Both the position numbers and the translations under genes were made by a program. This document shows positions 1 through 64,000 of a stretch of 64,000 bases of DNA, piece after piece. Positions within the stretch are counted from its first letter, which is position 1, and each line of letters opens with the position of its first letter. Location: contig NZ_BCSW01000007.1 in NCBI RefSeq assembly GCF_001571065.1, positions 43,010 to 107,009 on the forward strand, in the 5' to 3' direction. The DNA comes from Dietzia cinnamea NBRC 102147. Lineage in GTDB: Bacteria; Actinomycetota; Actinomycetes; Mycobacteriales; Mycobacteriaceae. The notes below the pieces were generated by a model. It ran no database searches. It was not told the DNA's origin and was given only the letters and a program-made list of their open reading frames with translations.

Positions 1-186
1 CTCGACGAGAAGACGCAGGACTTTCTGCGCCAGTCCAACCCGTGGGCGCTGCGCGGGATGATCGAGCGACTCTCCGAGGCCGCCGACCGCGGCATGTGGG
101 CCGAGCCGAACGCCGAGGTCATGGATCAGATGCGGCAGGTCTACCTCGACGTCGAGGGCGATCTCGAGGACTCCCATGGCGACTGA
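1..186 (+). CDS. cobN: cobaltochelatase CobN, C-terminal end (partial)
   Basis: The first 186 bases encode the last 61 residues of a protein that begins upstream of the window. The tail includes NPWALRGMIERLSEA and MDQMRQVYLDVEGDLED, typical of the C-terminus of CobN, the large subunit of the aerobic cobaltochelatase that works with CobS and CobT to insert cobalt into the corrin ring. Magnesium-chelatase H subunits share this fold, but the cobF gene overlapping its last 11 bases argues for CobN. The N-terminal part and the start cannot be seen. Confidence 0.85.
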   Translation, partial: LDEKTQDFLRQSNPWALRGMIERLSEAADRGMWAEPNAEVMDQMRQVYLDVEGDLEDSHGD

Positions 187-952
187 GAAGCGGCGCGTGC
201 GCGTGGTGGGCATCGGCTCCGGTGGGCTCGACCAGATCACCATCGAGGCCGCCGAGGCCCTGCGCGCGAGCGCCTATGCCCTCGCCGCCGTGAAGGGCCC
301 GGCCGACGCGTTGGTCGATCTCCGCGCGCGGCTGCTCGCCCGGCACGCCCCGGACGTGGAGCTGGTGGGCGTGCCCGATCCGGAGAGGGACCGCTCGTGG
401 TCGTCGACCTCCACCGACGGTGACTACCTCGGCGTGGTTCAGGACTGGCATGAGGCGCGCTCGCTGGCGTGGGAGCGCGCGATCGCCGCGCGGCCCGGCG
501 ACGTGGCGATCCCGGTGTGGGGCGACCCGGCGTTCTACGACTCGACGCTGCGGATTCTCGACCGGATCACCGAGCGCGGCCGCCTGGCGCTGGACGTGGA
601 GGTGCTGCCCGGGATCTCCGCGCTGCAGGTCCTGGCCGCCCGGCACCGACTGGTCCTGCACGAGATCGGCGGCACCGTCACCGTGACCACCGGCCGGAGG
701 CTGCGCGAGGTGGTGGCCGCTGGCGCGGACAACGTGGTGGTGATGCTCAACGCCGAGCCTCCGCCGGACGAGCTGGCCGACTGGCACATCTGGTGGGGCG
801 GCAACCTCGGCGACGGCGGCGAGACGCTGGTGGCCGGCCGCGTCGGCGACGTGCTGGGTGACCTGCGTGCCCACCGCGAGCGGCTGCGCGCCGAGTTCGG
901 CTGGGTGATGGACGTGTATCTGCTGCGACGCAGAGAAGGGACGACGGCCTGA
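176..952 (+). CDS. cobF: precorrin-6A synthase (deacetylating) CobF
   Basis: This is a 258-residue SAM-dependent tetrapyrrole methylase. The N-terminal glycine-rich strand VVGIGSGGLDQIT (about residues 10-22), the central VWGDPAFYDSTLRI and the following VLPGISALQVLAA match the CobF family, which methylates C-1 of the corrin ring and releases acetate in the aerobic cobalamin pathway. The length is normal for the family. The ATG lies inside the cobN tail (11-base overlap) and the stop shares one base with the cobA start, so the three genes appear to be one translationally coupled operon. No riboswitch is visible in front of this operon within the window. Confidence 0.93.
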   Translation: MATEKRRVRVVGIGSGGLDQITIEAAEALRASAYALAAVKGPADALVDLRARLLARHAPDVELVGVPDPERDRSWSSTSTDGDYLGVVQDWHEARSLAWERAIAARPGDVAIPVWGDPAFYDSTLRILDRITERGRLALDVEVLPGISALQVLAARHRLVLHEIGGTVTVTTGRRLREVVAAGADNVVVMLNAEPPPDELADWHIWWGGNLGDGGETLVAGRVGDVLGDLRAHRERLRAEFGWVMDVYLLRRREGTTA

Positions 953-1722
953 TGACGGGTGAGATCGAGTGCACCGGCCGGGTGGTGTTGGTCGGCGGCG
1001 GGCCGGGGGATCCGGGGCTCATGACCGTGGCCGGCCTCGACGCCGTCCGCAGCGCGGACGTGGTGGTGACCGACCGCTTGGGGCCGGTGTCGATCCTCGA
1101 CGAGCTCGATCCGGGCATCGAGGTGATCGGTGTGGGCAAGGTGCCGTTCGGTCCCGCCACCCCGCAGGAGGAGATCAACCGGATCCTCGTGGAGCAGGCC
1201 CGCCGCGGCCGGACCGTGGTGCGGCTCAAGGGCGGCGACAGCTTCCTGTTCGGTCGCGGCGCCGAGGAGCATCTCGCGTGCACGGCCGCAGGAGTGCCCG
1301 TCACGGTGATCCCGGGCGTGACTTCAGCGTTCTCAGTGCCCGCGCTCGTCGGGGTCCCGGCCACGCACCGTGGGCTCTCGCAGGGAGTGTCGGTGATCTC
1401 CGGACACGTCCCGCCCGGCGATCCGCAGTCGACTCTGGACTACGGCGCGCTCGCCAGGTCCGGGACGACGCTAGTGCTGCTCATGGCGGTGACGACCCTC
1501 CCGGCCATTACCGCCGAGCTGCTGGCCGAGGGGATGCCCGGGGGCACCCCGGCGGTGCTGATCGAGAACGGCTCGACGCCGGTGGAGCGGGTCTTGCGCG
1601 GGACGCTGGCGACCATCGCGCGGCAGGCGGCGGAGGCGGGGGTCGGGCCGCCCGCGATCACGGTGATCGGCGCGGTCGCCGGGCTGGCGGGGGAGCTGGT
1701 GCCCGGGCTGCCCTTCGCCTGA
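952..1722 (+). CDS. cobA: uroporphyrinogen-III C-methyltransferase (SUMT)
   Basis: This 256-residue protein shows the SUMT signatures VGGGPGDPGLMT near the N-terminus, GGDSFLFGRGAEE in the middle and VIPGVTSAFSVPALVGVPATH after it. SUMT transfers two methyl groups from SAM to uroporphyrinogen III to give precorrin-2, the entry step of cobalamin and siroheme synthesis. It carries only the methyltransferase domain, without a CysG-type siroheme synthase domain, which fits a role in the cobalamin branch. The start overlaps the cobF stop as TGATG. It is the last gene of the cob operon here; the next gene is on the opposite strand 460 bases away. Confidence 0.93.
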   Translation: MTGEIECTGRVVLVGGGPGDPGLMTVAGLDAVRSADVVVTDRLGPVSILDELDPGIEVIGVGKVPFGPATPQEEINRILVEQARRGRTVVRLKGGDSFLFGRGAEEHLACTAAGVPVTVIPGVTSAFSVPALVGVPATHRGLSQGVSVISGHVPPGDPQSTLDYGALARSGTTLVLLMAVTTLPAITAELLAEGMPGGTPAVLIENGSTPVERVLRGTLATIARQAAEAGVGPPAITVIGAVAGLAGELVPGLPFA

Positions 1723-2182
1723 CCCGGCCGGTCGCCTAACCTGGCCGGTCGCCCGGGGTCGCCGGGCGGCCCGTAGCCGCACGGTGGGCTGGGCCCTTCC
1801 TCGGCGAGTGGTCGCAAATGCTCGGGTCGCGAGAACGCGACCTGGGGGAACGTGAGCAGATGTGACCCCGCGATGAGGCCGCCCGAGGGACGCAGCGCCG
1901 TGCGCTGCACTCACCCGGCTACGTCCGATCGCCTGGCCCGTCAGAATGGCCCGTTCGGGCGGGATGGGCCTCCACTCGCGCGGCGACATCGTCGGGGGCA
2001 CTCAGCGTCGATGACAAGGAGAGGGAGCCGACGGGCAAGTGGGAGACGGCCTGTGTGAGTGACTATCGAGGAATCGGCCACTACCGTCGGACCTGAGCGC
2101 GGCACCGTGGGTGTCGGGCGAGTCGCAAGGCCAGGTGCACCCGGGGCAGACCGAAACCCTGGCTTTGCGCACGATCAGTAAG
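1723..2182. other. intergenic region between cobA and the Abi gene, no gene seen
   Basis: These 460 bases lie between two converging genes. Short frames on both strands are arginine-rich with no sensible start, and I see no gene. The region holds the palindromic element at 1801-1866, annotated separately. The remainder contains no repeat or RNA that I recognise. Confidence 0.6.
1801..1866. repeat. palindromic intergenic element with a 7-bp perfect core hairpin
   Basis: The core is GGTCGCG (1825-1831), loop AGAA, CGCGACC (1836-1842), a perfect stem. The flanks are also loosely complementary, with GTGGTCGCAAATG on the left and GTGAGCAGATGTGACC on the right, so the unit looks like a longer decayed palindrome. 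Its left edge GGCGAGTGGTCGCAAATG recurs at 49930-49947 with two mismatches, so this is a dispersed repeat. Lying downstream of cobA between converging genes, it may also act as a terminator. Confidence 0.55.
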
Positions 2183-2854
2183 TCAGATTTCCCACCTGAG
2201 TAGGCCAGGCACCTGACTACGTTTGTTGATGAACTCTGCCAGCGCGGGGTCGATACATCCCGCGACGCTGAGTAGGTCGCCGTAGCGAGCCTGCACATCT
2301 TCCGACCACACCCGGTGGTGGTGGCCGATCCGGTTCCGTAGCTCGCGCAGTCGTTTTACAGGGTCCTGAATGGTCGACTGGTCGCGCGTGGGTGCGTGGG
2401 GGAACGCGCCGGCGATATCGGGCCAGAGGAACATCTGGCGGCGGGAGACCATCTGGTGCCAGAACCCGAACGGCAGTTCGGAGATAATCTGGCCGGGGTT
2501 CAGCGGCTTGCGGTTTCGCCTGACGCGGCCGATGCTCTCGGCGATGTCTTTGTACGGCTGGCGGTGCTTATCTACTCCGTTGCCGTCGCGACCCAGCTCT
2601 CGGAAGTCGTCGAATACCCAATGGCCCGAACGTCCAAGCGCAAGATGACGTTCGGCCAAACGCGCATCGAGAGCATTGCGGAACGCCACCTCGAAGTAGG
2701 CGAACGATTGCCAGAAGGCGCCGGAGATCGCGACGTTCCACCGGTACAGTTCCATCGCCATGACGTGATCGCCCTGGGCGCGGGCGAGATAGTGCTGCAG
2801 CCGCGCCGGGGCGAAGTGGCGCTCATAGAACGCCCAGTTGCTCGCGCTGGTCAC
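2183..2854 (-). CDS. Abi family abortive-infection protein with HEPN motif
   Basis: The 223-residue product matches the Abi_2/AbiF-like family. ELPFGFWHQMVSRR (about 126-139) is the family's FGFW block, and ELRNRIGHHH (171-180) contains an R-x4-H motif (R173, H178), the signature of HEPN ribonucleases. Family knowledge suggests an RNA-cleaving toxin or a phage-exclusion protein; cleavage is not shown here. The GTG start at 2854 is preceded by GGAGG five bases upstream. It stands alone, with no partner gene on either side, but its 5' leader has strong RNA secondary structure (see 2889-2940). Rarer codons such as ATA and TTT are more frequent than in neighbours, which hints at transfer. Confidence 0.88.
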   Translation of the reverse strand: MTSASNWAFYERHFAPARLQHYLARAQGDHVMAMELYRWNVAISGAFWQSFAYFEVAFRNALDARLAERHLALGRSGHWVFDDFRELGRDGNGVDKHRQPYKDIAESIGRVRRNRKPLNPGQIISELPFGFWHQMVSRRQMFLWPDIAGAFPHAPTRDQSTIQDPVKRLRELRNRIGHHHRVWSEDVQARYGDLLSVAGCIDPALAEFINKRSQVPGLLRWEI

Positions 2855-2888
2855 ACCTGCCTCCGCTGGGTACTATTGGAGTCGAACA

Positions 2889-2940
2889 CCCCGGACCCGT
2901 CCCTGTAGTCCTCCTCGGAGGGCCGATCACACGGCCGGGG
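2889..2940 (-). ncRNA. structured leader RNA of the Abi gene, abiF-motif candidate
   Basis: Read on the minus strand, CCCCGG (2940-2935) pairs with CCGGGG (2894-2889) to close a 52-nt unit. Inside lie a hairpin GGCCG/CGGCC (2936-2932 with 2925-2921, 6-nt loop) and a hairpin CCUC/GAGG with tetraloop CGAG (2921-2918 with 2913-2910). The first hairpin competes with two closing pairs, so the fold may switch. Further down, CUCC (2882-2879) can pair with the GGAG of the ribosome binding site (2864-2861). A structured abiF RNA motif next to abiF-like genes is known from comparative genomics; assigning this leader to it is inference. A TTTAAAAG stretch just upstream could supply a -10 box. Confidence 0.55.
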
Positions 2941-3052
2941 TTCTGCTTTTAAACCGCTCCGGTTGCTGCTGCCGCGATTCCGTCCAGCCAGCTCGTCAGC
3001 GGCCCGTCTCGGGAGGGGACGCTACCCGGGAGTTCCGGCCCCGTGGGGCGGG

Positions 3053-3841
3053 CTACATTCGCCGAAGCAGCTCCGCCCGACGGTCGTCCGGGGCGCGGCG
3101 CGGGCAGCTCGCGCACTTGCCGCCGTCGGTCGCCACATAGATGAGGCAACACGAACTGCGGCGGACGAACCGTCGCGTCCGGTCGGGGCCCTCCACGTCG
3201 ACGTAGCGGGCCGGCAGCAGCGGTGGCCTGCACACAGCGAGAGCGAGCTCGACGCCGCGGTTCTCGTCGCCTGCGGCCCGGCCAGCCTCGAGCGCCCGGT
3301 TGGCGATGGAGTCCGTGGCGATCGCCCACAACGCCCGCGGTGCCGCGCCCGAGACCTCCGCGAGGGCGGCGATCACCTCGCTGTGGGCCTCCACCAGCGC
3401 GTCGGCGAACGCCGCGACCGACGGAAGGAGTCGATCAGACCGCGCCGAGTGGAGATAGCCGTTCGGCTGCAGCGAGACGCTGAGCCGCCCCGGGCGGGGA
3501 TCGGGCGCGCGTCCGGTGGCGAGCAGCATCGCCAGCGGCGCCGCGACCAGCGTTGAGCTGGCCGAATACCACCACAAAGTCCCGTTCACCCGCGGATCGT
3601 CATGGTTCCAGCGCCGGCCGGTGTCCTCCACCCGCCGGGCCAGCCACCGCGGGTCCGTCAGCACCTCCCCGGGCAGGACGGTTGAGGCGTGCTCGATGGT
3701 GCGGGCGAAGTCGCCGAGGAGGGCCCAGGCGCCCGCATACGCGGCTGCCACCGTGCCGGGGGTGCGGAGATCGTCGTCGTCGCCGTCGTCACCCACCGGC
3801 TCCCCACCCACGCTCGCGCCACCCACCGCTCCGTCACGCAT
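3053..3841 (-). CDS. FhuF-like (2Fe-2S) protein, possible ferric or corrinoid reductase
   Basis: This 262-residue protein ends with RRSSCCLIYVATDGGKCASC, that is CC-x10-C-x2-C, the [2Fe-2S] site of FhuF-type ferric-siderophore reductases. The body is alpha-helical with few other recognisable motifs. I chose the ATG at 3841 because it lies 8 bases inside the ATPase gene; the reading upstream of it is a shadow of that gene. It is the last gene of the riboswitch-led transporter operon. FhuF proteins normally release iron from siderophores in the cytoplasm. Because the operon answers to cobalamin, this one may instead reduce imported corrinoid or be an iron protein caught up in the operon; neither is proven. 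Confidence 0.75.
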   Translation of the reverse strand: MRDGAVGGASVGGEPVGDDGDDDDLRTPGTVAAAYAGAWALLGDFARTIEHASTVLPGEVLTDPRWLARRVEDTGRRWNHDDPRVNGTLWWYSASSTLVAAPLAMLLATGRAPDPRPGRLSVSLQPNGYLHSARSDRLLPSVAAFADALVEAHSEVIAALAEVSGAAPRALWAIATDSIANRALEAGRAAGDENRGVELALAVCRPPLLPARYVDVEGPDRTRRFVRRSSCCLIYVATDGGKCASCPRRAPDDRRAELLRRM

Positions 3842-4616
3842 CGGCCAGCCCCACCACGTCGAGGGTGCGGCGACCGTCCGGCCCCGCCCGTACCTGGCCG
3901 CGCACGCCGAACACCTCCCGCAGCACCGCGGCGTCCAGGACCTCCTCCGGCGCGCCCGTCGCGACCAGGCGCCCGCGGTGCAGGACGGCGATGGCGTCGC
4001 AGTACTCGGTCGCCATCCGCAGGTCGTGGAGTGTGAGCAGCACCGCAAGTCCGCCGGCCGCGAGCTCGCGCAGCAGCGCCAGGACCGACAGTTGCTGGTG
4101 GAGGTCGAGGTGGTTGGTGGGCTCGTCCAGCAGGAGGACGTCGGGCTGCTGGGCGAGCGTGCGCGCGATCGACACCCGCTGCCGCTCCCCGCCGGACAGG
4201 GCGAGCACGTCCCGGTCGGCGAGCTCGGTCAGCCCGACCTGCGCGAGGACGGTCTCGACGACCGCGGAGTCGTCGGCGCCGAGGGGCTCGAACGGCCCGC
4301 GGGTGACCGTCCGGCCCAGGCGCACCGACTCGCGGACCGTGATGCCGCCCAGCGAGACCGGCTCCTGCGTGCTCGCCCCCACCGCGCGGGCGAGCGTACG
4401 GCGGCGCAGCGAGCTGATGTCCGCGCCGTCGATGGTGACGTGACCCGCCGTGGTGGGCAGCGCTCGGTAACACGCGCGCAGCAAGGTCGTCTTGCCGCTG
4501 CCGTTCGGCCCGACCAGGGCCGTGACCAGACCGGGAGTGACGGTGAGGTCGACGCCGTCGAGGATCTGCCGGCCGCCCAGGCGGGCGGAGACACGGTCCG
4601 CGCTGAGGGTGGTCAT
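3834..4616 (-). CDS. ABC transporter ATP-binding protein, BtuD/FecE type
   Basis: The 260-residue ATPase has Walker A GPNGSGKTT (about residues 34-42), signature LSGGERQRVS, Walker B VLLLDEPTNHLD and the switch histidine in LTLHDLRMA. It is the energising subunit for the permease encoded just upstream, whose stop overlaps its ATG as ATGA. The family serves siderophores, heme and cobalamin, and sequence alone does not settle which. The cobalamin riboswitch at the head of the operon makes B12 or a corrinoid precursor the best guess. Confidence 0.9.
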   Translation of the reverse strand: MTTLSADRVSARLGGRQILDGVDLTVTPGLVTALVGPNGSGKTTLLRACYRALPTTAGHVTIDGADISSLRRRTLARAVGASTQEPVSLGGITVRESVRLGRTVTRGPFEPLGADDSAVVETVLAQVGLTELADRDVLALSGGERQRVSIARTLAQQPDVLLLDEPTNHLDLHQQLSVLALLRELAAGGLAVLLTLHDLRMATEYCDAIAVLHRGRLVATGAPEEVLDAAVLREVFGVRGQVRAGPDGRRTLDVVGLADA

Positions 4617-5761
4617 ATCGACGCCCTCCCGTAGCGGCGCCACAGCATCACCAGGAACACGGGCCCGCCCACGACGCCTGTGATGACGCCGACCGGCAGC
4701 TCTGTGCCCTCGCGCACCGAGCGGGCCGCGATGTCGGCCAGGACCAGGGCGAGGGCGCCGAGCAGCGCCGCGGTGGGCAGCAGGCGCGCGGACGTCCGGC
4801 CCGTGAGGAAGCCCGCGAGGTGCGGGATGAGCAGGCCGATGAACCCGATGGTCCCCGACACCGCCACGGCGCCCGCGGTGAGCAGCGAGACCAGCAGCAG
4901 CATGAGGATCCGGAACCGCGGCACGTTGACGCCCATGGCGGTGGCGCCGTCGTCGCCGGTGAGGAGCAGGTCCAGGTGGCGGCTGCACAGCATCACCACC
5001 GTGCCGGCGACGGCGAGGATCGCGATCGGCGCCCAGACCATCGTCCACCCGGCGTCGCCGAACCCGCCGGCGAGCCACCGCATGACCGTGCCGAGTTGGT
5101 GGTCGTCGCCCAACACCAGCAGCGTGAAGGTGTTGAGCGCGCCGAAGACCATCGTCATGGCCGCCCCCACCAGCACGATGGCGGTGGTGTCGTGGGCGCG
5201 GCGGGCCACCAGCACCACTCCGGCCAGCGGTAGCAACGCGCCGACGAACGCGGCCATGGGCAGGGTGAACACGCCCCACATCCCGGCGCCCACCCCGAGG
5301 ACAGTGAGGGCGACGACGCCGAAGCCCGCGCCCGAGGAGACCCCGAGCAGGTACGGGTCCGCGAGCGGGTTGCGGGTCACCGCCTGCGCCACACCGCCCG
5401 CGACGGCCAGGGAGGCGCCCACGGCCGCCGCCATGAGCGCGCGGGGCAGTCGCGACTCGAGGACGATCGCCTCGCGGGCATCGGTCCACCATGGCTCGAA
5501 CGCGCCCGGGGCGAAGCGGTGCGCGACGATCGCCCAGACGTCTCCGATCGGGATGGACACCGAGCCCAGCGAGACGCCCGCCGCGATCGACACCGCGAGC
5601 AGGGCCGCGAGCGGCAGGCAGATGAGCGTGAGCGGGCGACGTCCGGTGGGCACCGCGGGCGGGACGGAGGCGGCGACCGGGTCCGTGGCCGCGGCGGTGC
5701 CTACCGTGTCGGTGGTGTCGGGGCTGTGCTCCGTGCGACGGTTCTCGGCTACCGACGTCAT
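4613..5761 (-). CDS. FecCD-family ABC permease, BtuC type
   Basis: The 382-residue protein has a polar N-terminal tail of about 40 residues followed by around ten hydrophobic segments. Family hallmarks are ESRLPRALMAAAVGASLAVA, RNPLADPYLLGVSSGAGFG and the near C-terminal GTIGFIGLLIPHLA, which contacts the ATPase. It forms the membrane channel with the ATPase at 3834-4616 and takes substrate from the lipoprotein at 5763-6761. It starts with ATG one base downstream of the binding-protein stop. The long N-terminal extension is longer than usual for the family. Confidence 0.92.
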   Translation of the reverse strand: MTSVAENRRTEHSPDTTDTVGTAAATDPVAASVPPAVPTGRRPLTLICLPLAALLAVSIAAGVSLGSVSIPIGDVWAIVAHRFAPGAFEPWWTDAREAIVLESRLPRALMAAAVGASLAVAGGVAQAVTRNPLADPYLLGVSSGAGFGVVALTVLGVGAGMWGVFTLPMAAFVGALLPLAGVVLVARRAHDTTAIVLVGAAMTMVFGALNTFTLLVLGDDHQLGTVMRWLAGGFGDAGWTMVWAPIAILAVAGTVVMLCSRHLDLLLTGDDGATAMGVNVPRFRILMLLLVSLLTAGAVAVSGTIGFIGLLIPHLAGFLTGRTSARLLPTAALLGALALVLADIAARSVREGTELPVGVITGVVGGPVFLVMLWRRYGRASI

Positions 5762-5762
5762 G

Positions 5763-6761
5763 TCACTGCCCGAACGCGTGCGGGTGCAGTTCGCGGGCGA
5801 TCGCCTCGGTGGAGGTCGTCATCCGCGAGCTCTCGAAGAAGTCAGACAACGGAACCACCACGATGCGGTCCTCCCGCATCGCCGGGGTGGTGGCCATGAT
5901 GGGCTGGGCGCGCAGGTAAGCGATCTTGTCCTCGGCGCTCGTGGCTCCGTAGTCCAGCACCACGATCGCCTCCGGGCGGCGCTCGCCGAGGATCTCCCAC
6001 GTGGTCTTGAGGTAGGGACGGTCGCCCTCGGAGAAGATGTTGTCCGCGCCCGCGTATTCGCCGATGAGCTGGCCGATGCCCACCCCGCCGATGGTCGTGG
6101 GTTCGGCCTCTCCGCTGTCGTAGAAGAAGGTGGGGAGCCCGGTCACGCCCGCGGCGTCGAGCGTCGCGCGGACGTCCTCCATCTCGTCGGTGATCCGGTC
6201 CGTCAGATCGCGGGCGCCGTCCTCGACGCCGAGGACGCGGCCGAGCTGGGAGAAGTCGGTCTCGAGCATCGACAGGTCCGGGAAGCCCTCGCCGCAGTAC
6301 TCGGAGAACAGGAACGTGTTGATGCCCGCGGCCTCGAGGGCGTCGCGGCTGCGGCCCTCCTTGTCGTCGAACGCACTGCGCATCCCGGCGACCACCAGGT
6401 CGGGCTCGAGGTCCACGATCTGCTCCCAGGTGGGGTACTCCTCGGCCAGGGAGGGGATGGCGTGGAACTGGTCGGCGACCTCCGGCAGCACATCGTTCTG
6501 CTCGCCGTAGCCCATCCCGACGATCCGGTCGCCCGCACCCAGCTGGATGAGGGTCTCGGTGACGTGGTCGTTCATCGAGATGATGCGCTGCGGCGGCTCG
6601 GTGTAGGCGGCCTCGCGCTCGCAGTTGGCGATGGTGACCGGGTTGGCGAAGGGCTCGGCCGCGCCACCGCTCTCGAGCGCCTCGCCGCGGGAGCAGCCGG
6701 CGAGCGCCAGGCCGGTCACGAGCAGCGCGGCCAGCGCGGTTCTGGGGTGGTGACGGAACAT
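5763..6761 (-). CDS. ABC transporter substrate-binding lipoprotein, BtuF/FecB type
   Basis: The 332-residue product starts with a lipoprotein signal (MFRHHPRTALAAL, lipobox LALAGC, Cys23) and then a periplasmic-binding-protein type III fold. PPQRIISMNDHVTETLIQLG and the later EEYPTWEQIVDLEPDLVV are typical of vitamin B12 and siderophore binders. The ATG at 6761 follows GAGG by a good distance; the open frame further upstream runs through the riboswitch and is not coding. It is the first gene of the operon and lies about 125 bases below the riboswitch. Cobalamin or cobinamide is inferred from that control; a ferric siderophore remains possible. Confidence 0.9.
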   Translation of the reverse strand: MFRHHPRTALAALLVTGLALAGCSRGEALESGGAAEPFANPVTIANCEREAAYTEPPQRIISMNDHVTETLIQLGAGDRIVGMGYGEQNDVLPEVADQFHAIPSLAEEYPTWEQIVDLEPDLVVAGMRSAFDDKEGRSRDALEAAGINTFLFSEYCGEGFPDLSMLETDFSQLGRVLGVEDGARDLTDRITDEMEDVRATLDAAGVTGLPTFFYDSGEAEPTTIGGVGIGQLIGEYAGADNIFSEGDRPYLKTTWEILGERRPEAIVVLDYGATSAEDKIAYLRAQPIMATTPAMREDRIVVVPLSDFFESSRMTTSTEAIARELHPHAFGQ

Positions 6762-6784
6762 GATCAGACCTCGGATCGTGTCGT

Positions 6785-6835
6785 GTGGTCGACGACCACG
6801 GCAGACCCGCAGGACGGCTGGCGTCGAGGACGCCA
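6785..6835 (-). promoter_or_regulatory. two hairpins between the riboswitch and its first gene (expression platform candidate)
   Basis: TGGCGTC (6819-6825) pairs with GACGCCA (6829-6835) around a GAG loop, and GTGGTC (6785-6790) pairs with GACCAC (6794-6799) around GAC. Both lie between the cobalamin aptamer and the start codon at 6761. Neither is followed by a U-run, so control may act through Rho or through access to the ribosome binding site. The role is inferred from position. Confidence 0.5.
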
Positions 6836-6884
6836 CGTCACCTGACAGGACCCCGGATCGCAGACCTCGGCGATGACTGGTGGA

Positions 6885-7003
6885 GTCAGGCCTCCGGGCA
6901 GGCGATCGGGCTCGCCGCCACTTGTGGTAGCGGCACACCGTTGCGGGTCAGCGCCGGATTCTCACCGGTCTTTCCCTGCGTCCGGAAGTCGGTAGTTCAT
7001 GTC
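6885..7003 (-). promoter_or_regulatory. cobalamin (B12) riboswitch
   Basis: On the minus strand the region contains, in order, CAGGGAAAGACCGGTGAG, AATCCGGCGCTGACCCGCAA, CGGT and the B12-box-like GAGCCCGATCGCCTGCCC (6911-6894). These are the conserved core blocks of the cobalamin riboswitch in the expected order and spacing. It lies at the 5' end of the importer operon at 3053-6761 and should switch that operon off when B12 is plentiful. A possible -10 box TATGCT sits at 7010-7005, giving a transcript that begins at the riboswitch. The exact ends are estimates. Confidence 0.92.
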
Positions 7004-7124
7004 GAGCATAGGCACACCGCGCCGCGCGGAGGTAGTCGTCTCCAGCTCAGCCACCTGCGTCGACGGCCAGCGCCGCCTCAACCGTGGGATGACGCCAGAG
7101 TCGTCGACGGCCGCGCCGGGCGGG

Positions 7125-7625
7125 CTACTCTTCGCGCTGGACCTCACGCAGTTCGCCGGTGGACACGTCGTAGACGAACCCGCGCACCGCGGTGCTGTGC
7201 AGCAGGAAGGGGTCGGATTCCACGCGGGCGATCGACTGGCGGACGTCGGCCTCCGGCTCCGGGAACGACTCGGGCGCCCAGCGCGGCCGCAGCCCGGTGT
7301 CGGACTGGATCTGATCCTTGAAGTCGTCGTCCCGGAAGGTGAGCATCCCGCAGTCCGTGTGGTGGATGAGGACGATCTCCTCGGTCCCGAGCAGTCGCTG
7401 GCTGATGGTGAGCGATCGCGAGACATCGTCGGTGACGACCCCGCCCGCATTGCGGATGACGTGGGCGTCGCCCTCGGTCAGGCCCAGCAGGCCGTACGGG
7501 TTGAGGCGGGCGTCCATGCAGGCCACGACGGCGACCTTGCGTCCGGGCGGCATGGGGAGATCGCCCTTGTCGAAGTCGGACTGATAGGCCTTCGCGGCCT
7601 CGAGCAGCTCATCGGTGACGGTCAT
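7125..7625 (-). CDS. beta-class carbonic anhydrase
   Basis: The 166-residue protein shows the beta-carbonic anhydrase zinc site: CMDARL (Cys36 and Asp38) and HHTDCGM (His89, Cys92), plus VIRNAGG. It interconverts CO2 and bicarbonate in the cytoplasm. It is short, as in the Rv1284-like subgroup of actinobacteria. The ATG start fits the conserved N-terminus TDELLEAAKAYQ. It is transcribed towards the riboswitch but ends about 115 bases before it, and no operon partner is evident. Confidence 0.93.
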   Translation of the reverse strand: MTVTDELLEAAKAYQSDFDKGDLPMPPGRKVAVVACMDARLNPYGLLGLTEGDAHVIRNAGGVVTDDVSRSLTISQRLLGTEEIVLIHHTDCGMLTFRDDDFKDQIQSDTGLRPRWAPESFPEPEADVRQSIARVESDPFLLHSTAVRGFVYDVSTGELREVQREE

Positions 7626-7690
7626 GGCCGCAGGTTAGTCCCGGCCGGCCGGACCCGACGGGGTTTGGCTCGCAATGGCGGGAACCGTTG

Positions 7691-8890
7691 TCAGGCCGGG
7701 GCGCGGAGCGGCGCCTCATGCGCCTCGCGGTCGAACTCCGGAAGTGGCTCGGCCGCCCGCAGGGCCCGGGCGATCGCCGGATCAGCCAGGTGCATCCGGC
7801 CGATGGAGATGAGATCGAACTCGCCACGCTCCATGCGCTCCACGACCGAATCGATGTTGTCCGCCGCCACGGCCACCTTGCCCGACTTCTGCTCGCGCAG
7901 GGACGTCCCGATCCCCACGCCGCCCACGGCGCCCGCCGGCTTACCCGTGAGCCTGCGGGCCCACCCGGCGAGGGTGACCTCGCCGTCGTCACCTTCCAGG
8001 TCGGGGAACGCCGAATCGCTGAAGCGCCTGGTCGACGCGTCGAACAGGTCGACGCCCGCCTCGGCGAGTGCGCCGAGGTAGACGCCGAGTTCGTCGGGGT
8101 CGGTGGCCTTGAGGACCGTGTAGTCCTGCTGCGTGTGCTGCGAGAAGCGGTAGAACAGCGGCGCCTCCGCGCCGATGGCCTCACGGACCGCCGCCACGAC
8201 TGCTGCGGGGAAGCGGCTCCGCGCCGCCAGGCCGCCGCCCCACTCGTCGGTGCGGCGGTTGGTATCGGCCCAGACGAACGCATCCAGCAGGTAGCCGTGG
8301 CCGCCGTGCAGGGTGACCCCGTCGAACCCGGCCTCGAGGGCATACCGTGCCGACCGGGCGAAGGCGCCGATCACGTCGGCGATGTCCGACTCGGTCATCG
8401 GCTCCACCGCCGGCGACCAGCGCTCGATGCTCCGATCCGAGTACGTGGTGACGCCCGGCGTACCCCACAGGCCCGACGGACGCATGGGGTGCATCGCCAT
8501 GAGGCGGTCGCGGCTCCCGCGATCGAAGCGGGCGTTGGCGCCCCACAGCGGACCGACGTGCCACAGCTGCGCCATGATCCGGCCGCCCGCGGCGTGCACG
8601 GCGTCCGTCACCACGCGCCACGCCGCCACGGACTCCGGACCGTCGAGGCGCGGGATCGCGGAGTGGTCGACCGACGTGGGGTGGTCCACGCCGATGCCCT
8701 CGGTGACGACCAGCCCGGTACCGCCTGCGGCGCGGGCCGCGTAGTAGTCCCGGTTGATCTCGTCGGGCAATCCGCCCGGGCAGCCCATCCGCGTCATCGG
8801 CGACATGACCAGGCGGTTGGCCAGGTGCAGTGAGCGGACGTCGAGCGACCGGAACAGGGTTTCACGACCGGGGGCGACCAGCGGATTCAT
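7691..8890 (-). CDS. NADH:flavin oxidoreductase, old yellow enzyme family
   Basis: The 399-residue protein is a TIM-barrel FMN enzyme. It shows NRLVMSPMTR near the N-terminus, a QLWHVG strand, LHGGHGYLLDAFVW with the substrate-binding HG-x-H, and FDLISIGRMHLADP near the C-terminus. Family members reduce activated C=C bonds of enones, nitro compounds or fatty-acid derivatives. The ATG at 8890 is preceded by GAGG; the huge open frame continuing upstream is a shadow of ptsI. It is probably a single-gene unit with its own promoter region (8957-8970). Substrate unknown. Confidence 0.9.
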   Translation of the reverse strand: MNPLVAPGRETLFRSLDVRSLHLANRLVMSPMTRMGCPGGLPDEINRDYYAARAAGGTGLVVTEGIGVDHPTSVDHSAIPRLDGPESVAAWRVVTDAVHAAGGRIMAQLWHVGPLWGANARFDRGSRDRLMAMHPMRPSGLWGTPGVTTYSDRSIERWSPAVEPMTESDIADVIGAFARSARYALEAGFDGVTLHGGHGYLLDAFVWADTNRRTDEWGGGLAARSRFPAAVVAAVREAIGAEAPLFYRFSQHTQQDYTVLKATDPDELGVYLGALAEAGVDLFDASTRRFSDSAFPDLEGDDGEVTLAGWARRLTGKPAGAVGGVGIGTSLREQKSGKVAVAADNIDSVVERMERGEFDLISIGRMHLADPAIARALRAAEPLPEFDREAHEAPLRAPA

Positions 8891-8956
8891 GATGTGAGAC
8901 CTCGTGATTCTCGGTGTGGCGACGAAGGCGGAGTCCTGATCTGGACACTCTTGTCG

Positions 8957-8970
8957 TTGACAGGCGTCAA
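8957..8970 (-). promoter_or_regulatory. TTGAC-N4-GTCAA dyad upstream of the old yellow enzyme gene
   Basis: TTGAC (8957-8961) and GTCAA (8966-8970) form a perfect short inverted repeat, and on the minus strand TTGACG could serve as the -35 box of the reductase gene. A regulator bound here would overlap the promoter. No regulator gene is adjacent, and the -10 box is unclear. Confidence 0.4.
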
Positions 8971-9048
8971 GTGTAGACCAGCCAATGGTGTTCGCGGAGG
9001 TCCTCGAAGTGGCGCTCCGCCGACGCCGCCCGCGTACCCGGCGCCCCC

Positions 9049-10770
9049 TCAGCCGCGGGCGGCGCGGACCGCGTCCCGGGCGTCGCGGGCCGTGTCGCTG
9101 TCGAGCGCGATCCGGGCGAACTCGCGGCACTGCTGGAGCGTGACCCCGGCCAGCGCGGCGCCGACGTGGGGGAGGGCGGCGGTGGCCACCGACAGCGAGG
9201 TGACGCCGAGCCCCAGCAGGACGCAGGCGAGGTCCGGGTCGGCCGCCGCTTCGCCGCACACGCCCACCGGGATCGACCGGCCGTCGGGGGAACGGCCGGC
9301 GGCGTCGGCGACCGTGCGGATGAGTCGCAGCACCGCGGGCTGCCAGGGATCGGTGAGGGCGGCCAGGTCGGGGGACATCCGGTCGGCTGCCATGACGTAC
9401 TGGGTGAGGTCGTTGGTGCCGACGGACAGGAAGTCCACGTGCGGCAGGAAGCGGTCCACCGCCACGGCGACGGACGGCACCTCGACCATGATCCCGGGCG
9501 TGAGGCCCCGGCCGCGGCAGCGGTCGGCGAAGTCGCGGGCCTCGTGGACGGTGGCCACCATCGGCGCCATCACCCACGGTGAGGACTGCGCTCCGCCGAC
9601 CTGCCGGCCGGCCGCCGCGAGGGCGTCGAGCTGGCGGTCCAGTAGCCCGCGGTCGAGCAGGTCCACGCGGATCCCGCGCACGCCGAGGGCGGGGTTGTCC
9701 TCCTCGGTCATCCCGGCGAACGCGAGCGGCTTGTCCGAGCCGGCGTCGAGGGTCCGGGTGACGACGCGCGCGTCGGAGAAGGCGCCGAGCACTCGGGCGT
9801 AGAGCGCGACCTGCTCGTCGTGGGTCGGCTCGTCGGCCCGGTCGAGGAACGCCAGCTCGGTGCGGAACAGGCCGATCCCCGCGGCCGGGCCGGCGGCGGC
9901 CGCCTCCGCGCCGTCGCCGTCCTGGACGTTGGCGAGCAGGGAGACCGCGTGGCCGTCGGCGAGGGCGGCGGGTCCGGTCCAGCTCGCCGCCGCGGCGCGG
10001 CTGCGCCGGTCCGCCTCGGCCGCCGCAGCGGCCGGGCCCTCCTCGGGCTCGACCGTGACGGTGCCCGCGGCGGCGTCGACGAGCACGCGGGTGCCGTCGG
10101 CGACGGCGGACAGGCCTCCCGCGGCGACCATGCAGGGGATGCCCAGCTGCCGGGCGATGATCGCGGTGTGTGAGGTGGGGCCGCCCTGCTCGCACACGAT
10201 CGCCAGCACGAGGGCCGGGTCGAGGCCGGCGGTGTCGGCGGGGGCCAGGTCGTCGGCCAGGAGGATGCCGGGTTCGTCGAACTCGGGGATCCCCGGTTCG
10301 GGCAGGCCGCGCAGTTCGGCGACCACCCGGGCGCAGAGATCGCGCAGGTCGGTGATGCGTTCGGCCTGCCGGCCGCCGATCTTGGCGAACTTCGCGGCGA
10401 AGCTCTCGGTGGCGGCGACCGCCGCGGCCTCGACCGCCGCGCCCTTCTTCAGCTCCTTGGTGACCTCCTTGGCCCAGCCGCGGTCGCGGGCGAGTACGGC
10501 GTTGGCGGTGAGCACCTCGGCGCTGACGCCGGTCGCCAGGGCGGCCCGCTGGTCGAGGCGGTCGGCGACGGTGGCGGCCGCGGCAGCGAAGCGCTCGCGA
10601 CCGCGCTCGACGGCCTCCTGGTCCACCGCGCCCGGCGTGTCCGGGGCGGCGGCCGGGGCGGGCCCGTCAAGGGCGTCGGGCCGGACCACCCATCGGGCGG
10701 GCCCGTGGGCGAGTCCGGCGACCACGCCGGTGCCGCGGATGACCGCCCCGGCCTTCGACTGCTGCGTCAT
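9049..10770 (-). CDS. ptsI: PTS enzyme I (phosphoenolpyruvate-protein phosphotransferase)
   Basis: The 573-residue protein is full-length enzyme I. The phosphorylated histidine is His201 in CEQGGPTSHTAIIARQLGIP; the PEP-binding barrel shows GIGLFRTELAFL, TLDAGSDKPL, FLSVGTNDLTQYVMA and the catalytic Cys in GVCGEAA. It takes phosphate from PEP and passes it to HPr (14875-15132), which feeds the fructose EII (12693-14801). It is divergent from the fru operon across a 135-base region with overlapping promoters. The N-terminal domain is rich in alanine but intact. Confidence 0.95.
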   Translation of the reverse strand: MTQQSKAGAVIRGTGVVAGLAHGPARWVVRPDALDGPAPAAAPDTPGAVDQEAVERGRERFAAAAATVADRLDQRAALATGVSAEVLTANAVLARDRGWAKEVTKELKKGAAVEAAAVAATESFAAKFAKIGGRQAERITDLRDLCARVVAELRGLPEPGIPEFDEPGILLADDLAPADTAGLDPALVLAIVCEQGGPTSHTAIIARQLGIPCMVAAGGLSAVADGTRVLVDAAAGTVTVEPEEGPAAAAAEADRRSRAAAASWTGPAALADGHAVSLLANVQDGDGAEAAAAGPAAGIGLFRTELAFLDRADEPTHDEQVALYARVLGAFSDARVVTRTLDAGSDKPLAFAGMTEEDNPALGVRGIRVDLLDRGLLDRQLDALAAAGRQVGGAQSSPWVMAPMVATVHEARDFADRCRGRGLTPGIMVEVPSVAVAVDRFLPHVDFLSVGTNDLTQYVMAADRMSPDLAALTDPWQPAVLRLIRTVADAAGRSPDGRSIPVGVCGEAAADPDLACVLLGLGVTSLSVATAALPHVGAALAGVTLQQCREFARIALDSDTARDARDAVRAARG

Positions 10771-10827
10771 TGGGAGCTCCTAGCGGACCGGGCACCCGCG
10801 CCCGGCCGATCGAGTGGTTCTGTGACG

Positions 10828-10873
10828 AGAATAACTAAGACCGCTTGACTTTCCAACCGTTTCGGGCAGAATC
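10828..10873. promoter_or_regulatory. face-to-face promoters of ptsI and the fru operon
   Basis: Plus strand: TTGACT (10845-10850), 17-base spacer, AGAATC (10868-10873), pointing to fruR. Minus strand: TTGGAA (10856-10851), 17-base spacer, TATTCT (10833-10828), pointing to ptsI. The two -35 boxes lie side by side, so one regulator site could govern both directions; the DeoR-type FruR encoded next door is the obvious candidate. Both assignments rest on sequence matches only. Confidence 0.65.
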
Positions 10874-10905
10874 CAACACACTCGGTCACAGGCGAAAGGC
10901 TCACC

Positions 10906-11673
10906 ATGTACGGCAGCGAGCGACGACGGCGCATCACGGAGACCCTCGCCGCGTCCGGGCGGGTCACCGTGGCCGAACTCGCCGCCGACCTCGACGTGAG
11001 CGCCGAGACCATCCGCCGCGACCTGTCGGTCCTGGAATCAGAGGGCCACCTCGAGCGCACGCACGGCGGCGCGGTGTGCGCGGTCCCGGGTGGTCGTGTG
11101 GAGCGGACCCTCGCCGCGCGCCGGTCGGAGAACGTCGAGGCCAAGACCGCGATCGGCCGGGCCGCGCTTCGCCTGCTGCCCGCCGCCTGCGGGACCGTGC
11201 TGGTCGACGCAGGCTCCACCACCGCGGCCCTCGCCGAGGCGCTGCCCGCCGACCACGGGCTGACGGTCATCACCAACTCGGTCCCCGTCGCCGACGGCCT
11301 GCACCGCGCGGCGACCGACGACCTGCACGTGCTCGGCGGGACGGTCCGCGGCCTCACCGGCGGGTGTGTGGGCGCGTCGGTGCTTCGGGCGCTGGAGGCG
11401 ATCCGCGTGGACGTGGCGTTCGTCGGCGCCAACGGCCTCCACCCCGACCGCGGCCTCACCACCCAGGACCCGGACGAGGCGGCGGTGAAGAACGCCATGT
11501 GCGGCGCCGCGCGGCGGGTGGCGGTGCTCGCCGACTCGAGCAAGTTCGGCCACGAGTTCCTCGTCTCGTTCGCCCGCCTCGACCAGATCGATGTGCTGGT
11601 CACCGACTCGCCCCCGCCCGGCCCGCTCGCCGCCGCGCTGGACACCCACGGAATCGAGGTCGTGCTGCCATGA
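10906..11673 (+). CDS. fruR: DeoR-family transcriptional regulator of the fructose operon
   Basis: The 255-residue protein has an N-terminal winged helix (RRRRITETLAASGRVTVAEL, then DLDVSAETIRRDLSVLE with the DeoR recognition helix, and THGGAV) followed by a sugar-phosphate-sensing domain (VLVDAGSTTAAL, VITNSVPVAD, VAFVGANGL). DeoR proteins of fru operons respond to fructose 1-phosphate. The ATG follows GGCGAAAGG, and the stop overlaps the fruK start as ATGA, so the regulator and kinase are translationally coupled. It probably controls its own operon and ptsI. Confidence 0.92.
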   Translation: MYGSERRRRITETLAASGRVTVAELAADLDVSAETIRRDLSVLESEGHLERTHGGAVCAVPGGRVERTLAARRSENVEAKTAIGRAALRLLPAACGTVLVDAGSTTAALAEALPADHGLTVITNSVPVADGLHRAATDDLHVLGGTVRGLTGGCVGASVLRALEAIRVDVAFVGANGLHPDRGLTTQDPDEAAVKNAMCGAARRVAVLADSSKFGHEFLVSFARLDQIDVLVTDSPPPGPLAAALDTHGIEVVLP

Positions 11674-12629
11674 TCGTCACGCTCACCATGAACCCGTCGG
11701 TGGACCGCACCGCGCAGCTGCCGGCGCCGCTCGCCGTGGGCGGGGTCAATCGCATAGCGGCCGTCGACGACTCACCCGGCGGAAAGGGCGTCAACGTCGC
11801 ACGTGTGGTGGCTGCCGGCGGGGTGGAGGCGCGCGCGGTGTTCCCCGCGCCTCCCGAGGACCCGTTCGTGACGATGTGCGCCGCGACCGGCGTCGCGACA
11901 TCCGTGATGCCGACGACCGGGGCCGTGCGGATCAACCTCACCCTCGCCGACCCCGAGGGCACCACCACCAAGATCAACTCCCCTGGCCCCGAGCTCGATG
12001 CCGCCACGCTCGACCGGGTCCGGTCCACGATCGCCGACCTCGCCCGCGACGCGCAGTGGGTGGTGCTGTGCGGATCCCTGCCGCGCGGCGTGGAGGACGA
12101 CTTCTACGCCGACCTGGTCACCGCCCTGCGTCCGGCGGGGGCGCGCCTCGCCGTCGACACCTCCGACGCGCCCCTGGCAGCCCTCGCCGCGCGACTCCCG
12201 GACGCCGCGCCGGACCTGGTCAAACCCAACGGCGAGGAGCTCGGCCAGCTCGCCGGCGTCGACGGTGCGGAGCTGGAACGACGCGCCGCCGACGGTGACA
12301 CCGGACCCGTGGCCGCCGCCGCACGCGCCCTGCGTGAGCGGGGCGTCGGCGCGGTCCTGGTCACCCTGGGCGGTGCCGGAGCAGTCCTGGTCGACGACGA
12401 CGAGACGTGGTTCGCGAACGCCCCCGCCGTGCAGGTCAGGTCCACGGTCGGGGCCGGCGACTCCGCGCTCGCGGGATATCTGCTCGCCGGGGCCCGCGGA
12501 CTCCCGCCGCGGGACCGTCTCGCATGGGCCGTCGGTCACGGCAGCGTGGCCGCCTCCCTGCCCGGCACCGGACTACCGCTGGGCCTCGACCCCGCCACCT
12601 TCCGCGCCACGCTCAGGCGCCTCGACTGA
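11670..12629 (+). CDS. fruK: 1-phosphofructokinase
   Basis: The 319-residue protein belongs to the PfkB sugar kinases: LTMNPSVDRTAQL at the N-terminus, DSPGGKGVNVARVVAAGG, LCGSLPRGV and the catalytic TVGAGDSALAGYL with the base aspartate. It phosphorylates fructose 1-phosphate, made by FruA, to fructose 1,6-bisphosphate. It starts four bases inside fruR and is followed after 63 bases by fruA. Its length is typical. Confidence 0.94.
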   Translation: MIVTLTMNPSVDRTAQLPAPLAVGGVNRIAAVDDSPGGKGVNVARVVAAGGVEARAVFPAPPEDPFVTMCAATGVATSVMPTTGAVRINLTLADPEGTTTKINSPGPELDAATLDRVRSTIADLARDAQWVVLCGSLPRGVEDDFYADLVTALRPAGARLAVDTSDAPLAALAARLPDAAPDLVKPNGEELGQLAGVDGAELERRAADGDTGPVAAAARALRERGVGAVLVTLGGAGAVLVDDDETWFANAPAVQVRSTVGAGDSALAGYLLAGARGLPPRDRLAWAVGHGSVAASLPGTGLPLGLDPATFRATLRRLD

Positions 12630-12692
12630 GGTCCCCGTCCCCGCCCCCCCTCTCACCGCGAACCCCTTCTCACCACGACACGGAGCACGGCC

Positions 12693-14801
12693 ATGAACCA
12701 GCCCATCATCGAGACCGCCACCGTGCGGCTCGACGCCGACCTCGGCGGCACCAAGCAGGAGGTGATCCGGGCGCTGGCCCGGACCCTCGTCGACGCCGGC
12801 CGCGCCGATGACCACGACACCCTGGTGCGCGACCTCCTCGCCCGAGAGGACAAAGCGGCCACCGGCATGAAGGGCGGGATCGCGATCCCGCACTGCAAGT
12901 CCGAGGCCGTGACCTCACCGAGCCTCGCGTTCGCCCGACTCGACCCGCCCGTCGACTTCGGCGCCAAGGACGGACCCGCCGACCTCGTACTGATGATCGG
13001 CGCCCCCGCCGGCGGCGGCAAGGAACACCTCAAGCTGCTCGCCACGCTCGCGCGGAACCTCGTGCGGGCCGAGTTCGTGGACGCCCTCCGGGCGGCCGCC
13101 ACGGCCGAGGACGCGGTCGCGGCCATCGAGAAGGTGCTCGCCGCGCAGGAGCAGAAGGCCTCGTCGTCGTCCTCGTCGGCGCCCGCCCCCACGGCGTCCG
13201 GCGGCGGGGCGGCGACCACAACCGACGGTGGTGGCGACGCGCCGCTGCGCCTGGTCGCGGTGACCGCCTGCCCCACCGGCATCGCCCACACCTACATGGC
13301 CGCCGACTCCCTGGCCCAGGCCGCGCAGGCGCGTGGCGTCGATCTGCAGGTGGAGACCCAGGGCTCGGCGGGCGCCACCGCCCTCGACCCGGGCGTGATC
13401 GAGGCGGCCGACGCGGTCGTGTTCGCCACCGACGTCGGCGTCCGCGACCGCGGCCGCTTCGCCGGCAAGCCCGTCGTCGAGTACGGCGTGAAGAAGGCCA
13501 TCGACGCCCCCGACCGGGTCCTCGACGAGGCGCTGGCCGCCGCGCGCGACCCCCGCGCCCGTCGCGTGTCGGCCGACTCCGGCGACGGCTCGGGGACCGC
13601 CGCGTCGGGCGCGTCCGGCGCCGACGAGCACTGGGCCCGCGGACTGCAGCGCGCGGTGATGACCGGCGTGTCCTACATGATCCCGTTCGTCGCTGCCGGC
13701 GGACTGCTCCTCGCGCTCGGCTTCCTCTTCGCCGGCTACGACGTCGCGTTCGTGTGGCAAGAACTGTCCACCTCGTTCACGCTCACCGACCTGCCCGGCG
13801 AGGTCTGGTACCTCGACGGCGAGATCGTCTCCGCCGGCACCGCCGGCGCCGAGGCCCTCACCCACGCGGGCCTGCGCCTCTACATCGGCGCAGTGCTGTT
13901 CGCGATCGGCCAGGCGGCGATGGGGTTCATGATCGCCGTGCTGTCGGGGTACATCGCCTACGGCCTGGCCGACCGCCCCGGCATCGCCCCGGGCTTCGTC
14001 GGCGGTGCGCTGTCCGCGACCCTCGGTGCCGGCTTCATCGGCGCCCTGGTCACCGGCATCCTCGCCGGCTACCTCGTGCGCTGGATGACCACGTGGAAGA
14101 CCCCGCGCTGGCTGTCCGGCCTCATGCCCGTCGTGCTCATCCCGTTGATCGGCTCGCTCGCGATCGGTCTGCTCATGTTCCTCCTGCTCGGCCGCCCGCT
14201 GGCCGCGCTCACCGAGGCCATGGAGTCCTGGCTCGGCGGCATGACCGGCTCCTCGGTGATCCTGCTCGGCGTGATCCTGGGTCTGATGATGTGCTTCGAC
14301 CTGGGCGGGCCCGTCAACAAGGCGGCATACACGTTCGCCACCGCCGGACTGGTCGCCGACAACCCCGCGACGCTGCGGATCATGGCAGCGGTGATGGCCG
14401 CCGGCATGGTCCCGCCGCTGGCGATGGGCCTGGCCACCGTCGTGCGCAAGCGGCTGTTCAGCCCGGCCGAGCAGGAGAACGGCCGCGCCGCGTTCCTGCT
14501 GGGCGCGAGCTTCATCTCCGAGGGCGCCATCCCGTTCGCCGCCGCCGACCCGCTGCGCGTGATCCCGTCGATGATGGCCGGCGGCGCCGTGACCGGCGCG
14601 CTGATCATGGCGTTCTCCGTGGAGTCGTACGCGCCCCACGGCGGCCTGTTCGTGGTGTTCGCCATCAACCCGGTCTGGGGCTACCTACTGGCGATCCTCG
14701 CCGGGACCCTGGTGGCGTGCGCGGCCGTGGTGGCCGCCAAGTCCGCGCGCCGCACCCCGGCAGTGGCCCCGGCCGCCGCGGCCGAGCCGGTCGCGGCCTG
14801 A
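12693..14801 (+). CDS. fruA: fructose-specific PTS enzyme IIABC
   Basis: The 702-residue protein carries three PTS domains in the order A-B-C. EIIA covers about residues 1-150 with phosphorylated His67 in GIAIPHCKS. A flexible linker with a serine run (157-162) precedes EIIB, where Cys193 in TACPTGIAHTYMA is the phosphocysteine. EIIC occupies about 320-690, with GVSYMIPFVAAGGLL and LGGPVNKAAY in the membrane. It imports fructose and phosphorylates it to fructose 1-phosphate. It is downstream of fruK and upstream of ptsH, so the operon holds all specific parts of the pathway except ptsI. Confidence 0.95.
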   Translation: MNQPIIETATVRLDADLGGTKQEVIRALARTLVDAGRADDHDTLVRDLLAREDKAATGMKGGIAIPHCKSEAVTSPSLAFARLDPPVDFGAKDGPADLVLMIGAPAGGGKEHLKLLATLARNLVRAEFVDALRAAATAEDAVAAIEKVLAAQEQKASSSSSSAPAPTASGGGAATTTDGGGDAPLRLVAVTACPTGIAHTYMAADSLAQAAQARGVDLQVETQGSAGATALDPGVIEAADAVVFATDVGVRDRGRFAGKPVVEYGVKKAIDAPDRVLDEALAAARDPRARRVSADSGDGSGTAASGASGADEHWARGLQRAVMTGVSYMIPFVAAGGLLLALGFLFAGYDVAFVWQELSTSFTLTDLPGEVWYLDGEIVSAGTAGAEALTHAGLRLYIGAVLFAIGQAAMGFMIAVLSGYIAYGLADRPGIAPGFVGGALSATLGAGFIGALVTGILAGYLVRWMTTWKTPRWLSGLMPVVLIPLIGSLAIGLLMFLLLGRPLAALTEAMESWLGGMTGSSVILLGVILGLMMCFDLGGPVNKAAYTFATAGLVADNPATLRIMAAVMAAGMVPPLAMGLATVVRKRLFSPAEQENGRAAFLLGASFISEGAIPFAAADPLRVIPSMMAGGAVTGALIMAFSVESYAPHGGLFVVFAINPVWGYLLAILAGTLVACAAVVAAKSARRTPAVAPAAAAEPVAA

Positions 14802-14874
14802 CCGCCCACCCTGCACGATGGCGGCAAGGCCCGACCCCCGCGCCCCCGCCACCCACCCCACAGGAGGAGACACC

Positions 14875-15132
14875 ATGGCCAGCACCACCGTCATCGTCGG
14901 ATCGGCCGAGGGCCTGCACGCCCGCCCGGCCGGCATCATCGCCGAGGCCGCCGAGAAGTACGACACGGACATCGAGATCACCTTCGACGGCGAGGAGGCC
15001 GACGCCGCCTCCGCGATGCTCATCATGGCACTCGGTGCGGAGAAGGGCGCCGAGGTCACGGTGAGCGGCGACGACGCCGACGCCGTCGCCGAGATCGCCG
15101 CCCTCATCGAGCAGGACCTCGACGCCGACTGA
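14875..15132 (+). CDS. ptsH: phosphocarrier protein HPr
   Basis: The 85-residue protein has the phosphorylated His15 in EGLHARPAG and a serine at position 46 (AASAML), where Gram-positive HPr is regulated by HPr kinase. It relays phosphate from enzyme I to FruA. A very strong AGGAGGAGA ribosome binding site precedes the ATG. It is the last gene of the fru operon and is followed by a long hairpin (15163-15221) between converging genes. Confidence 0.94.
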   Translation: MASTTVIVGSAEGLHARPAGIIAEAAEKYDTDIEITFDGEEADAASAMLIMALGAEKGAEVTVSGDDADAVAEIAALIEQDLDAD

Positions 15133-15162
15133 GTCGGCGCTGCGCCCGCCCGGCACTCACCG

Positions 15163-15221
15163 TCGAGAAGACGGTTCCGCCCGTATCGCCCGAGAGGCGA
15201 CGTGCGAAACCGTCTTCTCGA
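15163..15221. repeat. convergent-gene hairpin repeat, copy A (probable bidirectional terminator)
   Basis: An 18-base arm starting TCGAGAAGACGGTT (15163-15180) pairs with GCGAAACCGTCTTCTCGA (15204-15221) at 17 of 18 positions. The loop holds a second small stem TCGCC/GGCGA. It lies between ptsH and the converging DapA-like gene. Arms and loop match the elements at 35842-35904 and 57588-57650; the loop is inverted relative to the copy at 35842. Confidence 0.8.
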
Positions 15222-15305
15222 TGAGGACGAGGGCCCGGCGCCGGACCCAGGCGACCTCCGGCGAGGGGACGGCTCAAGTATGAGCCCGCCGGGGTGAACC
15301 TGTTG

Positions 15306-16256
15306 TTATTTCGCGAGCGACAGTGCGGTGAGGACGGTCTCCACCTCGGCCCGGTCACGTCCCCGCAGACCCAGGAGTGGTCGGGGCAGGCAATGCCCCG
15401 GAGCCAGTCCGAGCAGTTCGGCGACCGCCGCCACCACCCGCAGGCTCCCGTGCCGGACGAACAGGTCCCACAGTAAGGCGAGCCGGTCCGACGCGGCGAA
15501 GGCCTCCCCGCTGTCGCCCGCCAGCGCCGAGCGGGCGATCTGGAGGGCAGGGCCGGGCAGGGTGCCGGCGAGGACGGAGTACCAGCAGTCGCAGCCACCG
15601 AGGAGCGCCGCGGCGGCCGAGGGATCGCCGGAGACCCCCAACCCGACGCGCGCGGGCACGGCCTCCCGGAGCCGCGCTATGTGGTCGCGCGCGGCCTCGG
15701 CGGCGGGTGGGGGCGGCGGGATCTTGATCGACGCGACCGCGGGAAGCTCAGTCAGACGGGCGTAGAGCTCGGGCGTGAAGTCGAACCGGGTGGTGCCGGG
15801 GTTGTCGTAGACCACCATCGGGACGGACAGCTCGGTCGCGACGTCGGTGTACAAGCCCACCACGTCGTCGGCGGTGAGCGGCTGGTAGCTCATGGGGGCG
15901 AGCATGACCGCGGCGGCGCCGGCCGCCTGCGCGTCGTGGGCGAGCGCCCGCGCGTGGGAGGTGCGCAGCGCGCTGATGCCGACGATCACCGGGGTTCCGC
16001 CCGCGTGCCGAACGGTCAGCTCGGCCACGCGGCGCCGCTCGGCCCCGTCGAGGTAGGCGTACGAGCCGGTCGAGCCCAGGGCGCCGATCGAGTCGATCCC
16101 GGCGCGCGCCAGCCGCTCGACGATCCCCGCGTATGCGTGCTCGTCGACACGGTCGTCGCGCAGCGGGGTGAGGGGGAACGCGCTCAGGCCGGTGGTCACG
16201 CCCGCGCCGACCGCCTCCGCGGCCGCGCGCGCCGCCCCGGCCCGGTCGGCGGTCAC
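15306..16256 (-). CDS. dihydrodipicolinate synthase (DapA) family aldolase
   Basis: The 316-residue protein has the DapA/NAL TIM-barrel pattern: GVTTGLSAFPLTPLRDD, IGALGSTGSYAYL, VIVGISALRT, VVYDNPGTTRFDF with the Tyr of the active site, and SIKIPPPP with the Schiff-base lysine. Members cleave or form 2-keto acids. The substrate here is unknown; it is probably not the lysine-pathway DapA. I chose the GTG at 16256 because codon bias becomes coding-like there and it overlaps the TGA of a short upstream frame. An in-frame ATG at 16343 has a better ribosome binding site, but the added residues use AT-ending codons and look non-coding. Confidence 0.82.
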   Translation of the reverse strand: MTADRAGAARAAAEAVGAGVTTGLSAFPLTPLRDDRVDEHAYAGIVERLARAGIDSIGALGSTGSYAYLDGAERRRVAELTVRHAGGTPVIVGISALRTSHARALAHDAQAAGAAAVMLAPMSYQPLTADDVVGLYTDVATELSVPMVVYDNPGTTRFDFTPELYARLTELPAVASIKIPPPPPAAEAARDHIARLREAVPARVGLGVSGDPSAAAALLGGCDCWYSVLAGTLPGPALQIARSALAGDSGEAFAASDRLALLWDLFVRHGSLRVVAAVAELLGLAPGHCLPRPLLGLRGRDRAEVETVLTALSLAK

Positions 16257-16343
16257 AGCCTCAGCACCCGTCCGCACACCACCGGGTGCACCTCGTCGCA
16301 GCACTCGGCGACGGTCTGGTTGAGCGCACCGAGCAGGTCCCAT
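16253..16343 (-). pseudogene. possible 29-codon leader ORF with a one-base disruption
   Basis: AAGGAGG and an ATG (16343-16341) precede a frame that reads DLLGALNQTVAECCDEV with over 90 percent G or C at third positions and ends in a TGA overlapping the DapA-like GTG. The ATG is out of this frame by one base, in a run of three G (minus strand). Removing one G would give a 29-residue peptide translationally coupled to the aldolase. It may be a decayed small gene or a sequencing indel. No function is known to me. Confidence 0.35.
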
Positions 16344-16613
16344 GCCGGGCCTCCTTCGTCGTTGTGGTGACCTGACTCTAGAGGGTCGCGGGACGTGTCG
16401 ATCCCCTGATGGCGGCGCCCGACGGCAGGGTTTCCGGGCAGCAGTCGACTGGTGACGTCGTGATGGGCGGCGTCGGCGAGCGGGCCGGCGTGCTCAGGGA
16501 GCCCGGCGTGTGTGGGGTCCGTCGCCGCCGAGCCCGGTCCCGCTCAGCCATCGACGGCGGCTCCCAGTCCTTCTGGCCTGACGCGGAACCGCACACGGAC
16601 GTACCGTCGGGGT

Positions 16614-18059
16614 ATGACCCCGCAGGCAGCATCGCCCGTCTCCCTCGGTTCCCGGTACGCCACCGAGTTCCCCGAGCTCGGGGTGCCGTGGAAGGCGGCC
16701 GAGGCGCCGGATCCGCGCCTCCTCGCACTCAACGAGCCGCTGGCCGCCGAGCTGGGACTGGACCCGGAGTACCTGCGCGGTGAGGAAGGGGTGCGCCTGT
16801 TCACCGGCAACCACGTGCCGGACGGCGCCACGCCCTTCGCCCAGGCGTACGCGGGCCACCAGTTCGGCGGATACTCGCCGCGTTTGGGCGACGGCCGCGC
16901 GCTTCTGCTCGGCGAGCTGCCCGACGGTCGCGACCTGCACCTCAAGGGCTCGGGCAGGACCCCCTTCGCGCGCGGTGGCGACGGCCTGGCCGCTGTGGGA
17001 CCCATGCTGCGCGAGTACCTCATCAGCGAGGCGATGCACGCCCTCGGCGTGCCCACCACCCGCTCACTCGCCGTGGTGGCGACGGGCAACACCGTGTACC
17101 GCGAGACGCCGTTGCCCGGCGCGGTGCTGGCGCGGGTCGCCGCGAGCCACCTGAGAGTGGGGACGTTCCAGTTCGCGCGGTCGACCGACGACGGCGAACT
17201 GTTGCGTCGGCTGGCCGACCACGCCATCGCCCGGCACCACCCGCACGCCGCGGACGCGGAAAACCCGTACCTGGAGCTGTTCACCTCCGTCGTCGGCACC
17301 CAGGCCGACCTCGTGGCGCGCTGGATGCTGCTCGGGTTCATCCACGGCGTCATGAACACCGACAACACGACCATCTCCGGCGAGACCATCGACTACGGGC
17401 CGTGCGCGTTCATGGACACCTTCGACCCGGCGACCGTGTTCAGCTCGATCGACACCGGTGGCCGCTACGCCTACGCCAACCAACCGCCGGTGCTGCAGTG
17501 GAACCTCGCCCGCTTCGCCGAGACTCTCGTGCCGCTCATCGATCCGGACCCGGAGGAGGCGGTCCGCCTGCTCACGGAGGTCCTCAACACCTACCCGGAG
17601 AGGTACCAGCAGACGTGGACGGCCGGGATGCGGGACAAGCTGGGACTGTCGGCCGAGGTCCCGGACGCCGAGGCGGACGACCTGATCGAGGAGCTGTCCC
17701 GGCTCCTCAACGCGACCCGGCCCGACCACACCGGCTTCTTCCACGCCCTCGGTGCGGCCGCGGCCGGGGACACCGCGCCGGTCCGGGAGCACGTCGGCAC
17801 CCTGGCGGAGGGCTGGCTCTCGACGTGGCGGGCCCTCGGACCCGACCAGGGATCGATGGCCCGTGCCAATCCGCTGTACATCCCGCGCAACCACCTCGTC
17901 GAAGAGGCCCTCGACGCGGCCACGGCAGGGGACATGGGACCGTTCTTCGAACTCCTCGTCGTCGTCACCGATCCCTACACCGAGCGCCCGGGGCGCGAGC
18001 GCTACGCACAACCGGCCCCTCCGGACGCCGCGAAGCACGTCACCTACTGCGGAACCTGA
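16614..18059 (+). CDS. selO: protein adenylyltransferase SelO (YdiU/UPF0061)
   Basis: The 481-residue product is a pseudokinase-fold protein of the SelO family, which AMPylates proteins involved in redox balance. Visible family blocks are [54 protein letters not shown] and the catalytic [20 protein letters not shown]. The C-terminus ends in CGT rather than the selenocysteine of eukaryotic SelO; a Cys sits three residues from the end. The length is normal. I chose the ATG at 16614; the frame upstream has no similarity. It is divergent from the DapA-like gene and apparently monocistronic. Confidence 0.93.
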
Positions 18060-18197
18060 GCCGGATCTCATTACCGTACAGGCGTCTTGACAGGAAACAT
18101 TTACTTATTGACTCTGCCGTTTGTCAGCCGTTCGTATGACACTGAGGTTGTTACATCAATCTCGTGGAGCGCCGGTGGGCGCCCTGGGGGTCATGCA

Positions 18198-19080
18198 GTG
18201 CGGATATTCATCGCGGACAGCGACGGCGGCTACCGGCAGCCCTCGAGGATACTCGGGCGGTTCGTCGACAACCTGGCGGACTGGACAGGCGCCCGGGACA
18301 CCGTCAGGGTGCAGTGGCCGACCCCGGGGCAGGTGAACCCGCGACGGTCCCCACACCTGGGAATCCGCGGCCGCCGCCGGCGTGGCCGACCTCAGCCGGC
18401 TCGTGCGCCTGCATCCGTCGGACCCCCTCGTGCTCATCGGGGTCTGCAGCGGAACGCGCGTCATCTACGACTGGATGGACGCCCACCCGGAAGACATCGA
18501 CCGCGTGGTGGCCGTCGGGATGATCGGCGACCCTCACCGGCCGTGTGACCGCTGGCTCGACGGCACCCCGGACCCCGGGGGGCAGGGCGTGGCCGGCCCA
18601 CGACGCGGCCCGATCCCCGACCGCACCCTGTGGGTGTCCGTGCCGGGGGACCCGCTGAGCGGCGTGCTCCCGGACTGCCTCCTGAAGGGCGTCGTCCGCG
18701 CCTCGACCCTGTCCCCCGACCAGGTCTACGACGAGCTGCTCGAGGACCTGCCGGACACCCGGCCGCGCCTGGCCGCCCGACTCAAGCTGGCGCAGCAGCC
18801 CGCGCAGTGGTCGCCGCAGCTCCTGCGCAGACTCGACGACGCCGTGGCAGTCCTGGCGACCTATCGGGAACGCGAGTACGCGGCCCTGTACGAGTTCGGT
18901 GAGGGCGGGGCGTCCCCGCTGACGCGGCTCGGCGCGGCCATCGTCGACCGCGTCGAGGCATGTGGCCGCGAGAGCGGCGGCCACTCCGGTGATGTCACCG
19001 GCCACGGCCCCGGTTCGGGGGCCGGCTGTTCCAACGGCGCGCGGCCGAAGCTCAGCGAGTGCGCATCCGGGATGGCGTAG
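18198..19080 (+). pseudogene. lysin-B-like esterase, frameshifted
   Basis: A GTG at 18198 begins MRIFIADSDGGYRQPSRILG; the frame runs sensibly to about 18338 and then turns to nonsense, while the frame that ends at 19080 becomes coding with RDGPHTWESAAAAG. Dropping one C from the CCC at 18338-18340 joins the two as GQVNRDGPHTW. The body has a nucleophile elbow GVCSGTRV, GDPHRPCDRWL and WVSVPGDPLSG, which resemble phage lysin B (mycolyl-arabinogalactan esterase) and related cutinase-fold proteins. The start is preceded by AT-rich DNA unlike its surroundings (18087-18137). It may be a domesticated phage gene that has decayed, or a sequencing error. The 3' end overlaps the converging reductase gene by 29 bases. 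Confidence 0.6.
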
Positions 19081-20686
19081 CGAACGGCCGGTTCCGGCCC
19101 GCGGCGCCGAGCAGGTCCTCGAACGCCGCCGCGGACCGGGGCGTGGGGAGCAGCCCCCCGTTGGCGTCGGCGAGCAGTGAGTTCACGGTCTCCCGCGCGC
19201 ACGTCTTGTTGGTGCCGAGGAACCCGCGCGGGCCGCGCTTGATCCAGCCCACGACGTACAGGCCGGGGACGACGCTGCCGCCGACGGCGTCGAGGACGCG
19301 GCCCTCGCGGCTGGGGATCGTCGCGGTGTCCGGGTCGAACGGCACGCCCGGCACCTCGACCCCGCGGTAGCCGACCGAACCCAGCACGAGACCCGCCGGG
19401 ATCGTCTCCTCCGAACCGGGCCGGGGCACGGCGCGGACCCGGCCCGTCTCGCCGCCGACGAGGTCCGTGCGCACCACGCGCAGGCCCTCGGCCCGCTCCG
19501 TGCCCACGACCTCGACCGGGGCGGTCTGGAATCGCAGGACGATCCGGCGGCGCTCGGTGTCGCCGGTGTCGCCGGTGGCGGCGGTGACGCCGGGGCCGCT
19601 GGTGCCGTCCGCGGGCACGGCCTCTCCGGCGGGGCGGGCCGCGATGCGGGCCAGGTACTCCGCCTTCAGCCGACCCTGGCGGGTGGTCGCGGCGTCGGGG
19701 TCGATGCCGTCCGGGGCGTCGACGCGCAGGTCGATGTCGTCCCGCGCGGCGAGTCCGACCAGCTCGGGCAGCGTGAACGCGGCGTGCTCCGGGCCGCGGC
19801 GGCCGAGCACCACGACCTCGCGGACCCGGCTGTTTCGCAGCGCCTCGAGGGCGTGGCGGGCGATGGAGGTGTCGGCGAGCCGCTCCGGGTCGGTGGCGAG
19901 GATGCGCGCGACGTCGAGGGCCACGTTGCCGTTGCCGACGATCACCGCGCGCTCGTGGTCCAGCGGGACGTGGGCGTCCGCGTGGTCGGGGTGGTCGTTG
20001 TACCAGGCCACCACTTCCGTGGCCGACGTGCTCCCGGGCAGATCGGTGCCGGGGATGTCCAGCGGGCGGTCCGTGCCGGCGCCGGTCGCGTACACCACCG
20101 CGTGATGATGGGCCGCCAGTTCCGCGGCCGTGACGTCCTCGCCGACGTGCACCCCGAGGCGGTACCCGAACCCGGGCTGGTCCTCGATCGCCCGGAACAG
20201 GTCGGCGACCGCGCGCGTGCTGGTGTGGTCGGGCGCCACCCCGTGCCGGGCCAGGCCGTGCGGCACGGGCAGGCGCTCGAACACCGTCACCTCCACCCCG
20301 GGCTGGCGGAGCAGCTCGTCGGCGGCGTACAGCGCGGCCGGGCCGGCGCCCACCACGGCCACCCGCACGGTCGTGCGCGTGGGGCCGAGGCGCACGAGCG
20401 TGGGGACGCGCGCCTGCGGCCGGGAAGGGCGGTCGTCACCGGTCAGGTCGGCGTTGATCTGCAGGAAGGCGCGCTGCTCCGGGGCCAGCTCGGTGTGCGG
20501 CACGATCGCCCCGACCGGGCACGCCCCCACGCACGCCCCGCAGTCCACGCAGGACACCGGGTCGATGTAGAGCATCTCCGCCGTGGCGAAATCCGGCTCG
20601 TCGGGCGTCGGGTGGATGCAGTTGACCGGGCACGCGTGGACGCAGGAGGCGTCGGCACAGCAGGCCTGGGTGATGACGTGGGGCAT
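19052..20686 (-). CDS. ferredoxin-NADP reductase with N-terminal ferredoxin domain (FprB type)
   Basis: The 544-residue protein starts with a two-cluster ferredoxin domain: CCADASCVHACPVNC (residues 9-23) and CVDCGACVGACPVGAI. The rest is an adrenodoxin-reductase-like flavoprotein: VAVVGAGPAALYAADELL for FAD, VIVGNGNVALDVARIL for NADPH, and VVGWIKRGPRGFLGTNK near the end. It shuttles electrons between NADPH and ferredoxins. The AurF-like diiron gene lies 30 bases upstream on the same strand, so the two may form an operon supplying electrons to that oxygenase (inference). Confidence 0.92.
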   Translation of the reverse strand: MPHVITQACCADASCVHACPVNCIHPTPDEPDFATAEMLYIDPVSCVDCGACVGACPVGAIVPHTELAPEQRAFLQINADLTGDDRPSRPQARVPTLVRLGPTRTTVRVAVVGAGPAALYAADELLRQPGVEVTVFERLPVPHGLARHGVAPDHTSTRAVADLFRAIEDQPGFGYRLGVHVGEDVTAAELAAHHHAVVYATGAGTDRPLDIPGTDLPGSTSATEVVAWYNDHPDHADAHVPLDHERAVIVGNGNVALDVARILATDPERLADTSIARHALEALRNSRVREVVVLGRRGPEHAAFTLPELVGLAARDDIDLRVDAPDGIDPDAATTRQGRLKAEYLARIAARPAGEAVPADGTSGPGVTAATGDTGDTERRRIVLRFQTAPVEVVGTERAEGLRVVRTDLVGGETGRVRAVPRPGSEETIPAGLVLGSVGYRGVEVPGVPFDPDTATIPSREGRVLDAVGGSVVPGLYVVGWIKRGPRGFLGTNKTCARETVNSLLADANGGLLPTPRSAAAFEDLLGAAGRNRPFATPSRMRTR

Positions 20687-20716
20687 GGGTGGGCGCCTGT
20701 CCGGGAGGGGGTGTGG

Positions 20717-21712
20717 TCAGTCGCGGAACGCCACGGGTGGTTCGCCCCGGTACCGCGAGGGTCGTCCGTCGATCTTCAGGGCCTTCCACAGCCGGCGGGA
20801 CGTCCGGTTCATCAGTCCAGACTCCTCGGCCAGCATCCGGACGTCACCGAAGAGGTCGGACAGGAACCGCCGCGACTCGGGGTTGTCCCAGTAGAGTTCG
20901 CGGACGACCTCGTCGGGGATGTCGAAGGTCTCCCGGAACTCGCGGGTCGGCTTGAGGATCGCGTCGCACAGCACCCGCATGATCACCGGGAACGCCAGGG
21001 AGACGAGGTACGCGTCCCGGCGGGACAGCTTGGGGGCGTTGCGCGCGACGTAGGTGTGCGCGAACGAGATGTGGCGCGCCTCCTCGGCGATGTGGATCTC
21101 CATGATCCGCGACAGCACCGGCGGCAGCGAGTCCGAGTTGCGCAGGACCTGCTTCTGCGTGTGGTCGATCGGCTCCTCGCCGGCCAGTACGGCGATGAAG
21201 AAGGCGACCGGGAAGCGACCGGCGGCCAGCGGGAGGAGCGGTGAGAGTCGCCGCAGCCAGCGCGGCATGCCAGGGACGTCCGCCCCGATCTGGTTGACGC
21301 CCTGCTGGAACATCTGCGTGTGGTGGCATTCCTCGGTGGCCTCGTGGGTGAGGTACCGGAATTCCGCGGAGCCGTTCTCGGCCGTGAAGACGTACTGCAT
21401 GATCCCGCGGATGAGGATGTTCTCGAACTGCAGGCCCACCTTCATGATGTTGGCCTGACGCCACAGCCCGATCTCGATCTGCTTCTCCAGCGGCTGGGAC
21501 TTGTACCAGGGGTGACCACCGAGCGGATCGAGCCCGGCGGGCAGGACCCAGCGCTCGTCCGTGGGGTCCACGGAGAAGTCAGGGTGGTCCCAGGCGATGT
21601 CCTTGAACGGGTCGAAGCTGCGGTGCACGGAGGCGTGCGACAGGCGGCGGAGCGTGTCCTCGTACTCGTCTGTGCTCGTCGTGGGGGCGGGTGCGGGTGC
21701 GGCTGCGGACAT
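20717..21712 (-). CDS. AurF-like diiron oxygenase
   Basis: The 331-residue protein is mostly helical and shows the paired metal-ligand motifs of AurF-type diiron enzymes: LTHEATEECHHTQMFQ in the first bundle half and MEIHIAEEARHISFAH in the second. The family includes p-aminobenzoate N-oxygenase and many uncharacterised oxygenases. I chose the ATG at 21712, which has GGAAGGAAG upstream; an alternative start lies six codons earlier. Its promoter carries a dyad (21795-21812), and a TetR gene lies upstream. Substrate unknown. Confidence 0.85.
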   Translation of the reverse strand: MSAAAPAPAPTTSTDEYEDTLRRLSHASVHRSFDPFKDIAWDHPDFSVDPTDERWVLPAGLDPLGGHPWYKSQPLEKQIEIGLWRQANIMKVGLQFENILIRGIMQYVFTAENGSAEFRYLTHEATEECHHTQMFQQGVNQIGADVPGMPRWLRRLSPLLPLAAGRFPVAFFIAVLAGEEPIDHTQKQVLRNSDSLPPVLSRIMEIHIAEEARHISFAHTYVARNAPKLSRRDAYLVSLAFPVIMRVLCDAILKPTREFRETFDIPDEVVRELYWDNPESRRFLSDLFGDVRMLAEESGLMNRTSRRLWKALKIDGRPSRYRGEPPVAFRD

Positions 21713-21794
21713 GATCTTCCTTCCGGTCACCGACCCGGCGGGTCGGGAGGCGTGGAATCCAGCGGATGAGACAGAGAGACATCCGCGATCTATT

Positions 21795-21831
21795 TGTCCC
21801 TGACGCTAGACACAGGCCGTCGATTCGTCAA
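21795..21831 (-). promoter_or_regulatory. promoter and overlapping operator of the diiron oxygenase gene
   Basis: On the minus strand TTGACG (21831-21826) and TAGCGT (21808-21803) are separated by 17 bases. TGTC (21795-21798) and GACA (21809-21812) form a dyad over the -10 box, as expected for repression by a TetR-type protein. The adjacent TetR gene at 21878-22531 is the candidate regulator. Confidence 0.55.
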
Positions 21832-21877
21832 GCAGTCATGGGGGGATTGTCAGCTCTGCCGGCGCGCACCGCGCGGG

Positions 21878-22531
21878 TCAGCGCTGCGGGTGCGCACCGA
21901 GGAGGGGGCCGAGGTGGTTCCGGGCGAAGCCCCGCGCGACGGTGGGGTCGTCGAGGTCGATGGTCGTCGACGGCGTGAGGACGAAGGAGACGACCAGTCG
22001 GGCGGTCAGTTCGGCCACGACCAGCACCTCTTCGTCGCTGCGCGGCTCGGGGGCGGCGCGGCTGATCTCCGCGGCGAGGAAGTGAGCGGCGGCGGTGATG
22101 AGCGGCGCGCCCTGGACGGTGAAGTGGGGGACCGTCGCCTCGGGCTCGGTCTCGAGGAGGCGGTTGAGCAGGTCATGGTCGCGGAGCGTCTGCACCGTGA
22201 ACGCGAAGCCCTCGGTGAGTTTGTCCTCGATGGATTCGTGCGCGTCGAGTTCCTTCTGCAGGTCCGCGAGGAACCACGACGCCTCGCGCAGCAGCGTCGC
22301 CTCGACGAGTTCCTGCTTGTTGGCGAACCTGCGGTACAGGGTCATCCGCGCCAGGCCCGCCCGCCGGGTGATGTCGTTCATCGTCGACCGGGCGATCCCG
22401 ACACTCTCGAACTGCGCGGCGGCCGCGTCGAGGAGCTGTTCGCGGATCGGGTCGTCGACCTCGACGGCGTCCGGCAGTCCGCGTCCGGAACGGAGCATCG
22501 CCAGGGGGTCGGACGACGGGTTCTCGCTCAT
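21878..22531 (-). CDS. TetR-family transcriptional regulator
   Basis: The 217-residue protein has a TetR DNA-binding domain at about residues 30-75: REQLLDAAAAQFESVGIA, STMNDITRRAGLARMTLYRR and FANKQELVEA. The C-terminal ligand domain is unassigned. Its ATG overlaps the stop of the AraC gene (ATGA), so both regulators are made from one transcript. It may repress the diiron oxygenase gene downstream or the divergent monooxygenase operon. Confidence 0.92.
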   Translation of the reverse strand: MSENPSSDPLAMLRSGRGLPDAVEVDDPIREQLLDAAAAQFESVGIARSTMNDITRRAGLARMTLYRRFANKQELVEATLLREASWFLADLQKELDAHESIEDKLTEGFAFTVQTLRDHDLLNRLLETEPEATVPHFTVQGAPLITAAAHFLAAEISRAAPEPRSDEEVLVVAELTARLVVSFVLTPSTTIDLDDPTVARGFARNHLGPLLGAHPQR

Positions 22532-23556
22532 GGGGTCGATTGTCCCACCCCGCCGTGGCCGTGCCGGACCTCGCGCGCGGTCATGCCCCACCACCGGCGC
22601 GCGTACTGGCTGAAAGTGGTCGCGTCGCCGAGGTCGAGGGCCGAGGCGATCTGGTACAGCGGGATCTCCGTGGTGGTGAGCAGCCGCGCGGCGACCTCAC
22701 GACGGACCTCGTCGCGGACCGCGGAGAAGCTCGTGCCCTCGCCCGCCAGGCCGCGCTGCAGCGAGCGGGGTGACATGGACAGCAGCCCGGCGATCCGCGC
22801 CAGGGACGAGGCGCCGGCGTCGAGGGACTGCTGGAGCGCCGCGCGGGTCCGGTCGGTCAGGCTCCGGCGGTCGGTGGGCACGTGCTGCTCGAGGTACCGC
22901 AGCGCCAGCTGTTGCACGGCGTCGTCGCCGCCCGAGATCTCCCGGCCCAGAAGGTCGGACGGCACGCGCAGGACGGCGGACGGGGTCGACGGCGTGACCG
23001 GCGCGCCGAAGAGGGCCTCGTACTGCGCGGCGTGGGTGTTGAGCGGGCCTGGGAGCTCGACGGAGAGCAGCCCGTAGTCGCCGCCGAGCACGGTGCGCAT
23101 GGCCCGGTGCAGGAAGAGCAGCACGAGGTCGACGGCCTGGGGCGGGATGAGCTGGGCGGGGTCCCGGTAGCCGAACCGCACGCCCAGCACGTCCGGCTCA
23201 CCGCGCGGATCGGGGACGACGGTGATCTCTATCGACCTCGAGTGGAAGAACAGGTACTTGGAGGTCATCTCGAGCGCCTCGGTGGTGGTGCGCGCGTTCT
23301 TCACGACCACCGCGACAGGACCGAGCATGTCGAGGTCCTGGTGTTCGGCCACGCGCAGCCCGAGGTCGGGGCATCCGAGTTCGGCGGCCGCGGTCTCCAG
23401 TAGGAGCGCGATCGCCAGGTCCTCGACCAGCATCTCGTCGCTGTCCAGGGCGCCGTGGGGCAGGCCGGATCGCCGCGCGAGGTCGTCGGCGTCGCCGCCG
23501 AGCCCGGACACGACGGCGCGGACGCCACGCAGTCCTGCGGATCGGATGAACGCCAT
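22528..23556 (-). CDS. AraC-family transcriptional regulator
   Basis: The 342-residue protein is of the OruR/ArgR-like AraC type: an N-terminal sensing domain of about 200 residues and a C-terminal double helix-turn-helix (SLARIAGLLSMSPRSLQRGL and IPLYQIASALDLGDATTFSQ, then YARRWWGMTAREVR). It is divergent from the monooxygenase and dehydrogenase genes across 90 bases, the usual layout for an activator of a catabolic operon. The stop overlaps the TetR start. Effector unknown. Confidence 0.92.
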   Translation of the reverse strand: MAFIRSAGLRGVRAVVSGLGGDADDLARRSGLPHGALDSDEMLVEDLAIALLLETAAAELGCPDLGLRVAEHQDLDMLGPVAVVVKNARTTTEALEMTSKYLFFHSRSIEITVVPDPRGEPDVLGVRFGYRDPAQLIPPQAVDLVLLFLHRAMRTVLGGDYGLLSVELPGPLNTHAAQYEALFGAPVTPSTPSAVLRVPSDLLGREISGGDDAVQQLALRYLEQHVPTDRRSLTDRTRAALQQSLDAGASSLARIAGLLSMSPRSLQRGLAGEGTSFSAVRDEVRREVAARLLTTTEIPLYQIASALDLGDATTFSQYARRWWGMTAREVRHGHGGVGQSTP

Positions 23557-23646
23557 GGGAGCACTCTGGGCGACGTGGCGCGAAAGAGCAACTTGTTGGC
23601 GCATTGCGGAAACCCTCGCCCGCCGCGGGCGGTTACGGTACCTGGC

Positions 23647-25212
23647 ATGACTGGAAGCACCCACCTCCCGGACGGGCCGGGCACCGAGCCCGCCGACCCG
23701 CTGGACCTGCTCATCGTCGGGGCGGGGATGTCGGGCATAGACCTGGCCCACCACGTCCACCGCGCCTTCCCGGACTGGCGCTGGGAGATCCACGATGTCC
23801 ACGACGACCTGGGCGGGACCTGGCACACCTTCCGCTACCCGGGCATCCGCTCGGACTCGGACATGGCGACCTTCGGCTTCCCCTTCCGTCCCTGGCCCCA
23901 CGACTCGACGCTCGGCAACGGCGAGGACATCAAGGAGTACATCCGCGACACCGCCCGCGAGGCCGGCGCGCTCGACCGTCTCCAGCTGGGCTCGTGGGTC
24001 GCGGACGCCGACTGGCGGAGCGACGTACAGATGTACCGCGTGACCTGCCGGAACGCCGACGGCGAGCGCATCGTATGGGCCCGCCGCGTGCACTTCGGCT
24101 CCGGCTACTACTCGCACTCCGAGGGTTTCCGCCCGGAGTTCCCGGGCGAGAATGACTTCCGTGGGCGGATCATCCACCCGCAGCAGTGGCCGGAGGACCT
24201 CGACTACGCCGGCCGACGGTTCGTGGTGATCGGCTCGGGCGCGACCGCGGTGACGTTGGTCCCGGCGCTGGCGGAGCTCGGCGCGGACGTGACGATGCTG
24301 CAGCGCACTCCGAGCTACATCGGCCCGCTGCCCGGGAAGGACGTCATCAGCGCGGTATGGAGGCGGTTGCTGCCGGCGCCGTGGGACCACCGGGTGGCCC
24401 GCCTCAACCACGGCGCGCGCGACACCGCGCAGTTCGTGATCGCGCAGCGCCTGCCGTGGTTGTTCAAGGCGGCGCTGCGGGCGATGCAGCGACGCTACCT
24501 GCCGGCGGAGGAGATCGACCGGCATTTCACGCCGCCGTACCGGCCGTGGGACCAGCGCGTGTGCAAGGCCCCCGACGGTGACATCTTCCGCGTCATGCGC
24601 CGTGGCGCCGCGCGGGTGGTGACCGGGCACATCGACCGGTTCACCGAGAGCGGCATCCGCCTCACCACGGGCGAGCACGTCGACGCGGACGTCATCATCA
24701 CCGCGACGGGCCTGCGGCTGCAGGTCTTCGGGGGCGGCACGCTGAGCATCGACGGCGAGCCGCTCGACGTCCCGTCGCTGGCCACGTACCGCGGCATGAT
24801 GCTGGCGGGCGTGCCCAACGTCAGTTTCACCGTGGGCTACATCAACTCGTCGTGGACCCTGCGCGCGGACCTGGTCTCGCGCTACATGGTCCGCCTGTGG
24901 GGGTCCGGTGAGGAGGTCTACGCGCCGCGAATGCCCGACGGCCCGGCCGATCAACTCCTGCTGGACTTCGACGCCGGCTACATCCGGCGCGACGGCCACC
25001 TGTTCCCCAAGCAGGGCGCCGCGCGGCCGTGGCGCTACGTGCAGAACTTCCTGGTGGAGATCCCCGAGCTCGCGTTCGGTGACCAGCGCCGGGAGATGGC
25101 GTTCGGGGAGGACGTGGTCCTGACCGGCGCCCGCCGCGCGCCGGGCGCCGGTGGTGCCGCCGTGCGTGAGGTGACCGAGATGAGCGACGACGACGAGGTG
25201 GCGCGATCATGA
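23647..25212 (+). CDS. flavin-containing / Baeyer-Villiger-type monooxygenase
   Basis: The 521-residue protein has two dinucleotide folds, LLIVGAGMSGIDLA (about 22-35) for FAD and VVIGSGATAVTLV for NADPH, with the Baeyer-Villiger fingerprint F-x-G-x3-H-x3-W-P as FRGRIIHPQQWP between them. Such enzymes insert oxygen next to ketones. GGTWHTFRYPGIRSDSD is also typical. The ATG at 23647 follows an acceptable spacing from upstream purines. The stop overlaps the SDR start as ATGA. The pair suggests oxidation of an alcohol to a ketone and then to an ester; the substrate is unknown. Confidence 0.93.
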   Translation: MTGSTHLPDGPGTEPADPLDLLIVGAGMSGIDLAHHVHRAFPDWRWEIHDVHDDLGGTWHTFRYPGIRSDSDMATFGFPFRPWPHDSTLGNGEDIKEYIRDTAREAGALDRLQLGSWVADADWRSDVQMYRVTCRNADGERIVWARRVHFGSGYYSHSEGFRPEFPGENDFRGRIIHPQQWPEDLDYAGRRFVVIGSGATAVTLVPALAELGADVTMLQRTPSYIGPLPGKDVISAVWRRLLPAPWDHRVARLNHGARDTAQFVIAQRLPWLFKAALRAMQRRYLPAEEIDRHFTPPYRPWDQRVCKAPDGDIFRVMRRGAARVVTGHIDRFTESGIRLTTGEHVDADVIITATGLRLQVFGGGTLSIDGEPLDVPSLATYRGMMLAGVPNVSFTVGYINSSWTLRADLVSRYMVRLWGSGEEVYAPRMPDGPADQLLLDFDAGYIRRDGHLFPKQGAARPWRYVQNFLVEIPELAFGDQRREMAFGEDVVLTGARRAPGAGGAAVREVTEMSDDDEVARS

Positions 25213-26042
25213 CCCGTTTCCTTCCGCGCCGGAGCGCCGGACGGTCCGGGCGGGCCGCCTCCGACGGTCCGGGCAGGCGCGTGCTCATCACCGGGGCGGC
25301 CTCGGGGCTGGGCCTGGCGCTGGCCCGGGAGTATCTGGAGCTCGGCGACGAGGTGATCCTCACCGACGTCCACGCCGATCTGCCCGCGGCTGTACGGGGG
25401 CTGCCCGGGCGGTGGTCGTACCGCCGTCTGGACGTCACGTCCGACGCCGACTGGGCGGCCGCCGCCGAGGACGTCGACTCACTGGACGTCCTCGTCAATA
25501 ACGCCGGCATCGCGGTCGGGGGTTCGCTGGAGACCACGTCCATGGAGTCGTGGCGGCGGATCGTGGACATCAACCTGCTCGGCGTCGTGCGGGGTTGTCG
25601 AGCGCTCGCGCCGAAGCTCGGCCGGGGCGGCCGCCTGGTCATCACCGCCTCGGCGGCGGGTCTCGTCCATGCGCCGAAGATGGGGGCCTACAACGCGACC
25701 AAAGCCGCCGCGGTCGCGCTGGGGGAGACCCTCGACGCCGAGCTGCGGCCGCGCGGGGTGTCCACGTCGGTGATCTGCCCGCAGTTCTTCCGGTCGGGTC
25801 TGGCCGACTCGCTCTCCGGCGACGACCCGAAGGCGGACGACATGGCGAGGAAGCTCCTCACGAGGACGCCCCTGACGTCGGAGATCATCGCGCGACGGTC
25901 GGTGCGCGGCATCGAGGCCCGTCGGGTGGTCATCACGCCCGACGCCCTGGCCACTATTTTCTGGTACTCCAAGCGCTTCTCCCGCGTGCCGTTCCTCGGC
26001 TCGACGCGCCTCATCGGCCGGGTGGTGGCGCGCACGGGCTGA
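25209..26042 (+). CDS. short-chain dehydrogenase/reductase (SDR)
   Basis: The 277-residue protein is a classical SDR. The cofactor motif TGAASGLGLALA is near residues 31-42, followed by NNAGIAVGG, a catalytic serine in ITASAAG and the YxxxK pair in YNATK. It has an arginine-rich N-terminal extension of about 25 residues. It is coupled to the monooxygenase by a 4-base overlap, and the two likely act in one pathway: alcohol-ketone interconversion beside ketone oxygenation. Substrate and cofactor preference are not evident. Confidence 0.92.
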   Translation: MTRFLPRRSAGRSGRAASDGPGRRVLITGAASGLGLALAREYLELGDEVILTDVHADLPAAVRGLPGRWSYRRLDVTSDADWAAAAEDVDSLDVLVNNAGIAVGGSLETTSMESWRRIVDINLLGVVRGCRALAPKLGRGGRLVITASAAGLVHAPKMGAYNATKAAAVALGETLDAELRPRGVSTSVICPQFFRSGLADSLSGDDPKADDMARKLLTRTPLTSEIIARRSVRGIEARRVVITPDALATIFWYSKRFSRVPFLGSTRLIGRVVARTG

Positions 26043-26092
26043 ACTCCGCCGGCAGGCGCCAGCTCGCCCGCGGGCGCGGGAGAGGCGGGTGC

Positions 26093-26120
26093 GGGCGCGG
26101 CGGTGGCCCCGCCCGCGCCC
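26093..26120. terminator. GC-rich hairpin between converging SDR and ABC genes
   Basis: GGGCGCGG (26093-26100) pairs with CCGCGCCC (26113-26120) around a 12-base loop. It fills the 81-base gap between two converging genes and has no U-run. A bidirectional terminator is likely from position alone. Confidence 0.45.
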
Positions 26121-26123
26121 CGG

Positions 26124-27191
26124 TCAGTCCCGCGGGTAGACGAAGCCGCGCCGGACGTCGACGCCCACGGCCTCGCCGACCCGGCCGGGCGCCGCGGTCC
26201 CGGCGGGGGTGAGAATCCGGAGCTCGGTGTCGCCGTGGCGGCAGATGACGGTCCTCCCGCTACGACCGTAGAGGGAAGTGATGAACTCGGCGCCGATGCG
26301 ACCCTCCGCCACGCCGGGGGTGGCGAGGTCGAGTCCGCCGGGGAGCAGGGCGAGGGTGGCGGGACCCGTCACCGTGCCGGCGGGCCCGGTGAGGACGTCG
26401 GCACCGAGCGTGATGCCCCCGTCGTCGGAGCGGAAGCCGTCGCCGTCGACCGTCCCGTCGACGAGAGTGGCGTCGTGCAGGAACCCGGCGACGAAGGCGC
26501 TGTTCGGGGCGGCGTCCAGCCGGTCGGGCACGTCGCACTGCACGAGTCGTCCCCGGTGCAGCACGGCCACCTCGTCACCGAGGGCGAGGGCCTCGCCCCG
26601 GTCGTGGGTGACGTGGACCATCGTGAGGCCGTGTTCGGCGGCGAGCCGGCGCAGTACCAGGCGTAGTGAGGCGCGCAGCGGCTCGTCGAGCGCGGAGAGG
26701 GCCTCGTCCAGTAGCAGGACGCTCGGTCGCGCGACGATGGCCCGGGCGAGCGAGACCCGCTGACGCTGCCCACCGGACAGGGTGTCGGGCCGCCTCCGGG
26801 CGAGCTCGCCCAACTCGACGGTCTCGAGCGCCTCGGCGACGAGCGCGCGTCGGCGTGCGGCCGGCACCTTCGCACGGCGCAGCGGGTAGGCGACGTTGTC
26901 CGCCACGCTGAGGTGGGGCCACACGGCATGGTGCTGGAAGACCATGCCGAGGTCGCGCTCCTCGGGCGGGAGGTGGACTCCGCCGCCGACGAGGGTGCGG
27001 CCGCCGACCCGGATGGTGCCCGCCGAGGGGCGCTCGAACCCGGCGACGGCGCGGAGGAAGGTGGACTTGCCGGAGCCGGACGGGCCGACGAGGGTGAGGA
27101 TCCGGCCCGAGTCCACGCGGACGTCGAGGTCCTCCAGGGCGACGGTCTCGCCGAATCGGACGCTGACGCCGCGGGCGTCGAGTTCAGGCAC
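26124..27191 (-). CDS. ABC transporter ATP-binding protein, ferric (FbpC/PotA) type
   Basis: The 355-residue ATPase has Walker A GPSGSGKST, LPPEERDLGMVFQHHAVWPH, signature LSGGQRQRVS and Walker B VLLLDEALSALDEPLR, followed by a C-terminal TOBE-like domain of about 110 residues. It energises the permease encoded just upstream. The GTG at 27191 overlaps the permease by eight bases. FbpC-like ATPases serve Fe(III), and related ones serve phosphonates, sulfate or polyamines; iron is favoured by the binding protein. Confidence 0.9.
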   Translation of the reverse strand: MPELDARGVSVRFGETVALEDLDVRVDSGRILTLVGPSGSGKSTFLRAVAGFERPSAGTIRVGGRTLVGGGVHLPPEERDLGMVFQHHAVWPHLSVADNVAYPLRRAKVPAARRRALVAEALETVELGELARRRPDTLSGGQRQRVSLARAIVARPSVLLLDEALSALDEPLRASLRLVLRRLAAEHGLTMVHVTHDRGEALALGDEVAVLHRGRLVQCDVPDRLDAAPNSAFVAGFLHDATLVDGTVDGDGFRSDDGGITLGADVLTGPAGTVTGPATLALLPGGLDLATPGVAEGRIGAEFITSLYGRSGRTVICRHGDTELRILTPAGTAAPGRVGEAVGVDVRRGFVYPRD

Positions 27192-28812
27192 GGATCCTCC
27201 CGGATGCGGCGTCGGACCCGGTGTCGGGTCGGGTGTAGCGGGCACCGAAGGCGGCCAGGACGAGCAGGCCCACCGCCATGAGCACCACGGACAGGGCGGA
27301 GGAGGCGTTGTAGTCCCCGGCCCGTTGGTACTGGAAGATCACCACGCCGAGCGTCTGGGTTCCCGGGGCCACGAGTAGGACGGAGAGTGTGAGCTCCCGC
27401 ACCGCGGTGACGGCGACCATGACCGAGCCGATCCCGGCGGCGGGCAGGGCCATGCGCACGCTCGTGTCGATCCGCGAGCGTAGAGCCCTGGCACCGCCGA
27501 TGCGGGCGGCCTCCTCCATCGACGAGTGGATCCCCGCCAGTGGGCCGCGGACGGTCTGCACCACGATCGCGGTGAAGGCGGTGACGTACGCACCGAGGAT
27601 GACCCAGCGGGTGTTGAACAGCCCGGTGTAGCGGCCGAGGATGAGCCACCCCGTGGCGATGACTAGGCCGGGGACGGCCTGCGGCAGCAGCACCGACATG
27701 AGGAGCGGTTCGCGGTCGCGTCCGGCCAGGCGGGTGGTGAACAGTCCGACGAGCAGTCCGAGGACGCCGCAGATGAGCGCCGCTCCGAGCGCGAGGACGA
27801 CGGAGTTGGTGACTCCGTCGATCGTGGTGGAGGCGGTCAGCGCCCGCCGGAAGTTGTCCAGGGTCGCGGTCTCAAGGGTGAGGGGCACGCCCGGTGCGGG
27901 GAGGAGGGCCCGGACCGCCAGGCCGACGAGCGGGGCGAGGGTGACGAGGACGCTGACGGTCCACGCGATCACCGCCAGGGGCAGCCGAGACCGGCCGAGG
28001 GCCTGGGGCGCGGCGGGCCGTCCGGTGCCGCCGAACTCGACCGACCCCTTGGTGACCTGCCGGTCGAGCAGCGTGCCCAGGGCACCGATCAGAAGCAACA
28101 CCACCCCGATCTGGGAGACGGTCTGCAGTGGTGAGGCCACGGATCCGGATTCGAGGAACCGGTAGACCATCGTCGACAGCGTCTCGAACCCGGCGGGCAG
28201 ACCCACGATCACGGGGATACCGAAGTCGCCGATCCCGCTGACGAAGGTCAAAGTGAACGCCGCCGCCATGGCCGGCCGGATGAGGGGCAGGGTGACGTCG
28301 AGATGGGTGCGCGTCGGGCGGGCACCGGAGAGGCGGGAGGCCTCCTCGAGTTCTGCGGGGATGCGTCGCAGCGCGGCCGCGACGACGAAGTACGCCATGG
28401 GGTAGGCGTGCAGGGTGAGCAGGAAAATGACGCCGGGCCCGCCGTAGAAGTTCCAGGGCGCGAACCCGATCAGTCGGTCGAGGAGTCCGCCGTCGGTGAG
28501 CAGGCCGCTCCAGGCGATGGCCCCGATGAAGGGCGGTATGAACAGAGGCGTGAGCAGCAGCAGGCGCAGCGCCCCGCGGCCCGGCAGGTCGGTGCGGTCG
28601 AGGCCGAACGCCATCAGCGTGCCGATGATGACGGCCCCGACCGCCGAGAGCAGAGAGCTGACGAGGCTGTTGGCGGTGGCCGTGAGCAGACCCTGGTCGA
28701 TGAGTTCGGGAAGGTGGTTGGCCCCCAGCGCCAGCGAGACGACCAGGGCCAGGGGCAGCACCATGACGCCCGCGAGGGACGCCCACAGGGCCAGCCTGAG
28801 GGGGAGCGTCAC
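27184..28812 (-). CDS. ABC transporter permease, FbpB (iron) type
   Basis: The 542-residue protein has about twelve hydrophobic segments arranged as two repeats, each with an EAA loop: AELEEASRLSGARPTRTHLD in the first half and SSMEEAARIGGARALRSRID in the second. This fused two-permease form is typical of Fbp and related iron importers. It begins with GTG immediately after the stop of the binding-protein gene. It forms the membrane channel with the ATPase at 26124-27191. Confidence 0.92.
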   Translation of the reverse strand: MTLPLRLALWASLAGVMVLPLALVVSLALGANHLPELIDQGLLTATANSLVSSLLSAVGAVIIGTLMAFGLDRTDLPGRGALRLLLLTPLFIPPFIGAIAWSGLLTDGGLLDRLIGFAPWNFYGGPGVIFLLTLHAYPMAYFVVAAALRRIPAELEEASRLSGARPTRTHLDVTLPLIRPAMAAAFTLTFVSGIGDFGIPVIVGLPAGFETLSTMVYRFLESGSVASPLQTVSQIGVVLLLIGALGTLLDRQVTKGSVEFGGTGRPAAPQALGRSRLPLAVIAWTVSVLVTLAPLVGLAVRALLPAPGVPLTLETATLDNFRRALTASTTIDGVTNSVVLALGAALICGVLGLLVGLFTTRLAGRDREPLLMSVLLPQAVPGLVIATGWLILGRYTGLFNTRWVILGAYVTAFTAIVVQTVRGPLAGIHSSMEEAARIGGARALRSRIDTSVRMALPAAGIGSVMVAVTAVRELTLSVLLVAPGTQTLGVVIFQYQRAGDYNASSALSVVLMAVGLLVLAAFGARYTRPDTGSDAASGRIRA

Positions 28813-29880
28813 CTACCTGACGGCCGCGTTGAAGGCGGCCACGGCGTCGTCGCGGGAGGCGGCGATCGCCTCGAGGTCCTGGTCGAAGAGGGCGATGTCG
28901 CCCAGCGCGGGGGCGCCCTCGGGGCTTCCGGCGTCATCGCGCACCGGAAGGTAGTTCTGGTCGACGGCGAGCTCCTGGCCCTTCTTGGAGACGAGGAAGT
29001 CGAGGAAGAGCTTGGCGGCCTCGGGGTTGGGTGCGTCGGCGAACACGGCACCGGGCTGGGTGATGTAGGGGACGCCCTCATCGGGATAGCTCACGGCGAT
29101 GGGCGAGCCCTGGGAGGCGAGGTCGCGGACGAGGTAATCCACCACGATCCCGACGGGCCGGGAGCCCTCGGCGACGGCCTGCGAGACGGGCCCGTTGGAC
29201 TCCGCGACCTGCGGGTTGTTGGCGCCGAGCTGTTCGATCCACTCCTCGCCCAGGTCCGGCTGCAGGCTCCACGCCGCGGCGTTGAAGGCGGCCGCGCCGG
29301 AGACGTCCGGGTTGGGCAGGATGATCCGGTCGGCGTACCCGGGCTCGGTGAGCTCGGCCCACGAGGTCGGCGGCTCGGTGATCTCGTCGGTGTTGTAGGC
29401 GATCACGGTGGGGATGATGCGGGTGCCGACGTAGAACCCGTCGGGGTCGATCGCCACGTCGGACAGGGCGTCGGCCTCGCTGGGCTCGAACTCCTGGAAG
29501 AGGTCCTGGTCCTTGTAGTCCTCGAAGGTGGGCACGTCGGCGGCGAGCAGGATGTCCGCGGCGACCCCGCCGGTGGTCTTCTCGGCCTCGATGCGCGCCT
29601 TGAGGTCGCCGGTGCCGGCGCGGAAGACCTTCACCTCGATGTCCGGCTGCTCCTCGTTGAACGCGGCGATGATCTGGTCGATCTTGGCCTGCGGCTCCGA
29701 GGTGTAGAGGGTCACCTCGCCGGAGGCCTCCGAGGACGTGGTGCCCTCGCCGGATCCGGGGGCGGCGGGTTCGGAACACCCCGCGAGTCCGAGGGCCCCG
29801 GCGGCGAAGACCGCCACCGACGCCAGTACCGCTCGACGACCAACAGACCGCGACACGCGACCACTTCCCATCTGCACCAT
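28813..29880 (-). CDS. ABC transporter iron(III)-type substrate-binding lipoprotein
   Basis: The 355-residue product has a twin-arginine-like and lipoprotein N-terminus (RRAVLASVAVFAAGALGLAGC, Cys35) followed by the type II periplasmic-binding fold: LYTSEPQAKIDQIIAAFN, ADILLAADVPTF and ERIILPNP-like ADRIILPNPDVSG. It resembles FbpA-like ferric-ion binders. I chose the ATG at 29880; ATG at 29871 is equally possible. It is the first gene of the three-gene importer, with the permease start directly after its stop. I see no clear iron box in the 125-base divergent region upstream. Confidence 0.88.
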   Translation of the reverse strand: MVQMGSGRVSRSVGRRAVLASVAVFAAGALGLAGCSEPAAPGSGEGTTSSEASGEVTLYTSEPQAKIDQIIAAFNEEQPDIEVKVFRAGTGDLKARIEAEKTTGGVAADILLAADVPTFEDYKDQDLFQEFEPSEADALSDVAIDPDGFYVGTRIIPTVIAYNTDEITEPPTSWAELTEPGYADRIILPNPDVSGAAAFNAAAWSLQPDLGEEWIEQLGANNPQVAESNGPVSQAVAEGSRPVGIVVDYLVRDLASQGSPIAVSYPDEGVPYITQPGAVFADAPNPEAAKLFLDFLVSKKGQELAVDQNYLPVRDDAGSPEGAPALGDIALFDQDLEAIAASRDDAVAAFNAAVR

Positions 29881-30005
29881 GAAACGGACACTCCATCCTG
29901 GCACCCTCGTCGGTCCGGCTCGGGAGTACGGGGTGAACCCACGGTGAATTCGGCGCCGATCGCTGACCGGATGCGCCCCGCCGCGGCGGCGGGCACAGTG
30001 GAGTC

Positions 30006-30470
30006 ATGACTGATTCCAACGCCATCACCGTCGAGCGCGTGATCGACCACTCGGCGGCTGAGATCTTCGATTTCCTCTCCAATCCGGAGAACCACGCCCG
30101 CCTGGACGGCTCCGGCTTCGTGCGCGGCGACTACAAGACCGACCGCATCCAGCGGGTCGGGGACGTGTTCGCCATGGATATGGAGGGCGATCACATGGGT
30201 GGCGAGTACCGCACCGAGAACCACGTCACCGGCTTCGCCAAGGACAAGTTGCTGGCCTGGCAGACCGCGCCCGCGGGCACCGAGCCCAAGGGCTGGGAGT
30301 GGGTCTGGGAGCTCGAGGCCCAGGGCCCGGACTCCACGCTGGTCCGCCACACCTACGACTGGTCCAAGGTCACCGACAAGGACCTGCTCAAGAAGGTGTC
30401 GTTCCCGCTGGTGTCGGAGAAGCAGCTCGAGGATTCGCTGAGCAACCTCGCCGCGGCCGTCGCCGGCTGA
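30006..30470 (+). CDS. SRPBCC-family (polyketide cyclase/START-like) protein
   Basis: The 154-residue protein begins ITVERVIDHSAAEIFDFLSN, the standard first strand and helix of SRPBCC folds, and continues with WEWVWELEAQGP and a C-terminal helix. Such proteins bind hydrophobic ligands in a closed cavity or act as lyases and cyclases. No catalytic residues can be assigned. It is divergent from the iron importer and followed by a repeat-rich gap of 425 bases. Its role is unknown. Confidence 0.85.
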   Translation: MTDSNAITVERVIDHSAAEIFDFLSNPENHARLDGSGFVRGDYKTDRIQRVGDVFAMDMEGDHMGGEYRTENHVTGFAKDKLLAWQTAPAGTEPKGWEWVWELEAQGPDSTLVRHTYDWSKVTDKDLLKKVSFPLVSEKQLEDSLSNLAAAVAG

Positions 30471-30507
30471 GCGGGCGGCCCGGCCCGGCCCGCCGCCTGC
30501 CGCCCGA

Positions 30508-30577
30508 CGATCGGCTCCTCGCCCAACGATTGGCTCCTCGGATCTCGATCCGCCCCCGGAACTACGGGGGCGGATCG
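30508..30577. repeat. 14-base direct repeat and 13-bp perfect hairpin downstream of the SRPBCC gene
   Basis: CGATCGGCTCCTCG (30508-30521) is followed by CGATTGGCTCCTCG (30527-30540). Directly after comes a perfect 13-bp stem: CGATCCGCCCCCG (30546-30558), loop GAACTA, CGGGGGCGGATCG (30565-30577). GGGGCGGATCG then recurs once at 30587-30597. The hairpin is the likely terminator of the SRPBCC gene. Confidence 0.7.
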
Positions 30578-30685
30578 CAATCGGAGGGGCGGATCGCCGC
30601 ACCTGCAGTCGCGCGGCGGGCCCGCTGCCGCATCACGTCCGCAGCCTTGCCGAGTCTGCGGGCACATCACCTGCCCGCGCCGCGC

Positions 30686-30745
30686 CACCTATCTGATCGC
30701 GCGCCGCCTATGGGATCCCGTAGGCGGTGCGCGATCAGATAGGTG
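30686..30745. repeat. 60-bp near-perfect palindrome
   Basis: The 25-base arm 30686-30710, starting CACCTATCTGATCGCGC, pairs with 30721-30745, ending GCGCGATCAGATAGGTG, with a single G-T mismatch that would still wobble in RNA. The 10-base centre holds GGGATCCC, itself palindromic. It lies between converging genes. Terminator, cruciform site or mobile-element remnant are all possible; I recognise no family. Confidence 0.75.
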
Positions 30746-30810
30746 AGCTGTCGCGTGCGCTCAGAGCCGGGCGTGCCGCCGACGTGGATCGCGGATTGCG
30801 CCCCTGCCCC

Positions 30811-30882
30811 GAGCGCCGCCCCCGCCTCGAGCGCCGCCCCCGCCTCGAGCGCCGCCCCCGCCTGGAGCGCCGCTCGCGCCCG
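30811..30882. repeat. 18-bp tandem repeat, four units
   Basis: The unit GAGCGCCGCCCCCGCCTC occurs at 30811-30828, 30829-30846 and 30847-30864 (last base changed), and a degenerate fourth at 30865-30882. It ends 14 bases before the stop of the DUF2945 gene. Near identity of three units indicates recent slippage or expansion. The block is not in a coding frame that I can support. Confidence 0.8.
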
Positions 30883-30895
30883 GCCACGTCCCGCT

Positions 30896-31105
30896 CTAGT
30901 CGATCTTCTTCAGCGCTGAGCCCTTGTGCATGGCCATGTGGCCGGTCCTGTCGCTCTCGATCTCGTACTGCGGCTCGTCCTTGCTGCACCTCCGCATGCG
31001 TCCCTTGAACTCCACGTCCTCTGTGTGGATGTCGCGGATCACTCCGCGCACCATCCCGGCCTCGGAGTTCCACTCGACGTGGTCGCCCTTCTCGAAGTCG
31101 CTCAT
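30896..31105 (-). CDS. DUF2945 / hypervirulence-associated (HVA1) TUDOR-like protein
   Basis: The 69-residue protein reads MSDFEKGDHVEWNSEAG, then RGVIRDIHTEDVEFKG and SKDEPQYEIESDRTGHMAMH, with the KGSALKKI end typical of DUF2945. These small beta-barrel proteins are widespread in bacteria and fungi, and their biochemical role is unsettled. The ATG at 31105 sits at a normal start for the family. It is divergent from rpf and converges with the SRPBCC gene. Confidence 0.88.
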   Translation of the reverse strand: MSDFEKGDHVEWNSEAGMVRGVIRDIHTEDVEFKGRMRRCSKDEPQYEIESDRTGHMAMHKGSALKKID

Positions 31106-31216
31106 GACGCCAGTATGGGCGCCGGACGACGACGAGGTGAGCCATCTCACGCACTCGATCCCGCCCGCCGCCCGATCAGCGGGGCCTGCGCCGTGACCTG
31201 CATGCCTGCACGTCAG

Positions 31217-31720
<504 letters not shown>

Positions 31721-31748
31721 TCCGAGCGCCGCACACGGATATGCGCAC

Positions 31749-31781
31749 GACCGGCGCCGGGGCGATCCTCCGGCGCCGGTC
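31749..31781 (+). terminator. hairpin terminator after rpf
   Basis: GACCGGCGCCGG (31749-31760) pairs perfectly with CCGGCGCCGGTC (31770-31781) around a 9-base loop, 29 bases after the rpf stop. No T-run follows, which is common in GC-rich actinobacteria. Confidence 0.6.
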
Positions 31782-31853
31782 TGACGTCTCTCCGCCGGCG
31801 GCCTGGGCGGGTGGCGGAGTGGTAGACGGCGGAGGCGGCTAGTCTTCTGAACG

Positions 31854-33239
31854 GTGACCACCGCCGATCGTGTCTACTCCCGTCTCGTCACCCGCTCCGT
31901 CGACGCGGAACACGAACTCCCCGAGCCCGTCCGACGCGACCTTCCGCGCAACGGCCTGCGCCTCGTCGCCGCCAACACACTGCAGTCGTCGGGGGACCAG
32001 ACCGTCAACGCCTCCACGGTACTGCCGTGGCTGTTCCACGTCCTCGGCGTGCCGGCGGCCTTCGTGGGCCTGCTGGTGCCGATCCGCGAATCAGGGTCGA
32101 TGCTGCCGCAGGCGTTCCTCACCCCGCTCGTGGTGCGGGTGCGCCGCCGGAAGTGGGTCTTCGTCACCGGCGCGGCCGTGCAGGCGGTGTCGGTGGCGGT
32201 GATGGCCGCGATCGCCGCGCTCGGACACGGGACGGCGGCGGGCGTCGGGATCCTGGCCGCGCTCGTGGTGTTCTCGCTGGGCCGGTGTCTGTGTTCGATC
32301 GCGTCGAAGGACGTGCAGGGCCGCACCATCCCGTCTGGGGAGCGCGGGCAGATCGTCGGTCTGGCGACGTCGGCGGCCGGGCTGGTCGCCATCACCCTCG
32401 GCGTGCTCATCCGGATGCTGGGCGGCGAGGATCTCGACCACACCGCGCTGGCGATCCTGCTGGCCGTGGGCGCGCTGCTGTGGACGCTGTCGGCGTCGGT
32501 GTACGCGCGGGTGCGCGAGCCGGCCGGCGAGGCCCGCGCTGCCGACGAACCGGAATCCGGGGCGGAGGCCCCCGCGTCCGACGAGTCGTCACCCTCCTGG
32601 TTCGCGGACGCGGCGCGGCTCTTCCGCGAGGACGCCACGTTCCGGAAGTTCATCTCCGTGCGCGGTCTGCTGCTGGTGTCGTCGCTGAGCCCGCCGTTCA
32701 TCGTGACGATGTCGATCGCCTCGGGAACGGGCGCGCTGGCCGGACTCGGCGGCTTCATCCTCGCCTCCGGCGTGGCGTCGCTGATCGGCGGGCGCATCTT
32801 CGGCCGGATGGCCGACCGGTCTTCTCGCCTGCTCATGGCGGGCGCGGCGACGGCGGCGTCGATCGTGGCGGTGGCCCTGGTGCTGATCGAGTCGATCCCG
32901 GGCTTCGACGGCGGCTCACTGGTCGGCGCCGCGGTGTTCGTCGGCGCGTACTTCCTGCTCACGCTCCTGCACTCGGGCGTCCGCGTGGGCCGCAAGACCT
33001 ACGTGGTGGACGTGGCGGAGGGCGACACCCGCACCGCGTACGTCGCGGTCGGCAACACGATGATGGGCGTCATCCTGCTCGTGGTGGGAGGCGTCAGCTC
33101 GGCGCTGGCGGCGGTGAGCGTGGACTGGGCGCTGGTGTTCCTGGCGGTGCTCGGCCTCATCGGGGCGGCGTCGGCGGTCTCGATGCCCGAGGTCTCCCGC
33201 GGCGCTCAGGCCTCGGGGTCGAACCCGACCACGTCGTAG
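31854..33239 (+). CDS. major facilitator superfamily transporter
   Basis: The 461-residue membrane protein has about twelve hydrophobic segments in two halves joined by a charged central loop (about 225-255, rich in Glu, Ala and Ser). RVRRRKWVFVTGAAVQAV and RIFGRMADRSSRLLMAG resemble MFS loop 2-3 motifs. Most such proteins export drugs or metabolites by proton exchange; the substrate is unknown. The GTG at 31854 is the only good start, with a weak ribosome binding site. The 3' end overlaps the converging DHFR-fold gene by 34 bases. Confidence 0.85.
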   Translation: MTTADRVYSRLVTRSVDAEHELPEPVRRDLPRNGLRLVAANTLQSSGDQTVNASTVLPWLFHVLGVPAAFVGLLVPIRESGSMLPQAFLTPLVVRVRRRKWVFVTGAAVQAVSVAVMAAIAALGHGTAAGVGILAALVVFSLGRCLCSIASKDVQGRTIPSGERGQIVGLATSAAGLVAITLGVLIRMLGGEDLDHTALAILLAVGALLWTLSASVYARVREPAGEARAADEPESGAEAPASDESSPSWFADAARLFREDATFRKFISVRGLLLVSSLSPPFIVTMSIASGTGALAGLGGFILASGVASLIGGRIFGRMADRSSRLLMAGAATAASIVAVALVLIESIPGFDGGSLVGAAVFVGAYFLLTLLHSGVRVGRKTYVVDVAEGDTRTAYVAVGNTMMGVILLVVGGVSSALAAVSVDWALVFLAVLGLIGAASAVSMPEVSRGAQASGSNPTTS

Positions 33240-33793
33240 ATGAGCTTCTGCACGCCGTTGCCGTAGGCCTCGCTCTCGACCAGCTCGAGCTTCTGCCGCG
33301 GCTTGTCGGTGTCGCTCCACATGCGTTTGCCGGCGCCGAGGATCCACGGGAACACCAACAGGTGGTAGCGGTCGATGAGGCCTGCGTCGGACAGGTTCCG
33401 GGCCAGCGTTGCCGATCCCTGCACGAGGATCGGCGCTCCCTCCGCCTGCTTCAGAGCCGCCACCTCGTCGAGGTTGCGCAAGATCGTCGTCGTCCCCCAT
33501 CCCTCCACCAGGTCGCCCTCGGCGAGGGTCGTCGACACGACGTACTTCGGCACGGCGTTGTACTTCGGGAACTCGTCGACCATCTGCGGCCACACGGCGG
33601 AGAACGCCTGGTAGCTGACGCGGCCGAGCAGCATCGCCCCGGCCTCGTCCTGCTCGCGGGCCTTGAGGCCGTACGCCTCCTCGAGGAAGTCCACCGCGAA
33701 CGTCCAGCCGGTGTTGCGGTAGCCGGGCTCGCCGCCGGGGGCCTCGACCACGCCGTCGAGCGAGACGAACGCGGTGTAGATCAGCTGGCTCAC
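33206..33793 (-). CDS. dihydrofolate-reductase-fold (RibD C-terminal-like) protein
   Basis: The 195-residue protein begins SQLIYTAFVSLDGVVEAPGG, typical of YwjB-like and RibD C-terminal-domain reductases, and continues with AGAMLLGRVSYQAFSAVWPQ, ILVQGSATLARNL and HLLVFPWILGAGKRMW. NADPH-dependent reduction is likely from the fold; the substrate is unknown. I chose GTG at 33793, where conservation begins. It converges with and overlaps the MFS gene. Confidence 0.88.
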   Translation of the reverse strand: MSQLIYTAFVSLDGVVEAPGGEPGYRNTGWTFAVDFLEEAYGLKAREQDEAGAMLLGRVSYQAFSAVWPQMVDEFPKYNAVPKYVVSTTLAEGDLVEGWGTTTILRNLDEVAALKQAEGAPILVQGSATLARNLSDAGLIDRYHLLVFPWILGAGKRMWSDTDKPRQKLELVESEAYGNGVQKLIYDVVGFDPEA

Positions 33794-33942
33794 GGCGGGC
33801 TCCTCGCACGGGAGTGCCAGAGTACGCCCGCACGTGCGGCCTGTGAACAGTGACAAGGGCAGCGGCGGGTGTCGCCGCGGTGCCGCCCGGGCCCGTGTGA
33901 CCGCGGCCGGTGCGACGACGAGTACGACGACGAGGAGTTCCC

Positions 33943-34437
33943 ATGGCCGACCACCAGACCACCCTCGCGGACTTCGAGGCCAGCCTGCTCGACGGGAGCG
34001 AGAAGGATCTGTCCGACTACCTGGGGCAGGTCGTCCTGGTGGTCAACACCGCGAGCAAGTGTGGGTTCACGCCTCAGTACAAGGGACTGCAGGCGCTGTA
34101 CGAGGAGTTCCGCGACCGCGGCTTCGTGGTGCTGGGGTTCCCGTGTGACCAGTTCGCGCACCAGGAGCCGGGCACGGACGAGGAGATCGGCGCGTTCTGC
34201 GAGCGGAACTTCGGCGTGGAGTTCCCGCTGTTCTCCAAGATCGAGGTCAACGGGTCGGGCGCGCACCCGCTCTACGACTGGCTGAAGTCCGAGAAGTCCG
34301 GCGTGTTGGGCGGGCGGATCAAGTGGAACTTCACCAAGTTCCTCGTTGGCCGTGAGGGTCGGGTGATCGACCGGTTCGGGCCCGCCCGCAAGCCCGAGGA
34401 CCTGCGAGACGCCGTAGCCGACGCACTGCGGGGGTGA
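33943..34437 (+). CDS. glutathione peroxidase family (thiol peroxidase)
   Basis: The 164-residue protein has the GPx active-site block VVNTASKCGFTPQYKGLQAL with the peroxidatic Cys40, then VVLGFPCDQFAHQEPG with a likely resolving Cys, and IKWNFTKFLVG near the C-terminus. In bacteria such enzymes usually take electrons from thioredoxin; actinobacteria of this group use mycothiol rather than glutathione. The ATG at 33943 is preceded by GAGGAG. It stands between the DHFR-fold gene and the mycolyltransferase. Confidence 0.93.
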   Translation: MADHQTTLADFEASLLDGSEKDLSDYLGQVVLVVNTASKCGFTPQYKGLQALYEEFRDRGFVVLGFPCDQFAHQEPGTDEEIGAFCERNFGVEFPLFSKIEVNGSGAHPLYDWLKSEKSGVLGGRIKWNFTKFLVGREGRVIDRFGPARKPEDLRDAVADALRG

Positions 34438-34518
34438 GCGGAGCGGTGCGCGGTTAACACCCCGAACTCAGTCGGTATTAAGGTTCCTCAGACACTTCTC
34501 ATCACTCTTTGGAGCCAC

Positions 34519-35787
34519 ATGTCTTTCGGACTCCGTCGCGTCGCCGCTGTCACAGCCGGCGCACTCGCCGTCGCGCTGACCATCGGGTCGGCCTCTCCCG
34601 CTCTCGCCCAGACCGCGAGTATCGATCCCTCCACGCTCGGCCAGGACGATCTCGAGTCGATCATCGACGCCGTCGGCTCGGTGCCGCTCGCCTCCACCGC
34701 CGGACTCATCGGCTCGGTCGGCTCTGCCGACATCCCGCTAGACGCGGGATCGACCGAGAAGGTGGGGACGCCGACCCCGGTCGACCCCACGATCACGAAG
34801 ACCGAGTTCCTCGGCATCGAGCGGTACCGGAAGGACGAGGCGGGCAACGCGCGGGCCTACGAGTACTGGACTGTCGCCTCGAAGGCCATGCAGCGCGAGA
34901 TCACCGTCGAGGTCGTCCCGTCGCGTGGTGAGGGCGCCGCGCCGGTCCTCTACATGCTCGATGGGGTCGGGGCGCCGATCACCAGCACCGGGTGGGCTCA
35001 CCAGGCGGAGATCGCCGACCGTCTCAGAGACGAGAACGTGCACGTGGTGAACCCGGCGGGCGCCTACGCGTCGTACTACACCGACTGGGAGGAGACGGAC
35101 CCGACGCTCGGCCACAACAAGTGGGAGACGTTCCTCACCGAGGAGCTCCCCGCCGTCGTCGAGCAGCAACTCGACACGACCGCCAAGGCCGCCGTCGGGG
35201 GCATCTCGATGGGCGGCCAGGCCGCGATGCACCTCGCCGCCGCGCACCCCGATGTCTACGACGCCGTGATGTCCTTCAGCGGCTTCTACTCCACGATGGA
35301 CCAGCTCGGATACCAGACCGTGCGTCTGAGCGTGGAGACCCGCGGCGGCGATGTCGAGAACATGTGGGGCCCGCACCGCAGCAAGCGGTGGGCGGAGAAT
35401 GACACCATCTCGCACCCGGAGGGCCTGCGTGGCAAGGCCGTCTACTTCTCGGCCGGCAACGCCGAGATCGGTGAGGCCGACCTCGAGCAGTATGGCGCGA
35501 ACTACCAGAGCCTGCTCATCGGCCTGGTGCTGGAGAAGGGCGTGTACGAGAACTCCAAGGCGTTCGAGAAGGCCCTCGATCGCGCCGGCGTCGAGCACAG
35601 AGTGGACTTCTCCGACACGGGCCTGCACAACTGGCCGAACTTCCTCAAGAACTTCGACTCCGGTTGGGACCACATCAAGCCCGCCCTGTACGGCGGTGAT
35701 GTCGAGTCCGGAACGGGGACCCCGGGTACCTCCGGTTCCGTGGGCTCGGCCGGGTCGTCGGGCTCGTCGAGCTCGTCCGGTTCCTGA
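34519..35787 (+). CDS. secreted antigen-85-like mycolyltransferase / esterase
   Basis: The 422-residue precursor has a signal peptide ending SPALA at residue 30. The alpha/beta-hydrolase core shows APVLYMLDG, HNKWETFLTEELPAVV, nucleophile Ser230 in GISMGGQAAM, and the catalytic His in GLHNWPNF. Antigen-85-type enzymes transfer mycolic acids to trehalose and arabinogalactan outside the cell. The C-terminus is a flexible Gly-Ser tail of about 28 residues not needed for catalysis. Its presence is a main reason to place the organism among mycolic-acid actinobacteria. An AT-richer promoter region (34450-34500) precedes it. Confidence 0.93.
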   Translation: MSFGLRRVAAVTAGALAVALTIGSASPALAQTASIDPSTLGQDDLESIIDAVGSVPLASTAGLIGSVGSADIPLDAGSTEKVGTPTPVDPTITKTEFLGIERYRKDEAGNARAYEYWTVASKAMQREITVEVVPSRGEGAAPVLYMLDGVGAPITSTGWAHQAEIADRLRDENVHVVNPAGAYASYYTDWEETDPTLGHNKWETFLTEELPAVVEQQLDTTAKAAVGGISMGGQAAMHLAAAHPDVYDAVMSFSGFYSTMDQLGYQTVRLSVETRGGDVENMWGPHRSKRWAENDTISHPEGLRGKAVYFSAGNAEIGEADLEQYGANYQSLLIGLVLEKGVYENSKAFEKALDRAGVEHRVDFSDTGLHNWPNFLKNFDSGWDHIKPALYGGDVESGTGTPGTSGSVGSAGSSGSSSSSGS

Positions 35788-35803
35788 CCGACCGCTTCCG
35801 CGC

Positions 35804-35842
35804 GCGTGTAACCCCGGGCGTGTAACCCCGGGCGTGTAACCC
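35804..35842. repeat. 14-bp tandem repeat downstream of the mycolyltransferase
   Basis: The unit GCGTGTAACCCCGG is repeated at 35804-35817 and 35818-35831, with a partial third (35832-35842) running into the hairpin that follows. Junctions create CCCGGG. It lies 16 bases after the mycolyltransferase stop. Confidence 0.75.
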
Positions 35843-35904
35843 ATCGAGAAGACAGTTCCGCACACCGCCTCTCGGCCGATACGCGCTGAACTGTCTTCTC
35901 GATG
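35842..35904. repeat. convergent-gene hairpin repeat, copy B
   Basis: CATCGAGAAGACAGTTCCGC (35842-35861) pairs with GCTGAACTGTCTTCTCGATG (35885-35904) at 19 of 20 positions. The 23-base loop with CGCCTCTCGG and CGATACG is the reverse complement of the loop in copy A (15181-15203) apart from a few changes. It lies between the mycolyltransferase and the converging aminotransferase. Probable bidirectional terminator belonging to a dispersed family. Confidence 0.8.
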
Positions 35905-35953
35905 AGGGCGGGGCCGTGCGGCCGCGGCGGTGGGCGGCGCTGAACCCGGCCCC

Positions 35954-37186
35954 TCACGACACCGCGACCGTCAGCCTGCTCTCCAGATGGCGGGCGATCG
36001 CGCCGACCGCGCGCTCCAGCACACCGGCTTCGGGCAGACAGACGATCCGGAAGTGATCGGGGTCCGGCCAGTTGAAGCCCGTGCCGTGTGTCACGAGGAC
36101 GTGTTCCGAGCGCAACAGGTCGAGAACGAACTCCTCGTCGTCGTCGATCCCGTACATCTCCCGGTCGATCCGCGGGAAGCAGTACAACGCTCCGCGCGGC
36201 GCCACGCAGCTCACGCCGGGGATCGCGTTGAGCCTCTCCGCGGTGAGGGCCAGCTGCCGCTCGATCCGGCCGTCGGGGTCCACGACCTCCGGTCCCCACG
36301 GGGAGTCCTCGGCCAGGGCGACAGGGATCGCGAACTGGCCGGGCACGCCGGGGCAGACCCGCATGTTCGACAGCAGCGTCAGCCCCTCGAGTAGGTCGGT
36401 GGCGCGGTCGAGCGGCCCGGTCGCCACCACCCAGCCGGCGCGGTACCCGCACACCCGGTACGCCTTGGACAGTCCGCCGAAAGTCAGGCACAGCACGTCG
36501 TCGCCGGCCGCGAGCGCGGCGTGGTGGTGCACGGCATCACCGAAGACCAGCTTCTCGTAGATCTCGTCGGACAGCAGCACCAGTCCGTGCCGGCGGGCGA
36601 TGTCGGCCATCCCGCGGACGGTCTCTTCGCTGTACACCGCGCCGGTCGGGTTGTTGGGGTTGATCATCACCAGCGCGGTGGTGCGCGGGGTGATGCGGGA
36701 CTCGATGTCCTCGAGGGACGGGTTCCAGCCGTTCGCCTCGTCGGCGAGGTAGTGCACGGGCATCCCGCCGGTGAGGTTCACCGCGCCGGTCCAGGTGGGG
36801 TAGTCGGGTGCGGGGACGAGGATCTCGTCGCCGGGGTCGACCATCGCCTGCAGGACGAGGGTGATGAGCTCGCTGACCCCGTTACCGCAGAACACGTCCG
36901 CCGGCGAGACCCCGCGGACGCCGCAGCGGCGGTAGTAGTCCGCGACGGCCTCGCGGGCCGCCGGGATGCCGCGCGAGTCGGAGTACGCCTGCCCGTCCTC
37001 GAGGCCTCGGGCGACGGCGTCCACCAGCTCGGGCCGGGCGTCCAGGCCGAACGGGCGCATGTTGCCGAGGTTGAGCCGGAGGACGTCGTGCCCCTCGGCC
37101 TCGAGGCGCATCGCCTCGGTGAGGATGGGGCCGCGCACGTCGTACCGGACGTCGCGGAGTCGGCGGGACTGGCGGTAGGTCTGCAT
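35954..37186 (-). CDS. PLP-dependent aminotransferase, class I/II (alanine transaminase-like)
   Basis: The 410-residue protein has fold-type I features: NGVSELITLVLQAMVDPGDE, PNNPTGAVYSEE, LLSDEIYEKLVF and the Schiff-base lysine in GGLSKAYRVCGYRAGW. The pattern resembles AlaA/AlaT-type enzymes that interconvert alanine and pyruvate with glutamate, but substrate cannot be read directly. I chose ATG at 37186; an ATG three codons upstream is possible. It is divergent from a MocR regulator, with repeated CCACTTC sites between them, so it is probably that regulator's target. Confidence 0.9.
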   Translation of the reverse strand: MQTYRQSRRLRDVRYDVRGPILTEAMRLEAEGHDVLRLNLGNMRPFGLDARPELVDAVARGLEDGQAYSDSRGIPAAREAVADYYRRCGVRGVSPADVFCGNGVSELITLVLQAMVDPGDEILVPAPDYPTWTGAVNLTGGMPVHYLADEANGWNPSLEDIESRITPRTTALVMINPNNPTGAVYSEETVRGMADIARRHGLVLLSDEIYEKLVFGDAVHHHAALAAGDDVLCLTFGGLSKAYRVCGYRAGWVVATGPLDRATDLLEGLTLLSNMRVCPGVPGQFAIPVALAEDSPWGPEVVDPDGRIERQLALTAERLNAIPGVSCVAPRGALYCFPRIDREMYGIDDDEEFVLDLLRSEHVLVTHGTGFNWPDPDHFRIVCLPEAGVLERAVGAIARHLESRLTVAVS

Positions 37187-37204
37187 AGCCCCCATTCCAG
37201 CCCG

Positions 37205-37255
37205 GAAGTGGCGCGGGCAGAAGATCCACTTCGCACATTTCCGCGGGACCACTTC
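37205..37255. promoter_or_regulatory. MocR operator candidate: GAAGTGG and two CCACTTC boxes
   Basis: GAAGTGG (37205-37211) is inverted relative to CCACTTC (37226-37232), and a second direct CCACTTC follows at 37249-37255, 23 bases further on. The two direct copies share a longer context GA-CCACTTC-CGC. MocR-type regulators characteristically bind repeated short boxes in the divergent region between their own gene and an aminotransferase gene. Confidence 0.6.
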
Positions 37256-37282
37256 TCGCCTGCCTCGCCTAGGCTGAAGCGC

Positions 37283-38713
37283 ATGGCCCGTCCCACCCGC
37301 CCCGTCTCGCTCGTCGTGGGCGAGGTGGTCGGCGCGGCCGACCTCGTGGACGGGATCATCGACCGGATCGCGGAGGGGGCGCTGGCCGACGGCGACCGCC
37401 TGCCCTCGACCCGCGCGCTCGCCGAGCAGACCGGGCTCTCGCGCGGCACGGTGGTCCGGGCGTTCGACGAGCTCGCGGCGGCCGGTTTCGTCGAGTCCGC
37501 GCACGGGTCGGGGACCCGTGTCAGCGCCGGTGCCGGGCTGGCCGCGCGGGCGGGCGCGCGCACCCGGGGGCACGCCGACCCCGTCGCGTCGTCGGCCCCC
37601 GAGCCCCGCCGGGGCCGCTCGCCGCGGGACCTCCGGCCCGGCATCCCGGACGCCACCCTCGTGGATCAGCGCGCGTGGCGGGCCGCGGTGCGGGCGGCCG
37701 CCGCGCAGGGGCTGGCCGGCCTCAACCCGTGGGAGGAACCGAGCCCGTCCCTGCGGGCCGCGCTCGCCGGGCACCTGCGTCGTCACCGCGGCATCGCGGG
37801 CGCGGAGCCCCTGCTGTTCGACAGCTCGCGCTCGGCGATCGCGGCCCTGTGCGCGGCGTTCACCGCCGCGGGCCCCGACCGGCCACCCGCGGTGTTCCAT
37901 ATGGAGGACCCCGGTTACCGCGGCGCGCGACTGATGGCCCGCGAGCAGGGCCTCGAGGCGCGCCTGCACCCCGCCGAGCCGGGCGGCCTCGACGCCGCGC
38001 GTCTGGGCGCCGAGCGCGCGATCGTGTTCACCACGCCCGCGCACCAGTTCCCCCTCGGGCACCGCATGAGCGTGGACCGGCGGGTCGCGCTGGTGGAGTG
38101 GGCGCGCAGGACAGGGTCGCTGGTGATCGAGGACGACTACGACGGCGAGTTCCGCTACGGCGTCGCCCCCCTGCCGGCGCTGGTCACGCTGCCCGGCGCG
38201 GCGGATCACGTGGCGTACGTGGGCACCTCGTCCAAGTCGGTGGCGCCGGATCTGCGTGTGGCGTGGTGTCTGCCGCCCGCGTCGTTGTGGCGTGAGGTCG
38301 AGCGATGGCTGGTGGTCCACCGCCGGGGCCCGTCGTCGTTGCCGGCCGAGGCGCTCGCGGCGTTCCTGGAGTCGGGGGCGATGGACCGGCACCTGGCCCG
38401 CGCCGCGCGGGTCTACGCCGACCGCCGGAGCCGCCTGGTGGCGGCGCTCGCGCGCGAGTGTCCGGGCCCGGAAGTGACGGGTGTCGAGGCGGGCCTGCAC
38501 CTGTGCGTGGTGCTGCCCGGATATGACGACGACGAGGTGGTCCGTGCCCTCGAGGAGACGGGGTGGCGCACCCGCTCGCTCAGCGGGCAGGCGGAGAGCC
38601 ACGCGGTGGCGGGGCTGGTGCTGAGCTACTCGAGGCTCGCTGCGCGGGACGCGGCCGAGTTCGCGTCGGACCTGCGGCGGGTGCTCGAGAGGCTCGGTTC
38701 CGGTTACTCCTGA
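37283..38713 (+). CDS. MocR/PdxR-family regulator (GntR helix-turn-helix plus aminotransferase-like domain)
   Basis: The 476-residue protein joins an N-terminal GntR winged helix (DRLPSTRALAEQTGLSRGTV, about 38-57) to a fold-type I aminotransferase-like domain (about 110-470) with PGYRGARLM, VIEDDYDGEFRY and the PLP-lysine in YVGTSSKSVAPDLRVAW. MocR proteins bind PLP as effector and regulate vitamin B6, amino-acid or transport genes. It is divergent from an aminotransferase gene. Alanine and arginine runs occupy the interdomain linker. A hairpin terminator follows. Confidence 0.93.
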   Translation: MARPTRPVSLVVGEVVGAADLVDGIIDRIAEGALADGDRLPSTRALAEQTGLSRGTVVRAFDELAAAGFVESAHGSGTRVSAGAGLAARAGARTRGHADPVASSAPEPRRGRSPRDLRPGIPDATLVDQRAWRAAVRAAAAQGLAGLNPWEEPSPSLRAALAGHLRRHRGIAGAEPLLFDSSRSAIAALCAAFTAAGPDRPPAVFHMEDPGYRGARLMAREQGLEARLHPAEPGGLDAARLGAERAIVFTTPAHQFPLGHRMSVDRRVALVEWARRTGSLVIEDDYDGEFRYGVAPLPALVTLPGAADHVAYVGTSSKSVAPDLRVAWCLPPASLWREVERWLVVHRRGPSSLPAEALAAFLESGAMDRHLARAARVYADRRSRLVAALARECPGPEVTGVEAGLHLCVVLPGYDDDEVVRALEETGWRTRSLSGQAESHAVAGLVLSYSRLAARDAAEFASDLRRVLERLGSGYS

Positions 38714-38718
38714 GGCCC

Positions 38719-38749
38719 GTACCCGCGCCCACCGAGCGGGTGCGGGTAC
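38719..38749. terminator. hairpin terminator after the MocR gene
   Basis: GTACCCGCGCCC (38719-38730) pairs with GGGTGCGGGTAC (38738-38749) at all positions but one G-T, with a 7-base loop, six bases after the MocR stop. A possible -10 box TACAGT for the next gene lies at 38763-38768. Confidence 0.6.
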
Positions 38750-38812
38750 ATACGGCCTGTCTTACAGTGAGCGCCAGCGACATCCGCGGCGAGAGCTCAG
38801 AGGAGACGCACC

Positions 38813-40273
38813 ATGGGCACATCATTCTGGCGACGCACGACGATCGACCCCCCGGCGACGGAGTTCCCCGAGGACGAGCACGTGGACCTGGTGATCGCCG
38901 GCGCGGGGTTCACCGGCCTCATCACCGCCCTCATGGCGGCCGCGCGAGGCAAGTCCGTCGTGGTCCTGGAGGCGCACACCGTCGGCGCCGGGGCGAGCGG
39001 CGCGACCACGGCCAAGGTCTCGGTCCTGCAGGGCACGCGACTGTCGACGCTGCGGTCGAGGCACGGGCTCGAGACCGCCCGTCATTACGCCGAGGCCCAT
39101 CAGTACGGGCTGGACTGGTGGGCGGAGTTCTGCGAGACGCACGGTGTGCCCGCCCAGCGCAGGCCCGCGCTCAGCTACTCGCGCGGCGCCCTGGGGACGG
39201 CATCGTTGCGCAAAGAGAAGCAGACGATGGACGACCTCGGTATTCCCGCCCGGTGGTACGATCGACTGGATGTCCCGTTCCCCGCTCGATCGGCGGTGGA
39301 ACTGCCCGACCAGCTGCAGATCGATCCCGTCCAGGCGCTGGCCGCGCTCGTCGAGGCCGTGGACGCGCTCGGGGTGCGCATCGTCGAGCAGTCCCGCGTC
39401 ACCAAGGTGACCCCGCGCGGCGACGGCGCCGACGCCCATGCCGAGGTACGCAGTGACCGCGGGATCCTCACCGCGCGTGACGTGCTCCTGGCGACGTCCG
39501 GGCCGTCACTGGACCGCGGCCCGACGGTGGCGACCATGGAGGCCGAACGCTCGTACCTATGCGCTTTCGAGTACGACGGCGGACTGCCGGAGGGCATGTA
39601 CGGCTCGGTGGAGACGCCGGTGCGCTCGCTGCGGACCGTGCCGACCGAGAACGGGGAGGTACTCTTCGTGGGCGGCAACGGCCACCGCACCGGAACCGTC
39701 GCCCCGACCGGATCCAAGATCGAGTCACTGCGGGAATACGCGGAGAAGTACTTCCCCGGTGCGCGGATGACCCACGGGTGGTCCGCGCAGGACTTCCACC
39801 CGGTCGAGATGGTCCCCAGGTCGGGACCGCTCCCGTGGGGGAGGGGCCGCGTGCACTACGCCGGTGGCTACAGCAAGTGGGGGGTCAGCGGGTCCGCCGC
39901 GGCGGCCGGGATCATGGTCGACCGGCTGGAAGGGCTCGACCCACGCGTGTCGTTCGGCAAGCCGACGCTGACCGGCGTGATCAAGACCGCGCCGTCGATG
40001 TACGCCGACCTGCCCGTCCACATGGCCGCCGCCGCGGCGAAGTCGGTGGTCCGGCGCCCGCGGCCGAGCGTCCGACCGAGGGGCGAGGCGACGGCCGACG
40101 ACGGCGAGAGGTGCACTGTCGGCCTGCTGTGCCCGCACATGGGCGCCGTGCTCAGCTGGAACGACGTCGAGCGCTCGTGGGACTGCCCCTGGCACGGGTC
40201 CCGCTTCTCGGCATGTGGTGAGCTCATCGAGGGCCCCGCCACGAGCAACCTGAAGCGCCACGATACGACGTGA
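38813..40273 (+). CDS. FAD-dependent oxidoreductase with C-terminal Rieske domain
   Basis: The 486-residue protein starts with a DAO-type FAD fold (VIAGAGFTGLITALMAAARG at about 27-46; HTVGAGASGATTAKVS) and ends with a Rieske centre: C440-P-H442 in CPHMGAV and C458-P-W-H461 in CPWHGSRF. This fusion occurs in amine- or glycine-oxidase-like proteins of unknown substrate. No signal peptide is seen. The stop overlaps the start of a Crp/Fnr regulator (GTGA), so enzyme and regulator are coupled. Confidence 0.92.
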   Translation: MGTSFWRRTTIDPPATEFPEDEHVDLVIAGAGFTGLITALMAAARGKSVVVLEAHTVGAGASGATTAKVSVLQGTRLSTLRSRHGLETARHYAEAHQYGLDWWAEFCETHGVPAQRRPALSYSRGALGTASLRKEKQTMDDLGIPARWYDRLDVPFPARSAVELPDQLQIDPVQALAALVEAVDALGVRIVEQSRVTKVTPRGDGADAHAEVRSDRGILTARDVLLATSGPSLDRGPTVATMEAERSYLCAFEYDGGLPEGMYGSVETPVRSLRTVPTENGEVLFVGGNGHRTGTVAPTGSKIESLREYAEKYFPGARMTHGWSAQDFHPVEMVPRSGPLPWGRGRVHYAGGYSKWGVSGSAAAAGIMVDRLEGLDPRVSFGKPTLTGVIKTAPSMYADLPVHMAAAAAKSVVRRPRPSVRPRGEATADDGERCTVGLLCPHMGAVLSWNDVERSWDCPWHGSRFSACGELIEGPATSNLKRHDTT

Positions 40274-41049
40274 CGGCGATCCCCGGACGCCGCCGGACAC
40301 CGCTGCGACCGACCTGCGCACAACCTCACGCCTGCTCGATCGACGTGCGGCTCGCGGTCCTGCACCGCACTCCGTTTTTCGCCGACCTCGACGCCGACGG
40401 GATCGCTGAGGTGGACCGGCGGGCGGTGTCCCTGTCGTGGGGCTCCGGCGACGCCGTGTATACCGAGGGCGAGCGCTCCGGCTACCTCTACGTCATCGCC
40501 CACGGTCGCGCCAAAGCGTACCGGAACTCCGAGGACGGCAGGACCGTCGTCGTCGACCTGCTCGCACCGGGTGATTTCGCCGGTGGTGTCGACTCGCTCG
40601 GCACGCCGCGGTACGGCGAGACGGTCGAGGCGATCGACACACTGTGCGCGCTGCGGATCAGCGCCGAGGACTTCCGCGACCTCCTCACCCGATTCCCGCA
40701 GGTGGCGCTGCGCGTCGTCGACCACCTCACGGGGCTGCTCGAGGACGCGCGGACCACGGTGACGCACCACGCCACCCGTACCGTGTCGCAGCGGGTGGCC
40801 GGGACACTCCTGCGTGTCGCCGACAAGTTCGGTGAGGCCCGCTCCGGGTTCGGCGACGGCCGCGCGGCGGGAACGCTGCTGGAGCTACCGCTGACGCGAT
40901 CCGACCTGGCAGGGATGACCGGGTCCACACCCGAGTCGGTGTCACGGGTGATGAGCAGGCTCCGGCGGGAGGGGATCATCGATTCCGGTCGCCGCTGGAC
41001 CGCCGTGCTCGACCGCGAGCGACTGGCCGAGATCGCCGAGCCGCGCTGA
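40270..41049 (+). CDS. Crp/Fnr-family transcriptional regulator
   Basis: The 259-residue protein has a cyclic-nucleotide-binding fold (GDAVYTEGERSGYLYVIAHG, VVDLLAPGDFAGGVDSLG) and a C-terminal winged helix (LTRSDLAGMTGSTPESVSRV, then RLRREGIIDSG). Two cysteines in an unusual N-terminal extension (TCAQPHACS, about 15-23) might sense redox state or bind a metal, but the full Fnr four-Cys set is missing. It is coupled to the FAD-Rieske enzyme upstream. A hairpin terminator follows at 41053-41070. Confidence 0.92.
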   Translation: MTAIPGRRRTPLRPTCAQPHACSIDVRLAVLHRTPFFADLDADGIAEVDRRAVSLSWGSGDAVYTEGERSGYLYVIAHGRAKAYRNSEDGRTVVVDLLAPGDFAGGVDSLGTPRYGETVEAIDTLCALRISAEDFRDLLTRFPQVALRVVDHLTGLLEDARTTVTHHATRTVSQRVAGTLLRVADKFGEARSGFGDGRAAGTLLELPLTRSDLAGMTGSTPESVSRVMSRLRREGIIDSGRRWTAVLDRERLAEIAEPR

Positions 41050-41052
41050 GCG

Positions 41053-41070
41053 CCCGCGAGCGTTCGCGGG
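41053..41070 (+). terminator. hairpin terminator after the Crp/Fnr gene
   Basis: CCCGCGA (41053-41059) pairs with TCGCGGG (41064-41070) around GCGT, starting four bases after the regulator stop. No T-run is present. Confidence 0.5.
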
Positions 41071-41182
41071 GCGTTGCACAGCCTGTCCTTGGTTGAAAGT
41101 GGCCCGGGAGTGACCGAAACTCGGGAGGACAACATCGGCCGCCGGCCACAGTGTGTACCCGCCTACGGAAGCAGGAATATCG

Positions 41183-41584
41183 ATGAGCCCCACTGACCAG
41201 GGTCCGAACCCGTTCGTCGTCGACATCGAGGAGGCCACCCTCGCCAACGACAACTACCGGACCACCCTGTGGACGGGATCGCACATGCAGCTCACCGTGA
41301 TGAGCATCCGCCCCGGGGACGACATCGGTCTCGAGGTCCACGACGACCACGACCAGTTCCTCCGCGTCGAGGCCGGCACGGGTCGGGTCGAGATGGGGCC
41401 GGCGAAGGACCAGCTCGACTTCGTCCGCGAGGTCTCCGACGACTGGGTCATCCTCGTGCCCGCCGGGAGCTGGCACAACGTCACCAACATCGGTGATGAC
41501 GACCTCAAGGTGTACTCGCTGTACGGCCCGCCCGAGCACGAGCACGGCACCGTTCATCAGACCAAGGCGGACGACGACCACTGA
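41183..41584 (+). CDS. cupin-domain protein
   Basis: The 133-residue protein is a single cupin barrel. Motif 1 is GDDIGLEVHDDHDQFLRVEAG with candidate metal ligands His and Glu, and motif 2 is ILVPAGSWHNVTNIGDDDL. It resembles small stress- or metal-linked cupins close to mannose-6-phosphate isomerase type II domains. I chose ATG at 41183, where AGGA is well spaced; the frame upstream of it has no conservation. It has its own 133-base upstream region and converges with the metal ATPase gene. Confidence 0.88.
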   Translation: MSPTDQGPNPFVVDIEEATLANDNYRTTLWTGSHMQLTVMSIRPGDDIGLEVHDDHDQFLRVEAGTGRVEMGPAKDQLDFVREVSDDWVILVPAGSWHNVTNIGDDDLKVYSLYGPPEHEHGTVHQTKADDDH

Positions 41585-41597
41585 TCTGACGAGACAC

Positions 41598-41637
41598 CGC
41601 GGGCCCGGTCCGGTCGATCTTCCGGTGCGGGCCCGCG
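41598..41637. terminator. bidirectional hairpin between the cupin and P-type ATPase genes
   Basis: CGCGGGCCCG (41598-41607) pairs perfectly with CGGGCCCGCG (41628-41637). TCCGG/CCGG extends the stem inward, and GACACC/GGTGTC-like flanks extend it outward with mismatches. It fills the 66-base gap between two converging genes. Confidence 0.7.
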
Positions 41638-41650
41638 ATGTGGTGTCAGG

Positions 41651-43600
41651 TCAGGCCGAGACCGCCTCGCGGTGCCGCCCCCGGCGATCCGGGTCGGCGA
41701 CGGTGCGGTGGACGTCGACCCGCCGACGCAGGAGACGCATCGCGTTGACGATGACCACCAGGACGGACGCCTCGTGAACGAGCATTCCGATCGACATGGT
41801 GACCCCTCCGGCGAAGACACCTGCCAGCAGCGCGGCCACGGTGATCATCGCGACCGCGATGTTCTGACGCATCACCGACACGGTGCGCTTCGCCAGACCG
41901 ACGGCCTCCGGCAGCTTGAGCAGGTCGTCACCCATGAGTGCGATATCCGCGGTCTCCACCGCCACGGCTGACCCGGCGGCGCCCATCGCGACACCGATGT
42001 CCGCGGTGGCCAGCGCGGGAGCGTCGTTGACACCGTCGCCGACCATGGCCACGGTGTGGCCCGCCCGCTGCAGCTCGGTGACCGCGTGCAGCTTGTCCTC
42101 CGGCAGCAGCCCCGCCCGGACCTCGTCCACCCCGGTGGCCGCGCCGACCGCCTCCGCGACCAGCGGGACGTCACCGGTGAGCATGATGACCTTCTCGACA
42201 CCGGAACCGTGGAGCCGGGCGATCATCTCGGCCGCATCGGCACGGACGGTGTCGGCCACCGCGATGACGCCGGCCACCTCGTCGTCGACGGCGATGATCA
42301 TGGGGGTCTTGCCGTCGCGGGCGAAGTCGTCGGCCGCCCGTGCCGCGCCGCCGTCGTCGGCGATCCCGAACTCGTCCAGCAGCGCCTGGTTGCCGATCAG
42401 GACGCGATGCCCGTCCACCTGCGCGGTCAGACCCTTGCCCGCGATAGGCCGGACCGATTCGGGAGTGTCGTAGGCGACCCCCTCGGCCGAGGCCGCCTCG
42501 AGGATCGGCCGGGCCAGCGGGTGTTCGGAGCCCGCCTCGCCGCCTGCCGCCAGGGCCAGCACGTCGGCGCGGGACCTGTCAGGGGCCAGCACGAGGACGT
42601 CGGTCAGTTCGGGTCGTCCCTCGGTGAGGGTTCCGGTCTTGTCCACCGCGACGACGTCGATCTTCGCGGAGGTCTCCAGGTACTCCCCGCCCTTGATGAG
42701 GATGCCGTTGCGGGCCGCCCTGCCGATGCCGGCGACGATCGCGACCGGGATCGAGATGACCAGCGCACCGGGGCAGCCGATCACCAGCAGGGTCAGCGCC
42801 AGCACCACATCGCCGCTGATCAGGCCGGCGACCAGCGCCAGGACCATGATGCCCGGGGTGTACCACGCGGAGAAGCGGTCGATGAAACTCTGGGTACGCG
42901 CCTTGGCGTCCTGCGCCTCCTCGACGCGGTGGATGATCCGCGCCAGGGTGGTGTCGGCACCGATGCCGGTCGCCAGGACGTGGAGGAATCCCCCGCGCGA
43001 CACGGTGCCGGCGAACACCTGGTCGCCCTCGGACTTCTCCACGGGAATCGACTCGCCGGTGATCGAGGCCTCGTCGAGCGCACCGGAACCGGCCACGACC
43101 TGGCCGTCGACGGGGACCTTGGCGCCGTTCTTGACCAGTACGATCTCACCCTCGCGGACCTGGCCGGCCGGGACCTCCACCTGTTCGCCGTCACGCATCA
43201 CCACCGCGACGTCCGGTGCCACGGCAACCAGCTCGGCCAGCGCGGAGCGGGTCTTGTTGAGGGTGGCCGACTCGAGGGCGTGACCGATCGCGAACAGGAA
43301 GGTGACCGCGGCCGCCTCCCAGTAGTTGCCGATGATGATCGCGCCGATCCCCGCGACCGACACCAGCAGATCGATGCCGATGTGGCGGATGAGCAGGGCA
43401 TCGACCGCCTTCTTGACGATGGGGGCTCCCGCGACGACAGCGGCGGCGAGCATCAACACGTCGGCGAGGACCGCGTTGTCCTCGAGCCCGCGGAAGTCCG
43501 AGCCGGCCACACCGGATGCGATGAAGGATCCGATGATGAGCAGCCCCGACAGGATCGGGACGAACCAACGCCCGTATATCCATTTACGGATGGTATTCAT
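41651..43600 (-). CDS. heavy-metal P-type ATPase (P1B) with CPG motif
   Basis: The 649-residue pump has the actuator TGES (181-184), phosphorylated Asp320 in DKTGTLTEG, SEHPLA for nucleotide binding, GDGVNDAPAL and eight or so membrane segments. The metal-site segment reads IGCPGALVISIP (276-278 CPG) instead of the usual CPC of Zn/Cd/Cu pumps, so metal preference is uncertain. It lacks an N-terminal metal-binding domain; a separate HMA protein is encoded 238 bases upstream on the same strand. The histidines near the C-terminus (HRTVAD, RGRHRE) are few. Export of a transition metal is inferred from the family. Confidence 0.92.
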   Translation of the reverse strand: MNTIRKWIYGRWFVPILSGLLIIGSFIASGVAGSDFRGLEDNAVLADVLMLAAAVVAGAPIVKKAVDALLIRHIGIDLLVSVAGIGAIIIGNYWEAAAVTFLFAIGHALESATLNKTRSALAELVAVAPDVAVVMRDGEQVEVPAGQVREGEIVLVKNGAKVPVDGQVVAGSGALDEASITGESIPVEKSEGDQVFAGTVSRGGFLHVLATGIGADTTLARIIHRVEEAQDAKARTQSFIDRFSAWYTPGIMVLALVAGLISGDVVLALTLLVIGCPGALVISIPVAIVAGIGRAARNGILIKGGEYLETSAKIDVVAVDKTGTLTEGRPELTDVLVLAPDRSRADVLALAAGGEAGSEHPLARPILEAASAEGVAYDTPESVRPIAGKGLTAQVDGHRVLIGNQALLDEFGIADDGGAARAADDFARDGKTPMIIAVDDEVAGVIAVADTVRADAAEMIARLHGSGVEKVIMLTGDVPLVAEAVGAATGVDEVRAGLLPEDKLHAVTELQRAGHTVAMVGDGVNDAPALATADIGVAMGAAGSAVAVETADIALMGDDLLKLPEAVGLAKRTVSVMRQNIAVAMITVAALLAGVFAGGVTMSIGMLVHEASVLVVIVNAMRLLRRRVDVHRTVADPDRRGRHREAVSA

Positions 43601-43642
43601 GACCTACTCCTCGATATCCGGGTCCAAATTTCGGTGCGGTGT

Positions 43643-43671
43643 TTCCGACACATCTCCTCGACCCGTCGGAA
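43643..43671. promoter_or_regulatory. TTCCGAC / GTCGGAA dyad upstream of the P-type ATPase
   Basis: TTCCGAC (43643-43649) and GTCGGAA (43665-43671) form a perfect inverted repeat 43 to 71 bases upstream of the ATPase start, within the AT-richer segment that should hold its promoter (TTATGG near 43675-43680 on the minus strand). A metal-responsive repressor may bind; none is encoded nearby. Confidence 0.4.
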
Positions 43672-43773
43672 TTACCATAAGAGCGTTCCGGTGAAGCGAC
43701 CATGACGGTGATCAATTAACCGCACGATCGGATACGGCAGGCCCGGCGGTGGGGGAATGTCCGGAAAACGCGG

Positions 43774-43813
43774 CTCCGCCGTCCCGGGCGAATCGGCGCG
43801 CGGGACGGCGGAG
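43774..43813 (-). terminator. 13-bp hairpin terminator after the HMA-protein gene
   Basis: CTCCGCCGTCCCG (43774-43786) pairs perfectly with CGGGACGGCGGAG (43801-43813) around a 14-base loop. It lies 25 bases beyond the stop of the HMA-protein gene and separates it from the ATPase gene, so the two are probably transcribed separately. Confidence 0.7.
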
Positions 43814-43838
43814 GGCAGGTGAAGGGTCACCGGTCCGG

Positions 43839-44072
43839 TCAGAAGGCGCTGGGACGTGCCCTGTAACCGGCCTTCGCCACGGCGGCCACGAGGTCATCGA
43901 CGCTGGACACCCCCGGGTCGTGGTCGACCTCGATCCGCGAGGAGGCGAAGTGCACCTCCACCTTCTCGACACCCTCGAGTCGACCGACCTGCTTCTCGAT
44001 CTTGGCCACACAGGACGGGCAGGAGAACCCCTCCGCGCGCAGGATGCTGTGAATGACATTCTTTACGGCCAT
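43839..44072 (-). CDS. heavy-metal-associated (HMA) domain protein, CopZ-like
   Basis: The 77-residue protein is one ferredoxin-like HMA domain with the metal site GFSCPSCVAKIEKQVGRLEG (Cys18 and Cys21). Such proteins bind Cu(I), Zn or Cd and hand metal to P-type ATPases. The ATPase downstream lacks its own HMA domain, so this protein probably serves it in trans. I chose ATG at 44072, preceded by AGGAAAGGA. A strong hairpin follows the gene. Confidence 0.92.
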   Translation of the reverse strand: MAVKNVIHSILRAEGFSCPSCVAKIEKQVGRLEGVEKVEVHFASSRIEVDHDPGVSSVDDLVAAVAKAGYRARPSAF

Positions 44073-44266
44073 GACGTTGTCCTTTCCTCTCGGTCCCGGT
44101 CGGCACCCGCCGCCGAGTAATTCCCACGATAGAGACGGGCCGCTGCCGGAACATTGACGCGGATCACTTATCCGCACAATTCTTTCCGGTCGTGTCGCGG
44201 GGACTATTTCGAGGCGTGGTCCGCGTTGATCGACATGAGATCAAAGGAAAAGGGGGGATCAGGAAC

Positions 44267-44860
44267 ATGACATATGAGGACATCCCGAGCGCGTACGTGG
44301 CGCGGGCGGAGGTGCTGGCGGGCGTGCTGGGCAGGGAGGTCGCCCCGGACGATCCCGACCGCGAGGTCATCGAGGCGTGGGCGGGTGGTGTCCCCGGGCG
44401 CATCCTCGACGTCGGCTCGGGCACGGGACGGTGGGCCGGGCACCTGGCGGCGCTGGGGCACACGGTGGACGGGATCGAACCCTCCGGCCCGTTCGTCGAC
44501 ATGGCCCGGGAGAGCTTTCCGACCGTGGCGTTCCGGCACGGCGCGATCTCTGATCTGGACGGGACGCAGGAGCGCTGGGCCGGCCTGTTGGCCTGGTACT
44601 CGCTCATCCACATGGATGGACAGGAGCTCCCCGTGGCGCTGGCGACCCTCCACCGGGTTCTCGAGGCGGGCGGGCAGCTGCTCCTGTCGTTCTTCACCGG
44701 ACCCTGTCACGGTCCGTTCGCCCACCCGGCGGCCACGGCCTACCTCTGGCCGATGGACTGCATGGTCACCGCTCTGGAGCGCGCGGGCTTCAGGGTGACG
44801 GGCCGGCGTACGCAGCCGGGTGCGCCGCACGCCGTCGTGACCGCGCGGTCCGCCGCCTGA
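44267..44860 (+). CDS. class I SAM-dependent methyltransferase
   Basis: The 197-residue protein has the SAM-binding motif ILDVGSGTGRWAGHLAALGH (about 43-62) followed by the acidic VDGIEPSG and a WYSLIHM strand at motif IV. The fold is the UbiE/type-11 methyltransferase type. Substrate unknown. I chose ATG at 44267; the frame upstream is lysine- and arginine-rich without conservation. It is divergent from the HMA gene and 68 bases before the glutaminase. Confidence 0.85.
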   Translation: MTYEDIPSAYVARAEVLAGVLGREVAPDDPDREVIEAWAGGVPGRILDVGSGTGRWAGHLAALGHTVDGIEPSGPFVDMARESFPTVAFRHGAISDLDGTQERWAGLLAWYSLIHMDGQELPVALATLHRVLEAGGQLLLSFFTGPCHGPFAHPAATAYLWPMDCMVTALERAGFRVTGRRTQPGAPHAVVTARSAA

Positions 44861-44928
44861 CGGGCATCGCAGGCCCCGCGCCCGGGACTGATCGGCCCCC
44901 GCGCGGACGGTCATGACACTCTGGTGGC

Positions 44929-46185
44929 GTGAAGACACCGGTACCTGATTATCTGCTCGAGATCCGCGACGCCTGCTCGGACGGCGGGGAGGGCCGGCTC
45001 GCGGACTACATCCCCGAACTCGCGGCCGTGGACCCGGACCGGTTCGCGGTGGCCGCCTGCATGATAGACGGGGTCGTCTACACAGCCGGCGACGCCGACG
45101 CGGAGTTCACGATCCAGTCGATGAGCAAGCCGTTCGTCTACGCGCTGGCCCTGCGCGACCGCGGGATCGAGGCTGTCCTGGAGAAGGTCGAGGTGGAGCC
45201 GTCCGGCGACGCGTTCAACCAGATCTCCCTCAACCGGGGCACCGGCCGGCCGCGCAACCCGATGATCAACATCGGGGCGATCGCCACGCACACGCTCGTC
45301 GGCCCGCCCGGCGCCTCGGAGGACGAGCGCAACACGGTCATCGCGGACGGGTTGTCGGCATTCGCGGGTCGGCGGCTCGAGGTCGACGGCGCCGTGTGCG
45401 AGTCCGAGCTGCGCACCGCGTTCCGCAACCGCGCGATGGCCAACCTGGTCCGCGCCGGCGGGATCATCGACGGCGATCCCGACGAGGCCTTGCGCGGATA
45501 CACGCGGCAGTGCGCCTACCGGGTTACGGTGCGGGACCTCGCCGTCATGGCCGTCACGCTGGCCACCGGCGGCGTCAACCCGGTCACGCGCGAGCGGGTG
45601 GTGTCGGCACCGGTCGTGAGGCAGGTCCTCGCGGTGATGACGACGTGCGGGATGTACGACGCCGCCGGCGACTGGATGTCCACGGTGGGGATTCCGGCCA
45701 AGAGCGGGGTGTCCGGAGGGATCCTCGGCGCGCTGCCCGGTCAGGTGGGGCTGGGGGTGTTCTCGCCGCGGCTCGACGAGCACGGGCACAGCGTCGAGGG
45801 CGTACGCGCCTTTGAGCGGCTGTCGCGGGAGCTCGAGCTCCATCTGATGAACACCACGGTCACCGAGGTCGAGGCCGTGCGATCCGTGCGGTTCGACGAG
45901 ATCTCCGGGCGCCGGACGTTCCGCCTGCAGGGCCCCATGACCTTCGCCAGTGCCGAGCAGGTGCTGCGGCGCCTGGCCGAGATCCCCGAGGGGCCGGAGG
46001 AGGTGACGCTCGACCTCAGCCGCGTGTCCTCGGTCAACGCGAGCGCCCGGCGGATGTTGCTCGAGGCGATGCGGCGGTTGGCCGATGACGGGCACACCGT
46101 GGGCCTGGCCGACCCGAGCCGGCGCCTGCCGGAGCCGGACCTCGGCGACGGGACCCGCCCGGTCACGCGCCGCGCGGCGCGCTGA
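44929..46185 (+). CDS. glsA: glutaminase A fused to a STAS domain
   Basis: The 418-residue protein has an N-terminal serine-dependent glutaminase domain (about 1-310) with the catalytic S64-M-S-K67 in FTIQSMSKPF, NRGTGRPRNPMINIGAI, GMYDAAGDW and GIPAKSGVSGGI. A STAS domain follows (about 325-400; EVTLDLSRVSSVNASARRML). The enzyme hydrolyses glutamine to glutamate and ammonia. STAS fusions are known in actinobacterial glutaminases, and their sensing role is unclear. The start is GTG at 44929. It converges with the patatin gene across 195 bases in which I see nothing specific. Confidence 0.93.
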   Translation: MKTPVPDYLLEIRDACSDGGEGRLADYIPELAAVDPDRFAVAACMIDGVVYTAGDADAEFTIQSMSKPFVYALALRDRGIEAVLEKVEVEPSGDAFNQISLNRGTGRPRNPMINIGAIATHTLVGPPGASEDERNTVIADGLSAFAGRRLEVDGAVCESELRTAFRNRAMANLVRAGGIIDGDPDEALRGYTRQCAYRVTVRDLAVMAVTLATGGVNPVTRERVVSAPVVRQVLAVMTTCGMYDAAGDWMSTVGIPAKSGVSGGILGALPGQVGLGVFSPRLDEHGHSVEGVRAFERLSRELELHLMNTTVTEVEAVRSVRFDEISGRRTFRLQGPMTFASAEQVLRRLAEIPEGPEEVTLDLSRVSSVNASARRMLLEAMRRLADDGHTVGLADPSRRLPEPDLGDGTRPVTRRAAR

Positions 46186-46380
46186 CTGTCCCCGTGGTGC
46201 TCACCCGCCGTTGAGCCCGCTGACCGGGGCGAACTCGTGCCCCTCGCCGCCGGCGCGCGATGTTCCAACGTCCCGTAGCGACTAGCGATCACCAGGGGGT
46301 CGTGACGCGGACGCGGTCGGGGGATAGAGGGTGACAGCCGACGTCGAGAGGTCCAGTCGCATATCGCTGAGTCGGCTCAG

Positions 46381-47310
46381 TCACACCCCGGCCCCGTTGG
46401 CGGCGAGCGCCGACCGGACTGTCGCGGGAGCGGTGGTCATGGAGTGCTCGAACGCCTGCGTGCGGCGCGCGCCGTTCATGAAATGCGCGCTCAGGCCGGC
46501 GAGATCGGCGGGGGTCGGCAGGATCGGCACGACGGTCGTGCCGCGGGCGCGGACCGTGTCGATCTCGGCGTGCAGGACGGTCGACATCGGGCGGCGGATC
46601 ATCCGGTACTCGAGCGAGCCACCGGGGCCGGGGATGCGGACGCCCGGTGCCGACGCCATCGGGGCGATGACGTAGATGAGGTCCACCTCCTCCGGACCGA
46701 TGAGGTCGACCGAGGCGGTCGAGCCCATCCCGCCGTCGACGAAGATGCGGTCCCCGATCGGCACCGGCGGCATCCAGCCGGGTGTCGCCCAGGACGCGCG
46801 CAGCGCCTCGCCGACGGTCGCGTGAGGCGACCCGGGTGCGCCGAACACGACCCGCTCCCCGGCGCGGACGTCGTAGGCCACCATCCGGGCCGCGGGGTGG
46901 GGGAGCCAGGCGCCGACCTCGAACTGCTCGGCGAGTCGCTGCAGCCACCGCGCGTCCGCGCGTCCCGTGGGGGCGATGCCGGTGAGGCCCGCCAGCCCGG
47001 TGCGCTTGCGCAGGAGGCCCGGGTTGAGCAACGGAAGCCGCGGCAGCGGCGGCACGCTGGGCGGAGTGGAGGCGATGTGGTCCCGCAGCCTCGGGTCGGT
47101 GGCCCGGCCGTACTGCATGTCGACCAGTTCGGAGACGGAGACGCCGCCGGCGAGCATGGTGACGAGTTCGGCGCCCGCGGAGGTGCCGAGCATGACGTCG
47201 GCCTCACGCGGGTCGAAACCGGTCTGCTCGCCCAGGGCGTGCATGGCCGCGATCGCCCAGGCGGCCCCGATGGTGCCGCCGCAGCCGAGCACGATCGCCG
47301 TCCTGCTCAT
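46381..47310 (-). CDS. patatin-like phospholipase
   Basis: The 309-residue protein has the patatin set: oxyanion loop GCGGTIGAAW near the N-terminus, nucleophile in GTSAG (about 42-46), and catalytic Asp in FVDGGMGS. It is probably a cytoplasmic lipid acyl hydrolase; no signal peptide is visible. CAGGAG precedes the ATG. A decayed nitroreductase-like relic lies just upstream on the same strand. Confidence 0.92.
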   Translation of the reverse strand: MSRTAIVLGCGGTIGAAWAIAAMHALGEQTGFDPREADVMLGTSAGAELVTMLAGGVSVSELVDMQYGRATDPRLRDHIASTPPSVPPLPRLPLLNPGLLRKRTGLAGLTGIAPTGRADARWLQRLAEQFEVGAWLPHPAARMVAYDVRAGERVVFGAPGSPHATVGEALRASWATPGWMPPVPIGDRIFVDGGMGSTASVDLIGPEEVDLIYVIAPMASAPGVRIPGPGGSLEYRMIRRPMSTVLHAEIDTVRARGTTVVPILPTPADLAGLSAHFMNGARRTQAFEHSMTTAPATVRSALAANGAGV

Positions 47311-47334
47311 GCGTCGGACTCCTGAGGTCTGCGA

Positions 47335-47435
47335 CTCACGTCCGCGCCCACCATTCGTCGCGCTCGGCGCCGGTGACCTCGCGCGCGGTGTAGTCGCCGA
47401 CCCGCGGGGGTTCGTATCGTCCCGTCAGCGGCATG
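47335..47435 (-). pseudogene. remnant of a deazaflavin-dependent nitroreductase (DUF385/Ddn) gene
   Basis: GAGGAG and an ATG at 47435 begin MPLTGRYEPPR, the standard N-terminus of Ddn-type F420-dependent nitroreductases. After a one-base shift the next frame gives GDYTAREVTGAERDEWWART and then TGA (47338-47336), which matches the family's C-terminal region. The middle of about 100 residues is missing. This looks like an internal deletion that kept start signals. It is too short to act as an enzyme. Confidence 0.45.
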
Positions 47436-47494
47436 GAGTCTCCTCGGATCGGCGATGTCCTGGCAGTGAGTGGAACCTTACGCGGCCGGAGCAC

Positions 47495-48727
47495 TCAGGC
47501 GTACCGGTCCGTGAACCGGGCGACCGCGTCGACCACCGCGAGGTACCGCGGCGAGCACACCGCGTCGAAGCCGTGCTGCGCGCCCGGCAGCTCGGCGTAG
47601 ACCACCGGGTTCGGCGACCCCGCACGCAGGTGCCGTACGAGCCGCCGCGAGCCCTTGACCGGCGTGTACGTGTCCAGCGTGCCGTGGATGATCGCCACCG
47701 GCGGCGCCCCGGACGCCGGATGCCGCACAGGGTCCGAGACGTCCCGGGTCGCACTGCCCAGCCGGCCGTAGTACCCGTAGAGCCCGACCGCCGCGGCCAG
47801 CGTGGTGTCGACGTGCTCGAAGCCGGGCTGGAACCGGGGATCGTTCGCGGTCAGCGCGGTCATCATCGCGATGTGGGCGCCTGCCGAACTGCCCGCGACG
47901 ACGATCGGCGCATCGGCCGGGATGCCGTGTGACGGGCCCTCGACGCGGATCCAGTGGAGAAGCCGCTTGATGTCCACCAGGTGGCGCGGGAAGCCCGCCT
48001 CGGGGGTGGGCGACAGGGTGTAGGTCGCGCTGATGGCGACCCAACCGCGACGCGCGTGGTCGAACAGCATCGCGCGGGACTCGCGGCTCGGTGCGCCCGC
48101 GCGGAAGTGACCGCCGTGGATGTGGACGAGCACGCCGCGGACCCCACCCACCCCCGCGCCGAACTCACCGACACGGGACCCGGCCCCGCCGTCGCCACCA
48201 GGGCGGAGGTCTGCACGGGTGTAGAGATCGAATCGGTGCGCCACGGGGTCCGGACCGTAGACCATGCCCCGGCGGGCCCGCACCCCGTGCGGAGGCAGCG
48301 GCCACGGACGGGCCAGCACCGTCGGCCAGGGCGTGCGGTGGCGTGGGGCGGAGCTCGTCGTCGTCGCCGTCTCGCGGCCCTCCGAGCCGTTCCGCGGCGC
48401 CCCCTCCCGCAGCGCGCGGTCCAGGGCGGGCCCCGCGGCGAGGTGGCGGGCGAGCACGGCCCCCAGCCCCGCGCAGGTCAACGCGGCCATCCCCGCACCC
48501 ACCACGTCGGACGGACGCCGCTCCCCGCGGGCCAGCGCGCTCGCCGTGGTCGCGCCCACGAGCGCGCCGATGTGCAGCGGCACCTCGAGCGCCGGCAGGC
48601 TCGCCACCCACCCCGCGGTGGCGGCGGCGAACGGCCGACGGATGGGGCGCAGGGCGAGCGTCGTGGACACCGCGGCGGGCGCGACGAACGCGGGCAACGG
48701 GACGCGGGTCGGTCGGGACACGGTCAC
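47495..48727 (-). CDS. alpha/beta hydrolase, hormone-sensitive-lipase-like esterase
   Basis: The 410-residue protein has an N-terminal part of about 150 residues with several hydrophobic stretches and a C-terminal hydrolase domain. The domain shows oxyanion HIHGGHFRAG, nucleophile Ser in VAGSSAGAHIA, acidic residue in HGTLDTYTPV and His in PGAQHGFD. These are family IV (HSL) esterase features. The N-terminal segments suggest membrane association. It starts with GTG overlapping the stop of the pyrimidine-dimer glycosylase gene by four bases. Confidence 0.9.
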   Translation of the reverse strand: MTVSRPTRVPLPAFVAPAAVSTTLALRPIRRPFAAATAGWVASLPALEVPLHIGALVGATTASALARGERRPSDVVGAGMAALTCAGLGAVLARHLAAGPALDRALREGAPRNGSEGRETATTTSSAPRHRTPWPTVLARPWPLPPHGVRARRGMVYGPDPVAHRFDLYTRADLRPGGDGGAGSRVGEFGAGVGGVRGVLVHIHGGHFRAGAPSRESRAMLFDHARRGWVAISATYTLSPTPEAGFPRHLVDIKRLLHWIRVEGPSHGIPADAPIVVAGSSAGAHIAMMTALTANDPRFQPGFEHVDTTLAAAVGLYGYYGRLGSATRDVSDPVRHPASGAPPVAIIHGTLDTYTPVKGSRRLVRHLRAGSPNPVVYAELPGAQHGFDAVCSPRYLAVVDAVARFTDRYA

Positions 48728-49158
48728 TCCTCGGGCTGGTCAGCGCGCTCCCAGGCCGCCACCGGGCCCGGGATCAGGTCGAACATCGGGTGCGGCCGCG
48801 GGGCGACGAGCCGGTCCAGCCAGGGCGGGTCGCGCTCGATGACCTTGGCCCGCAGGTGCGCCCACTCCAGCGCGAGCTGGCCGTCGGTGAGCGGCAGGCG
48901 CTCGGGCCCGGGCGGCAGGACGACGCGCGTGCGGTCGAACCGATACCCGCGCGCGTCGGCGGCGTCGGCGAGACCGTGCAGCCACGTGGCGATCCCCGCG
49001 ACCGGGTCGGCGAGCGTGCGGAACCGCTCGAGCTGCGGATGCGCGCGATAGCCCTTCGTCAGCCCGCGGAGTACCTTCTGGGCCAGGAGCCCCTCGCGCC
49101 ACCCGGCGACGAGCGCGGCGCGGTCGAGCAGGTCGGGATGGATGCTCCACAGGCGCAC
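48724..49158 (-). CDS. pyrimidine dimer DNA glycosylase family (T4 endonuclease V-like)
   Basis: The 144-residue protein begins MRLWSIHPDLLDRAALVAGW and continues REGLLAQKVL, the start of the Pyr_excise family, whose members excise UV-induced pyrimidine dimers. The length matches. The family's N-terminal residue acts as the nucleophile in T4 endonuclease V; I chose the GTG at 49158 because it places the conserved RLWSIHP at the start. It is coupled to the esterase by a 4-base overlap and divergent from an AlkD-like repair gene. Confidence 0.82.
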   Translation of the reverse strand: MRLWSIHPDLLDRAALVAGWREGLLAQKVLRGLTKGYRAHPQLERFRTLADPVAGIATWLHGLADAADARGYRFDRTRVVLPPGPERLPLTDGQLALEWAHLRAKVIERDPPWLDRLVAPRPHPMFDLIPGPVAAWERADQPEE

Positions 49159-49241
49159 CCCGGCGAGTATAGGGACGCCCCGCGCGGCGGGGGCCGGCGT
49201 GCGTGGCGGCGGGCGCGCCCGGGAGGGAGAGGACGACGACG

Positions 49242-49919
49242 ATGACGACGATGACAACGCCGACGCTCGACGAGGTGATGGCCGAGCTCGCCGGGCTCGA
49301 GGACGCCCGGATCCGGGAGGTCAACGCCCGGCACGGCGACGACCACGCGGTCAACCTCACCAAGCTTCGCGCGGTGGCCAAGCGGGTGAAGAAGAACCAG
49401 CCCCTGGCGGTCGAGCTGTGGGCGACCGGCGACTCGGCCGCGCGGCTGCTGGCGATCCTCGTGTGTCGGCCGAAGGAGCTCTCCGCCGACGAGCTCGACG
49501 CCATGCTGCGCCAGGCCCGCACCCGGAAGGTCCACGACTGGCTGGTGGGCTACGTGGTGATGAAGGGCCCGCACGCCGAGGACCTGCGCGTGGCGTGGTT
49601 GGACGACGCCGACCCGGTCGTGGCCTCCGCCGGCTGGGCGCTCACCGCCGACCGCGTGGTCAAGAAGCCGGAGGGGCTGGACCTGCCCGCGCTGCTGGAC
49701 GTGATCGAGGCCGAGATGGCCGACGCCCACGAGCGGCTGCAGTGGGAGATGAACACCTGCCTGGCGCAGATCGGCATCCACCACCCGGAGCTGCGCGGGC
49801 GGGCGCTGGAGATCGGTGAGCGGCTGGGGGTGCTGCGGGACTACCCGACGCCGCGCGGCTGCACCTCGCCGTACGTGCCCGAGTGGATCGGCGAGATGGT
49901 CCGCCGGCAGGAGGGCTGA
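49242..49919 (+). CDS. DNA alkylation repair protein, AlkD-like (HEAT repeats)
   Basis: The 225-residue protein is helical with repeated pairs: VNLTKLRAVAKRVKKNQPLA, WATGDSAARLLAILVC, KVHDWLVGYVV and WLDDADPVVASAGWALTADR. This fits AlkD-type glycosylases that remove bulky N-alkylated bases through HEAT-like repeats. The ending GCTSPYVPEWIGEMV is typical of an actinobacterial subgroup. ATG at 49242 or 49251 is possible. It is divergent from the pyrimidine-dimer glycosylase, giving a two-gene DNA-repair locus. Confidence 0.82.
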   Translation: MTTMTTPTLDEVMAELAGLEDARIREVNARHGDDHAVNLTKLRAVAKRVKKNQPLAVELWATGDSAARLLAILVCRPKELSADELDAMLRQARTRKVHDWLVGYVVMKGPHAEDLRVAWLDDADPVVASAGWALTADRVVKKPEGLDLPALLDVIEAEMADAHERLQWEMNTCLAQIGIHHPELRGRALEIGERLGVLRDYPTPRGCTSPYVPEWIGEMVRRQEG

Positions 49920-49929
49920 CGCCGCGCGC

Positions 49930-49947
49930 GGCGAGTGGTCACAAACG
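49930..49947. repeat. partial copy of the palindromic element at 1801
   Basis: GGCGAGTGGTCACAAACG matches GGCGAGTGGTCGCAAATG at 1803-1820 with two differences. Only the left half is present. It straddles the 19-base gap between converging genes and supplies the stop codon (49941-49939) of the glycosyltransferase. Confidence 0.5.
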
Positions 49948-51048
49948 ACGATGCCTGGCGTCAGCGTCCTGGGTGAGGTCCAGCGCTGCGCGGTAGATCG
50001 CTGCGTGGGTGGCCGCGACGGCGGCGTCCTCGGCGTCGGGCGCCCGCTCGGGGACGGGCGGGCCTCCGAGCGCGGTGCCCAGTGACTCCCGGAGTTCGGC
50101 GGCGTCGGGTGAGGCGGGGTCGTACGAGGCGACGGCGTGCCCCCACTGCTCGACCAGGCATCCGATGCGGGGGACGACGGGCGGCAGGCCCAGGTCGCGG
50201 CAGAGCTCCAGCCACCCCGAATGCGTCCCGTGCCGGTGCGGGAGCACCAGGGCGTCGAACCCGGCGAGCGCGGCGCACAGCTCGGACTCCGGCAGGTGGC
50301 CGTGCGGCCGCACCTCCACCTCGGGGCGGGCCGCGAGGCGGTCCAGCGCCAGCGCGACCCGGTGCCGGGGGTGGTCGGACTCACGGGCCGCGGCGAGGGC
50401 GTCGGCGCGGATCATCACGACCAGCCGGGTGTCCTGCGGCAGCGCCTCGGCCAGCGCGGGCAGCAGTTCCTCGGCCGCGACGCCCGCCCGCAGGGTGCCG
50501 AGCACTACCCCCACGGTGCGGCGGGACCGCCCGCCGACCCGCTCCCGGCGCAGCGGCTCGGTGACCCCGGCCGGTACGAGGCGTGGATGCGGGATGACCC
50601 GGGCGTCGACGCCCCACCGCTCCCGGATCTTCGCGGCGGCGCCGGCGGTCAGAGTGAGGACTGCGGAGGCCCCGCGGACGAGATGACCGGTGCGCTCGAG
50701 ATGCGCGGCGGGGTCCGGTTCGTGGGGGTTGGTCAGGTCGTGGACGGTCACCACCAGCGGCATCGCCCGGGCCCGGAGAGCCGAGACGAACCCCGCGACC
50801 TGATCGGGCGTGCGGTGCTCGTACCCGAAGTGCAAGTGCACCAGGTCGGCGCCGTCGAGGACCTCGGGCCGCTCGGCCGCCTCCAGCGCGGGATGCGGCC
50901 ACCACCGGGAGGGTTCGGCAGGGTCGAGCACCGGGTCGTCGAGCGCGACGACGTCGGCGGCGCCTCCGAGGGAGTGGCGGACGTAGTCGTGCCCGGCGGG
51001 CACGGAGCGGACCCGCATCGTCGGGGCGGGGGAGGCGCCAGAGTTCAC
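49939..51048 (-). CDS. glycosyltransferase, GT4-like
   Basis: The 369-residue protein has a GT-B pattern: DGADLVHLHFGYEHRTPD and VTVHDLTNPHEPDP in the N-terminal half, then VIPHPRLVP, a conserved linker, and LPHRHGTHSGWLELCRDLG in the C-terminal half, where GT4 enzymes have E-x7-E. The acceptor-side residues are divergent. The GTG at 51048 has GAGG immediately before it, and ATG at 51018 is an alternative. It is divergent from the six-gene glycan operon and likely part of it functionally. Confidence 0.8.
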   Translation of the reverse strand: MNSGASPAPTMRVRSVPAGHDYVRHSLGGAADVVALDDPVLDPAEPSRWWPHPALEAAERPEVLDGADLVHLHFGYEHRTPDQVAGFVSALRARAMPLVVTVHDLTNPHEPDPAAHLERTGHLVRGASAVLTLTAGAAAKIRERWGVDARVIPHPRLVPAGVTEPLRRERVGGRSRRTVGVVLGTLRAGVAAEELLPALAEALPQDTRLVVMIRADALAAARESDHPRHRVALALDRLAARPEVEVRPHGHLPESELCAALAGFDALVLPHRHGTHSGWLELCRDLGLPPVVPRIGCLVEQWGHAVASYDPASPDAAELRESLGTALGGPPVPERAPDAEDAAVAATHAAIYRAALDLTQDADARHRRL

Positions 51049-51107
51049 CTCGTCACCGTGCCATGCGTCCCCGGCGCCGTGACCCGGGGCCTACTACTGT
51101 CGACGCG

Positions 51108-51983
51108 GTGAGCACCCCCGACCGGCCGACCGTCATGGTGATCGGCAACTGCCAGGCCGACGTCTACCGCGACCTGCTGCGCTCCTCGGACGAGGTCCGG
51201 GTCGTGGACGTGCGGCCGGTGTACGAGATGACGGCCGCCGACCTGCCCGGCCTGCATGCCGATCTCGCGCGCACGGACGTGCTGATCGTCCAGCCCGTCC
51301 GCGACGACTACCGCGACCTGCCGCTCGGGCACCGCCAGCTCGCTGCGCATCTGCCGCCCTCGGCGACGGTCGTCCTCGTCCCCGTCCTGCGCTACGCCGG
51401 CCTGCATCCGTACCAGGTGCTGGTCCGGCCGCCTCGCGACCGGTCGCTGACCCCGCCCCTCGCGCCGTACCACGACCTGCGCACGATCCTCGCCGCCGCG
51501 ACCGGCGACCGCGGCGTGCTCGAGGCCGTGCCGACCGCCGAGCAGGCCCGGACCGCCGGCCGCGAGTCGGTCGAGGCGCTGCGGGTCCGCGAGCAGGCGC
51601 ACGGCACGCTGACCGCCTCCGACCTGCTCGACGTATTCCCGCGCTGGCACACGATCAACCACCCCGACCGGCACACGCTGGCCACGGTGTTCGAGCGCAT
51701 CCTCGAGCGGCTGCCCGCGGGGGTGCTCACCGACCCGCCGCGGATAGGTGACCGCGAGCCCCTCGGCTCCACACGCGCACCCGTGGAGCCTGCCGCGGCC
51801 CGCGCACTCGGCGTGACCGGATTCGATGGGACCGCCTCGGGCGACTGGCTCGTCGACGGCGTGCCGGTGCGCACTCGGGAGATCATCGACGCGCATCTGG
51901 CCTGGTATACGGCCACGCCGGGCGTGGTCGAGGAGGGCCTGCGCCGCCACGCCGACCGCATCGACCTGCTGGGGCTGCGATGA
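51108..51983 (+). CDS. WcbI-like polysaccharide biosynthesis protein
   Basis: The 291-residue protein starts PTVMVIGNCQADVYRDLLRS, matching the NCQ signature of WcbI, a capsule-biosynthesis protein thought to be an acyl or acetyltransferase. LIVQPVRDDYRDLPLGHRQL and RWHTINHPDRHTLATVFERI also fit the family, where the latter is a conserved HPxN-like block. The GTG at 51108 begins conservation. Its stop overlaps the next gene by four bases. It is the first gene of the plus-strand glycan operon. Confidence 0.8.
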   Translation: MSTPDRPTVMVIGNCQADVYRDLLRSSDEVRVVDVRPVYEMTAADLPGLHADLARTDVLIVQPVRDDYRDLPLGHRQLAAHLPPSATVVLVPVLRYAGLHPYQVLVRPPRDRSLTPPLAPYHDLRTILAAATGDRGVLEAVPTAEQARTAGRESVEALRVREQAHGTLTASDLLDVFPRWHTINHPDRHTLATVFERILERLPAGVLTDPPRIGDREPLGSTRAPVEPAAARALGVTGFDGTASGDWLVDGVPVRTREIIDAHLAWYTATPGVVEEGLRRHADRIDLLGLR

Positions 51984-53038
51984 CGGCCCCGGGCTCCGCC
52001 GCTCCGAGCCCCGGCGCCGCGGATCCCGCCCCGGACCCCGGAGCCCCGCTGACCATCGCCCTCGGCCCGCCCGAGCACGGGGTGACCCGCTTCGCCGTGG
52101 ACAGCGCGCGCGCCGCGGGCACGCCGGTCCTCGAGGTCCGGGAGGTGGCCGCGGTGCCCGCCGCGCTGGCGGGGCGGGGGCGCGGACCAGTGCACCTGCA
52201 CATCACCGACCCGCTGTTCGGCCGCACGCCCGACGAGGCCGCTGCGGCTGTGGAGGCACTCGCCGCGGACCGGCCCGTCAGCGTGACCCTCCACGACGTG
52301 CCCCAGCTCGCGGAGGGTGCCGAGCGGTGCCGCCGCCGCACCCGGGCCTACCAGTGCATCGCGCGGGCCGCCGGGCTGGTCGTGGTGAGTTCCGAGCACG
52401 AGCGGCGCCTCTGCGCGGACGCCGGCATCGCCGTCGACGCCGTCATCCCGCTGCCGGTCCCGGCCCTCGGGCCGCCCGCCGACCTCAGCCCTGACGCGCG
52501 GTCGGTCGGGGTGTTCGGGTTCCTGCACCCGGGCAAGGCCGTCGACATGGTCGCCGAGGCCGTCGCCGCCCTGGCCGCTGGGGGTGACGCCGACATAACT
52601 CTACGGCTGTTGGGCGCCCCCGCTGACGGGCACGACGACTACGTCGACGCCGCGCTGCAGACCGTCCGCGCCGCCGGTGGGCGCGCCGAGGTGACGGGAC
52701 GGGTCGACGACGAGGACCTCGCCCGCGTGCTCGGCGAGGTGACGGTGCCCGTCGCCCTGTTCCGCAACGTGTCGGCGTCCGGGTCGCTCGGCACGTGGGC
52801 CGCGGCCGGCCGGCGCCCCCTGGTCTGGGACTCGGACTACATCCGCGAGATGGAACACGACCGCCCCGGCTCCCTGCTCATCACTGACGGCACCGACCTC
52901 GCCGGCGACCTCCGGCGACTGCTCGGCGATCCCTCGCCCACACGCATCCCGCCCCCGCCGCCGGGGATCGAGGAACTCGGACGCGCGTACCGCGCGGCGT
53001 GGGCGCAGTGGCCGACGGGACCCGGGGGGCTCGCATGA
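51980..53038 (+). CDS. glycosyltransferase, GT4-like
   Basis: The 352-residue protein has a GT-B outline: HLHITDPLFGRTPDEAAAAV and SVTLHDVPQLAEGAERC in the N-terminal domain, SVGVFGFLHPGKAVDMVAEA at the start of the C-terminal domain, and VTGRVDDEDLARVLGEVTVP after it. The N-terminus is a Pro-Ala-rich stretch of about 25 residues. It overlaps both neighbours by four bases. Donor and acceptor sugars are unknown. Confidence 0.8.
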   Translation: MTAPGSAAPSPGAADPAPDPGAPLTIALGPPEHGVTRFAVDSARAAGTPVLEVREVAAVPAALAGRGRGPVHLHITDPLFGRTPDEAAAAVEALAADRPVSVTLHDVPQLAEGAERCRRRTRAYQCIARAAGLVVVSSEHERRLCADAGIAVDAVIPLPVPALGPPADLSPDARSVGVFGFLHPGKAVDMVAEAVAALAAGGDADITLRLLGAPADGHDDYVDAALQTVRAAGGRAEVTGRVDDEDLARVLGEVTVPVALFRNVSASGSLGTWAAAGRRPLVWDSDYIREMEHDRPGSLLITDGTDLAGDLRRLLGDPSPTRIPPPPPGIEELGRAYRAAWAQWPTGPGGLA

Positions 53039-54387
53039 CACGGAGCGTCCCCGTGCGCGGCGGCATCGACGTGGTCATCCCGTACTACCGCGACCAGCGC
53101 ATGCTCGACCGGATCCTCGCCGCCCTCCGCGGCCAGACCGGACTCGACCACCGGGGCACGCTGCGGGTGATCGTCGCCGACGACGGCTCGCCCACCCCGC
53201 CGACGGTCCCGCCCGACGTCACCGTCGTGCGGCAGGACGATCGCGGTTTCCGTGCCTCCGCCGCACGCCACCTGGGTGCGGAGGCCGGCGACGGTGAGCT
53301 CCTGCTCTTCCTCGACGGGGACACGGTCCCCGGGCCCGGTTACGTCGCCGCGATGTGCGAGGCGCTGGAGGGCCGACCCGATCTGCTGGTGGTGGGGCGG
53401 CGTCGGTACGGGCGCTTTCCGCACCCCACAGAAGAAGTGGAGCCCGCCGAGATCCTCCCGGACCCCGAGTGGCCGGCCGCCTACTACGCCGAGACCGCGA
53501 ACCTCACCCGGGGCGAGGACCTGTGGCGCGGCGTGCTGTCCGCCGTGTGCGGCCTGCACCGCCGCCTCTACGACCTGGCCGGCGGTTTCGATCCAGACAT
53601 CGTCGGCTACGGCGGCGAGGACTGGGACCTCGCCTGGCGCTGCCAGCAGGCCGGCGGCCACCTGCTGTACGTCCCCGACGCCGTGGCCTGGCACGACGGC
53701 CTCGACTGGTCCGGCCGCGCCGACACGGCCGAGCGACCCGGGGACGACCGCGCCGACGCCGGCCGCCGCCACGACGGCTCAGCCCACCTCACCCAGAAGA
53801 ACGCCGAGACCGCTCGCCTGGCCCCGCTCATCGCGTCGACGCTCACCCGACCGGCCGGCGGGATCTACGCGCTGCCCTCGATCGCCGTCCACGTCCACGC
53901 CGCCGATCCGGCGTTCGGCGGGACCGGCACGGCCGCCGCCACCTGCGCATCCCTGCTCACCTGGGGTGATGTCGCGGTGACCGTCGACCCCGCCACATCC
54001 GACGCCGCCGTGATCGCCGAACTCTTCGCCGACGACCCACGCGTGGACCTCCGCCCGCGCAGCCCGTGGTGGCTCCCCGGGACGCCGGGGGCGGGTCCTC
54101 GTCGTCGTCCCCCCGTCCTCGTCGACATCCACCGTCCCTGCGCGCTCGGGGCGCTCGACGCGCGGCGGCTGCGCGCCCTGTGCCCGCCCGAGGGGAGCGT
54201 GACCCTGGACGACGACGAGGGGCGCACCCTCGCGGACATTCGCAGTTCCCGGGCCCTGGCGCGCGAGCAGGAGTGGGGCGAGCGTCCTCCCGTGGCGCAA
54301 TCGATCGCCGCGGCGGGCGTCGGGGTCCGCAGCCTGGGAGGCGACGGCGACGGTGTGCGGCTCGAGCGGATCATCGCGGGCTGGTGA
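53035..54387 (+). CDS. glycosyltransferase family 2 with extra C-terminal domain
   Basis: The 450-residue protein has a GT-A catalytic domain in the first 250 residues: DVVIPYYRDQRMLDRILAAL, VIVADDGSPTPP, LFLDGDTVPGPGYVAAMCEA with the metal-binding DxD, and YGGEDWDLAWRCQQAGGHLL, as in chondroitin-polymerase-like GT2 enzymes. About 180 residues follow with IAVHVHAADPAFGGTGTAAA and SVTLDDDEGRTLADIRSSRA, which I do not recognise; the segment suggests a degenerate GT-B half. It overlaps the gene before it by four bases. Confidence 0.85.
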   Translation: MTRSVPVRGGIDVVIPYYRDQRMLDRILAALRGQTGLDHRGTLRVIVADDGSPTPPTVPPDVTVVRQDDRGFRASAARHLGAEAGDGELLLFLDGDTVPGPGYVAAMCEALEGRPDLLVVGRRRYGRFPHPTEEVEPAEILPDPEWPAAYYAETANLTRGEDLWRGVLSAVCGLHRRLYDLAGGFDPDIVGYGGEDWDLAWRCQQAGGHLLYVPDAVAWHDGLDWSGRADTAERPGDDRADAGRRHDGSAHLTQKNAETARLAPLIASTLTRPAGGIYALPSIAVHVHAADPAFGGTGTAAATCASLLTWGDVAVTVDPATSDAAVIAELFADDPRVDLRPRSPWWLPGTPGAGPRRRPPVLVDIHRPCALGALDARRLRALCPPEGSVTLDDDEGRTLADIRSSRALAREQEWGERPPVAQSIAAAGVGVRSLGGDGDGVRLERIIAGW

Positions 54388-54516
54388 CGGTCGGATGGTG
54401 CGACGGGGGTGACCCGCCGGTGCCGCAGCGGTGGCGCGGGGGCCCCCGACAGGACACTATTCAATGTTCTGGCAGCGCCCGGACCGGTCGGGTGCCACGA
54501 GAGGACGAGGGGGGCT

Positions 54517-55632
54517 GTGGACGACCGTAGCGAGCAGCGTCTGGACATCGCCGTGATCGGGCCGTCCCGGTTCCCCATACGGGAGCCGTACGCCGGTGGG
54601 CTCGAAGTGGTCGTGGCCAAGGAGGTCCGGGCCCTGCGCGCCCGCGGTCACCGGGTGACCCTGTACGCGGCCACCGGCAGCGACGGGCACGACCCGCGGT
54701 TCGAGTTCACCGCCATGGCCACCGCGGCCGGCCGCGGCGACAGCTACTACCCGCCCGGCGGCTACGAGGCGGACTCCCTCGAGTTCGAACGACTCATGGA
54801 CCACGTCGCCGTGGCCGGCTACGACGTGGTGCTCAACCACAGTCTCAGCCACGTCCCGCTCGTACGCGCCGCCGAGATGGGCACGCCCATGATCACCACG
54901 CTGCACTGCCCGCGGCTCGAGCCCATGCAGGAGGCGTTCGACCAGCTCGGTGAGGCCACCGGCCACGTGCTCGCCGTGAGCCGATCCGTCCTCGGCACCT
55001 GGCGGGTCCCGCAGGGGGCCGACGTCCTGCCGAACGGCGTCGAGCTCGTGACCTGGCGGCCCCGGGAGACCGGGTCCGACTCGCGGCGGGGTGCGGCGCC
55101 CCGCGCGGTGTGGACCGGCCGGATCGTGCCCGAGAAGGGCCCGCACCTGGCAATCGAGGCAGCGCGGCTCGCGGGGATGCCCCTCGACCTCGCCGGCCGC
55201 GTCGGTGACGACCGGTACATGCGGCGCGTCCTCGGACCCCGGCTGAGCGAGGCCGGTGACCTCGTGCGCTACCACGGTCCGCTGGGCCGCGACGCGCTGG
55301 TGCCGCTGGTCGCGAGCGCGGCCGTCGCCCTGGTGACCCCCTGCTGGGAGGAGCCGTTCGGACTGACCGCCGTGGAGGCGCTCGCGTGCGGCACCCCGGT
55401 CGTCGCCCTGGCGCGCGGCGGCATCCGCGAGATCATGCGCGGGCAACCCGGCGTGATCCTCGTCGACCCCGGCGACGACCCGGCGTCCGCGCTGGCCGCC
55501 GGCATCCCGGCCGCGCTCACCCTCGACCGGGCCGCGACCGCCCGCGCCGCTGCCGCCGCGTTCTCCCACGACGCCCGCATCGACGCCCTCGAGGAGCGAC
55601 TCCGGGCACTACTGATGGGCGTGGCGTCGTGA
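54517..55632 (+). CDS. glycosyltransferase family 4
   Basis: The 371-residue protein is a typical GT4: IREPYAGGLEVVVAKEVRAL near the N-terminus, VLAVSRSVLGTW, VLPNGVELVTWRP, AVWTGRIVPEKGPHLAIEA, and CWEEPFGLTAVEALACGTPV with the catalytic E-x7-E. It transfers a sugar from a nucleotide donor with retention. I chose GTG at 54517 after GAGGGGGG; a 129-base gap with AT-rich CACTATTCAATG upstream may hold a second promoter for the last three genes. Its stop overlaps the next start. Confidence 0.9.
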   Translation: MDDRSEQRLDIAVIGPSRFPIREPYAGGLEVVVAKEVRALRARGHRVTLYAATGSDGHDPRFEFTAMATAAGRGDSYYPPGGYEADSLEFERLMDHVAVAGYDVVLNHSLSHVPLVRAAEMGTPMITTLHCPRLEPMQEAFDQLGEATGHVLAVSRSVLGTWRVPQGADVLPNGVELVTWRPRETGSDSRRGAAPRAVWTGRIVPEKGPHLAIEAARLAGMPLDLAGRVGDDRYMRRVLGPRLSEAGDLVRYHGPLGRDALVPLVASAAVALVTPCWEEPFGLTAVEALACGTPVVALARGGIREIMRGQPGVILVDPGDDPASALAAGIPAALTLDRAATARAAAAAFSHDARIDALEERLRALLMGVAS

Positions 55633-56720
55633 TCGGGATCTACGCCCACCACCACGGCAGTGGGCACGTGCAGCGGGCGCTGTCGGTGGCCGCCGCGCTC
55701 GACGACGAGGTCACCATCCTCACCTCCGCCCGCGTTCGCGACGATGCTGTTCCCGATCCCGGGCGCGTCCGGGTCGTCTCGCTGCCGTTGGACGTCGGCG
55801 GGTCAGGAGACGGCGCGGGGCCGGACCCGACCGCCGGGGGGCGGTTGCACTGGGTCCCGCTGCGCCACGACGGGTTGCGCCGCCGGATGGCCGTGCTCGC
55901 CGAGTGGATCGACCGCCACGCGCCGACCGTGTTCTGGTCGGACATCTCCGTCGAGGTGACGGTCGGCGCCCGGCTCACCGGTACGCCAGTGGTCTCCACC
56001 GTGCTGCCGGGCCGCCGCGACGACGCCCCGCACCTGCTCGCCCACGGGGTCTGCTCGGCGTTGGTCGCCGGGTGGCCCCGCGCGGCCGGCGCACCCGTGC
56101 CCGCCGGGGCCACGCGTCCGCTCGTGCCCGTCGGCGGCGTCTCACGGTTCGCCGGTCGGGACCCGGGCGCCGGTCCGCGTCCGGGCGAGCGCCACGGGGA
56201 GCGGCCCCGCGTACTGCACCTGCGCGGTTCCGGCGGAGGCGGCCACGATCGACGGTGGGACGCCGTGCGCGACGAGCTCGGTGAGGTCGACTGGATCTCC
56301 CTCGGCGGTCCCGGCGGCCGCTGGGTGGCCGACCCGTGGGACGAGCTGTGCCGCGCCGACGTGGTGATCAGCGCGGCCGGGCAGAGCTCGATCGCCGACC
56401 TCGCCGCCGCCGACGCGCACGTCGTCGTGGCACCGGAGGAACGGCCCTTCGGCGAGCAGGACGCCACCGCCGCGACCCTCGCCCGGCTGGGCCTGGCCGA
56501 GGTCGTGCGCCGCGATGACCCGGTCGACCAGCTGGTGGGAGCCGTCCGGCGCACCCTCGAGGTCGCCCGCTCCTCGTCGGGCGCGGGGTCCGGGCTGCGC
56601 GAGACGTGGGAGGTCGACGGCGCCGCCGAGCGGCTGGCCGGCGTCCTCGAGGCGGTGGCCGAGGGGCGGGAAAACGGAGTCGAGCGGCCCGCGGAGCCGA
56701 CGGTCGGAGCGGCGCGATGA
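55629..56720 (+). CDS. glycosyltransferase, GT28/MurG-like
   Basis: The 363-residue protein begins MIGIYAHHHGSGHVQRALSV with the HHHGxGH loop of MurG-like GT-B enzymes, and the C-terminal half has VLHLRGSGGGGHDRRW and VVISAAGQSSIADLAAADAH, the donor-binding region. The last 60 residues are charged and probably flexible. It overlaps both neighbours by four bases. Acceptor unknown; a lipid- or sugar-linked intermediate is usual for this class. Confidence 0.85.
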   Translation: MIGIYAHHHGSGHVQRALSVAAALDDEVTILTSARVRDDAVPDPGRVRVVSLPLDVGGSGDGAGPDPTAGGRLHWVPLRHDGLRRRMAVLAEWIDRHAPTVFWSDISVEVTVGARLTGTPVVSTVLPGRRDDAPHLLAHGVCSALVAGWPRAAGAPVPAGATRPLVPVGGVSRFAGRDPGAGPRPGERHGERPRVLHLRGSGGGGHDRRWDAVRDELGEVDWISLGGPGGRWVADPWDELCRADVVISAAGQSSIADLAAADAHVVVAPEERPFGEQDATAATLARLGLAEVVRRDDPVDQLVGAVRRTLEVARSSSGAGSGLRETWEVDGAAERLAGVLEAVAEGRENGVERPAEPTVGAAR

Positions 56721-57565
56721 CCACCGCGGCGTCGATCGCCGTGGTGACGGTCTGCACGCCGGGCCGCGCCGAACACCTGAGGTCCCAACGCCGCGCGATG
56801 GCCGCGCACCTGCCCGGTGCCCGGCACGTGGTGGTGTTGCCCGACAGGCCCGGCGGTCGGGATCTGGCCGCCGAGCTCTCCGCCGAGGGCGTCGAGATCG
56901 TGGAGTTGCCCGCCGGCCCCGACCTGCCGATCGCCCGCAGCCGCAACCTCGGTGGCGACCGGGCGGCCGAACTGGGAGCCGACCTGATCGTCTTCCTCGA
57001 CGTGGACTGCATGCCCGGCCCCGAGCTGGGTCGGCGGTACTCCGAGATCCCCGACGGCGCCGTGGGACTCGGGCCGGTGACCTACCTTCCGGAGTCCGCC
57101 GGAGCGCCCGATCCGGCCGACCTGCCCGCGTTCACCAACCCGCACCCGGCCCGACCGTTCCCCTCCCGCGGCACGCGGCGACTGGAGCCCGACGAGTTCG
57201 GGATGTTCTGGTCGCTGTCGTTCGCCGTGCGGCCGGGCCTCTGGCTCCGGTTGCGCGCGGACTTCGGTGGGTTCGACGAGGCCTTCACCGGGTACGGCGC
57301 CGAGGACACGGACTTCGGCCGCAGGCTGCTCCACCGGCGCGTGCCGGTGATCCTGGTGGCCGGCGCGCACGCGTACCACCGGTGGCACCCGGTGGCTGAT
57401 CCGCCGGTCGACCACCTGACCGACCTGCTGCGCAACGGCGCGCACTACGCCGCGCGGTGGGGGAGCTGGCCCGCGCCGGGCTGGTTCGAGAAATTCGAGC
57501 AGATGGGCCTGGTGCGCAGAGTCGGCGACGGCTGGGAGGCCGTGCCCGGCGCGACCGGTGACTGA
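56717..57565 (+). CDS. glycosyltransferase family 2 (galactosyltransferase-like C-terminal)
   Basis: The 282-residue protein has a GT-A fold: IAVVTVCTPGRAEHLRSQRR at the N-terminus, LIVFLDVDCMPGPELGRRYS with a DVD metal site, and GGFDEAFTGYGAEDTDFGRR, as in the N-terminal-galactosyltransferase family. It closes the glycan operon, overlapping the preceding gene by four bases, and is followed by the third long hairpin repeat. The sugar is unknown. Confidence 0.87.
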   Translation: MTTAASIAVVTVCTPGRAEHLRSQRRAMAAHLPGARHVVVLPDRPGGRDLAAELSAEGVEIVELPAGPDLPIARSRNLGGDRAAELGADLIVFLDVDCMPGPELGRRYSEIPDGAVGLGPVTYLPESAGAPDPADLPAFTNPHPARPFPSRGTRRLEPDEFGMFWSLSFAVRPGLWLRLRADFGGFDEAFTGYGAEDTDFGRRLLHRRVPVILVAGAHAYHRWHPVADPPVDHLTDLLRNGAHYAARWGSWPAPGWFEKFEQMGLVRRVGDGWEAVPGATGD

Positions 57566-57587
57566 GCGGCGCGGGCGCGGGGCAGCG

Positions 57588-57650
57588 CGACGAGAAGAGC
57601 GTCCCGCACACGATTCCCGAGTGGGGGTGTGCGGAACGCTCTTGTCGATG
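57588..57650. repeat. convergent-gene hairpin repeat, copy C
   Basis: The left arm 57588-57611 (CGACGAGAAGAGCGTCCCGC and on) pairs with the right arm 57627-57650 (GTGTGCGGAACGCTCTTGTC and on) at 20 of 24 positions. The shared family core is CGAGAAGA, a short variable part, GT-CCGCAC. Variable bases differ from copies A and B but change on both arms together. It lies between the glycan operon and the converging ABC operon. Confidence 0.75.
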
Positions 57651-57691
57651 GAGTGGGCCGGCGCGTGGCGTCGGCGTTCCACGCGGGTGGC

Positions 57692-58483
57692 TCAGCCGAG
57701 GAAGGCCTGATCCGACAGGGTCGCGCCCTTGATGTTGGTGAACTCGCGCAGCAGGTCCTGCACCGTGAGCTTGGATTTGGTCGCGTCATCGGCCTCGTAC
57801 ACGATCCGGCCCTCGTGCATCATGATGAGCCGGTTGCCCAGGCGGATGGCCTGCTCCATGTTGTGCGTGACCATGAGCGTGGTGAGGCCGCCCTCGCGGA
57901 CGATGCGCTCGGTGATCGACGTGACCAGCTCCGCGCGCTGCGGGTCGAGGGCCGCGGTGTGCTCGTCGAGCAGCATGATGCGCGGCTGCGTGAAGCCCGC
58001 CATGAGCAGCGACAGTGCCTGCCGCTGACCGCCCGACAGCAGCCCCACCTTGGCGGTGAGACGGTCCTCGAGGCCCAGTTCGAGCATGGCGAGCTGCTCG
58101 CCGAACCGCCCGCGCCGCTTCTTGCTCAGCCCACGCCCGAGACCGCGACGCTGACCGCGGAGCAGCGCCAGCGACAGGTTCTCCTCGATGGTGAGGTTCG
58201 GGGCGGTCCCGGCGAGCGGGTCCTGGAACACGCGGCCGATGTACTTGGCGCGCTTGTGGTCGGGCAGACGGTTGACGCGCACGCCGTCGATGTCGATCGC
58301 ACCGGTGTCCACCGGCAGCTTGCCGGACACGGCGTTGAGCAGGGTCGACTTCCCCGCGCCGTTGGAGCCGATCACGGTGACGAAGTCGCCCTCGCCGAGC
58401 GTCAGTGTGAGGTCGTTGAGCGCCCGGCGCTCGTTCGCGGTGCCCGGGAAGAAGGTCTTGGACACTCCGGTGACGGACAGCAT
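57692..58483 (-). CDS. ABC transporter ATP-binding protein (TrpZ-like)
   Basis: The 263-residue ATPase has Walker A GSNGAGKST, signature LLSGGQRQALSLLMA, Walker B IMLLDEHTAALDP and the switch His in VTHNMEQA. It belongs to the branch of ATPases that pairs with the TrpY-like permease and ABC_sub_bind lipoproteins, some of which import tryptophan or related compounds. It is the last gene of a three-gene operon, two bases after the permease stop. The substrate is not evident here. Confidence 0.9.
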   Translation of the reverse strand: MLSVTGVSKTFFPGTANERRALNDLTLTLGEGDFVTVIGSNGAGKSTLLNAVSGKLPVDTGAIDIDGVRVNRLPDHKRAKYIGRVFQDPLAGTAPNLTIEENLSLALLRGQRRGLGRGLSKKRRGRFGEQLAMLELGLEDRLTAKVGLLSGGQRQALSLLMAGFTQPRIMLLDEHTAALDPQRAELVTSITERIVREGGLTTLMVTHNMEQAIRLGNRLIMMHEGRIVYEADDATKSKLTVQDLLREFTNIKGATLSDQAFLG

Positions 58484-58485
58484 CG

Positions 58486-59493
58486 TCAGACCTCCTTGGT
58501 GCCGGGGGCGGTAGAGCCGGGGGCGGCGGACCCGGTGGCGGCCGCGTCGGCGGACGTGCCGGGGCCCGGATCGACCGCGGCACCGACCCCGGCCACGGCC
58601 CGCTCGTTGGCCGCGACCGGGGTGGTCGGCTTGCGCCCGAACCGGCCACCCACGGACTTCCAGCGAGGCAGCAGCAGCGCGATGACCACGAGCAGGGCGG
58701 TGATGGCCTTCATGTCATTGGGGTTCAGGCCCACCTCGAGCGCCGCGAAGATGATGAGGCGGTAGAGGATCGCACCCACGACTACGGCGAACACGGCCAG
58801 CCACAGGCGACGCTGGCCGAGGATCGCCTGACCCAGGATGACCGACGCCAGGCCGACGAGGATGAGGCCGATGCCCATCGAGATATCGGCGAAGCCCGAG
58901 TACTGCGCGATGAGCGCGCCGCACATGCCCACGAACCCGTTGGACAGGGCCAGCGTGAGGGTCTTGGTGAAGTCGGTGGAGACGCCGAAGGAGGCGATCA
59001 TCGGGCCGTTGTCACCGGTCGCCCGGATGGACAGGCCGAGGTCGGTGGTGAGGAACCACAACACGACCAGGCCGAGCAGGATGACGGCCACCGCGAGGAC
59101 GGCGACGCCGCCCCAGGTGCCGAGGATGCCGGCCTCACGCAGCGGCGTGAACGCCGTGTCCTGCCGCAGCAGCGGGACGTTGGCCCCGTCCATGATCCGC
59201 AGGTTGACGGACCACAGGGCGATCATGGTGAGGATGCCGGCGAGTAGTCCGTCGATCCGACCCTTGGTGTGCAGCAGGCCGGTGACCGTGCCGGCCAGGA
59301 ACCCGGTGCCGAAGCCCGCGAGGGTCGCGAGCACCGGGTTCCAGCCGGCGAGGAGCCCCATCGCCGCGGTGGCGGCGCCGGTGGTGAAACTGCCGTCGAC
59401 GGTGAGGTCGGGGAAGTTGAGGACGCGGAAGGTCAGGAAGACCCCCAACGCCATGACCCCGTAGATGAGGCCTACCTCGACGGCCCCGATCAC
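58486..59493 (-). CDS. ABC transporter permease (TrpY-like, branched-chain type fold)
   Basis: The 335-residue protein has about eight to nine hydrophobic helices: AVEVGLIYGVMALGVFLTFR at the start, NFPDLTVDGSFTTGAATAAM, LSNGFVGMCGALIAQYSG and MGIGLILVGLASVILGQAIL. This matches BPD_transp_2 permeases partnered with ABC_sub_bind lipoproteins. The last 60 residues are a cytoplasmic Ala-Pro-rich tail, longer than usual. It starts four bases inside the binding-protein gene. Confidence 0.9.
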   Translation of the reverse strand: MIGAVEVGLIYGVMALGVFLTFRVLNFPDLTVDGSFTTGAATAAMGLLAGWNPVLATLAGFGTGFLAGTVTGLLHTKGRIDGLLAGILTMIALWSVNLRIMDGANVPLLRQDTAFTPLREAGILGTWGGVAVLAVAVILLGLVVLWFLTTDLGLSIRATGDNGPMIASFGVSTDFTKTLTLALSNGFVGMCGALIAQYSGFADISMGIGLILVGLASVILGQAILGQRRLWLAVFAVVVGAILYRLIIFAALEVGLNPNDMKAITALLVVIALLLPRWKSVGGRFGRKPTTPVAANERAVAGVGAAVDPGPGTSADAAATGSAAPGSTAPGTKEV

Positions 59494-60470
59494 TTGCGAT
59501 CAGCCTCGGCGAGGATGTCCTCGGGGATGGTCACGCCCTGACGCTCGGCCGCGGCCTCGTTGACCACGTAGGTGAACTCGGTCGCGGTCTCGACCGGCAT
59601 CGTGGCCGGGTCCTCGCCGTCGCGCAGGATGCGCAGCGCCATCTCACCGGTCTGGCGGCCCAGCTCGGTGTAGTCGATGCCCAGGGTGGCGACGGCGCCG
59701 CCCTCGACGGTGCCCTCCTCCGCGGCGATCACCGGGATCTGCTTGTCCTCGGCGACCTGGACGAGCGAGGCGATGCCGGCCACGACCATGTTGTCGGTCG
59801 GCACGTAGATCGCGTCGACGTCACCGAGCGCCTCGACGGCCTGCTGGATCTCGTTGACGGTGGTGACGGTCTGGGTGACGATCTCCAGCCCCAGCGGACC
59901 GGCGGCCTCCTCGGCCTGGTCCACCTGGACCTGCGAGTTGACCTCGCCGGAGGCGTACACGACGCCGACACGCTCGGCGTCCGGGACGAGCTGCTTGAGC
60001 AGCTCGAGCTGCTCTTCGATGGGAGCGGCGTCCGAGGTGCCGGTGACGTTGGAGCCCGGCTCCTCCATCGAGTCGACCAGCTCGGCCGAGACCGGGTCGG
60101 TGACCGCGGTGAACAGCAGCGGGATGTTGATGATGTTCTGGGCCATCGCCTGCGCGGCCGGAGTGGCCACCGCGAGGGTGAGGTCCAGGTCGTCGGCGGC
60201 GAACTGCTGGGCGATGGTCAGCGCGGTGGCCTGCTCGCCGTTGGCGTTCTGCTCGTCGAACTCGACCTCGACGCCGGCCTCGGAGAATGCCTCCTTGAAC
60301 CCGGCCGTGGCCGAGTCCAGAGCCGGGTGCTGGACGAGCTGGTTGATGCCGATGCGGTAGGACTCGCCACCATCGCCGGAGGCGTCGTCACCGCCGCCCG
60401 AGCAACCTGCGAGGACGAGAGCCGAGGTGGCGACCAGTCCGGTGAACAGCTTCGCGCGTGTGAATGCCAT
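59490..60470 (-). CDS. ABC transporter substrate-binding lipoprotein (TrpX-like, ABC_sub_bind)
   Basis: The 326-residue lipoprotein has a signal with lipobox LVLAGC (Cys23), then YRIGINQLVQHPALDSATAG, GEQATALTIAQQFAADDLDL, LLFTAVTDPVSAELVDSME, VGVVYASGEVNSQVQVDQAE and ALGDVDAIYVPTDNMVVAGI. These are the standard blocks of the ABC_sub_bind family. Some members bind tryptophan or related aromatic compounds; no ligand can be inferred from sequence. I chose ATG at 60470; the frame upstream is a shadow. It leads the operon. Confidence 0.92.
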   Translation of the reverse strand: MAFTRAKLFTGLVATSALVLAGCSGGGDDASGDGGESYRIGINQLVQHPALDSATAGFKEAFSEAGVEVEFDEQNANGEQATALTIAQQFAADDLDLTLAVATPAAQAMAQNIINIPLLFTAVTDPVSAELVDSMEEPGSNVTGTSDAAPIEEQLELLKQLVPDAERVGVVYASGEVNSQVQVDQAEEAAGPLGLEIVTQTVTTVNEIQQAVEALGDVDAIYVPTDNMVVAGIASLVQVAEDKQIPVIAAEEGTVEGGAVATLGIDYTELGRQTGEMALRILRDGEDPATMPVETATEFTYVVNEAAAERQGVTIPEDILAEADRK

Positions 60471-60586
60471 GTGCCATGCCTTGTCTGTGCCGTCTGGGCC
60501 TCCCGGGTGGGTACGCGAGGGGCCGGATGCGTGAACGGTGCTGGCACATGAGGGTACCGGGTCGCCCCGACACGATGAGCCCGGAC

Positions 60587-61390
60587 TCACCTGACGGGCT
60601 GCGGGCCCTCCTCCGACTCGGCCAGTTCGCGCTTCCAGGTGCGGAAGCCCTCCTCGGTCCGGCCGCGCCGCCAGTAACCGGAGATCGACGCCCGGGCGGC
60701 GGGCACGCCGCGCTCGCGTCGCAGGTACGGCCGCAGGTGCTTCATGACCGTCTCGGCCTCGCCGTGGACGAAGACCTGCACGTCGCCGCCCGGCCACGGC
60801 AGGTCACGCACCGCGCCGACCAGCGGAGCGTCGCCGTCGATCAGCCCCGGGCCGGCGTCCGTCGAGGGGGTCCCGCGGTGGATCCAGGTGACCTCCACAC
60901 CCGCCGGCGCGACGAGGTCGACCTCGTCGTCGTCGCCCCCGACCTCCAGGAACACCGCGCCCACGGCGTCCTCCGGCAGCGACTCCAACGCCGCGGCGAC
61001 GGCCGGCACCGCCGTCTCGTCCCCGGCCAACAGGTGGAAGTCGGCCTCCGGGTCCGGACGGTAGCCGCCGCCCGGGCCGCGCAGCGCGACCTGCGTGCCC
61101 GGGGTGACCGAGCACGCCCACGGGCCGGCCACTCCGGCGTCACCATGAACGACGAAATCGATCCAGACCTCCCGCGCGACCGGGTCGCATCGCCGCACGG
61201 TGTACGTCCGCACGACCGTCTCGCCGGCGTGGGGAAGCTCGATCTTGACGTAGCTGTCCGTGTCCGCGCGGGCGGCGAACGAATCGAAGCCCTCGCCACC
61301 CAGGATCACCCGGACCAGGTGGGCGGTCACCGTCTCGGTGCGCAACACCGTCAGGACGATCGGGGCGGGGGGCTGGCGATCGCGGGCCAC
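60587..61390 (-). CDS. siderophore-interacting protein (FAD-dependent ferric-siderophore reductase)
   Basis: The 267-residue protein has the SIP fold: an FAD-binding beta barrel with VVRTYTVRRCD and GPGGGYRP, and an NADPH domain with HLLAGDETAVPAVAAALESL, a frequently conserved GDETALPA block. The C-terminal helix with SGYWRRGRTEEGFRTWKREL is typical. It reduces ferric siderophores to free iron in the cytoplasm. It starts with GTG at 61390 and has an iron-box-like sequence 22 to 38 bases upstream. It is separated by 116 bases from the ABC operon on the same strand. Confidence 0.93.
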   Translation of the reverse strand: MARDRQPPAPIVLTVLRTETVTAHLVRVILGGEGFDSFAARADTDSYVKIELPHAGETVVRTYTVRRCDPVAREVWIDFVVHGDAGVAGPWACSVTPGTQVALRGPGGGYRPDPEADFHLLAGDETAVPAVAAALESLPEDAVGAVFLEVGGDDDEVDLVAPAGVEVTWIHRGTPSTDAGPGLIDGDAPLVGAVRDLPWPGGDVQVFVHGEAETVMKHLRPYLRRERGVPAARASISGYWRRGRTEEGFRTWKRELAESEEGPQPVR

Positions 61391-61411
61391 TCGTACTCCT
61401 TCGGCAGGGGG

Positions 61412-61428
61412 TTAGGTAACCCTATCCT
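61412..61428 (-). promoter_or_regulatory. DtxR/IdeR iron-box-like site upstream of the SIP gene
   Basis: TTAGGTAACCCTATCC-like sequence (61412-61427) on the plus strand matches the two half-sites TTAGG and CTAACC-like of the DtxR/IdeR box, with about 11 of 15 core positions agreeing when read on the minus strand. It ends about 20 bases before the SIP start and would block transcription when iron is sufficient. The match is imperfect. Confidence 0.55.
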
Positions 61429-61489
61429 CCCGGAGAGTCGCCCCCCGCGGCCGGGGACGACCGCGCGGGGTGTCGTCCGCCACACAACC

Positions 61490-61525
61490 TTGCACAGACT
61501 GTGCAATCGTGCAGAGTCCGTGCAA
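61490..61525. promoter_or_regulatory. palindromic operators upstream of the MMPL gene
   Basis: TTGCACA (61490-61496), spacer GAC, TGTGCAA (61500-61506) is a perfect 17-base dyad. A second imperfect copy, GTGCAGAGTCCGTGCAA (61509-61525), follows with the same outer half-sites. The pair lies 49 to 84 bases before the MMPL start, as expected for a TetR-type repressor of a drug or lipid exporter. The regulator gene is not in the window. Confidence 0.7.
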
Positions 61526-61573
61526 AACTGCGAGGGTTCGCGAGTTGCACCCACGCCCCGAGGAGCCAAGCGC

Positions 61574-64000
61574 ATGGCGTCATTTCTCTACCGCATCGGC
61601 CGGTCGGCCTACCTGCACAGGTGGCGGTTCATCGTCGCGTGGCTGCTCATCATCGCGGGCATGGGCACGGCCGCCGCCACCCTGTCGCAGCAGACCACCA
61701 GCAGCTTCGAGATCCCCGGCCTCGAGTCGATCGAGACGCAGGAGGCGATCCAGGAGCGGTTCCCGGGTTCGCCCAGCCAGCTCGACGCGCCGACGGGCAC
61801 CGTCGTCATCCGGGCACCCGAGGGCAGCACCCTCACCGATCCGGCCGTCGCGGAGGACGTCGACGCCTTCCTCGCCGAGGTGCGGGAACTGGACTTCCTC
61901 ACCGGCACCGAGGCGATCGTCAGCCCGGTGATGGCCGCCGAGGGCATGCGTCAGCAGATGACCGAGGCCAAGGCCGCGCAGGGCATCCCGCAGGAGCAGA
62001 TCGACGCCGACCTCGCCGCGCTCAGCCCGCTGAGCGAGGACGGGACGACCGGCACGCTCCAGGTGCAGTTCGACGCCGAGACCACGATGAACGTCGAGGC
62101 CGAGGACCGCGAGGCCTTCGCCGACCTCGTCGCGGAGCATCAGGACGGCCTGACGATCGCCTACTCGGGTAACGCGTTCCAGACCTCCGAGATCAGCGCG
62201 ACCGGCGAGATCATCGGTATCGCCGTGGCCGCCGTCATCCTCACCATCACGTTCGGCTCGCTCATCGCGGCGGGCCTGCCCCTGCTCGTCGGCGTGGTGG
62301 GTGTGGGCATCGGCATCGCCGGCATCTTCGCCGCCACCTCCTTCACGGACACGATCAGCAACTTCACGCCGACCCTGGCGTCGATGATCGGCCTCGCCGT
62401 GGGCATCGACTACGCCCTGTTCATCGTCTCGCGCTTCCGCACCGAGCTCGTCAAACACATCGGCGGCAACGACCTCGAGCCCAGGGAGCTGGCGCAGCAA
62501 CTCAAGACCATCCCGTTCCGCGAGCGCGCCCACCTCGCCGGGCTCGCGGTGGGCAAGGCCGGTTCCGCCGTGGTGTTCGCCGGCCTGACCGTGCTCATCG
62601 CGCTCGCCGCGCTGTCGATCATCAACATCCCGTTCCTCACGGCGATGGCGCTGTCCGCCGCCGCGACCGTCGCGATCGCCGTCTTCGTCGCGATCACCCT
62701 GCTGCCGGCCGTCCTCGGCGCCGTCGGCACCAAGGTCTTCGGCGCCCGCGTCCCGGTCGTCAAGGCGCCGGACCCGGAGGACGAGAAGCCGACGATGGGC
62801 CTGACCTGGGTCCGCCGCGTTCGCAAGCACCCGATCCTGCACGCCGTGGTCGCCGTGGTGCTCCTGGGCCTGCTCGCGATCCCGGCCGCGCAGCTGCGGC
62901 TCGCCATGCCGTCCGACGGCACGATGTCGCCCGGCACCCCCAACCGCACCGCGTACGACCTCACGGCCGAGGCGTTCGGCCCCGGCCGCAACGCGCCGAT
63001 GATCGCCCTCGTCGACACCCTCGAGGTCCCGGCGGAGGAGCGTCCGGCCGCGTGGGCCACCGCGGTCGAGGACATCCAGGCGGTGGACGGCGTCCGCAAC
63101 GCGCAGATCATCGAGTCCAACGAGGCCGGCGACGCCGCTCAGGTGCTCATCACGCCCGAGTACGGGGCGACAGACGAGCAGGCCGCCACGGTGCTGGACA
63201 GCATCCGCGCGGGCATCGGCGAGTTCGAGGAGCAGACCGGCGGCACCTACTCCGTCACCGGCGTCACCCCGATCTACGAGGACATCTCCGAGCGACTGTC
63301 CGAGGTGCTCCTGCCGTACGTCGGCATCGTCCTGGCGCTGGCGTTCATCCTGCTCATGCTGGTGTTCCGCTCCATCTGGGTGCCGCTCATCGCGGCGCTG
63401 GGCTTCGGCCTGTCGGTGGCCGCCACCTTCGGCCTCACCGTCGCGCTGTGGCAGGAGGGCTGGGGCGGCATCGTCTCCGACCCGCAGCCGATCATCAGCT
63501 TCCTGCCGATCATCCTCATCGGCATCGTGTTCGGCCTCGCGATGGACTACCAGGTCTTCCTCGTCACCCGCATGCGCGAGGGCTGGGTCCACGGCAAGAC
63601 CGCGCAGAACGCCGTGTCCAACGGCTTCAAGCACGGTGCGCGCGTGGTCACCGCGGCCGCGCTCATCATGACCAGCGTGTTCGCCGCGTTCATGACGATC
63701 GACGAGCAGTTCATCAAGGTGATGGGCTTCGCGCTGGCCGTGGCCGTGCTGTTCGACGCCTTCGTCGTCCGAATGACGATCATCCCCGCGGTGATGTTCC
63801 TGCTCGGGGAGAACGCGTGGAAGATCCCGCGCTGGCTCGACCGGATCCTGCCCTCGGTGGACGTCGAGGGGTCGGCTTTGGAGGACGTCGGCGCGGACGG
63901 TCCCCGCGGAGCCGGGGACCGCGCGGGATCCGGTGACGACGACGAGGTGGTCCACGCCGACGCGGTGGCCGCGGGCCGGTCCACGAGGTCCGATGCCTAG
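61574..64000 (+). CDS. MMPL family RND transporter
   Basis: The 808-residue protein has the MMPL layout: a first membrane helix (WRFIVAWLLIIAGMGTAAAT), an extracytoplasmic loop of about 150 residues, five to six helices including ASMIGLAVGIDYALFIVSRF with the proton-relay DY, a second large loop, and a matching C-terminal half (IGIVFGLAMDYQVFLVTRMR). Such proteins export lipids, siderophores or drugs in mycolic-acid bacteria. The final 35 residues are acidic and Gly-Asp-rich. The TAG stop is the last codon of the window. ATG at 61574 follows GGAG at a good distance. Confidence 0.93.
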   Translation: MASFLYRIGRSAYLHRWRFIVAWLLIIAGMGTAAATLSQQTTSSFEIPGLESIETQEAIQERFPGSPSQLDAPTGTVVIRAPEGSTLTDPAVAEDVDAFLAEVRELDFLTGTEAIVSPVMAAEGMRQQMTEAKAAQGIPQEQIDADLAALSPLSEDGTTGTLQVQFDAETTMNVEAEDREAFADLVAEHQDGLTIAYSGNAFQTSEISATGEIIGIAVAAVILTITFGSLIAAGLPLLVGVVGVGIGIAGIFAATSFTDTISNFTPTLASMIGLAVGIDYALFIVSRFRTELVKHIGGNDLEPRELAQQLKTIPFRERAHLAGLAVGKAGSAVVFAGLTVLIALAALSIINIPFLTAMALSAAATVAIAVFVAITLLPAVLGAVGTKVFGARVPVVKAPDPEDEKPTMGLTWVRRVRKHPILHAVVAVVLLGLLAIPAAQLRLAMPSDGTMSPGTPNRTAYDLTAEAFGPGRNAPMIALVDTLEVPAEERPAAWATAVEDIQAVDGVRNAQIIESNEAGDAAQVLITPEYGATDEQAATVLDSIRAGIGEFEEQTGGTYSVTGVTPIYEDISERLSEVLLPYVGIVLALAFILLMLVFRSIWVPLIAALGFGLSVAATFGLTVALWQEGWGGIVSDPQPIISFLPIILIGIVFGLAMDYQVFLVTRMREGWVHGKTAQNAVSNGFKHGARVVTAAALIMTSVFAAFMTIDEQFIKVMGFALAVAVLFDAFVVRMTIIPAVMFLLGENAWKIPRWLDRILPSVDVEGSALEDVGADGPRGAGDRAGSGDDDEVVHADAVAAGRSTRSDA

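Follow-up and report, generated by a model that had tools for sequence, protein, structure and literature searches.

A divergent hairpin RNA beside a predicted AbiF-type toxin gene in Actinobacteria, and copies of the RNA on viral contigs

Introduction

The closest described systems are type III-like toxin–antitoxin pairs of an AbiF protein and a noncoding RNA, PbAbiF–AbiFr (structure 8VZ6) and AbiF–RCd22 of C. difficile (PMC12373285), with which the locus reported here shares a single toxin gene and the HEPN-type catalytic motif R-x4-H, named as in the latter study. The survey of AbiF in that study names mainly Bacillota and Pseudomonadota (PMC12373285), and two papers report that the RNA-guided nuclease Cas13 descends from AbiF–RNA pairs (PMC12373285, PMC12737573). 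We analyzed a stretch of 64,000 nucleotides from Dietzia cinnamea NBRC 102147 (contig NZ_BCSW01000007.1), referred to as the window, to which all coordinates without a locus number apply.

The Dietzia RNA resembles AbiFr and RCd22 in being a small hairpin with a C-rich closing stem adjacent to the gene; a UCAAA-like stretch before the closing stem is also common to the Dietzia RNA and AbiF noncoding RNA, a likeness that is suggestive only. The two differ in arrangement, as the C. difficile RNA lies on the same strand as its gene and is co-transcribed with it, whereas the Dietzia RNA is divergent from the gene, and in number, with two motifs in AbiF noncoding RNA and one copy in Dietzia. The abiF RNA of Rfam (RF03085) likewise has a C-rich closing stem of about 6 bp with unpaired bases on its 3' side. 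Comparison with this covariance model, the check proposed by the initial annotation, gave no match to the RNA: RF03085 found nothing in the window at the gathering score or at E ≤ 10 and nothing in 18 actinobacterial loci at E ≤ 10, and membership in that family was therefore rejected. RF03085 does match the phiC2 locus, in which the R1 model found no match. Among the papers listed by searches of the non-subscription literature, no title or abstract opening describes the RNA.

Two other systems offer parallels on the phage side. The toxin of ToxIN, a type III toxin–antitoxin system, belongs to a protein family different from Abi. According to the work on phage PhiTE, ToxIN resembles the present system in having an RNA antitoxin and in that the phage carries an antitoxin-like RNA, pseudo-ToxI, without the toxin; ToxI is a tandem repeat, whereas the Dietzia RNA is a single hairpin (PMC3475682). 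Racr RNA-based anti-CRISPRs are similar as solitary viral copies of a host defence RNA but mimic CRISPR repeats, not an antitoxin (PMC10651486).

Results

The Abi gene

The protein-coding part of the cassette is defined by the following features:

2183–2960, no single strand: whole cassette, toxin gene plus RNA gene, recurring in unrelated surroundings
2183–2854, minus strand: abi gene (223-aa ORF with GTG start, Abi_2 family) for a predicted AbiF-type HEPN RNase toxin
2321–2338, minus strand: codons of R173-x4-H178, HEPN-type catalytic motif (alignment A1; coordinates counted from the ORF)

The ORF and its motif, both named in the initial annotation, were recovered, with R173 and H178 invariant across the 33 homologues of alignment A1, which were picked out of the best 120 of 236 Abi relatives. 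The product matches Pfam Abi_2 with an E-value of 3.2e-5 and 24.7 bits, slightly below the curated cut-off of 25.6 bits, and its predicted fold resembles the AbiF structure 8VZ6. NCBIfam profiles did not match the 223-aa protein, and the PADLOC profiles PD-T4-5 (E 2.3e-6, 25.1 bits) and AbiD (E 0.0064, 14.2 bits), each of which represents a single protein, gave weak, low-scoring matches. The Abi protein of D. massiliensis is 100% identical to that of the window.

A conserved hairpin RNA beside the gene

The RNA was described by a covariance model of its plus strand, R2, which matches the window at 2876–2958 with 94.8 bits, the window being one of the rows from which R2 was built. Its features are:

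2848–2853, plus strand: weak −35-like hexamer TGGTCA, at a distance of 17 nt, overlapping the abi start codon
2871–2876, plus strand: predicted −10 box TACTAT of the RNA, conserved as TANNNT in aligned loci
2884–2950, plus strand: predicted small RNA, its start deduced from the −10 box (R2 match; fold)
2888–2941, plus strand: hairpin (pair counts on alignment A3 and fold, as for the three stems)
2888–2894/2935–2941, plus strand: stem P1
2897–2900/2931–2934, plus strand: stem P2
2901–2907, plus strand: 5' side, CCCUGUA, of the conserved internal loop, with the 3' side at 2924–2930 (alignments A3 and A5)
2908–2913/2918–2923, plus strand: variable stem P3
2941–2950, plus strand: T-rich terminator-like tail after the closing stem, 7 T of 10

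The element recurs in 15 of 18 homologous loci from named genomes and is therefore more than a chance feature; the three loci lacking it (L019, L023 and L024) hold only part of the gene, their matches beginning at residues 35, 99 and 166. The proteins of the 15 element-bearing loci extend down to 40% identity to the query. Over these loci the plus-strand core CCCCGGAACCGTCCCTG...GATCANACGGCCGGGG is almost constant, while the tip hairpin varies by paired changes. RNAalifold found double changes at 8 pairs in 16 sequences, and the named structure, applied to the plus-strand alignment, is paired in 97.8% of 269 cells, with changes on both sides in 9 of 17 pairs (26 cells); this 16-row alignment includes the window and D. 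massiliensis rows, which are near-copies of each other. In the shuffle control for this structure, four of five measures were reached by 0 of 500 shuffles and the fifth, the number of pair types, by 17 of 500, and sliding the structure along the alignment lowered pairing to 33–53%. In a wider alignment of 48 R2 matches, fitted to the model and so biased towards it, 15 of 17 pairs show double changes. The compensatory changes sought by the initial annotation are thus present, whereas its abiF match is absent; the annotation had counted itself refuted only if both were lacking. The alignments indicate conservation of the RNA far outside the circle of close abi relatives. The CCCCGG/CCGGGG closing stem proposed earlier was confirmed at 2889–2940. 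The two competing inner hairpins were not borne out, as the homologues support a single long hairpin with a conserved internal loop, and the CUCC thought to mask the ribosome binding site sits in the variable P3 and lacks conservation in alignment A2, which argues against such masking.

Linkage of RNA and Abi gene in host genomes

R2 was then tried on loci outside its building set. Among 11 plasmid loci, chosen for an Abi protein among the best 30 of 682 matching records, nine show R2 matches in an upstream, divergent position, three at 88–94 bits, four from Streptomyces at 36–46 bits, one from Pseudonocardia at 28 and one from Micromonospora at 23; the loci of Rhodococcus (L036) and Micromonospora maris (L039) have no match in that position. 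When 101 relatives, 394 class genomes and 397 order genomes, which are overlapping samples, were searched blind, 26 distinct genomes scored ≥30 bits, five of which carry R2-building sequences (window, L007, L008, L012 and L016 types). An Abi homologue adjoins the RNA in 24 of the 26; in the remaining two, the contig breaks off within about 290 nt (L249) or no Abi ORF was found (L244). Matches below 30 bits occurred in nine further host genomes and were treated as noise, because Abi is adjacent in only one of them (G085). When the search started from the protein, an Abi homologue was found at E ≤ 1e-8 in 54 of the 394 class genomes, and 21 of the 29 new loci examined, taken from the better matches, have an upstream divergent R2 match with E up to 0.05; four more (L083, L087, L089 and L090) show a CCCCGG...CCGGGG element by eye. 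A conserved structured RNA thus accompanies the Abi gene and, judged from sequence, both are genuine and have been conserved together across many Actinobacteria.

The sequence thus shows a cassette of two parts, and we consider it likely that the RNA of ∼67 nt keeps the predicted AbiF-type HEPN RNase toxin inactive. This RNA would be expressed from the strand opposite the gene, behind its own predicted promoter, and would bind the Abi protein directly. Unbound toxin would presumably cut RNA; infection may tip the balance, whereupon cell growth would stop or the cell would die.

Some loci depart from the simple pair. Two RNA copies were observed in L068 (2173–2259 and 3415–3485), L071 (2173–2259 and 490–560; its genome has two abi genes in tandem) and L072 (2167–2238 and 3538–3609). 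In L244 the RNA (1501–1581, plus strand, 38.4 bits) lies in a 3.1-kb host stretch in which no Abi ORF was found, possibly as a solitary antitoxin or a remnant. Another Dietzia genome (L005) has a weak R2 match of 17.1 bits at 2176–2253, plus strand, upstream of and divergent from an Abi protein of 31% identity, perhaps a diverged version of the RNA–Abi pair.

RNA copies on viral contigs

Exact-pattern scans of IMG/VR yielded at least 139 viral loci, in records that are possibly fragments and include many near-duplicates. R2 matches 61 of these loci at E ≤ 0.0012, 46 of them at ≥40 bits and in 23 distinct cores, a few of which differ by truncation or one base. One control pattern, in which the stem was left unchanged and the core shuffled, gave 0 viral matches against 14 for the true core in the same collection. 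The alignment of 21 viral sequences with the window has double changes at 10 of 16 pairs and 97.0% of cells paired; 0 of 500 shuffles reached four of the measures and 35 of 500 the fifth. UCCCUG is invariant in all of these sequences (alignment A5). The loop is thus retained in the phage copies while their stems differ by paired changes, a pattern that would be expected if the protein reads the loop.

No toxin gene was found with these copies. The A1 profile found no Abi ORF at E ≤ 1 in any of the 61 viral stretches and, in a search of whole records, none in 29 of the 61 records, possibly fragments, while detecting plasmid controls in 4 of 4 cases. PF07751 also gave 0 of 29, a result that counts little because this query missed the window's own Abi gene; the A1 search was used instead. 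A protein search of the viral contigs found no relative, and tblastn of Abi against 50,697 phage records gave seven matching records, all below 60% identity and none an actinophage by name. By analogy with pseudo-ToxI and Racr, retention of an antidote without its toxin is what one would expect of a phage decoy.

The surroundings of the viral copies include capsid and prohead protease genes in two contigs (L111 and L136) and a recombination exonuclease gene in a third (L151); several other neighbouring proteins that were scanned gave no match. In 12 of the 61 stretches a tRNA gene (Trp, Arg, Asn, Leu, Glu or Met) lies within 12 nt of the RNA, and in 12 of 12 the RNA, in its plus-strand sense, is on the strand of the tRNA; 7 of these 12 matches score below 40 bits. 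By eye, tRNA-end-like sequence that ARAGORN did not call stands directly before the viral RNA in L111, L107, L112, L207, L193, L184, L092 and L156, and in viral contig L028 the RNA lies behind tRNA-Trp. The core CCCCGGAACGATCCCTGCG stands directly behind the tRNA-Trp gene of Streptomyces phages Paolo, Celia and Urza (about 1501–1545 in L228, about 1301–1345 in L229 and L230); R2 scores these loci at about 9 bits even with filters off, and they are kept as a lead and left out of the counts. A blastn search of named phages with five RNA queries gave short matches only, among the matches listed, and the named-phage loci L231–L234 hold no convincing element (L234, 15.7 bits, is a terminator-like stem).

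On balance, we lean towards viewing these data as a widespread actinobacterial AbiF-type toxin silenced by a divergent hairpin RNA family absent from Rfam 15, from which phages appear to have repeatedly taken the RNA alone, often beside tRNA genes, as decoy antitoxins that would keep the toxin occupied, a putative general RNA-based anti-Abi strategy. For the phage part only, an alternative that we regard as unlikely is that the RNA has a function in the phage itself, such as transcript ends, tRNA processing or superinfection control, and that the host system borrowed it from phages or phages from the host. Consistent with this alternative, copies within or next to tRNA genes are numerous, and the TANNNT box precedes the stem in only 16 of the 46 copies, from which we infer that some viral copies may be cut from longer transcripts. 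The internal loop of the phage copies is, however, the same as that of the host antitoxin candidates, a likeness that goes beyond a hairpin with a tail.

The RNA could also be a guide, sensor or activator, with the phage copies as triggers detected by the defence, as the reported link of AbiF-type proteins to Cas13 ancestry might suggest (PMC12373285, PMC12737573). We consider this quite improbable, since the nearest studied systems use the RNA as an inhibitor (PMC12373285, PMC12737573), the variable part is a short hairpin and not a free guide, and keeping a trigger of host suicide would probably be costly to so many phages.

Strand and transcription of the RNA

The initial annotation had placed the RNA on the abi strand, as a leader. 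The structure contains 8 G-U pairs on the plus strand against 1 on the abi strand, since bases mismatched on the abi strand can pair as G-U on the opposite one. Structure prediction for the 68-nt plus-strand RNA returns exactly the structure supported by covariation (z −1.91), whereas the abi-strand region, at 146 nt of a different length, folds no better than its shuffles (z +1.06). All 16 loci have a TANNNT box 10–14 nt ahead of the closing stem, compared with 1 of 16 on the control flank and a mean of 1.04 (maximum 5) in 2000 shuffles. At 16–19 nt further up, in the −35 region, 12 of 16 aligned loci have a TTG, which is absent from the window, and the tail behind the closing stem contains 6–8 T of 10 across the 16 loci. 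Against the plus-strand assignment, a generic scan for promoters and terminators detected neither at the RNA gene in the window. The Microlunatus element (L018) is found immediately downstream of abi and on the abi strand, with its own TAGGAT box and T-rich tail; there, the RNA is therefore neither leader nor antisense and would act in trans, with the neighbouring protein as its obvious target. These features indicate that the RNA strand is plus, opposite to abi, and that the leader model is wrong. The evidence agrees with the core idea of the initial annotation, one HEPN-type Abi gene restrained by one RNA, but not with the leader mechanism, given the RNA's own promoter-like signal, its opposite strand and the order in L018.

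A divergent RNA could instead act as a cis-antisense, if transcription of abi began upstream of the RNA gene, so that the small RNA could pair with the 5' UTR of the abi mRNA and block expression. The usual order would allow this, as a long abi mRNA would contain the complement of an RNA encoded upstream and divergently. We nevertheless regard it as very improbable, considering the position and strand in L018, internal-loop bases conserved beyond antisense needs, stems that change in pairs and phage copies far from any abi gene found. A structured abi-strand leader masking the ribosome binding site is extremely improbable: the start codon is no more than 35 nt away and the abi strand of the element can fold as well, but the strand tests, the L018 order and the unconserved CUCC rule against both leader and attenuator, as do the 12 of 12 tRNA-adjacent viral copies in plus-strand sense.

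A large actinobacterial branch with its own RNA family and divergent order provides clean material for asking what the HEPN protein reads in its RNA. The Microlunatus locus, in which RNA and abi mRNA are not linked, helps with the same question, and the solitary phage copies make phage escape from AbiF–RNA systems directly testable.

The cassette as a unit

When window positions 901–4300 were compared by blastn with the Lolliginicoccus locus (L008), similarity was limited to exactly 2183–2960, at 80.9%, a segment running from the abi stop codon to slightly beyond the RNA tail. This boundary indicates that the toxin–RNA pair travels as one unit. A Dietzia locus (L003, 1439–1524 and the ORF behind) lacks the counterpart of window positions 2688–2894, about 207 bp; the loss removes the first part of abi, the promoter-like box of the RNA and its 5' end, and the rest contains an in-frame stop, from which L003 is recognizable as a decayed copy of the cassette. 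On the Dietzia plasmid pI (L029, 1216–3669), the pair adjoins a Shedu nuclease gene, with methyltransferase and DUF262 genes nearby. Elsewhere in the window, positions 6892–6987 on the minus strand match the AdoCbl-II (cobalamin) riboswitch with 37.8 bits, against a gathering score of 36.5.
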